Shown here in pieces: positions 1 through 34,504 of a stretch of DNA of 34,504 nucleotides. Origin of the DNA: Gloeomargarita sp. SKYG116 (lineage in GTDB: Bacteria; Cyanobacteriota; Cyanobacteriia; Gloeomargaritales; Gloeomargaritaceae); contig JANWVM010000024.1 in NCBI GenBank assembly GCA_025056115.1, forward strand, positions 1-34,504, in the 5' to 3' direction. Every line of letters begins with the position of its first letter. Within the stretch, counting starts at the first letter, position 1. A program made the position numbers and the translations under genes. The notes beneath the pieces are model-generated. The model was not told where the DNA came from and searched no databases. It worked only from the letters and a program-made list of their open reading frames with translations.

Positions 1-46
1 TACATGTATTTCTATCCGGTCCTCATTTAGTCTAGAACAAAGCTAG

Positions 47-1666
47 CTAGGGTCGCTCGAGAATATTCAGACCAGAACAGGACTTTTGGACTCCTTCGGT
101 GTGACATACCATGCAGACCGCTACCACATCTATAACAGCGTTTCTGTCAATTTCATCTGCGAGTAACACGACCTCTGCATTTTCGTAGTTCCATACATAA
201 CCTGGACGTGCTGCTCGAACCTCTGAAATAATTTCCGTCGCATTGGCGCCCAGCAAATCAATGGCCTCCTGCACAGTCAAACGATCGTTCTCGACTCGTG
301 CGACTAATTCTTCACAGGTGGCCTCTGAAAAACCTTCCAATGTCTTACCTGGCGGGGTAACGTATAGACCAGAAAGGTCAAGCTTGTATGTTGCACCAAT
401 CAAGGTCACCATTAACAGGACTACAAAACTGACACCAACAGCTTGTTTAGCGAAGCCCCTGAAGCGAGCGAACTTCATCAGTTCATACTCTTCAGAATCA
501 CCGAGTGCTCGTACCATTGAACGGCAAATACTACCAATCATTGCACCAGCGCTACCACCAACCCAAGCATAGGCTAACCAAGGGAAAATAAGCAAGGTGA
601 TGAAGTAGATAATAGTAGCTGGAATCAAAGCCAAGATTAACACGAGGAAGTGAATGATCAAGGCTTTTAAACTTACCCGACCAAGTATGAGAAATTGGAT
701 TTCGTTGCACAGACCTAGATACCAGCCACCTAAAAGAGTCAAAGCAAAAATAATCCTGTCAGAAATATGGACTGAGAAAGTAATGGCTTGTCCAATAATC
801 GTAATGGCAATTGTCAGGACGACCAAAACCAGGAGGGCAAATAATTTGGCAATTGGACTTGCACTCGGTTTGATTGGAGTAGCTTGAGGGGGGATAGTAA
901 CAGGTCGCGTAGTAGCTGGGGGGAAAGATGACCGAGTTGTACTGTGGGCAGTTTTTCGCTCAGCCAATCGGGCTTCCCGTTCCTGGCGCCGGCGTTCTTT
1001 CTCGGCTTCTTTGGCAGCTTTAATCGTAGCCCGTGCCGTTTCTAAAGTCTTCTCTGGGTCGGCACAATATCGGCTCATCCAAATGGCAAAACTGCGCATA
1101 TCTTCATCAGAAAAGGAACGCGCCCGCCCTAACCAGGCCCGCATTATTTCCGACCAGGTTTGGGTGTTCACTGCATCGGGATTCCGCAAAAACTTCCCTA
1201 GTTCCTCCAAAATGGCCTGCTTCTCCGTATCCGTAAACCCATGAAAATCTCGAATCAACTCGGCAATGGATAACTTGGGACTGGGCAGGCTGGCAGTTAA
1301 TAAACTCCGATTGCGGGTGAAACAATACTTGGCGAGAGTAAATGGCTCGGGTTCAGCAGCGGCGGCAACAAACGGATTTTCAGTGGAGAGCACAGTGACT
1401 GGGGTTTTGAGAAGGGGTAGGCTTTCTTCATACTCAACTTCCTCTTGTCCGTACACGCGCCCATAAACAGCGACGTACTGAATTTCCGGCAAGTCCATCT
1501 GTCCGACTAGCTCAGCAATTCGACGGCTGAGGGCGGGGTAATCGGGACGGTCGCCCGTGCGGTTAACTACCACTTGGAGATAGGGAGCCGCCAAAGCCAC
1601 CTGCAGAACTAAACGGGGGTCCTGCAAAGCCATTTCTAGCTGTCGAAGAAGTGTAATCTGGTTCAT
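47..1666 (-). CDS. multi-pass membrane protein of unknown function
   Basis: I do not recognise the family. The 539-residue product has a soluble N-terminal half (about 1-215), then a highly charged Lys/Arg/Glu segment (about 215-240), a Pro/Thr/Ser-rich linker (about 245-270), and about five hydrophobic segments between residues 272 and 430. A soluble tail of about 110 residues follows. If the charged N-terminal half is cytoplasmic, an odd number of membrane spans puts the tail outside the cytoplasm. The tail carries C518-M-V-C521-H522, which matches the CxxCH haem c attachment pattern, but nothing else here resembles a cytochrome. It is transcribed away from the long intergenic region and has no same-strand partner visible. 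That it is a real gene is fairly sure from its length and domain-like composition; its function is unknown. Confidence 0.75.
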   Translation of the reverse strand: MNQITLLRQLEMALQDPRLVLQVALAAPYLQVVVNRTGDRPDYPALSRRIAELVGQMDLPEIQYVAVYGRVYGQEEVEYEESLPLLKTPVTVLSTENPFVAAAAEPEPFTLAKYCFTRNRSLLTASLPSPKLSIAELIRDFHGFTDTEKQAILEELGKFLRNPDAVNTQTWSEIMRAWLGRARSFSDEDMRSFAIWMSRYCADPEKTLETARATIKAAKEAEKERRRQEREARLAERKTAHSTTRSSFPPATTRPVTIPPQATPIKPSASPIAKLFALLVLVVLTIAITIIGQAITFSVHISDRIIFALTLLGGWYLGLCNEIQFLILGRVSLKALIIHFLVLILALIPATIIYFITLLIFPWLAYAWVGGSAGAMIGSICRSMVRALGDSEEYELMKFARFRGFAKQAVGVSFVVLLMVTLIGATYKLDLSGLYVTPPGKTLEGFSEATCEELVARVENDRLTVQEAIDLLGANATEIISEVRAARPGYVWNYENAEVVLLADEIDRNAVIDVVAVCMVCHTEGVQKSCSGLNILERP

Positions 1667-1752
1667 AACCTTCCCTTAACCCCAACACAAATTTTGCCGA
1701 CTAATTGATGCCCCTAATTTCCACAAACCCAATCTAACCAACAGCTCACTTA

Positions 1753-1781
1753 TTGTCAATCTTGAACGGATTTTTTAGACT
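1753..1781 (+). promoter_or_regulatory. candidate sigma70-type promoter
   Basis: TTGTCA (1753-1758) and TAGACT (1776-1781) are separated by 17 bases, a good match to the -35/-10 pattern. It points to the right, into the GC-rich foldable segment at 1860-1971, and the next clear protein start on that strand is 2227. It is a pattern match only. Confidence 0.35.
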
Positions 1782-1859
1782 AGATAAAACTTAATGTCTT
1801 CTGGTTAAATTCTATGCATATTAAACCTAGGAAAATCACTGAAAACAGATGGAGTTTGA

Positions 1860-1971
1860 AGGAGCAGCTTGCCAGGCGTCATTGCCTTTGGTTCGATGGA
1901 ACGTTTTCTGCTGCATCCTGGGAAAGAGTAGGGGCGGGCGTCAGAAACCGCTGGATTCCCCACCGGTACGC
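1860..1971 (+). ncRNA. possible structured RNA in long intergenic region
   Basis: This segment is more GC-rich than the AT-rich DNA around it and lies in a 560-base stretch without a convincing protein gene (1667-2226). Read by eye it can fold as a 9-bp stem with one bulged A (1860-1868 with 1910-1919). That stem encloses two small hairpins (1872-1877 with 1884-1891, and 1891-1894 with 1899-1902). A second element has GCGT 1938-1941 pairing with ACGC 1968-1971 and ACCG 1947-1950 pairing with CGGT 1964-1967. A promoter-like sequence lies about 80 bases upstream. It does not match the tmRNA, RNase P, SRP or tRNA signatures I know, and I see no terminator. A short open frame (1849-2067) runs through it but has no protein-like character. 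The RNA call is inference. Confidence 0.25.
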
Positions 1972-2122
1972 GCTAAACCTGATAGAATGACTGCAACAAC
2001 ATCTATGCAACCAACTACTTTATTGCTAAGCCAGTGCTTGCTTTACGCTTACTCGATTCAACTGTAAGATAAAAATGCGATTAAATAATATCCTTGGCTT
2101 ATGCTTTAGCCGTCTTGCATTA

Positions 2123-2152
2123 TTGACTAATCTGGATAGGCTAAAAGATAGT
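2123..2152 (+). promoter_or_regulatory. candidate promoter of the 2227-3985 gene pair
   Basis: TTGACT (2123-2128) is followed after 18 bases by GATAGT (2147-2152). The start codon at 2227 lies about 70 bases beyond the expected transcription start. The first copy of a 12-bp direct repeat overlaps the -10 element. Confidence 0.35.
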
Positions 2153-2193
2153 ACGGATAATTTTCACTTTACATTTGCCTAGCTAAAAGATAG
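2140..2193 (+). repeat. 12-bp direct repeat, copies 42 bases apart
   Basis: GCTAAAAGATAG occurs at 2140-2151 and again at 2182-2193. The offset of 42 bases is about four helical turns, so both copies face the same side of the DNA. The first overlaps the candidate -10 element and the second lies in the presumed leader of the gene at 2227. It could be a regulator binding pair or a small duplication. Confidence 0.5.
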
Positions 2194-2226
2194 ATTGTTA
2201 GTGGCATTATGTGGCGGGGGTGTGGT

Positions 2227-2604
2227 ATGGCAAAAGATGAGACGCGGCGTTTAAGGCCAGCTTTGCTCCAGGCGGACCAGGAGGCCTTGGCGGCGCTGCT
2301 GGCGTTTCCCGATTACAACCCAAGTAATCCGGCTTACCGGAAGGAGGTGCTTCAGGAAGCGCTGCAAACGATGAAGGAAAAACAGGCTTTAGAGGTTCAG
2401 GCGTTGGCAGCAGCCAAGGCGGCGCGGGATGAGGCTAACCGCAGTGAATGGCGATTCCATAACTTGGTCCTGGGAGCGAAAGAGCAAGTGATTGCCCAGT
2501 ACGGACGAGATTCGCTGCAGGTGCAGGCGCTGGGGTTACGCCGTAAATCTGAGTACCGGGGGCGCACACGCCGTTCCAAAATGGCTAACGCTGAATCCGT
2601 CTGA
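2227..2604 (+). CDS. small charged protein of unknown function
   Basis: I do not recognise the family. From the ATG at 2227 the product is 125 residues, soluble, rich in Ala, Glu, Lys and Arg and probably mostly helical: residues of about 45-80 look like a continuous amphipathic helix. There is no signal peptide or membrane segment. An in-frame ATG at 2209 would add six residues (including Trp and Cys). I prefer 2227 because the Met-Ala-Lys start is more typical and a G-rich stretch lies just upstream. The stop at 2602-2604 is 19 bases before the next start at 2624, so the two genes are probably co-transcribed. The C-terminal 25 residues are very basic (RRK, RGRTRRSK), which would suit nucleic-acid or phospholipid contact, but that is only a guess. 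Confidence 0.6.
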   Translation: MAKDETRRLRPALLQADQEALAALLAFPDYNPSNPAYRKEVLQEALQTMKEKQALEVQALAAAKAARDEANRSEWRFHNLVLGAKEQVIAQYGRDSLQVQALGLRRKSEYRGRTRRSKMANAESV

Positions 2605-2623
2605 GGCTCAAGGGACGCAGGTG

Positions 2624-3985
2624 ATGTTCAAACAGCCATTGGACCGGGCGGCGATAGCCGTGTTAGTTATCTTGGCGCTGGTGACCGCGTTGCTGCTGAG
2701 TGGGGGAGACCAGTCACGGCCACGGGTACAGCAATTTTCGTGGCAGGAACGGGTGGTGGGAGCGCAGGACCAGGCGTTTATCTTGACGTTCAATCGCCCG
2801 ATGAACACTCGCACGGTGGAACAGGGGTTGCGCATCACACCGGAGTTGCGGGGGAAGGTGAGTTGGGCGGGACGCCGAATGGCCTACACCCTACTCGAAC
2901 CGGTGCCCTACGGGCAGGAATACCAAGTGCAAATAACGGGGGCCAAGGACAAGTACGGGCGTGGGCAGGTGATGGAGCCGTTTACGGGACGGTTTCGGAC
3001 GCGAGACCAGGCGTTTATTTACGTGGGAACACAGGGGGATGAGGCCGGACGCCTGGTGTTACACAACCTGACCCAGGGAACGCACCGGGTGTTAACGCCC
3101 CCCGAATTGGTTGTGTTGGACGCCCAGCCGTTGCCCCAGGCAGATCGGATTGTGTTCAGCGCCCAAAAACAGGGTGATCCAGCAATAGCAGTGGAAATCT
3201 ACACGGTAACAACGGGTCTGCAATACGCCACACCGGCTGGGACGCCCCCTCGTCGGGAAGCGGGTCAAGTGGCTATGTTGTTGCCTAGTGAGGGGTTTCA
3301 GAACTTGAAGTTTGACCTGTCGCCGGATGGTCAAAAGCTGGTAGTGGCGCGGGCAAGTCTGTCGAATTCGGCGCAGTCGGGGTTATGGCAGGTGGACTTG
3401 GGGGGTGAACGGCGGGCGTTGCAGGTGGGGTTAGGCGGGGATTTTCGAGTGACACCGGACGGGCAGAATTTGGTGATGGCGAAAGGACAAGGCTTGGCGC
3501 TACTGCCGTTGCGACCGGAGGCAGACCCGCTGGAGTTTTTGCCTAAATTCGGCCAGTTGCTGGAGTTTGACCGGCGGGGCACACGGGCGTTAATGGTCAA
3601 GTTCAACAGTGATTTCACCCGGTCGTTGTTTTTGGTCGGGGAGACGGGCGAGCAGGAGTTGCTACGGTTGCGCGGTTCAATCTTGAGTGCGTGTTTTGAC
3701 CCCCGGCGGCCTTGGGTGTACGTGCTGGCGACAGAGGCGAGCGAAGCAACCAATTTTCAAGAATTACCGTATCTAGCGGCGATTGTGATACCAACGAAGC
3801 AAATCCTGCCGCTGGTGCAATTTGCTGACCCGACACCCCCCTATATGGCTTTATCTCCTGACGGACGCGCGATGCTTTTGGAGATGAACGGGCATTTGTG
3901 GCGATTGGCGCTGGGGGCAAATCCAGTGGGTCAAAAGCCAGAGGATTTGGGATTGTGGGGCCGACAGCCGCGCTGGTTGCCGTGA
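2624..3985 (+). CDS. membrane-anchored Ig-like / beta-propeller protein
   Basis: From the ATG at 2624 (AAGGGA lies eight bases upstream) the product is 453 residues. Residues of about 8-26 form a single hydrophobic anchor. The next 100 residues read like an SbsA-type Ig-like (Big_5) domain, with the phrase LTFNRPMNTRTVEQGLRITP and a closing GRFRTRD. The remainder is a run of beta-rich repeats with the SPDGQKL / TPDGQNL / SPDGRAM phrases typical of TolB/WD40-like propellers. It is probably anchored in the cytoplasmic membrane with the propeller outside, acting in binding rather than catalysis. It follows the small gene at 2227 by 19 bases. The domain reading is from sequence phrases, not a profile search, and the ligand is unknown. 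Confidence 0.7.
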   Translation: MFKQPLDRAAIAVLVILALVTALLLSGGDQSRPRVQQFSWQERVVGAQDQAFILTFNRPMNTRTVEQGLRITPELRGKVSWAGRRMAYTLLEPVPYGQEYQVQITGAKDKYGRGQVMEPFTGRFRTRDQAFIYVGTQGDEAGRLVLHNLTQGTHRVLTPPELVVLDAQPLPQADRIVFSAQKQGDPAIAVEIYTVTTGLQYATPAGTPPRREAGQVAMLLPSEGFQNLKFDLSPDGQKLVVARASLSNSAQSGLWQVDLGGERRALQVGLGGDFRVTPDGQNLVMAKGQGLALLPLRPEADPLEFLPKFGQLLEFDRRGTRALMVKFNSDFTRSLFLVGETGEQELLRLRGSILSACFDPRRPWVYVLATEASEATNFQELPYLAAIVIPTKQILPLVQFADPTPPYMALSPDGRAMLLEMNGHLWRLALGANPVGQKPEDLGLWGRQPRWLP

Positions 3986-4053
3986 TAATGGGTTTGTTAG
4001 GGCACCTACAGCAACTACCGGCCTGTGCAAGCAGTTTTTAACGTGGCAACTCT

Positions 4054-5049
4054 CTAGCGCACCCAGCGAGGCATGACTTCGGCGCAGGTGAATAGCCCGT
4101 AATGCCCCTGTTGATGCAGATGCCACCCCGCTTGGAGATAGCCCAGCGCCGGCCCGCAGACATTGGCGGCCATACTGGTTTCGTCTCCCAGGGTAAAGGT
4201 GTGGGTCGAAATTTTCCCCTCGAAGGTGCGGCCTGTAATCTTGACATGGGTACTGATGGGTTTGCGGGGGTTACGAGTATCTACAACGCCGCCGACCGTC
4301 ACCCGTTCCCGTGGACAAATGCCTGCCCATTCCAAAATTACATCGTCGGCGTGTTCCATGTTTTCTAGGTACAACTTGCCATCGGTTTGGTCGAGCAGGG
4401 CGTTAATTTCTGCGTCAGTCATGGCTTGGGCCTTAGCCACGTCGTAGCCAGGCAGATGGGCAATGTCCTCCCGAATCGTCGCCCGGTAGGCTTCCCAGTT
4501 GGCAATCCCTACCCCGAAACGAATCTCGACCTGTAGGATTTCCTCGTAGCTATGGGCCGCCAGTGCAGCAGCAGCGGTGAGTAACCCTGGCGTCGCCCCA
4601 CAGCCTGTTAGATAGGTAATCCCGCCTGCTTGCAAATCCGCTTGGAGTTGTCGCAACTGTTCCACGGCGCTGGTGCGTTTGAGGGCATCCACTAGAACCC
4701 CACGCCATCCCTGGGCCAAAAACCGCCGCACGACATCAGCCATAAACGTATTGGGCAAATTGGGCAGAGCGAGAAAGTAGGCTTGTACACCCGGTTGAGC
4801 GATGAGTTCACCAAGGCTATCTTCACTCAGCACTCCCCCTGGTTCCAGGTAGCCAACCGACCCCCGTTCCGTATAGACCTTTTGGCAATAAGCGGCCAAT
4901 AAGCCATTGGAATTCAGCGCATAGCCTTTACGGTCGGCCACTGCCACCCAACGCACCTGTTGTCGCCGGGACACCAGACGGGCCATTGCTTGCCCCAAAC
5001 CACCATAGCCCAGAATTCCCAAAGCCAACGGTTCGGTCATGGCTCTCAC
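4054..5049 (-). CDS. bioU: BioU, suicide enzyme of biotin synthesis
   Basis: The 331-residue product starts with a Rossmann dinucleotide-binding motif ([11 protein letters not shown]) and looks like a saccharopine-dehydrogenase-type oxidoreductase. It matches what I know of cyanobacterial BioU, which builds 7,8-diaminopelargonate from the side chain of its own lysine and so replaces BioA. In Synechocystis BioU that residue is Lys124; here, counted from the GTG at 5047-5049, a lysine in the phrase VDALKRTSA falls exactly at 124. AGGAG lies ten bases before this GTG, which supports it over the ATG at 5038-5040 (three codons in). The gene stands alone: the gene to its left converges on it and the CHAT gene diverges from it. 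No other bio gene is in the window. Identification rests on family memory plus the lysine position. Confidence 0.8.
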
Positions 5050-5126
5050 CCACGCATTGCTCCTGATTCCTCACTAGGATAAAACCCCAGTCGACTTGTG
5101 GCAACTTTTGGTGGATTGAGCCTGTC

Positions 5127-5132
5127 TACAAT
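5127..5132 (+). promoter_or_regulatory. -10 element before the CHAT gene
   Basis: TACAAT at 5127-5132 fits a sigma70 -10 box, 41 bases before the start codon. The -35 region is poor. It is the best promoter candidate between the divergent bioU and CHAT genes. Confidence 0.35.
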
Positions 5133-5173
5133 AAAAGCAAGCGCACCCGTGCGGGCGGCAACAGGGAGTTCAA

Positions 5174-6607
5174 ATGAACAAAAATGCCTTAAGAAAATTG
5201 CTGCTCACCCAGGCTGTGATTGTGCTGGGATGGATGGTTGTGGGTTCTCCTCCTGCACAGGCCCAGTTCCAGTATGGTCCCCCTACCAACCCGATTCCAG
5301 AACCGACACCTAAACCCAGACCTGACCTTGACCCGCGGTTTGACATCCTCCTGCGCGGTAAAACATGGTCGCCGCTACCGGTTGACCCATTCCAGACGCC
5401 GCTCGAACGCATGGCTGCCGTAGATACAGAATTCAAGCAGCGATTTGGCTTGACAGGGTTAGAACCAGAAAACAACCTTTCCCTAGCCGAGATACAAAAT
5501 GTGCTGAAACAAGCGGAGGAGAGAGGGCGTGGGCGCACAGCTTTGATCTACTGGTGGTTGCGAGATGGAAATTTAACTGTGGCGATGGTTCTGCCGAAAG
5601 GGGTAGCGGAGCAAACTACCTTTTTAAGCACTGTCAGTATGAACGCCCGCGAAGTCCAACAAACCATCAGCCAATTTATCAATGCCATCCAGGACCCTCG
5701 CCAGCGGGCAACAACGCACTATCGGGTTCCGGGGCAAAAACTCTATCAATGGTTAATTGCACCGCTAGAGCCAATTCTGGATAAACACCAAGTGCAAACG
5801 TTACTCCTGGTGCCGGATGAGCATTTTCGGGGACTTCCCTATCGCGCTTTGTGGACGGGGAATGAACATCTAGTGGAACGCTATCGCCTCAGCCAGATTC
5901 CCAGCATTAACTTAGTCAATCTGGACTTGACATCCAAAGGCATTTACGGGCAAACGGTGGTGATGGGGAGTGAGGATTTTGGGGGGCGACAACCGCAACT
6001 TCCCGCTGCTAGGATAGAGGTCAACCAAATTGCCGAAATTACGCGAGGGCAAAAACACCTGAACCAAGACTTCACTGCTAGTAACTTTTTAACAGCATGG
6101 CAACGACATGCCGGTTTTGCGTTTCATGTGGCAACCCATGCTGAATTTCTCCCAACTCGCAGTTATATTGAGTTCTATGACCAGCCGCTGGAATTGAGTG
6201 CGCTGCAACGACAATTGCGGGCCAATCCCTCGGAACTGGTGGTTTTGAGCGCCTGTCGAACAGCGATTGGGGATGTGAATGCTGAGTTGGGTTTTGCTGG
6301 TTTAGCCGTGCGGCTGGGAGCAAAGCGAGTGGTGGCTTCTCTCTGGCGAGTAGAGGATGAACCAACACTGGCGTTGATGAATGATTTCTACCGCCGTTTA
6401 CGAGCCAATGGAGAAAACCTGCCCCACTCCGAAGCGCTACGCCAAGCCCAAATTGCCATGTTGCGAGGAGATTTACGCGTACAGGATGGCCAATTGGTTG
6501 CGGCGAATTATACGGTTCCCTTGGCGACGACCCATCGCTCCAGTAACCCCAATTTCACCCATCCGTACTACTGGGCTGCGTTCAATATGATTGGCAATCC
6601 GTGGTGA
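5174..6607 (+). CDS. exported CHAT-domain (caspase-like) peptidase
   Basis: The 477-residue product begins with a signal peptide (two Lys and an Arg, then a hydrophobic core to about residue 24, likely cleavage after AQA at 28-30). A Pro-rich linker (residues 35-50) follows. The C-terminal half is a CHAT domain: the caspase-like dyad is visible as His322 in HVATHAEF and Cys361 in VVLSACRTAIGD, followed by the conserved GLAVRLGAKRVVASLWRV stretch. CHAT proteins cleave other proteins and in cyanobacteria often carry TPR repeats; here there are none, and the N-terminal 200 residues are unrecognised. Export places it in the periplasm or thylakoid lumen. GGGAG lies five bases before the ATG. Its stop is three bases from the stop of the convergent thiL. 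No obvious activator or substrate gene is next to it. Confidence 0.85.
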   Translation: MNKNALRKLLLTQAVIVLGWMVVGSPPAQAQFQYGPPTNPIPEPTPKPRPDLDPRFDILLRGKTWSPLPVDPFQTPLERMAAVDTEFKQRFGLTGLEPENNLSLAEIQNVLKQAEERGRGRTALIYWWLRDGNLTVAMVLPKGVAEQTTFLSTVSMNAREVQQTISQFINAIQDPRQRATTHYRVPGQKLYQWLIAPLEPILDKHQVQTLLLVPDEHFRGLPYRALWTGNEHLVERYRLSQIPSINLVNLDLTSKGIYGQTVVMGSEDFGGRQPQLPAARIEVNQIAEITRGQKHLNQDFTASNFLTAWQRHAGFAFHVATHAEFLPTRSYIEFYDQPLELSALQRQLRANPSELVVLSACRTAIGDVNAELGFAGLAVRLGAKRVVASLWRVEDEPTLALMNDFYRRLRANGENLPHSEALRQAQIAMLRGDLRVQDGQLVAANYTVPLATTHRSSNPNFTHPYYWAAFNMIGNPW

Positions 6608-6610
6608 ACC

Positions 6611-7576
6611 TTAGCGAAAATGCTGAAACCCGCCGGCTGGTGCTAAGGGTTCATGGCCTAGCCACACTTGATCGCCAGGGATAACTTCCCCCAGAAAATG
6701 CGCCGGTGTCCCTAATTTTTCCAGCAATCGCTGCGCTGCATCGGGTGCCAAAGCCAGCACGAGTTCAAAATCTTCGCCCCCATACCACAACCATTGTTCG
6801 GCCTGCTGGGGAAAGCGTTTTTCTAACAACGGATGCACGGGCATATCGGTTCGCAATTTTGCCCCGACCTGACTAGCGCGACAAATTTGCCAGACGGCAT
6901 CAGCCAACCCATCACTGGTGTCCATCCCAGCGGCCCGTTTAATCCCTAATTCCTGTAGCGCTGCCACCACATCCAAACGGGGCCATGGTCGTCGGTGGGC
7001 TGTGATCAGGGGGGTAATTTCTGGCGCGTCTATTTGGTTTTGAATCGCCTCTAAACCCGCCCGCGATAAGCCGTGGTAGCCCGTCACCACCAGCCAATCC
7101 CCCACCTGGGCTATCGAACGCTGGATGCGTAGCTGGTCCAGCCAACCGACTGCGGTAATGCTGATGGAAACTACTGGTGAGCGCACGACATCACCGCCCC
7201 AAATCACACCGCCGTAAGTCTTTAGGATTTCGCGCATCCCTTCGTAGAGTTCCTCCACCCAGGCAACCGGCAACGCAGGCGGCAATCCCAGCCCGACGGT
7301 GATCCCCAGGGGTTGGGCGCCCATCGCTGCCAAGTCGGAATAGTTAGCTGCCACCGCTCGCCAACCCACATCAGCCGCTGACATAGTGAGCACTGGCAAC
7401 GGACTCAGGGGACTGCTGCCGAAATGCACCCCTTCAACCAGGACATCCGTCGTAATGACCAGTTCCTTACCAGCCGGTGGGCAAAACCAAGCCGCATCAT
7501 CGCCAATAAGTTCCGCTGGGCAGAAGGCGTGCAACCGCTGCAATAATCCCGCTTCACCGATGTCGCTTAGCCGCAC
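6611..7576 (-). CDS. thiL: thiamine-monophosphate kinase ThiL
   Basis: ThiL phosphorylates thiamine monophosphate to the active cofactor thiamine diphosphate, using ATP, in the cytoplasm. The 321-residue product has the family landmarks in order: GEAGLLQRL near the N-terminus, the metal-binding [17 protein letters not shown], the [16 protein letters not shown] helix, GGDVVRS, and late on MDTSDGLAD and GGEDFELV. Length is normal for the family. The start is a GTG that overlaps the 3' end of hisB by ten bases, so translation is probably coupled. It is the last gene of a minus-strand run with hisB and the permease. Pairing with hisB is gene packing rather than a pathway link. The neighbouring CHAT gene converges on it with a three-base gap. 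Confidence 0.93.
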
Positions 7577-8163
7577 AGGGAGCCTTTAGAACTAGGAATT
7601 TGCCCCATGCGCCGGGGGTCGTAATCCACCGCCTGCCGCAGCGCCCGCGCAAACGCCTTAAACGTAGCTTCGATGATGTGGTGGGAGTTGATGCCCGCCA
7701 GTTGCCGGATGTGCAAGGTGATAGCGCTGTGATTGACCAACGCTACAAAAAACTCCCGCACCAACTGGGTGTCATAGGCGCCGACGCGCTGGGTGGGAAT
7801 ATGCAACCCATAGCTCAAGTGAGGCCGGCCCGAGCAGTCCAACGCCACCTGGATCAACGCTTCATCCAACGGCGCCAGAAAGTGCCCAAACCGGTGAATG
7901 CCTTTCTTATCCCCCAACGCCTGCGCCAGCGCCTGTCCCAGGGTAATGCCCACATCCTCGTTGGTGTGATGGTCGTCAATGTGTAAATCTCCCTGGGCCT
8001 GCACTGTCAGGTCAAACAACCCATGCGCTGCTAACTGGTGCAACATGTGGTCGAGAAACGGAATGCCTGTATCCGCCTGGCATTTCCCTTGCCCATCTAG
8101 ATTCCAGGTCACTTGCACATGGGTTTCCTGGGTTTGGCGCGTTACGGTGGCGATGCGTTGCAT
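7567..8163 (-). CDS. hisB: imidazoleglycerol-phosphate dehydratase HisB
   Basis: HisB removes water from imidazole-glycerol phosphate to give imidazole-acetol phosphate, the sixth step after the first committed reaction of histidine synthesis. The 198-residue product is the single-domain form usual in cyanobacteria. The metal-binding histidine motifs are present: [28 protein letters not shown], the middle helix region [15 protein letters not shown], and [19 protein letters not shown] near the end. The ATG at 8161-8163 lies inside the 3' end of the upstream permease gene (22-base overlap), and its own 3' end overlaps thiL, so the three genes are likely one transcript. There are no other his genes here, as is normal for cyanobacteria, where his genes are scattered. 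Confidence 0.95.
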
Positions 8164-9008
8164 GGGGTGTGGGTTGTCTTGTCTTTTTCCATCTTACGCC
8201 AGCGCCACCATTGCCCCAGCACTGCCAGCACTAGCAACACCGTATTCGCTAACACAATTAACGGCCCCGGCGGCAGGTTCAGGTAATAGCTGCTGTAAAC
8301 GCCCACCGTGCTACTGAGCATGCCCACGCCTGCGCCAATGACTATCATGCCCCGCAGATCGTTTGCCAGGACATAGCCTACCAGCGCCGGTCCGACCATC
8401 AACGCCATCACCAAAATCACCCCCACCGCCTGCATACTGACGATGATGGTCAGTGTCACCCCCACTAGCAGTCCTCTGTGCAGCCATGACACCGGCAACC
8501 CTAGTGCCTGCGCTCCCACGGGGTCAAAAGTGAAAAACAACAGCGGTTGATAAAAACGCCCTATCAAAATACCGATGACAATGGCAACGACCAGCGTTTT
8601 GAGAATATCCTGCCCAGTGACACTGAGTAAATTGCCAAACAAAAGATGCTCCAAATCTTGAGTGGGGCGCAACCAGCTAATGAGCAAGATTCCCAAGGCA
8701 AAAAAACTCGCAAACGTAAACGCCATTGCTCCATCTACCTTGATGCGCGTTTGGTGTTGCAGCCAGTGGATCACTGTCGTACTGAGCAGACCAGATGCTA
8801 GCGCTCCCCAGAGGGCATCTATCCCCAGTGCATACGACACTGCCACTCCCGGCAATACGGCATGAGCCATGACATCGGCAAGCAAGGCCATGCGTTGGAC
8901 GACTAAAAACGCACCCACCAATGGACACAAACCGCCGGTGAGCAGGCCCATGATGAGTGCCCTTTGCATGAATTGCAATTGCAGGGGTGCAGTGACAATT
9001 TCCCACAT
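8142..9008 (-). CDS. ABC-3 family metal transporter permease
   Basis: The 288-residue product is a multi-pass membrane protein of the ZnuB/MntB (ABC-3) family, which forms the channel of zinc or manganese importers. Family phrases include [24 protein letters not shown] (first 20 residues of this region are the N-terminal helix), [17 protein letters not shown] and a late [17 protein letters not shown]. About eight hydrophobic segments can be counted. The metal cannot be told from the sequence. The gene lacks the ATPase and substrate-binding protein genes that normally sit beside it, so it must pair with subunits coded elsewhere or be a remnant. It starts three bases after the stop of a DUF3592 gene and overlaps hisB by 22 bases. 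It has a short, charged C-terminal tail (MEKDKTTH). Confidence 0.85.
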
Positions 9009-9011
9009 GAA

Positions 9012-9455
9012 TCAGATCAACCCCAGTCGTTTCGCCAATAGGCCTACCCCGATTAAGAAAAAAACAGACCCTATTCCACTGAATACGATGGGAAGTAACC
9101 ACAAATCCCAAAATCGGTTGATGCGAGCCACCTGCGGACGCCGGGGGTCATACAAAATTTCTACTGATTCCCCTACCCGAAAACGGGGTGAACTGCTGCC
9201 TACCTGACCTTCAAAACGGATTTTTTCCCCATCTGGCAGGGCAAATTCCACGACAGGGTAGTAGAGATGAGAGACAGTGCCGTCACTACCTCGAGAGCGA
9301 CGATACTCCAGCGCGATGACTTGTCCTGTCGCTGTCTGGGCTGTCGCGATGAAATTGCGAGTGTGATACGCAAATCCCAACCCCATCACCACAAACAATC
9401 CACCTAACCCAGCGAAAATTCCACCTACTAGTCCCGGCGCCTGCTGCCCAGCCAT
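9012..9455 (-). CDS. DUF3592-like membrane protein, copy 1
   Basis: The 147-residue product has an N-terminal hydrophobic segment (about 10-30), a central beta-rich domain and a C-terminal hydrophobic segment (about 118-140), the layout of DUF3592 proteins. The central domain shows the family-like phrases ATGQVIALEYRRS, YYPVVEFALPDG, GQVGSSSPRFRVGE and VEILYDPRRPQVARI. Function is unknown; the soluble domain would sit between two membrane helices. It ends three bases before the metal permease gene and is probably co-transcribed with it. It is clearly paralogous to the gene at 9510-9920. I see no strong ribosome binding site; the ATG at 9453-9455 is the first in frame. Confidence 0.75.
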   Translation of the reverse strand: MAGQQAPGLVGGIFAGLGGLFVVMGLGFAYHTRNFIATAQTATGQVIALEYRRSRGSDGTVSHLYYPVVEFALPDGEKIRFEGQVGSSSPRFRVGESVEILYDPRRPQVARINRFWDLWLLPIVFSGIGSVFFLIGVGLLAKRLGLI

Positions 9456-9509
9456 ATCTGCTCATCTGTCATAGAAGCCAGCATCAGTATAACGTTCGGG
9501 TGTCGGTCG

Positions 9510-9920
9510 TTATCGCCACAACCATATTCCCACGCCCAGGCTCAACACGCCCACCAACAAAAAGGCCAGCGTGACTCCCCACAAATCCCGAAAATAGGCC
9601 AGCCGGGCTACCTGTGGTCGTTGAGGATGATAGAGCACTGGTACCGTATCACCGACTCTGCACCCCAAATTCCCCACTTGGGACGTAAAACGCACGAGCT
9701 GGTGGTTAGGTAACACAAATTCCACGACCGGATAATAGGCGTCGTAGGGCACCCTTCCCACTCGCTGGCGACGGTATTCTAAGTCAATCACCCGCCCTGA
9801 CGTTTTCACGGCCACTTGCAGCAGTTGGTACGTCCGTAATACTTCCCATAGTCCCCAACCTGTGAACCCTGCGCCCATCAGTAAAGCCAAAATGCTGCCA
9901 AGTAGGCGCTGACTCGTCAT
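9510..9920 (-). CDS. DUF3592-like membrane protein, copy 2
   Basis: From the ATG at 9918-9920 the product is 136 residues with the same plan as the next gene: membrane segment, beta-rich domain, membrane segment. Shared phrases include SGRVIDLEYRRQR, YYPVVEFVLPN, SQVGNLGCRVGD and VPVLYHPQRPQVARL. A TTG start at 9953 would add eleven residues; the ATG is preferred because a purine-rich GGGGAAGGG directly precedes it. The copy ends 54 bases before the start of copy 1, so the pair is a tandem duplication that has diverged well past half of the positions outside the shared phrases. Function unknown. Both copies probably belong to the operon that continues through the permease, hisB and thiL. Confidence 0.75.
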   Translation of the reverse strand: MTSQRLLGSILALLMGAGFTGWGLWEVLRTYQLLQVAVKTSGRVIDLEYRRQRVGRVPYDAYYPVVEFVLPNHQLVRFTSQVGNLGCRVGDTVPVLYHPQRPQVARLAYFRDLWGVTLAFLLVGVLSLGVGIWLWR

Positions 9921-9938
9921 CCCTTCCCCAAAACTGCC

Positions 9939-9944
9939 TATAAT
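9939..9944 (+). promoter_or_regulatory. -10 element for the DUF2839 gene
   Basis: A perfect TATAAT lies 33 bases before the ATG at 9977; no good -35 is visible. The predicted leader is only about 25 bases and has no Shine-Dalgarno sequence. Confidence 0.45.
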
Positions 9945-9976
9945 GCTGGGCAAGTCCTGTTACCTAATTTACTCCG

Positions 9977-10171
9977 ATGGGAGAAGCCAAACGACGCCAA
10001 GCCCGTGTGCAACCGTCCTCCAAGGCCAACCAGATGGCGCTTTGGTGGCAACAGTTTCTCAAGTGGACAACGCGGGGCACCTGGGTCGGCATCGGGTTGC
10101 TGGTGCTCATCTGGGTTACGGTGCGGTTTATTGGGCCGAGTTTTGGGTGGTGGCAACTAGCAGGCGAATAG
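9977..10171 (+). CDS. small DUF2839-like membrane protein
   Basis: The 64-residue product starts MGEAKRRQ, has a short linker, then a conserved-looking block with a Trp-rich amphipathic stretch (QFLKWTTRGTW) and one membrane helix (about 38-53), ending FGWWQLAGE. This is the pattern I associate with DUF2839, a family of about 65 residues found widely in cyanobacteria, function unknown. It probably sits in the thylakoid or cytoplasmic membrane with the basic N-terminus in the cytoplasm. There is no ribosome binding site at the usual distance, so initiation may be from a very short leader. The stop is six bases before the ATG of the exported-protein gene at 10178, so the two are likely co-transcribed. 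Confidence 0.75.
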   Translation: MGEAKRRQARVQPSSKANQMALWWQQFLKWTTRGTWVGIGLLVLIWVTVRFIGPSFGWWQLAGE

Positions 10172-10177
10172 GTCTTT

Positions 10178-11104
10178 ATGGGGCAATTGCCAAGATGGTT
10201 GACCAAGGCATTGCTGGGCAGTGTTGCGCTCCTGGTGGCCCAACCAGTCTACGGCAGCCTCAACCCCACCGTGCGTTTAACTGACGCACCAACGCCTGGC
10301 CCCTGGTTTGCTGCTCAACTCATCGCCCAGGAGATGAATACAACGCCGGGACGACCGTTGCGCATTTATGACCGGCACATTGCCCACATGTTTGCCGTTA
10401 CAGAAGCCTTGTGTCGCCGGTTTCCCCAGGTACAGGGTTGGCGGTGGGACTACCGGGCAGGCGGCGGCTCGATTCCCATGGGCGAATTCCGTATCCCCTG
10501 TGAAATGGCTGCTGCCATGAGAAGTCAATTCGAGCCGGGTCCAGGGCAAACGATTGCTATCCAGGTCGGTCGTCAATCCCAGAACTTGGTCATCCGGCCC
10601 TTAAACATCACCAGTGAGCAGGTCCCGGCCTGGCTGGATGTCACGGAAACGTTTCGCCCCTGGGTTAGTAGCGATGGGCAAATCCGGCAAATCATGAGTA
10701 CCCTGCGACGGGTAAAAATTCCCGTTCTTTTGCCGGATGACCCCCTGCGTTTGGGTGACATGCAACTGTTTTTTGTAAGCACTGTTTCCCGGCCCGACCA
10801 ATACGACATTGTCCTGTACTCATTTCCGGGTTGCCGGGCAGGGGCCTGCACGGTTGGGTCCTACAGTGGTCAGCGAGGCGGCAAGTTAGCTACCCCCAGA
10901 AAGGAATCGCCCCGTGATACCCATCAAACCGTGCGTTTGGCTAATGGCATCCAGGGACAATTCATCAACAGTTGCGGGGCTTACTGTACTGCTGTTGTGC
11001 AGTAGATCAGCAACGGCATATTGTATGAAATTAGTGCTCGCAATGGTGACCGGGATGGCTTGGTAAAGCTGGCTAATCGCGCCATCCAGGCCGGCCCTCG
11101 TTAA
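10178..11104 (+). pseudogene. exported protein with in-frame amber codon 32 codons before the natural end
   Basis: I do not recognise the family by name. The first open part (10178-11005) codes for 275 residues with a signal peptide (hydrophobic to about residue 22, likely cut near VYG at 24-26) and several cysteines in its last third (GCRAGAC; SCGAYC). At 11003-11005 a TAG interrupts the frame. The same frame then reads on for 32 sense codons (ISNGILYEISARNGDRDG, then LVKLANRAIQAGPR) to TAA at 11102-11104, two bases into the stop of the convergent hli gene. This tail has normal amino-acid composition and looks like the continuing domain, so TAG probably replaced TGG (Trp) or another sense codon. 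The intact product would have 308 residues. The gene may still make a shortened protein, or amber may be read through. Nothing else in it is broken. Confidence 0.7.
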
Positions 11105-11334
11105 CCCAATGCCTTCAACAGGCCAATCAGCCCCTTGCCAGTCAGCAGTTCCAGAATGATCAACGACACAAACCCAATCATCGCCAACCGCCCGTTCAAC
11201 CGCTCGGCGTACTCCGTAAATCCCACCCGCGATACATCGTCCACATACATCCGCGGTTCAATCGCAAAATTGTTCAACCGCCCACCACTTTCCACAGTGT
11301 AACCCCGAGGCCGTGTTACTTCTTGCTGCGTCAT
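11101..11334 (-). CDS. high-light-inducible protein (Hli/Scp)
   Basis: The 77-residue product has an unstructured N-terminus and one membrane helix with the chlorophyll-binding signature of the Hli family: ERLNGRLAMIGF followed by a hydrophobic run to residue 64 and TGKGL. The Glu, Asn and Arg of this motif bind chlorophyll in two-helix dimers. Hli proteins protect photosystem II assembly and chlorophyll handling under high light. AGGAGA lies six bases before the ATG. An HLR1-type box for the response regulator RpaB lies about 45 bases upstream, consistent with stress control. It is a single-gene unit: dnaK upstream on the same strand ends in its own terminator. I cannot tell which Hli subtype it is. 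Confidence 0.93.
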   Translation of the reverse strand: MTQQEVTRPRGYTVESGGRLNNFAIEPRMYVDDVSRVGFTEYAERLNGRLAMIGFVSLIILELLTGKGLIGLLKALG

Positions 11335-11377
11335 GTTAACTCTCCTAAATTGTTCGTTATTCTAATACTTTAGCCTA

Positions 11378-11395
11378 AATGTTAACTTTTGTAAA
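11378..11395 (-). promoter_or_regulatory. HLR1 box (RpaB site) upstream of hli
   Basis: Read on the minus strand, TTTACAAA-AG-TTAACATT fits the HLR1 consensus (two copies of G/T-TTACA-A/T-A/T split by two bases) with a single mismatch in the second half. It lies 43 bases before the hli start codon. HLR1 is the known binding site of RpaB at hli genes. Confidence 0.65.
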
Positions 11396-11510
11396 GAGAT
11401 GAGTTGTACAGCTAGACCACCTTGATTTGGAGACAATCGGAAAACCGAGATCGGGGCTGTGCCCTACGCCCCAAGGGATGGCAACCATCATCCCAGAGCA
11501 CTCGGGCACG

Positions 11511-11542
11511 AAAAAAGCCAGCAGGTTTTTGACCCACTGGCT
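11511..11542 (-). terminator. intrinsic terminator after dnaK
   Basis: On the minus strand AGCCAG (11537-11542) pairs with CTGGCT (11516-11521) across a 15-base loop, followed by a run of T (11511-11516). It lies 26 bases past the dnaK stop codon. Confidence 0.7.
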
Positions 11543-11568
11543 GTTGGATTCATGGCTACCCGGCGTGG

Positions 11569-13473
11569 CTATTTGCCTTCCGAGAAGTCGGCGTCAATCA
11601 CATCGCCTTCGCTGGAACCGCTGGTTGACCCGCTCGTTGCACTTGCACTACTACTGCCGCTGGTGCTACCAGCTTGCTGATAGAGGTTGGTGCTGACCGA
11701 GTAGAGAGTTTGCTCCAGGTCGTTTTTCAGGGTCTTGATGCGGTCGTAGTTTTCCTGGTTGATGGCTTCCCGCAGGTCTTTCACCAAGGCCTCGATCTTG
11801 TTCTTGTCTGCCGCCGGAATCTTATCGCCAATGTCTTTGAGTTGCCGTTCGGCTTGGTAGGCGAGGGAGTCGGCTTGGTTCTTCAACTCCACTTTTTCGC
11901 GTTTTTCTCGGTCGGCAGCCGCGTTGAGTTCAGCTTCGCGGATCATCCGTTCCACTTCTTCTTTGGGCAAGGTGGAAGCGCCGGTGATGGTGATGGACTG
12001 GGATTTGCCGGTGGCTTTGTCCCGCGCTGTCACGCTCAAAATCCCGTTGGCGTCAATGTCGAAAGTAACTTCGATTTGGGGTACCCCGCGCGGCGCCGGC
12101 GGAATGCCATCCAACCGGAAAGTCCCCAAACTCTTGTTGTCGCGGGCCATTTCCCGTTCCCCCTGCAGGACGTGGATTTCCACGTTGGTTTGGTTGTCCA
12201 CCGCCGTGGAGAATACTTCCGTCTTTTTGGTGGGAATCGTGGTGTTGCGGGGGATAATCTTGGTCATGACGCCGCCTAGAGTTTCTACCCCCAGGGACAA
12301 GGGCGTGACATCTAGCAGGAGGATGTCCTTGACTTCTCCAGACAAGACGCCGGCTTGAATGGCTGCCCCGACGGCTACCACTTCGTCCGGGTTGACGCTT
12401 TGGTTGGGTTCCTTGCCCAGCATTTGCCGCACCAGTTGTTGAATGGCGGGAATCCGGGTTGAACCACCGACCAGCACCACCTCGTCAATCTTACTCTTGT
12501 CCAACTTGGCGTCCCGCAGGGCTTGTTCCACCGGGCCTTTACACCGGTCAATCAAGTCAGCGCACAACTGCTCAAATTTGGCCCGCGTCAAGGTCATCTC
12601 CAGGTGCTTCGGCCCGTCTTGCGTCGCCGTGATAAAGGGCAGGTTGATGTCAGTTTGGGTGACGCTGGAGAGTTCAATCTTGGCCTTTTCCGCTGCTTCG
12701 GTGAGGCGTTGCAGGGCTTGCTTGTCCTTGCGCAGGTCAATGCCCTCTTTGGCCAGGAAGTCCTGGGCCATCCAGTCCACAATTTTCTTATCGAAGTCGT
12801 CACCTCCCAGGTGAGTGTCCCCAGCGGTGGCTAACACTTCAAAGACGCCGTCACCCACCTCCAGGATGGACACGTCGAACGTCCCACCCCCTAGGTCAAA
12901 CACCAGGATGGTTTCGTTCGCCTTCTTGTCCAAGCCGTAGGCCAGCGAGGCGGCAGTGGGTTCGTTGATAATCCGCAAAACCTCCAACCCCGCAATCCGG
13001 CCTGCGTCTTTGGTGGCTTGACGTTGCGAGTCGTTGAAATAGGCTGGCACGGTGATTACCGCTTGGGTCACCGGTTCCCCCAGGTACTTGCTGGCGTCAT
13101 CCACCAGCTTGCGCAATACCTGAGCCGAAATTTCCTCTGGCGCAAACTGTTTCCCCAGCACCGGGCAGTCGAGTTTGACGTTGCCATTGCTGTCCCGCAG
13201 GACCTTGTAGGAAACCTGTTTCGCTTCCTCCGTCACTTCGTCGTATTTGCGCCCAATAAACCGTTTGACCGAATAGAAGGTGTTATCTGGATTGATAACG
13301 GCTTGGCGCTTGGCAATCTGTCCCACTAGACGGTCGCCATTTTTGGTGTAGGCCACAACAGAGGGGGTGGTGCGAAACCCTTCGGCATTGGCAATGACAA
13401 CTGGCTGACCCCCTTCCATCACTGCCACAACCGAGTTAGTTGTTCCTAAATCAATACCAACGACTTTAGCCAT
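11569..13473 (-). CDS. dnaK: chaperone DnaK (Hsp70), DnaK2-like
   Basis: DnaK binds exposed hydrophobic peptide segments and releases them with ATP turnover, working with DnaJ and GrpE. The 634-residue product is full length. The nucleotide-binding domain has [14 protein letters not shown] at the N-terminus, [29 protein letters not shown] and [15 protein letters not shown]; the linker [13 protein letters not shown] and the peptide-binding domain follow, then a Ser/Gly/Thr-rich tail ending in [13 protein letters not shown]. That kind of tail recalls the housekeeping DnaK2 of cyanobacteria. The ATG at 13471-13473 is preceded by a purine-rich GAGGGA. A terminator follows. No grpE or dnaJ gene is adjacent and I see no CIRCE operator upstream. 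Confidence 0.97.
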
Positions 13474-13574
13474 GAATCCCTCGCACTCCTAAAAAAGTAT
13501 TCCTGGTGGGATTGCTCCCGTACTTCCTATGATGGGCGATGGGGGGGAAGGCCGCAAAGGTGAGGTTTCCGAAC

Positions 13575-13886
13575 TTAAGCCTGCCGTTTCTGGAACTCTT
13601 CGACAATATCCATATAGGCCAACTGTCCTTGCACTGGCACTAGGTCTAGCAAGGGAATCTGCCGTCGCCCGCCCCCAATTTCGACCGGAATTTCCCGCAA
13701 GAGCGCCAAGGCTTGTTCCTCCCGCAAGGGGCCTTTCTGGACTTGTTCGTAAATGCGCTGGGCTAGGAGTTTATCCAGCTTGGCGTCCCGCAGGTATAGA
13801 TGCCAACGAGCAATGTCCATGTACACCCGGTCCCCTAGCTCCGCTGCCAGGCGTTCGATAGCGCGAGTTACTTCTGGGTCGCTCAT
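13575..13886 (-). CDS. DUF3181-like small protein
   Basis: The product is 103 residues from the ATG at 13884-13886; a TTG at 13899-13901 would add five. It is soluble, with the phrases [33 protein letters not shown] and IPVEIGGGRRQIPLLDLVP, which I associate with DUF3181, a family seen in cyanobacteria. Function unknown. The repeated helix-loop layout and the Gly-Gly-Gly-Arg-Arg turn are its visible features. It follows sufB on the same strand with a gap of about 40 bases and may be co-transcribed with it, taking the position where sufC would normally be. The gap to dnaK is about 100 bases. Confidence 0.7.
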   Translation of the reverse strand: MSDPEVTRAIERLAAELGDRVYMDIARWHLYLRDAKLDKLLAQRIYEQVQKGPLREEQALALLREIPVEIGGGRRQIPLLDLVPVQGQLAYMDIVEEFQKRQA

Positions 13887-13927
13887 CCAGACCGGTTCCA
13901 ATTGCCCACATTCCTATGATACGGAAC

Positions 13928-15367
13928 CTAGCCGACGGTCCCTTCCAGTTTCAACGACAGCAACTTATCGGCTTCCACCGCAAATTCCATCGGCAACTGG
14001 TTAAACACATCCCGGCAAAAGCCGCTGATCATCATCGCCACTGCTGCTTCTGTGTCAATCCCCCGTTGTTGGCAGTAGAACAGTTGCTCTTCGCCAATCT
14101 TGGACGTGGACGCTTCGTGTTCCACCCGCGCCGTCGGGTTTTGCACCTGGATCACCGGCACCGTATTGGCTTGGGAATGGGCGCCAATCAGCAAAGAGTC
14201 ACATTGGGTATAGTTGCGGGCGTACTCGGCTTTGGGGTTGACCCGCACCAGGCCCCGGTAGGTGTTACGGGATTGCCCAGCCGAAATCCCTTTGGAGACA
14301 ATCCGCGAGCGCGTGTGCCGCCCGACATGAATCATCTTGGTGCCCGTGTCCGCCTGCTGGTGGTGATTCGTCAAGGCTACCGAGTAAAACTCACCGACGG
14401 AATGGTCCCCCACTAGCACACAACTGGGGTATTTCCAGGTGATGGCCGACCCCGTTTCCACCTGCGTCCAGGAAATTTTCGAGTTCACTCCCTGGCACAG
14501 GCCGCGCTTGGTCACAAAGTTGTAAATGCCCCCCTTGCCGTCCTTGTCACCGGCGTACCAGTTTTGAACCGTGGAGTACTTAATTTCAGCATTGTCCAGT
14601 GCCACCAATTCCACCACCGCCGCGTGGAGCTGGTTGCTGTCATACATGGGGGCCGTACACCCTTCCAGATAACTCACATAACTGCCTTCATCGGCGATGA
14701 TGAGCGTCCGTTCAAACTGTCCCGATTCTCCATTGTTAATACGGAAATAAGTGGACAATTCCAGGGGACAACGAACGCCCTTGGGGATATACACAAACGA
14801 TCCATCGCTAAAGACTGCCGAATTCAACGCTGCGTAATAGTTATCCCCAATCGGCACCACTGAACCTAAATACTTCTTCACCAAATCGGGGTACTCGCGC
14901 AGCGCCTCCGACATGGAACAAAAGATAATCCCCAACTTGGCCAAATCCTTCTTAAAGGTTGTGGCAATGGAAACACTGTCAAAAATCGCATCAACCGCCA
15001 CATTCGCCAGGCGTTTTTGCTCGGATAAGGGAATCCCCAACTTTTCAAATGTCGCCAGCAACTCAGGGTCCACCTCATCGAGACTATCTAGCTTCTTCTT
15101 AGTCTTTGGCGCTGAGTAATAAACAATCTTTTGGTAATCAATGGGGGGATAACTGACGGCTGCCCACGTGGGAACTGGCATCGTCAACCAATGCCGGTAG
15201 GCCCGCAAGCGAAACTCCAACATGAAATCTGGTTCTTGTTTCTTAGCCCAAATCGTCCGAATGACCTCCTCGTTTAACCCCGCGGGGATGACATCGGCCT
15301 CAATGGGGGTCACAAATCCGTACTGGTAGGGACGACTGACCAACTGCTCGAGCGTGGACGTCTTCAT
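13928..15367 (-). CDS. sufB: Fe-S cluster assembly protein SufB
   Basis: SufB is the scaffold subunit of the SufBCD complex, on which Fe-S clusters are built with sulfur from SufS, in the cytoplasm. The 479-residue product is full length. Family landmarks include [49 protein letters not shown] and [19 protein letters not shown], then a C-terminal beta-helix to core region with [20 protein letters not shown]. It is divergent from sufR, with SufR-type operators in between. In Synechocystis the order is sufB-sufC-sufD-sufS; here sufB is followed by a DUF3181 gene and dnaK, so sufCDS must be elsewhere. A perfect TATAAT (15426-15431) lies upstream. Identification is secure. Confidence 0.97.
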
Positions 15368-15399
15368 CGCTGACGGTACCCTCTCTACTCAGGAGTTTC

Positions 15400-15415
15400 G
15401 CAACGTGGATGTTGC
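15400..15415. promoter_or_regulatory. SufR operator, perfect inverted repeat
   Basis: GCAAC-GTGGAT-GTTGC is a perfect inverted repeat of the CAAC-N6-GTTG form described for SufR in Synechocystis. It lies just downstream of the predicted sufB transcription start, a place where a bound repressor would block sufB. Confidence 0.8.
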
Positions 15416-15425
15416 TTTAGTTCTG

Positions 15426-15431
15426 ATTATA
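15426..15431 (-). promoter_or_regulatory. -10 element of the sufB promoter
   Basis: On the minus strand a perfect TATAAT is found 59 bases before the sufB start codon. The -35 position (about 15449-15454) is poor and is covered by the second SufR-like site. Confidence 0.5.
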
Positions 15432-15442
15432 GGATAATTAAG

Positions 15443-15456
15443 CAACTTGCGCCTTG
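15443..15456. promoter_or_regulatory. second, imperfect SufR-like operator
   Basis: CAAC-TTGCGC-CTTG differs from CAAC-N6-GTTG at one base. It covers the expected -35 of sufB and a possible -35 (TTGCGC) of sufR, whose -10 would be TAGAAT at 15469-15474. A perfect plus an imperfect site is what I recall from the Synechocystis sufR-sufB region. Confidence 0.5.
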
Positions 15457-15514
15457 TCAAAGTTACTTTAGAATAAAATTAAGTTTCCTCGTCACGCTGC
15501 TGGGGAGTCAACAC

Positions 15515-16180
15515 GTGGCACCGACGGAGCAAGCGTCCACTAAACAGGATATTCTAGCCCAGTTGTTGCGGCGGGGGCAAGCGACGGCTCAGGAACTAGC
15601 GGCTTGTTTGCAAATCACGCCCCAAGCAATCCGGCGTCACTTGAAGGATTTGGAGCAGGAGGGCTTAATTCAGTACGTCACGCAGGGAGGCGGGATGGGG
15701 CGGCCCCAACATTTGTACACCTTGAGCCGCAAGGGCCGGGCGCAGTTCCCCCATCGCTATGGTGAATTTGCGGTGGATTTACTCTCGACGCTGCACCAGA
15801 CACTGGGCCATGAGGCAGTGGGACGGATTCTCGCGCAACAGTGGCAAGCCAAGGCGGAGGCCTACCGGGCGGCGATTGGAGACGGGGATTTGGAAACGCG
15901 GATTCAGCGGCTGGTGCAATTGCGGCGGTCCGAAGGGTACATGGCGGAGTTTCAAGTGACGCCGCAAGGGTTTGTGGTGACCGAGCATATTTGTGCGATT
16001 GCCGCTGTCGCCGAGAATTTTCCCCGCGTGTGCAAGCACGAATTGGAACTCTTCGCCACCGCGTTGCCCGATTGCACGGTCGAGCGCACCCACTGGATTG
16101 TCAATGGCCAGCACCAGTGCGCCTACCTGATTCGCCCCAAGGTCAACAGCGTTGATACCGCAGCCCCGGCAGTTGGGTGA
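15515..16180 (+). CDS. sufR: SufR, Fe-S-sensing repressor of suf genes
   Basis: SufR is a [4Fe-4S] transcription repressor that relieves suf genes when clusters are scarce. The 221-residue product has an N-terminal winged helix (residues about 10-75; DILAQLL, TAQELAACLQITPQAIRRHL) and a C-terminal part with four cysteines at 160, 173, 187 and 202. The spacing is C-x12-C-x13-C-x14-C, exactly the pattern reported for SufR. The start is a GTG at 15515 with GGGGAG seven bases upstream. It is divergent from sufB, with two operators in the 147-base gap, so it probably also controls itself. Its last 38 bases overlap the 3' end of dprA on the other strand. Confidence 0.95.
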   Translation: MAPTEQASTKQDILAQLLRRGQATAQELAACLQITPQAIRRHLKDLEQEGLIQYVTQGGGMGRPQHLYTLSRKGRAQFPHRYGEFAVDLLSTLHQTLGHEAVGRILAQQWQAKAEAYRAAIGDGDLETRIQRLVQLRRSEGYMAEFQVTPQGFVVTEHICAIAAVAENFPRVCKHELELFATALPDCTVERTHWIVNGQHQCAYLIRPKVNSVDTAAPAVG

Positions 16181-17231
16181 TGTGACCCTGGAGTTCGAGT
16201 TCGAGGAGAATGTTGGCAACGGTGGCGGCAGGTTGACCACTGGCGGCTACGATGGCGTCAAAGGCAATCGGTTCGTGGGGAACCAGCGCCCAAATTTCGG
16301 CCCATTCCGGGGGAAGGAGCGGCAAAGCTGGGGATGGTGCCGGTGCAGCGCCGAGCAACTCCAGAAAATGTTCTACGCCCAAGACTACCTGCGCCCCTTG
16401 CTGAATCAATTGCAAACAGCCGATCGCCGCCGGATTGTCCAGGGAACCGGGGAGCACGTACACATCGCGGTTGTACTGGCAGGCAAAGTGCGCCGTAATG
16501 AGTGCCCCCGACCCTACTGGGGCTTCGGTGATGAGCACCGCCCGGCATAGACCCGCGATGATGCGATTGCGGCGGGGGAAATGTACTCGGTCTGGCCCGG
16601 TGCCGGCGGGATATTCACTGAGCAGGAGTCCTTGGTTGGCAATCTGCTGGTGCAACGCCCGATTGTCGGGGGGATAAACCTGGTCCACGCCTGTGCCCAG
16701 CACCGCCCATGTTCGTCCGCCAGCCTGCAGACAGGCCCGATGCGCTGTCGTATCAATCCCGTAGGCCAACCCAGAAACGATGACCCAGCCCTGTTGTACC
16801 ACCGCCTGCACCAGTTTTTCTGTCCACTTGCGCCCGTAGGGAGAAGGCCCCCGTGTACCAACCACCGCCAGCATGGGGGTTGTGCCATCCAATTCAGCAG
16901 GCTGGGGGTGACCCCGGTAATACAGCACCGGCGGCGGGTCGGGAATCTCCCGCAGGAGTCTGGGGTAATCCGGGTCGGCGGGTGTCCAAAAATGGGGATT
17001 CTGTAGTTGCCACTGCTGATACAACGTCTGCGGGTCAATCGTAGGACGAGTCGCCGTGATTGTATTCACCAACTGGGGTCCTAGACCGGGCACCCTCAGC
17101 AATTCGGCAGGTGATGCATGCCACGCCTGAGCCAGGTTACCGAATTGCTGCTGCAAGCGCTGCAGGAGTACCGGACCAATACCGGGAATCTGGTCCCACG
17201 CCAACCAATAGGCCGCCTCTGGCGTCGTCAC
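16143..17231 (-). CDS. dprA: DNA-processing protein DprA
   Basis: DprA protects incoming single-stranded DNA and loads RecA during natural transformation; it is also kept in many non-competent bacteria. The 362-residue product has an N-terminal helix-hairpin-helix-like part (IPGIGPVLLQRL; VPGLGPQL), then the Rossmann-like DprA core with AVVGTRGPSPYG, IVSGLAYGIDTTAH, TGVDQVYPPDN and FPRRNRIIAGL, and a C-terminal winged-helix-like domain (FDAIVAASGQPAATVANILLELELQG). Length and domain order are normal. It is read from the DNA between sufR and the accessory genes. Its 3' end overlaps sufR by 38 bases in opposite orientation. No other competence gene is nearby. Confidence 0.95.
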   Translation of the reverse strand: MTTPEAAYWLAWDQIPGIGPVLLQRLQQQFGNLAQAWHASPAELLRVPGLGPQLVNTITATRPTIDPQTLYQQWQLQNPHFWTPADPDYPRLLREIPDPPPVLYYRGHPQPAELDGTTPMLAVVGTRGPSPYGRKWTEKLVQAVVQQGWVIVSGLAYGIDTTAHRACLQAGGRTWAVLGTGVDQVYPPDNRALHQQIANQGLLLSEYPAGTGPDRVHFPRRNRIIAGLCRAVLITEAPVGSGALITAHFACQYNRDVYVLPGSLDNPAAIGCLQLIQQGAQVVLGVEHFLELLGAAPAPSPALPLLPPEWAEIWALVPHEPIAFDAIVAASGQPAATVANILLELELQGHITQLPGLRYQRC

Positions 17232-17318
17232 TTCGCTTATCTGGAGTTGCCCACTCCCATCATACGTTAGGATGAAATCGGTTCAATAGTATGAAAAATC
17301 CGAGTTATTTGGGGTGAT

Positions 17319-17900
17319 ATGGTCAGCATTCAGGGGCAATCACTACCGGCGAAAAAAGCATGGACTGATGAAGAATTTAGGGCGCTCCCGGATGATGGTC
17401 ATCGTTACGAAGTAGTGAATGGGAAGTTGGTTGTGATGGGAGCAGCAGGGGCGAGACACGGGTATTATGTGAGTTTGATGCATATCATCCTAGGGTCTTA
17501 CGTGCGCAGTCAAAAGCTGGGGTTTACCTTCGACCCTGATACATCTTTCAAAATGGCATCGGGGAATCGTCGCTCTCCTGACTGCTCATTTTTCTCCAAA
17601 GAACGCATCAAAGCGCTAGGGGGTATTCCCAAAGGATATATTGAAGGGTCACCTGACTTGGTTGTGGAAGTGTTATCGCCAGACAACACAGTTGAAGAAA
17701 TGCACAGCAAAATTGTCGAGTATTTTGAAAATGGTACTCGCTTAGTTTGGGTCATTCACCCCGATGAAAAGTATGTTTTGGTGTATCACCAGCCGGAACC
17801 GGATCAATTCAAACGGCCTGGCGATTGTTTATCGGGCGAAGATGTGATTCCCGATTTTGCACTGGATTTGGCCGAGTTTTTTGCTGAACCAGAGTTTTAG
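17319..17900 (+). CDS. Uma2-family (DUF820) putative endonuclease
   Basis: The 193-residue product belongs to the Uma2/DUF820 family, which has a PD-(D/E)xK nuclease fold and is greatly expanded in cyanobacteria. Visible motifs are FRALPDDGHRYEVVNGKLVV, RSPDCSFF, and SPDLVVEVLSPDNTVEEMHSK with the Lys just before the YFENG turn; these supply the acidic and lysine residues of the fold. Whether these proteins cut DNA in the cell is not established. Many copies lie in mobile or variable DNA. GGGGTGAT precedes the ATG. It starts an accessory block between dprA and prxQ, together with a frameshifted small gene and a DUF262 gene. It is intact. Confidence 0.85.
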   Translation: MVSIQGQSLPAKKAWTDEEFRALPDDGHRYEVVNGKLVVMGAAGARHGYYVSLMHIILGSYVRSQKLGFTFDPDTSFKMASGNRRSPDCSFFSKERIKALGGIPKGYIEGSPDLVVEVLSPDNTVEEMHSKIVEYFENGTRLVWVIHPDEKYVLVYHQPEPDQFKRPGDCLSGEDVIPDFALDLAEFFAEPEF

Positions 17901-18032
17901 GCTGAAGGCCGCAACTGTTATGGCTGAGCTGGCTATGTTGGTCATACCTTGGGTCGCAGGGCGTAGCCCCGTTCCTTGGTTCTCTCACTATCTCCCTGAT
18001 AAACTGAAATCGCTTGGCAATCGCACTATACT

Positions 18033-18286
18033 GTGAGTGACGAACTGTCCCCCCAAGATGTTCAAAGCCAAGTCTTGACCGAATTGTGCAATGTCAACGT
18101 TCGGTTGGAGCGGGTTGAGAACTGGTTGGACAAGGTTGAAACTCGTATAGACCAAGTCGAACCTAGTTCAACAACATGGAAAGTCGTCTTAACCGGCTCA
18201 GAGGGTTAGCGGTGGAACTTCGCGCCTACCAGAAGGGGTTAGATGGGATGGTTGCGCCGGCTATCGCTGCTCTGATTAAGCCCTAA
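18033..18286 (+). pseudogene. small coiled-coil protein gene with one-base frameshift
   Basis: From the GTG at 18033 the frame gives a short Glu/Val/Leu-rich heptad sequence (RLERVENWLDKVETRIDQVE) and then loses its character, stopping at 18207-18209. The frame shifted by one takes over at once (FNNMESRLNRLRG, then LAVELRAYQKGLDG and APAIAALIKP) to TAA at 18284-18286. Adding one T near 18165-18172 (AGTTCAAC to AGTTTCAAC) joins both into a single 84-residue helical protein. I read this as a one-base deletion in a small coiled-coil gene of the kind that often follows DUF820 genes or lies alone in cyanobacteria; this association is only an impression. A TATACT directly before the GTG may be a -10 but is too close. 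It ends eight bases from the stop of the convergent DUF262 gene. Confidence 0.55.
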
Positions 18287-18294
18287 CTTCTGAG

Positions 18295-20148
18295 TTACTG
18301 GGCAACCGGACTAGGAAGCGGCCAAACTTTCAAAATCTGCTCTAGCAGCCAGTCACAACGATGCTGTAGGGCGGCTTCGTCCCACTTTTCAGGTGGGTTT
18401 TGGCCGAAATAAAGGTGATTGATGGCTAGATTCGTTTTATCACGCAAAAATTGCAGCTTTTCAGGGTAGGGTTTATTGCCCATCTCCGAGTTGTAACCAG
18501 TTAGGGTAAGGTTGGGTAGCGTCTTCAGCCAGCGCTTGTGAATTGACTGCCAGTCGTCCCCCAAATCTTGCTGCCATCCTTTCGATGGTTTTTTGGGGAG
18601 AATGTGCTCCAGAGTAATCTTATCACCGAAACTAATAGCCTCCTTGCCCCGTAGATGTTCTTCCAATCGTTTCAGAATAAAAAGCGCATAATCTTCTAAA
18701 GCAGTACTGGCCAAACCATTGGCAATTTCGTCTCGGCTCGGCCAGCGAGTTTGGCCTTTCTGTTCTATCAAAATTTGTTGTAATGAAGCCACTGGATTAG
18801 GCTGCTTGAGAACCTGAGCATGGAGTATTCTTATGCTCAAATCATCAAGAGAGCGATTGCTTAGTCCCGCAATTATACGATGAATGTAGTAGGTTTCTAT
18901 AAGGCTCAGTAAACTATCTGCAATATTTTCATCTTCGACCTGGCTAATAATTGCCATGACAAAGGGCGTAAAAGAACCGAAAGCCAGTAGTTTGAGGGTA
19001 TCCTTTTTACGGGCTAGCTTCTTGTTTGCAGTTTTGTCATCTACAACATCTAGGTACTTCTGTAGTATATCTACCAGTTTTCTCATAAATTCAATTGTTT
19101 TATCAGATATTATGTCGTTAGCCTTTTTGCCTTTGGTGCTATCATCCTTTTGTCTTAGCCAATTTTCATGTAGCTCTTTCAAAGCAGCATAGGCATCCTG
19201 GCGCGGAACGTCTTTGCCAGACAAGCGGGTATAGTACCAGATTGCATCACTGAGTTTCTCCAAGTGGGTAACACCTTCCTCATCATCAGAAGGAAAGCTT
19301 TGCTGGTAACGTTCTTCCAAGGGCTTCCAATATTTGTAATAGCTATCTTCTTGGCACTTCTCACTAATGTTCATAAACAAATAATTACGTATTAGGTCAA
19401 CTTGAGTTAGAGGTACACCTTTAGTGTTCAAGCTTTCGTAAATGCGATATGCTTCTTCTGCTCTAGACAGGGTTACGTGAGCTACAACTAGATTGTCTAG
19501 AAGAGTTCTCTGGAACTCTTCTAGTCTTCTTTCAAAAAACTTTGAGCCTTCCAACCACTCTTTAATCTTTTCCTTAAAAAACTGATACGCCGCTTCTACG
19601 AGCGAATACTTCTGCTGCTGATTGTAAGGACTAATTAGATCTGGCCAATCCCGAGAGAAGTCTACAATTCTAAAATAGGCTGGGCAGTCAATTCTTGTTG
19701 GAAAAACTTTGCATCTTTCCCTGTAATTCGACGGATAGTTGTTAAGAAGAATGACGTTTGATGTATCGCAGATTTGCTCTAGGGTTTGGGACTTAGCTTT
19801 GGTTTTACTAGACAGGCTATCCAGGTATTCTTTGGCTATGTCACGAATAGCACACAAAATCAGAGTCAGAGTCACGAGACGCTGCTGGCCATCTACCACC
19901 TGGTAGAATGTAATTCCATTTGCCTTGGGTGGCTGGGGAACGGTCAAAATAGAACCCAAAAAGTGCTTATATTCTGTATCAGCTTTACCCGTTTTAATCT
20001 TGCGGTGAGTTTGTTCTATGTCATCAAATAGCATTTCCCAGCGGGACTTCGGCCAAACATAGGAGCGTTGGAAGAATGGTAGCTGGTAAACCTTGAAACC
20101 AACCAAGAGGTTGCAAACATCGATGTTGTGAACTTCCATAGTCGCCAT
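18295..20148 (-). CDS. DUF262/DUF1524 protein, GmrSD-like restriction gene
   Basis: The 617-residue product joins an N-terminal DUF262 domain (YQLPFFQRSYVWPKSRWEML; HFLGSILT; VVDGQQRLVTLTLIL with D86-G-Q-Q-R90) and a C-terminal DUF1524 domain (ITLEHILPK with EHILP at 514-518, LPNLTLTGYN at 544-553, then SEMGNKPY). DUF262 is a ParB-like nucleotide-binding fold and DUF1524 is a His-Me finger nuclease; together they form the GmrS-GmrD type IV restriction systems, here as one chain. GmrSD cuts DNA with sugar-modified cytosines, but this one may have another target. It is a complete, intact gene. It is visibly more AT-rich and Lys/Asp-rich than its neighbours, a sign of transfer. It starts six bases after prxQ ends and has no clear ribosome binding site. 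No methylase is near, as expected for type IV. Confidence 0.85.
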   Translation of the reverse strand: MATMEVHNIDVCNLLVGFKVYQLPFFQRSYVWPKSRWEMLFDDIEQTHRKIKTGKADTEYKHFLGSILTVPQPPKANGITFYQVVDGQQRLVTLTLILCAIRDIAKEYLDSLSSKTKAKSQTLEQICDTSNVILLNNYPSNYRERCKVFPTRIDCPAYFRIVDFSRDWPDLISPYNQQQKYSLVEAAYQFFKEKIKEWLEGSKFFERRLEEFQRTLLDNLVVAHVTLSRAEEAYRIYESLNTKGVPLTQVDLIRNYLFMNISEKCQEDSYYKYWKPLEERYQQSFPSDDEEGVTHLEKLSDAIWYYTRLSGKDVPRQDAYAALKELHENWLRQKDDSTKGKKANDIISDKTIEFMRKLVDILQKYLDVVDDKTANKKLARKKDTLKLLAFGSFTPFVMAIISQVEDENIADSLLSLIETYYIHRIIAGLSNRSLDDLSIRILHAQVLKQPNPVASLQQILIEQKGQTRWPSRDEIANGLASTALEDYALFILKRLEEHLRGKEAISFGDKITLEHILPKKPSKGWQQDLGDDWQSIHKRWLKTLPNLTLTGYNSEMGNKPYPEKLQFLRDKTNLAINHLYFGQNPPEKWDEAALQHRCDWLLEQILKVWPLPSPVAQ

Positions 20149-20154
20149 GAGCAG

Positions 20155-20694
20155 CTAGCCCGTAACCCCTAGTGCATCCAATGTCGCCAACACCTCCTGA
20201 CTGTGAATCGCCGGATTGACCTTCACAAATCGCGCCCGGATGATGCCATCGGGGTCAATGATAAATGTGTGACGCAGGGAAATAAACCCCAACCATGACC
20301 CGTAAGCCCGGCTCACCGCCCCATCCGTATCCGCCAGCAAGGGAAATGTCAAACCTTCCTTATCGCAAAACTGGCGATGGGAGTCCACCGAATCGGCGCT
20401 GACGCCCAAAATCTGTACTCCCCGTTTCTGGTACTCGGGCCAATCGGCTTGAAACCGGCGCGCCTCTAACGTGCAACCAGACGTGAAATCTTTGGGATAG
20501 AAATACAGCACGACCCACCGACCCCGGTAATCCGACAGGGAAACCCGCCGGTTGTCCAAACTAGGCAAGGAAAAATCCGGCGCCGGTTGACCCACTTCCG
20601 GTAACGTGCCCCCCAGCGCCCAAGCTGGTTTGCCCCAGACCAAATAGCCCGCCAGTGAAATGGCCAATCCCCCTAGCAGCGTCCGCCGTTGCAT
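20155..20694 (-). CDS. exported peroxiredoxin, PrxQ/BCP type
   Basis: Peroxiredoxins of this class reduce hydrogen peroxide and organic peroxides with thiol donors. The 179-residue product starts at the ATG at 20692-20694; longer frames upstream run antisense to the next gene. The N-terminus has QRRTLLGG followed by a hydrophobic stretch and a cleavage-like AWA (24-26), which resembles a twin-arginine or Sec signal for the periplasm or thylakoid lumen. The core has the active-site phrase YPKDFTSGCTLEARRF with the peroxidatic Cys74. The usual Cys five residues later is Arg here; Cys110 (HRQFCDKEG) may resolve the disulfide, as in a common cyanobacterial PrxQ subgroup. It is divergent from the NAD(P)H-hydrate gene. 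The DUF262 gene follows it by six bases. Confidence 0.88.
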   Translation of the reverse strand: MQRRTLLGGLAISLAGYLVWGKPAWALGGTLPEVGQPAPDFSLPSLDNRRVSLSDYRGRWVVLYFYPKDFTSGCTLEARRFQADWPEYQKRGVQILGVSADSVDSHRQFCDKEGLTFPLLADTDGAVSRAYGSWLGFISLRHTFIIDPDGIIRARFVKVNPAIHSQEVLATLDALGVTG

Positions 20695-20740
20695 CGGTGA
20701 TACCTTGAAAATGACCGGTTTTATTGTAACGGATTTCCCC

Positions 20741-22261
20741 ATGCGTGCTTGCCACCCCGACTGCGTTCTGGTCACGGCGTCCCAAATGCGCGCTATCGAA
20801 GAGACGCTTTTTCGGAATGGCTTGCCGGTGGCAGCGTTGATGGAAAAAGTGGTTATTAGGGTGGTCCAACGCCTGATGAGTTGGATTCCCAAAGGGCAAA
20901 CCATCGGATTACTAGCGGGGCCAGGGCATAACGGTGCCGATACACTGGCGATTGGGCGGGAACTGTGGTTGCAAGGATACGCCGTCCGCATTTATCACCC
21001 GTTTGCCCAAGCCAAAGAACTTACACTCGCGCATAGAAATTACGCCCATTACCTGGGCATTCCTTTTGTGGAAACTGCGCAGGAATTAGCTAATTGCGAT
21101 GTGTTAATTGACGGGTTATTTGGCTTTGGTTTGGAGAAAGATTTAACACCGGCGCTGGTGGAACTTATTCACACAGTGAATGCCTGGAAAAAAACTGTTA
21201 TCAGTATTGATTTGCCGTCGGGACTGCATACGGATACGGGTCAACCGCAGCCTATTGCCGTTCAAGCCACGTGTACCCTGTGTTTGGGGCTATGGAAAGT
21301 GGGTTTGTTCCTGGAAGCGGCGCAACCTTATGTGGGGCAATTGGAACGGATTGACCTAGACATTCCCCAGGCGACCGTAGCGACTGCGTTGGGCGATGCA
21401 CCGGCTGTGTACCGTTTAACGGCTCCAGCCATGCTCCAAGCACTTCCCTTGCCCCGGTCTCCGGTTGCCCACAAGTACCATTGTGGTCATTTGCTGCTGG
21501 TGTGCGGGTCGCGAACGTATGCTGGTGCGGCGGTGCTGTCGGCTTTGGGAGCGCGGGCCAGTGGCGTGGGCATGCTGAGCGTGGCGGTTCCCCAATCCTT
21601 GCAGTGGCTCATCACATCTCACACACCGGAAGCCTTGGTGATTCCCTGTCCGGAAACAGACGCTGGCGCCATTGCCGAATTGCCGGTGGAACTGGATAAG
21701 TATGACTTCATCGCGGTTGGCCCTGGTTTAACCCTTGCCGCCCAGCCTGTGGTCCAGCGCCTGTGGCAGTCGGATAAACCCCTGCTAGCGGATGCCGATG
21801 CCCTGAACCTGCTGGCGCCCTGGTCGCAAAACCGCGCAGCTTGGACGCTGATGACTCCCCACGCCGGCGAATTTCAGCGTTTATTCCCCGACCTTTCCCT
21901 CACCAACCGGCTCCAGGCGGCGCAAACGGCGGCTCAGATGGCCCAGGCGACGGTGGTGCTCAAGGGAGCCAAAACCTTGATAGCGCAGCCGGATGGAACA
22001 GTCGCCATTAACTCAGAAAGCACACCAGGACTGGCGCGGGGCGGGAGTGGCGATGTATTGACAGGATTACTAGGGGGATTGCTGGCCCAAGGGGTGAAAC
22101 AACAACGGGACTTATTTGCACTGGTGCAAGCCGGTGTCTGGTGGCACGCGCAGACGGGGGTGTGGTTGGCCCAGCGCGAGAGTGAATTGAGCGTGCATCC
22201 CCAGCAGTTGGCCCAGCACCTGGGAACCGTCTTGGGAAACCTGCTGCGCGATGGTGCGTAA
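20741..22261 (+). CDS. nnr: bifunctional NAD(P)H-hydrate epimerase/dehydratase
   Basis: This enzyme repairs NADH and NADPH that have been hydrated: the N-terminal half swaps R and S forms of the hydrate and the C-terminal half removes water with ATP or ADP. From the ATG at 20741 the product has 506 residues. The epimerase half (about 1-220) has ASQMRAIEE, GPGHNGADTLAIGRELW and VISIDLPSGLHTDTG. The dehydratase half (about 230-506) has a ribokinase-like fold with LLVCGSRTYAGAAVLSA, KPLLADADALNLL, TPHAGEFQRL and the catalytic GGSGDVLTGLLGGLLAQG. An ATG at 20711 would add ten residues; the choice is uncertain. The stop overlaps the cobU start by eleven bases. It is divergent from prxQ. Confidence 0.93.
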   Translation: MRACHPDCVLVTASQMRAIEETLFRNGLPVAALMEKVVIRVVQRLMSWIPKGQTIGLLAGPGHNGADTLAIGRELWLQGYAVRIYHPFAQAKELTLAHRNYAHYLGIPFVETAQELANCDVLIDGLFGFGLEKDLTPALVELIHTVNAWKKTVISIDLPSGLHTDTGQPQPIAVQATCTLCLGLWKVGLFLEAAQPYVGQLERIDLDIPQATVATALGDAPAVYRLTAPAMLQALPLPRSPVAHKYHCGHLLLVCGSRTYAGAAVLSALGARASGVGMLSVAVPQSLQWLITSHTPEALVIPCPETDAGAIAELPVELDKYDFIAVGPGLTLAAQPVVQRLWQSDKPLLADADALNLLAPWSQNRAAWTLMTPHAGEFQRLFPDLSLTNRLQAAQTAAQMAQATVVLKGAKTLIAQPDGTVAINSESTPGLARGGSGDVLTGLLGGLLAQGVKQQRDLFALVQAGVWWHAQTGVWLAQRESELSVHPQQLAQHLGTVLGNLLRDGA

Positions 22262-22829
22262 CCCCCATCTCACCCTGGTAACCGGCCCCAGTCGTTCCGG
22301 CAAAAGTCGCTGGGCGGAGCATCTGGCTGACCAATCCGGTTTACCCGTGCTGTACGTGGCGACCGCCGATGCTGATCCGAACGATGCAGAGTGGCAAGCC
22401 CGGATTCAAGCCCATCGCCAGCGCCGTCCCCCCCACTGGCAAACGCTGGAGCCGCCTGTGGATTTGGTCGCCCTGTGCGCGCAACCACCGCCCCAGACCT
22501 GCTTGCTGGTGGATTCCCTCGGCACCTGGGTCGCCCAATTTTTGGAGATGCCGGATAGGGAGTGGCAATTCTTGCAAAGTCAATGGGTGAAAACGCTCAT
22601 GGCGCTTACCAGTCCCGTGATTTTGGTGGCGGAAGAAGTGGGGTGGGGCGTTGTACCTGCTTACCCATCAGGGCGTTTGTTCCGCGACCGGCTAGGGGAA
22701 CTGGTCCAAACAATCGGCGCGCAGGCGGGTCACGTCTATTTGGTCACCGGCGGTTGGGTGCTCAATCTCACGCAACTGGGGCAACCGCTCTCTAACTGGG
22801 ATTATCGGGATTCTGTACCCCCCGCATGA
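22251..22829 (+). CDS. cobU: adenosylcobinamide kinase / guanylyltransferase CobU
   Basis: CobU phosphorylates adenosylcobinamide and then attaches GMP, giving the GDP-activated intermediate of vitamin B12 (pseudocobalamin) assembly. The 192-residue product has the family P-loop GPSRSGKS near the N-terminus, the LLVDSLGTWVAQFL block, VILVAEEVGWGVVPAYPSGR and the C-terminal FRDRLGELVQTIGAQA with the closing VYLVTGG. Length fits. The ATG at 22251 lies inside the end of the upstream gene, so translation is probably coupled. Its 3' end overlaps kaiC on the other strand by 38 bases. No cobalamin riboswitch is visible upstream and no other cob gene is here. A GTG one codon later is a possible alternative start. 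Confidence 0.93.
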   Translation: MVRNPHLTLVTGPSRSGKSRWAEHLADQSGLPVLYVATADADPNDAEWQARIQAHRQRRPPHWQTLEPPVDLVALCAQPPPQTCLLVDSLGTWVAQFLEMPDREWQFLQSQWVKTLMALTSPVILVAEEVGWGVVPAYPSGRLFRDRLGELVQTIGAQAGHVYLVTGGWVLNLTQLGQPLSNWDYRDSVPPA

Positions 22830-24339
22830 TCCGCGACAGCTCCGCTTTTTCGTCCACCGCCACCCGCGTCGGCGACCCGCTGATAATGCGCTCCAAATTG
22901 CGGAAAGAATCGCGAATATCAGGGCCTTTGTCAGTAATCACATACTCCCGAATCCCCTTGTCGTGCCACGACCCCCGCATTTTGAACACATTGATCGCCC
23001 GCGAAATCTCGCCCCGGATTTCCACATATTGCAGCAGCAGAATCGTGTCTGTGATGGTGGAAATGTGGGATTCGGTAATCGAATGTAACCCCAGAAACTG
23101 GTCAAGGGTATTGGTGAAAAAGCCCGTGATTTCCTGTTGCTTGGCAAACCCCGTCACCCCAATCACAAATTGCCGGAAGGCATTGTTGCTCACCCCTCGC
23201 GCCAAAGCAGATAGGGAATCAATGGCAAAGCACGATGGCCGAAAACTAGAAATTTCCGAGCGGATGATCTGTAAATGGTCTTCCAAACCCGTGGATTCGG
23301 GATAGGCGCAAATGATCTTGAGCAATCCCTGGCGTTCAAACCGTTCAAAATCCACACCCCACGACGACGCATTGCGAGCCAGTTGCGCGCGAGATTCTTC
23401 ATAGGCAAACAGCAACGCCCGCTCCCCCCGTTGACAAGCATGTTCCAAAAAGCGACTGACCAACAGGGTTTTGCCCGTACCAGTTGCGCCCGTGGCCAAG
23501 ATAATCGAGTCTTTGAAAAAGCCGCCACCACACATCTCGTCCAACTTGGGAATCCCCGACGAGACCCGCACATTCGATGACCGTTGTGTCAGTTGCATGG
23601 CCCCCAGCGGGAAGATACTCAAGCCCTCATTGGTAATCGTAAACGGATATTCCCCCTTCATGTGGGTCGTGCCGCGCAACTTGAGAATTTCAATCGTGCG
23701 ATGTCGCCGTTCCATTTCTAAAACATTGCGCAGGATCACGACGTTATCGGAAACAAACTCTTCTACATCAAAGCGGGCAATTGGGCCGTATTCATCAATT
23801 CGCTCGGTGGTCATGACCGTGGTGACTTGGAGCTTCTTCAAGCGGGACACCAGGATAAAAAGCTGGTTGCGGATCATGGAAGCTCCATTGTTGGCGCTGT
23901 ATTGCTGGAAAATGGCCGTCACGGAGTCAATCGAGACCCGCTTGGCTTTGAATTTTTCCACGGCGTATTCAATGCGAGCAATCAGCCCTGACAGGTCAAA
24001 ATCGCCAATAATTTGTTGCCCTTCTGGTTCTGGCGATGCATCTAAAATAAACAGTTTGCCCTGGTCAATGAGCGCCTGGAGATTCCAACCGAAACTCAGC
24101 GCATTTTTAATAATATCTTCGGGAGACTCTTCAAAGGTGACAAAAATACCCGGTTCATCAAAGTGAATGATGCCGTTGTAGAGAAATTGCAGGGCAAAAA
24201 TGGTTTTTCCTGTGCCCGACGTCCCACTGACAATCGTGCAGCGCCCAGCCGGTAATCCCCCGTGACTGACTTCGTCAAACCCTTCGATTAACGTCCGAAT
24301 TTTTTGCACACCCACTGGGGTGGTCTTTCCGTCGGCCAT
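22792..24339 (-). CDS. kaiC: circadian clock ATPase/kinase KaiC
   Basis: KaiC is the hexameric core of the cyanobacterial clock, with slow ATPase and cycling phosphorylation. The 515-residue product has two RecA-like lobes. The CI lobe has Walker A GTSGTGKT (39-46) and the catalytic pair Glu70-Glu71 in FVTFEESPED. The CII lobe has Walker A GATGTGKT (284-291) and Glu314-Glu315 in LLFAYEESRAQL. The phosphorylation sites are Ser427 and Thr428 in ITESHISTITDT, with Thr422, each four lower than in Synechococcus elongatus (431, 432, 426). The C-terminal A-loop region (FRNLERIISGSPTRVAVDEK), where KaiA binds, is present. AGGA precedes the ATG and kaiB ends two bases upstream. All key residues are intact. 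Confidence 0.98.
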   Translation of the reverse strand: MADGKTTPVGVQKIRTLIEGFDEVSHGGLPAGRCTIVSGTSGTGKTIFALQFLYNGIIHFDEPGIFVTFEESPEDIIKNALSFGWNLQALIDQGKLFILDASPEPEGQQIIGDFDLSGLIARIEYAVEKFKAKRVSIDSVTAIFQQYSANNGASMIRNQLFILVSRLKKLQVTTVMTTERIDEYGPIARFDVEEFVSDNVVILRNVLEMERRHRTIEILKLRGTTHMKGEYPFTITNEGLSIFPLGAMQLTQRSSNVRVSSGIPKLDEMCGGGFFKDSIILATGATGTGKTLLVSRFLEHACQRGERALLFAYEESRAQLARNASSWGVDFERFERQGLLKIICAYPESTGLEDHLQIIRSEISSFRPSCFAIDSLSALARGVSNNAFRQFVIGVTGFAKQQEITGFFTNTLDQFLGLHSITESHISTITDTILLLQYVEIRGEISRAINVFKMRGSWHDKGIREYVITDKGPDIRDSFRNLERIISGSPTRVAVDEKAELSRIMRGVQNPDNPS

Positions 24340-24341
24340 AG

Positions 24342-24671
24342 TTATCCTGAGTTCTCTGATGTTTGTTCTTCTTCCACCAATTCATCATACAAGAGGTCTA
24401 AGCCAATTAAGACCTTTTCCCGGTCGGACAAGTCGCCGATGATCCGCCGCACCGGTGGGGGAAGAATCCGCGCGAGGGTGGGCGTCGCCAAAATCTTATC
24501 TTCTTCCGCTAGCCGGGGATTGGCCAAAATGTCAATCACTTTGAGCGTGTAAACTCCCTTAAATTCCGTCGCTAAAATGTCTCGCAAGGTGGCTAAAGCC
24601 CGCACAGAATTAGGCGTGTTACCGGCCACATACAGCTTGAGAATATAAACTTTTTTGGTGCGACGATTCAT
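24342..24671 (-). CDS. kaiB: circadian clock protein KaiB
   Basis: KaiB switches between two folds, binds the CI ring of phosphorylated KaiC and sequesters KaiA, driving the dephosphorylation phase. From the ATG at 24669-24671 the product has 109 residues, normal for KaiB. Conserved phrases are [41 protein letters not shown] and [22 protein letters not shown], with a short acidic tail. The start codon overlaps the kaiA stop (ATGA), and AGGAG sits seven bases upstream inside kaiA, so translation is coupled. A start further upstream in the same frame would add unrelated residues and is not used. kaiC follows after two bases. Confidence 0.97.
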
Positions 24672-25063
24672 GGGGTTTCTCCTGCAGGTGGTATCTCGGT
24701 CAACGCACGGCGGTAGCGCTCGCACAGGTGGGCAATCACATCAATCAGGGTCAGCCGGTAATCCAACACCAACTCCTCGCTGCGCCCTTCTAATTTTAGC
24801 TGCTTGGTTAGCTCATCCATGAATTGCACATGAATCCCGAGAATTTCTGACACGGGCAAGTTAATCAGGTAGGCCAGGTGGGTAAACTCGGCGATCCGCT
24901 CGGGCAAGTGGGGGTCATCGCGAAAGTACAGGAGAATAATTTGGTGATAGAGCGACTGTAGCCGGTTGAGCCAGCGTTGCCGTTCTTCCTGGGAAAGACA
25001 ACCCCAAAAGTGCTGGGGATTCCGGCGAGGGGAAGGGTCGCCGCACACGGACGCAGAATCCAT
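24668..25063 (-). CDS. kaiA: short-form circadian protein KaiA
   Basis: KaiA stimulates KaiC autophosphorylation by pulling on its A-loops. The 131-residue product corresponds only to the C-terminal four-helix domain of the 284-residue Synechococcus elongatus protein: [53 protein letters not shown] and [20 protein letters not shown]. The first 20 or so residues (Ser/Pro/Arg-rich) match nothing I know. The N-terminal pseudo-receiver domain is absent, and no frame upstream could hold it because truB ends ten bases away. Similar short KaiA forms are known in Nostoc. The dimer and KaiC-binding helices look complete, so stimulation of KaiC should be possible, while input through the pseudo-receiver cannot be. 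It is in the operon truB-kaiA-kaiB-kaiC. Confidence 0.95.
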
Positions 25064-25072
25064 CGCTGCCCA

Positions 25073-25963
25073 CTAACACGCGGAACGGGGATCAGCCAGA
25101 ACGAGGTGCGGTTTCAGCGTCTGCTCCCTCGTCCGTTGGCCAATCCCTAAAAAATGTCCTTGTTCATCGTACACCCGCCACCAGGGGGATGCCTGCACTG
25201 GCCCGTCCTGAGGTTGGCCATAGCACCACCGTTGGGCTTGGGCGCGGGTCAACGTGACTGCCGGTAGATGGTGGAGGTAATGGTCTAAAGGGTCTAGTTG
25301 CCAGTCCCCGGCTTGGCAATGGGCGTAGCATTGCTCCAGCGTCAGGCTCCGGGTGATGTCCATGCCACCGCTGGCGGTGCGCTCCAGAGCGCTTAACGTC
25401 GCCGGGATGCCCAAGCGTTGCCCAATATCCCGCGCCAGCGACCGGATGTACGTCCCGCTCCCGCAATGCACGTCTAGGGTTAACTCGGGGAAATCCCCGC
25501 CTTGCCAATCTCGGATGGCTAGATCATAGATTTCGACCGACCGCTCGGGCAAATCCACCGCCTGTCCTTGTCGCGCCAAGTCGTAGGCCCGTTGTCCTTG
25601 GATATGGATGGCGCTAAACGCTGGGGGTTTCTGGGCAATGACCCCAATGAATTCGGGTAACACCGCCTGGACGGTCGCCAGGGTCAAATGCGGCACCGGC
25701 TGCTGCGTCACCAGGTCACCCGCTAAATCATCCGTGGTCGTTTGCACCCCAAACCGCACCCGCGCCCGGTAGCGTTTGTCTGCTGGTAGAAACGTCAACA
25801 ATCGGGTCGCCCGTCCAACCGCAATCGGTAACACACCTGTCGCAAGAGGGTCGAGCGTCCCCCCATGGCCAACACGCCGCTCCCGCAACCAGCGCCGAAT
25901 TTTGGTCACGCAGTCATGGGACGTTAGACCTGCTGGTTTGTACAGGTTGATAAACCCATCCAT
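25073..25963 (-). CDS. truB: tRNA pseudouridine-55 synthase TruB
   Basis: TruB converts uridine 55 in the T-loop of tRNAs to pseudouridine. From the ATG at 25961-25963 (MDGFINLYKPAG) the product has 296 residues, typical for the family. The catalytic Asp lies in GGTLDPLATGVLPIAVG, followed by RYRARVRFGVQTTTDD, the KPPAFSAIHIQGQRAY helix, and the later CGSGTYIRSLARDIG motif; a C-terminal domain with LTRAQAQRWCYG follows. An ATG at 25994-25996 and an upstream GTG would add residues before the conserved start. It ends ten bases before kaiA, so it is the first gene of a truB-kaiABC transcript. The leader upstream holds a promoter and a terminator-like hairpin. Confidence 0.95.
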   Translation of the reverse strand: MDGFINLYKPAGLTSHDCVTKIRRWLRERRVGHGGTLDPLATGVLPIAVGRATRLLTFLPADKRYRARVRFGVQTTTDDLAGDLVTQQPVPHLTLATVQAVLPEFIGVIAQKPPAFSAIHIQGQRAYDLARQGQAVDLPERSVEIYDLAIRDWQGGDFPELTLDVHCGSGTYIRSLARDIGQRLGIPATLSALERTASGGMDITRSLTLEQCYAHCQAGDWQLDPLDHYLHHLPAVTLTRAQAQRWCYGQPQDGPVQASPWWRVYDEQGHFLGIGQRTREQTLKPHLVLADPRSAC

Positions 25964-26009
25964 GCAGGGGTTGCGCGCGGTGAAAAGCCTTGGCATAAAA
26001 AGCAGAAAA

Positions 26010-26044
26010 GACACCGACGACTGGCCGTGTTTCGTCTCGGTGCC
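26010..26044 (-). terminator. terminator-like hairpin in the truB-kaiABC leader
   Basis: On the minus strand GGCACCG (26038-26044) pairs with CGGTGTC (26010-26016) and ACGA (26032-26035) with TCGT (26017-26020), with two bulged bases and an 11-base loop. It is followed by TTTT and, seven bases on, TTTTT. It lies downstream of the promoter at 26078-26107, so it may act as an attenuator rather than only as the end of the upstream operon. Confidence 0.6.
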
Positions 26045-26077
26045 TTTCCTGGTTCGCTCCTCACACACACTGAGTTC

Positions 26078-26107
26078 ACTATATCAGTAGGGTACGGGGT
26101 TTGTCAC
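26078..26107 (-). promoter_or_regulatory. candidate promoter of truB-kaiABC
   Basis: On the minus strand GTGACA (26102-26107) and TATAGT (26078-26083) are 18 bases apart; each matches consensus at five of six positions. Transcription would start near 26071 and give a leader of about 110 bases with the hairpin at 26010-26044. Confidence 0.5.
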
Positions 26108-26170
26108 GGGGGAGATTGATAAGAATTTCTAAGGCAAAAAGGGCGAAAGGGCTACTGGCGTTCAGTTTGG

Positions 26171-27187
26171 CTAATTTCTCAGGGCCAACGCGCCCCCCGG
26201 CACCAGGTCTTCCAGGATAAACCGAATACCCCGAAAGCGCTGAATCACGGGGCTGCAATGCCATTCTTGACTGACAAAGTATTGCATTAGTTCCCCGGCG
26301 CGCCGGCTGGCGGGAGTGTCTAAGAGTCCCAGGTAGTAACCGGCGCTGTGGTGGCTATCGGGGCGGGCCAGTTGGGGGAGTTGATGCAGGCGTTGGATGG
26401 TGCGCCAAACCTGGGTTTGCAGGACGTTCCAAAAGTCGGTGTAGCGCATGTTGCTAAAGGCTTCGGCCACCAGGTCGTGCCGGTCTTGGATGAGGATGGT
26501 CTGACCGCGCAACCCTGGCGGCAATTCTTCCAGCAAGATGACCGGGCCGTAGCCGAGGATGAAAATCTGCTCCTGCCAGCGGGTGTAGTCCCCAAAAAAG
26601 TGGGTGAGAATGTAGGTCGCCAGCGCGGTGATGATGAGTCCCTGGCTGTGGGCAGCCACTAGGATCGGGACGCCGGCGTGAATCCCCTGGGCCAGCTCGT
26701 AGGCCAAGCGCAAGGTTGCACAGGAAGCTCCCGCCGGGTAATCGCCGTAGAAGTACTTGAGCCAATCGGGCCAGGTGAGTTGGTTGATAAAGGGTAGTTG
26801 TCGCAACAGTTCGCCGTCTAAAAGACCAGCGCCAGTGGCAGCTTGGGGGAGATAGTCCCGTAAATCCGCATCGGGCGGTAAATCCGGTTGGTTCAACAGG
26901 TGTTGCAACAGGCGGCTGTAATTGGCCAGGCGTTGCTCAGCAGCGGGGGTTGGCTGCTGGTATTGCCACAGTTCCGAACGCCCCAGGATGCTCTCTAGGA
27001 CGTCGCTCTGCCAATCGCTGCTAGCGTTGTGGACACCCCGTACATGGGCATCGGGCGCCATCCGTTGCAGGGCTTGGATATCCCGCTGTTGCTTGTCCGG
27101 GGTGGAGGTCACGCCGTTGATATGCAGGATAAGCCGGTTGCGACCTACGCTGGGGTGTAACTCAATCACTGCGCCGTCGCAGGGCAT
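26171..27187 (-). CDS. alpha/beta-hydrolase-like protein of unknown function
   Basis: I do not recognise a named family. The 338-residue product begins with a beta strand and oxyanion-like segment (LILHINGVTSTP), has a long helical cap region (about 60-155), and then the nucleophile elbow VAAHSQGLIITALA with Ser in the HSQG motif. After it come FILGYGPVILLEELPPG, an Asp-containing IQDRHDLVAEAF and a His-rich PDSHHSAGYYLGLLD, which could supply the acid and base of a Ser-Asp-His triad. There is no signal peptide, so a cytoplasmic lipase-, esterase- or acyltransferase-like enzyme is possible. It starts seven bases after pepA ends and is probably co-transcribed with it. The 103 bases after its stop lead to the truB promoter. 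Confidence 0.7.
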   Translation of the reverse strand: MPCDGAVIELHPSVGRNRLILHINGVTSTPDKQQRDIQALQRMAPDAHVRGVHNASSDWQSDVLESILGRSELWQYQQPTPAAEQRLANYSRLLQHLLNQPDLPPDADLRDYLPQAATGAGLLDGELLRQLPFINQLTWPDWLKYFYGDYPAGASCATLRLAYELAQGIHAGVPILVAAHSQGLIITALATYILTHFFGDYTRWQEQIFILGYGPVILLEELPPGLRGQTILIQDRHDLVAEAFSNMRYTDFWNVLQTQVWRTIQRLHQLPQLARPDSHHSAGYYLGLLDTPASRRAGELMQYFVSQEWHCSPVIQRFRGIRFILEDLVPGGALALRN

Positions 27188-27194
27188 GACGCAC

Positions 27195-28667
27195 CTACTG
27201 GTTCAACAGCCATTGCACCAGCAGGCGCACCCCAAACCCCGTCGCCCCTGGACCGCTATAGGTGTTGCCCTTTTCACTCCACACCGGGCCAGCCACATCC
27301 AAATGCGCCCAGGGCGTCTTCTGTACAAATTGCTTCAGGAACAACGCGCCCGTAATCGAACCAGCACTGCGCCCCCCTGCATTTTTCATATCGGCAATCG
27401 GGGATTTCATGCTCTCAAAGTACTTGTCTTCCAGGGGCATCCGCCAGATTTTTTCACCCGTCGCGCTGGAGGCCTGGAGCAGTTCATTAGCCAGGTCATC
27501 GCTGGTGCTCCACAGGCCGGCAATGTCGTCCCCCAGCGCCACGATACAGGCCCCCGTCAGCGTTGCCAAATCCACGATGGCGTCCACGTCCAGCTTCTCG
27601 GCATAGACCAGGGCATCGGCCAGGGTGAGACGGCCTTCGGCGTCGGTGTTGTTGACTTCAATAGTCTTGCCGTTGCTGGCGGTGAGGATGTCCCCCGGGT
27701 GCAGGGCATGGCCGTTGATCATGTTCTCTGTCGCGGCAATGATTCCGTGCACCTGCACGGGCGGCTGCAATTGCCCCAGGACTTTAAAGCACCCCAGCAC
27801 TGCCGCTGCTCCGGCCATGTCCATCTTCATGGTTTCAATGCCCCCCTGGGTTTTGAGATTCAGGCCGCCGGAGTCAAAGGTCAACCCCTTGCCGATGATT
27901 GCCAGGCGTTTCTTGGGCGTGACGGCGGGGGTGTAGGTGAGATGGATGAACTTGGGCGGGGTATCCGAACCCTGGGCAACCCCTAAAAAGGCCCCCATCC
28001 CCAACCGCTGGCAATCTTCGCGCTCCAGGATGGTGACATTAAACCCGTAGGTTTGCGCCAGGGACAGGGCCGTTTCCGCCAGGGTGGTTGGCGTGACCAC
28101 ACTCGCCGGCGCATTGACCAACTCCCGCGCCAGGATGACGCCGGAAACCACCTTTTGGGCCTGCTCAATGCCGGCTTGCCCGCCGGAAATGCTGAGAAAT
28201 TCCACCCGTTCCAGCACGGGTGGCTTGTCTTCCGGGTCGGATTTGAAGCGGTTGTCCTGGTGCAGCGCCAGCAACATCCCTTCGGTCAAGGCGGCGGTCA
28301 GGGCATCCGCGGGCTGGTCGGTCGGCGGGACGTACAACCCCAACTGCCGGGCCTTGTGGGTTTTGGCGGCTTTGGCGCTGGCGGCGGCGGCTTGGCGATA
28401 GGGTTCTAGATAGCTGCCGTTGCGCTTGCCCAGTCCCACCAGAGCAAGTTTTTTCACGGGACTGCCAGCCCCGAGGCGCACCACCTGCGCATGACCAGGC
28501 TTGCCCTTGAATTCAGTCTCGTCCAGGAATTCCTGCAAGGCGTTCCCCAGCCGGTCGTTGAGGGCTGCGACATCCCCAGTCAGTGCCACCTCATCCTGCC
28601 AAAAGCCCACGCACAGCAAGTCACCCGTCCAATCCTGGGGCGCTGTGGTCACCGTCACAAATTCCAT
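27195..28667 (-). CDS. pepA: leucyl aminopeptidase PepA (M17)
   Basis: PepA removes N-terminal amino acids from peptides in the cytoplasm, using two metal ions; some members also bind DNA. From the ATG at 28665-28667 the product has 490 residues, the usual length. The N-terminal non-catalytic domain is followed by the M17 catalytic domain with [15 protein letters not shown] (metal-binding Lys and Asp), [13 protein letters not shown], and the signature [17 protein letters not shown], then [18 protein letters not shown] lies about ten bases upstream of this ATG; fifteen further codons in frame upstream are not needed. A TACAAT (minus strand 28697-28702) is a likely -10. It is divergent from the MFS gene. 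The hydrolase-like gene follows after seven bases. Confidence 0.96.
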
Positions 28668-28696
28668 CGTTTTCCCATCCTGAGCGCACATTTTCC

Positions 28697-28702
28697 ATTG
28701 TA
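28697..28702 (-). promoter_or_regulatory. -10 element before pepA
   Basis: TACAAT on the minus strand, 30 bases before the pepA ATG; the -35 position (TTCGGC) is weak. Confidence 0.35.
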
Positions 28703-28750
28703 GTCGCTGCACCCCTTAGGCCGAAGTCGTACTGCTTTTGCCTAACTCGA

Positions 28751-28756
28751 TACAAT
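28751..28756 (+). promoter_or_regulatory. -10 element before the MFS gene
   Basis: TACAAT on the plus strand, 30 bases before the GTG at 28787; no good -35 is seen. The 16-bp palindrome at 28753-28768 overlaps it. Confidence 0.4.
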
Positions 28757-28768
28757 TGTTAACAATTG
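28753..28768. promoter_or_regulatory. perfect 16-bp palindrome, candidate operator
   Basis: CAATTGTTAACAATTG reads the same on both strands. It overlaps the -10 and presumed transcription start of the MFS gene, a usual place for a repressor operator. I do not know a regulator with this consensus. Confidence 0.5.
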
Positions 28769-28786
28769 CGTGCGACAGGAGGCGGG

Positions 28787-29983
28787 GTGTTCCACGGCGT
28801 CTGGGGACGGCTGTTCGGATCGGCATTGCTGTTTTGGTCGGGGTTGACGTTACTCCTGCCGACGTTGCCGTTGTATTTGGCGGAGGTGGTGGGAGCCAGC
28901 GACGGGCAGATTGGTTGGGTGATCGGGGCGTTTGCCCTGGGGATGTTGCTGTTCCGGGAGCCGGTGGGACGGTGGACGGATAGCCAGGGGCGCAAACGGG
29001 GGATTCAATTGGGGTTGCTAGTGCTGGCGACGGCTCCCTGGGGCTATCTCTGCTGGCGGCAAATACCCGTGCTGTTTGTGCTGCGGGCCTATCACGGCTT
29101 GAGTGTGGCGGCTTTTGCCACGGCGTATCTGGCGTTGGTGACGGATTTGGCGCCGCCTGCGCAACGGGGACGGATTCTGGGGTATATGACGCTGGCGCAA
29201 CCGGTGGGGGTGGCTTTGGGACCGGCGATTGGCGGCTACCTGGCGGAGCAGGGTCAGTATTCCCTGCTATTTGGGCTGTCGGCGCTGCTGGGAACCCTGA
29301 GTTGGGCGCTCTGTACTTGGGGGGTGCAGGAACCGCCCCGTCGTTTGTCTGAGCCAGTGCCGTCCTTGTCTTGGGGTCTCTTGCTCACGCCCCGTTTACG
29401 CACGCCGGCGCTGGTGTTTTTGCTGGTGGGCTTGTTGTTTGGCGGGTTGCAGATTTTTATTCCGCTGTTTATCAAGCGCCAGGGGTTGCCCTTGAATCCG
29501 GGGTTGTTTTACACGGCGGTGGCAGCGGCGAGTTTTTCGGTGCGGTTGCTGCTGGGGCGGGTGGCGGACCGCTGGGGCCGGGGCCGGTGGATTACGACCA
29601 GTTTGGGGTGCTATTGCCTGGCGATGCTGACGCTGGGGAGCCGACCAGGGGTGCCGGGACTCTTGCTGGCGGCTGTGTTGGAAGGGATGGGAGCGGGGTT
29701 GTTGATTCCGGGGATGGCGGCCCTGATTGCCGACCGTTCAACCCTGCATGAGCGAGGCCGGAGTTTTGGGCTGTGCTTGGGAGGCTTTGACCTGGGAATT
29801 GCCCTGGCGGGGCCGCTGGTGGGACGGGGACTCGAGGTGCTGGGGTTGCAGGGGGTGACAGCAGTATCGTTTGGGATTGCCGTGACTGCCTTGACAGTGC
29901 ATCTGTTGGGGATGGGAAAAAATCCCCGCGATTCCCTAGCGTTTGCGCTGGCCAATGGCCCCGATGCCTACCGCGTTTCTTAA
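28787..29983 (+). CDS. MFS transporter
   Basis: The product of about 398 residues is a 12-helix major facilitator superfamily protein. The MFS signature between helices 2 and 3 is visible as GRWTDSQGRKRG, and a second copy is seen in the later loop as GRVADRWGRGRW. Phrases such as LPLYLAEVVGASDGQIGWVIGAF and RAYHGLSVAAFATAYLALVTDLAPPAQRGRILGY (each within one helix pair) are like drug/sugar efflux members. The substrate cannot be told. The start is a GTG at 28787 with AGGAGG four bases upstream; a TTG 21 bases earlier lacks a ribosome site. A perfect palindrome overlaps its promoter. It is divergent from pepA and followed by the HNH gene after 55 bases. Confidence 0.9.
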   Translation: MFHGVWGRLFGSALLFWSGLTLLLPTLPLYLAEVVGASDGQIGWVIGAFALGMLLFREPVGRWTDSQGRKRGIQLGLLVLATAPWGYLCWRQIPVLFVLRAYHGLSVAAFATAYLALVTDLAPPAQRGRILGYMTLAQPVGVALGPAIGGYLAEQGQYSLLFGLSALLGTLSWALCTWGVQEPPRRLSEPVPSLSWGLLLTPRLRTPALVFLLVGLLFGGLQIFIPLFIKRQGLPLNPGLFYTAVAAASFSVRLLLGRVADRWGRGRWITTSLGCYCLAMLTLGSRPGVPGLLLAAVLEGMGAGLLIPGMAALIADRSTLHERGRSFGLCLGGFDLGIALAGPLVGRGLEVLGLQGVTAVSFGIAVTALTVHLLGMGKNPRDSLAFALANGPDAYRVS

Positions 29984-30038
29984 ACAGTCTTAATGCTTTG
30001 TGTGTTAATATCTTTACGAACCCGGCGCTTGGGGAGTC

Positions 30039-30536
30039 ATGGGCAAGGTTCTGGTGCTGAATGCGTCCTATGAACCGTTGAACATTACCACCTGGAAACG
30101 GGCGGCGGTCTTGGTACTCAAGGGCAAGGCGGAGCAAGTTGAGCACAATGGCAAAGTCATTTACCCGAATTTCCCCTTGCCGACGGTGATCCGCCTGCGC
30201 CATTACGTGAATATTCCCCACAAGGAGATTCCCCTGACGCGCCGGAATGTGTTGCACCGGGACGGTCACACCTGTCAGTACTGTGGCTATACGGGCGATG
30301 ATTTGACGCTAGACCACGTCATTCCCAAATCGCGGGGGGGCGATGACTCGTGGGAGAATATCGTCACGGCCTGTGTGCGCTGCAATATCAAAAAGGGCAA
30401 TCGCACGCCGGAGGAAGCCCGGTTAACCCTGCGACAGCGCCCCCGTCGGCCCCACAGCAGTCTGTACTTTGAGGTCAGCAAGCACCTGCGGGGCGGTTCC
30501 AACCAGGAATGGCGCAAGTATGTCATCGGGCTGTGA
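30039..30536 (+). CDS. HNH endonuclease family protein
   Basis: The 165-residue product is a compact HNH protein of a type common in cyanobacteria. The zinc-binding pairs CQYCG and CVRCN flank the catalytic LTLDHVIPKSRGGDDSWENIV, with the His of DH and the Asn of EN; KKGNRTPEEA follows. The N-terminal 75 residues (VLNASYEPLNITTWKRA; VIRLRHYVNIP) are a conserved extension. Its biological role is not established; the family is widespread and is not tied to mobile DNA here. GGGGAG is placed before the ATG. Its 3' end overlaps the pentapeptide gene by 17 bases. Flotillin follows, so three genes may share a transcript. Confidence 0.92.
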   Translation: MGKVLVLNASYEPLNITTWKRAAVLVLKGKAEQVEHNGKVIYPNFPLPTVIRLRHYVNIPHKEIPLTRRNVLHRDGHTCQYCGYTGDDLTLDHVIPKSRGGDDSWENIVTACVRCNIKKGNRTPEEARLTLRQRPRRPHSSLYFEVSKHLRGGSNQEWRKYVIGL

Positions 30537-31113
30537 GTGGCAACTGACGGCGGAACAATTGCAAGAGCGCTATCGCCAGGGGGAACGGCATTTCCGGCGG
30601 GTGGACTTGAACCGAGTGGATTTGCACGGGCTGGCACTGCCGGGGATTGTCCTGGAAAGGGCTAATCTCTACCGCGCCGACTTGTTTGAGGCGGATTTGA
30701 CGGAGGCCAATCTCACGGGGGCAATTCTCTGTCGCTGTAACCTGGTGCGGGCACGACTCAACCGGGCGGCGCTGCGGGAAGCAGACTTGATTTTTGCCAA
30801 TCTGGGGGAAGCGCAACTGCAGGGAGCGGATTTGCAGGGGGCCTACTTGCGGGGGGTGGATGCGCTCAAGGCCCAGATGCAGGGGTGTTCTTTGGCCCAC
30901 AGCAATCTCACGGAAGCCAATCTCCACTCCGCGAACCTGGCGGGAGCCGACTTGACGGGCGCATTTCTGGTGGTGGCGATTTTGCGGGGGGCGAATTTGA
31001 CGGGAGCCAATCTCGCCGGCGCGAACCTGGCGGGGGCCAGTATGCGGGGGGCCAATCTGACGGGCGCGAATTTGACCGGCGCGGTGATGCCCGACGGGAC
31101 GGTGCATCCCTAG
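30520..31113 (+). CDS. pentapeptide-repeat protein
   Basis: The 197-residue product (ATG at 30520) has a short lead-in (about 1-30) and then a near-continuous run of A-(D/N)-L-x-x repeats (LERANLYRADLFEADLTEAN, GANLTGANLAGANLAGA), giving a right-handed four-sided beta helix. There is a break around residues 105-125, where the repeat is weak. No signal peptide is seen, so it should be cytoplasmic. Pentapeptide proteins are numerous in cyanobacteria; most have no known function and a few mimic DNA to bind gyrase. The start lies inside the HNH gene, overlapping by 17 bases. The frame also opens 51 bases earlier but that would read deep into the HNH gene. Flotillin starts 41 bases after its stop. 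Confidence 0.85.
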   Translation: MSSGCEWQLTAEQLQERYRQGERHFRRVDLNRVDLHGLALPGIVLERANLYRADLFEADLTEANLTGAILCRCNLVRARLNRAALREADLIFANLGEAQLQGADLQGAYLRGVDALKAQMQGCSLAHSNLTEANLHSANLAGADLTGAFLVVAILRGANLTGANLAGANLAGASMRGANLTGANLTGAVMPDGTVHP

Positions 31114-31154
31114 GGCGTGATACCCTGGAGACAAACGCAGGAGGGCCAGGGAGA

Positions 31155-32504
31155 ATGCGTCGGTACGGGTTCTTGGGTTTGAGTGTGCTGGGACTTGTGT
31201 TGGCGCGACCGGCGCAGGCGCAAGTGGGACAGGTAAGCGCTGGCGTCGGAAGTGTTTTAATAGCCGCTTTCATTGCCTTGTTTGTCCTGGTCATTGCCCT
31301 GGTGCTCCTGAGCCAGATTGTTTACATCTGCAACCCCAACGAGATTCTCATTTTTTCGGGGCGGGAACATCGCTTGCGCAGCGGCCAAAAGGTGGGTTAC
31401 CGGGTGGTGTTTGGCGGCGCGGCCATTCGTATTCCCATCCTAGAGAGCGTGGAGCGTATGGATTTGACGACGATGCCGGTGCAGGTAGAGGTGAAAAACG
31501 CCTATTCCGCTGGCGGCATTCCTCTGCAAATTCAAGCCATTGCCAATATCAAGGTATCCAGCGACCCGGAGATTGTGGGCAACGCCATTGAACGGTTTTT
31601 GGGCCGGAAACGGGAGGAAATTATCCGCGTCGCGAAGGAAACCCTCGAGGGGAATTTACGAGGGGTGGTGGCCACCCTGACACCGGAGCAGGTCAACGAA
31701 GACCGTTTGCAATTTGCCGACCGGATTTCCCGCTTCGTGGAACGGGATTTGGCGAAATTGGGACTGCAACTGGACACGCTGAAAATCCAGAGCGTCTCGG
31801 ACGAGGTGGATTACCTGAACTCGATTGGGCGGCGGCAAATTGCCGAGATGTTGCGGGATGCCCAAATCGCTGAGTCCAACGCGGAACGGGAAGCAGAAGC
31901 GGCGGTCGCTGAAAGTCGTCGCGCAGCGGAAGTGGCCCAGAAAGAAGCCCAGGCGGCTATCCAGCAAAAACAAAACGAACACCGCAAGCGCAAGGCGGAA
32001 CTGGAATTGCAAGCGCGGGCGGAAGAAGAACGCACCGAAGCCATTGCCCAGGAGACCCGCGCCAAGGCCGAACAGGAGTTACAAGCGGTACGGGCGGAGT
32101 TGGAACGGTTACGCCTGGAAGCTGATGTGGTGCTCCCCGCCCAGGCGCAACGCCAAGCCCAGGAGTTTCTCGCCCGGGGACAGGCGGCGCAGTTGGCGGC
32201 CAATGCCAAGGCCACGGCGACGGTGACAGAGATGCTCAACGCCCTGTGGCAAGAATACGGCCAGGACGCCAGTGCCATCCTGCTCATCCAGCAACTGGAG
32301 ACACTCCTGGCAACCGCCGCCCAAGTGCCCCAGAAATTGCAAGTGGGTCAAGTGCATGTGATTGACAGTGGCCAGGGGCAGACCTTGAGCGCCCTGATGC
32401 GGGCCTACCCCGAGATGGTGCAGCAGTTTCTCCAGCAGGCAGACCGGACGCTCGGTTTGAATCTTGCCCAGGTGCTCCAGACGCCCCCGCCAGCGCATCA
32501 ATAG
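31155..32504 (+). CDS. flotillin-like SPFH protein
   Basis: Flotillins are membrane scaffolds that organise ordered lipid domains. From the ATG at 31155 the product has 449 residues; AGGGAGA precedes it, and the longer in-frame opening upstream is antisense-like and repeat-derived. The N-terminus has a signal-like segment (about 5-24, AQA near 21-23) and then a membrane helix (about 33-58). The SPFH domain follows (about 65-220; NPNEILIFSGREHR, RIPILESVERMDLTTMPVQV, IERFLGRKREEIIRVA), then a long coiled coil with many Glu-Ala repeats (about 230-350) and a C-terminal domain with LIQQLETLLATAAQVP. The 3' end overlaps flv on the other strand by seven bases. Confidence 0.92.
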   Translation: MRRYGFLGLSVLGLVLARPAQAQVGQVSAGVGSVLIAAFIALFVLVIALVLLSQIVYICNPNEILIFSGREHRLRSGQKVGYRVVFGGAAIRIPILESVERMDLTTMPVQVEVKNAYSAGGIPLQIQAIANIKVSSDPEIVGNAIERFLGRKREEIIRVAKETLEGNLRGVVATLTPEQVNEDRLQFADRISRFVERDLAKLGLQLDTLKIQSVSDEVDYLNSIGRRQIAEMLRDAQIAESNAEREAEAAVAESRRAAEVAQKEAQAAIQQKQNEHRKRKAELELQARAEEERTEAIAQETRAKAEQELQAVRAELERLRLEADVVLPAQAQRQAQEFLARGQAAQLAANAKATATVTEMLNALWQEYGQDASAILLIQQLETLLATAAQVPQKLQVGQVHVIDSGQGQTLSALMRAYPEMVQQFLQQADRTLGLNLAQVLQTPPPAHQ

Positions 32505-34237
32505 TGATTGCCGGATTTGCGGTGATGGACGGCGGTGATGCCGCTGGGATTGAGCACCTTGCCTTCATCCACCACAGCGTAAATCACCCAGTGGTCGCCG
32601 CACTCCATGCGCTGGGCCACCTGGCAGTGGAGATAGGCCAGGGCATCGGTGAGAATCGGGCACCCGTCAGCGGTGGTAGTGGTAGCCACCCCGGCAAACC
32701 GGTCTTCCCCTGGCGCAAAGGGTTTCAGGAAATGACGGGGGAGGGTGCTCCCTTCCGGCAAGATGTTCAGCACAAACCGGTCGCCCACATGCAGCAGGGA
32801 CTCCACCGCCCGGTCTTTGGCCACGGCGACGGTGATGCCAGGCGGGTTGAAAGTTGCTTGGGACACCCAGCTTGCCAGCATGCCGCTGGTGAGTTCGCCC
32901 CGGCGGGCCGCCAAAACGCACAGGGGACCCACAATTCGGCCCATGGCTTGTTCGGCACGGGCGGCTTGGGCATCGGTGGGACGGGCGACTTGTCGCCGTT
33001 GTTTCTGGCGCAGGGCCTGGGCAAAATCCGTGCCGGTCTGTTCGCAGCGCTGCAAGTCGGCGTCGGTGGGGGCAAATTTCACCCGGATGGGTTCAAAGCC
33101 GAAGGGGAAGCCCGCATCCCGCAACCGCCCGGCCAGAAGGTCCACGGCTTCGCCGCTCCAGCCATAGGAACCAAACACACCCACCAGCACCGTGCGTGGT
33201 GCCTGTTCCAGGACAATGCCCAGGGCGGTCTGCATCTGCGTGGGCGCGTGTCCCCCGAGCGTAGGCGACCCCAGGATGATCCCCTGCGCCTGGCTGACCA
33301 CCTGGCGGATTTCTTCGGGACTGGCAAATTCGCAGTTCAGGGACTCCACCCGCACGCCCCCTTTGGTCAAGCCCCGCCCCATCGCTTGCGCCAGGGTCGC
33401 CGTATTGCCGTAGGCCGACGCATACAGCAGCGCCACCGTCAAGTCGTAGCCGCTTTGCCGCTCGCACCAGAGCCGGTAGAGATAGGTCAACTCCGGCACG
33501 TGGTAGCGCACCAGGGAGCCGTGCCCATTGGCGTAGCACGTCGCCCGCCAGCGGCCTAGCCGTTCCAGCACCTGTTCGACTTGCCGCACCTGGGGCGCGT
33601 GGATGCAGTCGAAGTAGTAGCGGTAGTCTTCCTGGAGCGCCTCCCAGCCTTCGTCAAACACCTGGTCGCTGCAGCGGTGGGCGCTGAAAAACTTGCCGCA
33701 AAACAGCAGCCCCGTGCTGGGGTCAAACGTGGCCAACCCATTGGGAAAACGGGGCGTGGGAATGGGAATTAGCTCCAGCACGTGCCCCCGGCCAATATCC
33801 AGCGTTTCTTCACCCCGAATAACCAACGTTTGGGGGGGCCGTTGCGCCGTCAACTCCGGCAGGCGTTGCGCCAGTAAGGACCGCAGGGTCTGGTCGCCGG
33901 GATTGGAACAGACAAAGGTGACCTGGGGCGCCAATTGCCAGAGCCGCGCGAGGGTCGCCACCCGGTTGGGGTTGATGTGGCCCAAGATCACGTAGGTAAT
34001 CTGGTCCAGGGCAACATGACGCTGCAATTCCGTCAAAAACAGTTCCGTAAAGGTTTCCCCCGGCGGGTCCATCAGGGTGATTTTGTCCCCGTAAATCAGG
34101 TAACTGTTGGCTGTCGTTCCCCGTTCCAGGGCGTATTCCATTTCAAAGCGCAACCGTTGCCAACTGCGCGAGCGCAATACCCAGGTATCAGTAGCAATCG
34201 GTACCGTCTGCACATCACGGGGCGGCGTCGCGACCAT
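32498..34237 (-). CDS. flavodiiron protein, non-canonical Flv1/Flv2 type
   Basis: Flavodiiron proteins pass electrons from photosystem I or NAD(P)H to oxygen. The 579-residue product has the full three-domain cyanobacterial plan: a metallo-beta-lactamase-like domain (about 1-255), a flavodoxin domain (about 265-405; LLYASAYGNTATLAQA, ILGSPTLGG, GVFGSYGWSGEAVD) and a flavin-reductase domain (about 430-579). The diiron ligands of canonical members are missing: the HxExDH motif reads H87-I-N89-P-N91-R92, the later His and Asp positions are Arg (PTPRFPNG) and Lys (CGKFFSAH), while a late His (ANGHGSLVR) is kept. This is the pattern of Flv1 and Flv2, partners of Flv3 and Flv4. No canonical partner is in the window. 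It follows the DUF3445 gene by 27 bases. Confidence 0.93.
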   Translation of the reverse strand: MVATPPRDVQTVPIATDTWVLRSRSWQRLRFEMEYALERGTTANSYLIYGDKITLMDPPGETFTELFLTELQRHVALDQITYVILGHINPNRVATLARLWQLAPQVTFVCSNPGDQTLRSLLAQRLPELTAQRPPQTLVIRGEETLDIGRGHVLELIPIPTPRFPNGLATFDPSTGLLFCGKFFSAHRCSDQVFDEGWEALQEDYRYYFDCIHAPQVRQVEQVLERLGRWRATCYANGHGSLVRYHVPELTYLYRLWCERQSGYDLTVALLYASAYGNTATLAQAMGRGLTKGGVRVESLNCEFASPEEIRQVVSQAQGIILGSPTLGGHAPTQMQTALGIVLEQAPRTVLVGVFGSYGWSGEAVDLLAGRLRDAGFPFGFEPIRVKFAPTDADLQRCEQTGTDFAQALRQKQRRQVARPTDAQAARAEQAMGRIVGPLCVLAARRGELTSGMLASWVSQATFNPPGITVAVAKDRAVESLLHVGDRFVLNILPEGSTLPRHFLKPFAPGEDRFAGVATTTTADGCPILTDALAYLHCQVAQRMECGDHWVIYAVVDEGKVLNPSGITAVHHRKSGNHY

Positions 34238-34264
34238 GAGAGAAACCCCCCAAAAGCGTTTCTT

Positions 34265-34504
34265 TTATTGTGCAGAACCCGCCCCCAACCAGGCCAGAAT
34301 TTCTTGCCAATGCGCGGCTAATCCTTTATAAGCAAGCGATGGGGGCGACATAGACCGAATGGCCTGCTGCAACAGCGTACACAACCTAGGGTCGCGCCGC
34401 AGGACATTGACATCTCGGAAATAGGTGCGGATGGTGAACAAGGCGGCATTCACCGCTGGCAAGCCCCAGATCACCTGGCGTTCGAGGCGCAGGTACAGTT
34501 GCGG
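34265..34504 (-). CDS. DUF3445 (haem-dependent oxidative N-demethylase-like) protein, 3' part
   Basis: The gene runs out of the window at its 5' side; only the last 79 residues are visible. They contain LRLERQVIWGLP and AALFTIRTYFRDV, followed by a helix and AYKGLAAHW near the end. These match what I recall of DUF3445, a family with a known member that demethylates dimethylamine with haem. An internal GTG exists at 34474, but the homologous-looking sequence continues upstream of it (PQLYLRLERQ), so it is not the start. The stop is 27 bases before the flv gene, so both may be co-transcribed. The call rests on a short piece. Confidence 0.65.
   Translation of the reverse strand, partial: PQLYLRLERQVIWGLPAVNAALFTIRTYFRDVNVLRRDPRLCTLLQQAIRSMSPPSLAYKGLAAHWQEILAWLGAGSAQ

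Follow-up and report, generated by a model that had tools for sequence, protein, structure and literature searches.

Gene order and features of the locus

The window, that is, the whole stretch of 34,504 nucleotides analysed here, is contig JANWVM010000024.1 of Gloeomargarita sp. SKYG116 (genome G000). Its minus strand carries, in this order, pepA, orf338, a leader region, truB, kaiA, kaiB and kaiC, all assigned using Pfam with the exception of orf338. The genes and features considered below are as follows.

27195 to 28712, minus strand: pepA, leucyl aminopeptidase (PF00883, PF02789)
26171 to 27187, minus strand: orf338, directly upstream of yfr2 copy 'a'; conserved, no Pfam match
26115 to 26130, minus strand: conserved element 5' of the promoter, AGAAATTCTTATCAAT, seen by eye
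26078 to 26107, minus strand: predicted promoter of the sRNA gene; -35 box GTGACA (26107-26102), -10 box TATAGT (26083-26078), 18-nt spacer ending in TGn
26001 to 26070, minus strand: yfr2 (Cyano-1) sRNA gene, copy 'a' (Rfam RF01701 and covariation)
26057 to 26068, minus strand: 5' tail GUGUGUGAGGAG, complement of the Yfr1 motif CUCCUCACAC
26004 to 26050, minus strand: stem and loop, doubling as the sRNA terminator; 17 pairs, 12-nt loop at 26022-26033, bulge at 26018
25964 to 26003, minus strand: 40-nt spacer between the stem and the truB ATG, including the T run at 25997-26001
25073 to 25963, minus strand: truB, start MDGF at 25963 (PF01509)
24668 to 25063, minus strand: kaiA, C-terminal domain only, 131 aa (PF07688)
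24342 to 24671, minus strand: kaiB, inferred start MNRR (PF07689); the in-frame ORF begins at 24725
22792 to 24339, minus strand: kaiC (PF06745, two stretches)

In the related genome G003 a stop codon lies directly before the same truB ATG. Short forms of KaiA are also present in relatives of the same family, and kaiA of G004 (L107:3661-5149) is split by an insertion of ~1 kb bearing a DDE transposase ORF. In orf338 the string AHSQG, noticed by eye, hints at an alpha/beta hydrolase.

The leader forms a conserved long hairpin

A sequence-only reading of this DNA had described a terminator-like hairpin with a stem of about 11 bp ahead of truB. The hairpin is real and its coordinates were correct, but the stem is longer, with 26034-26050 pairing to 26004-26021 through 17 pairs around the single bulged base at 26018, and five T following immediately at 25997-26001. 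A simple terminator scan called nothing at the hairpin because that scan admits loops of 3-8 nt only, which the 12-nt loop exceeds. Folding of the 77-nt RNA gave -30.5 kcal/mol (z -3.5), with 0/200 shuffles as low.

Fourteen family copies from eight genomes could be aligned with MAFFT free of gaps, and in this alignment 6/20 consensus pairs were changed on both sides. We also aligned 31 sequences, comprising eight family rows (from the 14 copies, near-duplicates omitted) and 23 others, which were picked among the best Cyano-1 matches so that the alignment leans to good matches. Here 17 of the 18 stem pairs were changed on both sides with pairing kept, and the covariation score was 0.684 versus 0.242 in shuffles (0/500 as high), for a structure derived from the same alignment. 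In the same alignment 91.8% of cells were paired compared with 68.7% after shuffling, and the values were much lower when partners were slid by 1-3 columns. Between G000 and G003 the RNA is identical at 73/73 aligned positions; their TruB proteins are 76% identical.

The bulged base stands at the matching place in the consensus of the 31 sequences, and the sequence of the 5' tail is conserved across the aligned copies. In the single-sequence fold of the G000 RNA the tail is partly paired with the T run; in the consensus folds it is free. An RNA starting at about 26071, as judged from the -10 box and the first position of the Cyano-1 model, would begin with AGUGUGUGUGAGGAGCGAACC and continue into the 17-pair stem.

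The leader RNA probably belongs to the Yfr2 (Cyano-1) family

When 321 bases were scanned against Rfam, the sole credible match was RF01701 (Cyano-1), which covered the whole model at 26070-26001 on the minus strand with 40.9 bits (E 6.8e-6), the cut-off being 41. Copy 'a' is thus 0.1 bit short, and scanning the entire window with the cut-off applied listed nothing; orthologues in the congeners G002, G004 and G006 and the copy of G007 do reach it. A match to MIR8008 (18.4 bits versus a cut-off of 66) was dismissed as chance.

Published marks of Yfr2 include a conserved single-stranded 5' end and loop, a long stem, a 12-nt loop and a bulge at -4 from the loop (PMC2662882, in its description of the family), and the Cyano-1 motif is described as characteristic of the Yfr2 family in the relevant passage of PMC8400943, citing Gierga et al. 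2009. The window copy has the 12-nt loop on a long stem, its 17 pairs being supported by covariation, has the bulge at -4 (three pairs, then the bulged 26018), and is preceded by a predicted promoter of its own. Shared with Yfr2/RF01701 are the sequence of the 5' tail, the size of the loop, the bulge, the predicted promoter and the presence of more than one copy per genome, along with an Rfam match just short of the cut-off. The copy differs in the loop sequence, which reads GAAACACGGCCA, in falling 0.1 bit below the cut-off and in its neighbour genes, the last being usual in the family. The 3' end of the RNA probably falls in the T run at 25997-26001.

The second copy of the same genome, 'b' (G000:C200:4017-4089), scores 31.9 bits and has its own promoter-like pair, and copy 'b' was found in 6/7 genomes of the genus. 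Of the 59 genomes searched, 53 yielded Cyano-1 with E <= 0.05 and 30 a match above the cut-off; the filters were strict and could have passed over weak copies. A published table assigns Cyano-1 values in three columns, which we take to stand for RNA, cis-regulatory and switch. Its entry there reads y/n/n (PMC2864571, in the table concerned).

A predicted promoter precedes the RNA

The promoter scan identified GTGACA-18-TATAGT, with 10/12 consensus matches and TG preceding the -10 box. This site tops the two promoter-like sites within 1.2 kb, where shuffles gave a mean of 0.6 (sd 0.9). Over 6.15 kb, the same scan gave 3 sites against 2.7 expected, which is chance level, and agreement with the consensus is thus by itself weak proof of a promoter. 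What upholds the call is the presence of a like pair upstream of 14/14 yfr2 copies from the eight family genomes, each with 9-10/12 matches and TG before the -10 box, and with a spacer of 17 in a single copy and of 18 in the 13 others; the best pair within 45 nt was taken for each copy without a shuffled control. The -35/-10 pair proposed in the sequence-only reading at 26078-26107 is present, and both it and the covarying stem are conserved.

Upstream of the promoter of yfr2 copy 'a' (yfr2a), the element AGAAATTCTTATCAAT was found by eye to be identical in five of the seven yfr2a copies of the genus and one base off in the remaining two; it is possibly an activator site.

Downstream of the stem, the promoter scan found no promoter-like site in the 40-nt gap to truB. 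A single 9/12 site lies inside truB (25552-25523) and is no better than chance. A promoter within truB or kaiA, or one lacking a -35 box, could also exist.

The 5' tail is complementary to Yfr1

The tail forms a 10-nt perfect complement with the Yfr1 motif, although the total energy of the Yfr1-Yfr2 duplex is not outstanding, with 51 of 500 mononucleotide-shuffled Yfr1 sequences as low. Yfr1 of the host is a separate gene on another contig (G000:C11:40543-40608, RF01116, 44.2 bits versus a cut-off of 38), flanked by IMP-dehydrogenase-like and thioredoxin genes, the position at which most yfr1 genes are reported in the part of PMC2190773 that treats their location. The RF01116 search recovered Yfr1 in 7/7 genomes of the genus. 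We used it in place of a pattern search with ACTCCTCACACAC, which in 24 relatives gave nine sites in seven genomes, most of them unlike Yfr1. The string CTCCTCACACAC on the plus strand at 26057-26068 was rejected as a Yfr1 or other sRNA gene, as it is simply the opposite strand of the Yfr2 tail and the genuine Yfr1 gene lies on C11.

For Prochlorococcus MED4 sequences, PMC6778093 describes an E. coli reporter assay in which Yfr2 opposes the action of Yfr1, and cleavage of Yfr2 by RNase E that is prevented when Yfr1 or Yfr10 binds to it. By analogy with the family, the gene in the window may produce an RNA of about 65-80 nt that accumulates to high levels and has Yfr1 as a pairing partner.

The yfr2 unit is probably older than its association with the clock operon

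The order pepA-orf338-yfr2a is kept in all seven genomes of the genus, and truB-kaiABC stands behind yfr2a in three of them (G000, G001 and G003). In G002, G004, G005 and G006 truB is far off on the chromosome or on another contig. G002 and G004 each have a divergent pentapeptide gene before truB, and G006 has an FtsH-like gene there; copy 'a' of G006 has a His_biosynth (hisF-like) ORF at +235. The stretch behind one yfr2a copy consists partly of N, and that part was excluded from judgement. In the outgroup G007, yfr2 is likewise away from truB; truB itself adjoins kaiA in 8/8 family genomes. A tree built from TruB and the first part of KaiC of the eight genomes placed G000, G001 and G003 in one clade (support 99, on these two proteins), which fits a single change of neighbour. 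Since the yfr2 unit is kept without the clock genes in 4/7 genomes, it is not clock-specific, and it appears to be an independent sRNA gene behind which truB-kaiABC came to lie in one branch of the genus.

Comparing the tables of 59 genomes by eye, we found Cyano-1 less than 2 kb from truB only in G000, G001, G003 and G021; at the thresholds used, truB went unmatched in two of the genomes and Cyano-1 in six. G021 was rejected as an equivalent arrangement: its Cyano-1 lies 1.4 kb upstream of truB, but an opposite-strand ORF intervenes.

Preferred and alternative readings of the leader

With a probability of about 0.78, we read 26107-25997 on the minus strand as a self-standing gene of the Yfr2 family and truB-kaiABC as the downstream part of an actuaton, the figure applying to both parts jointly. 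Actuatons, as described in the pertinent text of PMC5386190, are sRNA-driven genes expressed via incomplete termination, and Yfr2b and Yfr2c are named among them. PMC2662882 reports for Synechocystis 6803 that slr0199 has its mapped start in common with Yfr2b, and sll1477 with Yfr2c, and that separate starts for the two protein genes could not be mapped. Our locus resembles these pairs in that a Yfr2 gene immediately precedes a protein gene on the same strand (here truB, 40 nt away) for which no promoter of its own is evident, and in that the same cassette is free-standing in relatives, truB being behind it in 3/7 and not in 4/7 genomes of the genus. It differs in that the downstream operon is truB-kaiABC and that read-through is predicted. 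A leader-like arrangement, defined as an ORF of >=90 aa on the same strand starting <=250 nt behind Yfr2, was found in 10 of 21 loci (8 of 29 Cyano-1 loci were omitted, and the ORFs were called mechanically, some probably being false).

With only 40 nt and no promoter-like site between the stem and the truB ATG, any transcript initiated upstream has to cross the hairpin to reach truB, as the sequence-only reading had argued. Judging from the family, most transcripts from the yfr2 promoter would halt at the stem and yield an abundant sRNA, while a minority would pass it into truB-kaiABC. Read-through from pepA-orf338 would add to these, and together they would account for some or all of the truB-kaiABC mRNA, making the clock operon the downstream part of an actuaton. 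Read-through into truB-kaiABC, and any effect on kai, are proposed here by analogy. The T run behind the stem has five T in G000, four in G003 and two or three in the four free-standing copies; it is thus longer in the three genomes with truB behind it and not weaker after the change of neighbour, giving no sign that termination was relaxed for read-through.

Alternatively, the two units could be pure neighbours, with yfr2 terminating fully and truB-kaiABC being started within the 40-nt spacer or within truB. The strong stem with its five T would suit this, as would the 9/12 site within truB and the fact that part of the family is free-standing, such as Yfr2a of Synechocystis in the account given in PMC2662882. 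We none-the-less consider it unlikely: the spacer holds no promoter-like site, and the one within truB is no better than chance and could not serve truB itself.

A more elaborate version of read-through would have the clock operon wired into a Yfr1-Yfr2 network. The amount of KaiABC in this branch would then be governed by Yfr1 together with a light-responsive yfr2 promoter, read-through mRNAs would carry the Yfr2 tail as their 5' end with a helix between the tail and the truB spacer, and Yfr1 would open this helix or recruit or block RNase E. The Yfr2a promoter of Synechocystis is stimulated by light, up to 300% in the published text concerned. In the modelled read-through leader of G000, an extended helix enclosing the stem could arise between the tail and the truB spacer, with a gain of 15.4 kcal/mol, equalled in 3/200 spacer shuffles. 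In G003, the gain was 5.2 kcal/mol and was reached by 76/200 shuffles; the shuffle test covers these two genomes, G001 having been folded only. The tail-spacer helix is thus a lead and not a finding, and we hold the full network scheme to be improbable.

The leader could also be a dedicated attenuator that senses a signal and controls truB-kaiABC through a terminator/antiterminator switch. It shares with attenuators and riboswitch leaders the order of promoter, terminator-like stem and operon, and the tail-spacer helix possible in G000 would offer a second pairing. However, no antiterminator was found. A conserved alternative pairing of the kind that such control would suggest did not emerge, as the hairpin formed in the minimum-energy folds of all three truB-linked leaders with no rival pairing that excludes the stem, and the helix gain in G003 is well within the range of shuffles. 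The leader is also not evolutionarily tied to the operon, as four congeners keep the unit without truB-kaiABC, and its RNA matches a known sRNA family. A search of 43 further loci with a model of the 31 sequences gave no credible match in the vicinity of truB or kaiA, the two that came up being at E 0.32 and 0.5; the 44 sources scanned were 24 of 35 truB loci (the 11 non-cyanobacterial ones omitted), nine more truB loci, five kaiA loci, five family stretches and the window, some of which overlap (e.g. L058 and G006). We therefore set aside the earlier suggestion of a kai-specific control leader, which we regard as very doubtful.

Finally, it is scarcely credible that the hairpin is only the terminator of a pepA-orf338 transcript with a chance promoter match, since a simple terminator would have no need to retain the tail and loop, and the sequence, loop, tail and promoter persist in cyanobacteria in which the neighbouring genes are unrelated; with both genes upstream on the same strand and no other terminator-like site called before the stem, the hairpin may end read-through from pepA-orf338, yet that explanation, offered previously, misses the Cyano-1 sRNA gene.

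Significance of a probable Yfr2 gene before the clock operon

On the preferred reading, a puzzling leader is explained as a known sRNA gene. The locus is ordinary in kind, a Yfr2 gene and probably an actuaton, and some interest lies in what stands behind it. In the one open-access library searched, we found neither a report that places Yfr2 ahead of kai genes nor literature on truB in an operon with kaiA and kaiB; a paper that names Yfr2 and kaiABC concerned another neighbour gene.

Should read-through occur, the clock operon would be served by a promoter whose counterpart in a relative (Synechocystis Yfr2a) responds to light with increased activity, and the mRNA of the operon would carry a predicted Yfr1 binding site. 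The genus also offers a natural experiment, with the same sRNA gene standing alone in four genomes and before the clock operon in three, and a comparison of kai expression in both branches would be a test of how sRNA cassettes rewire core genes.
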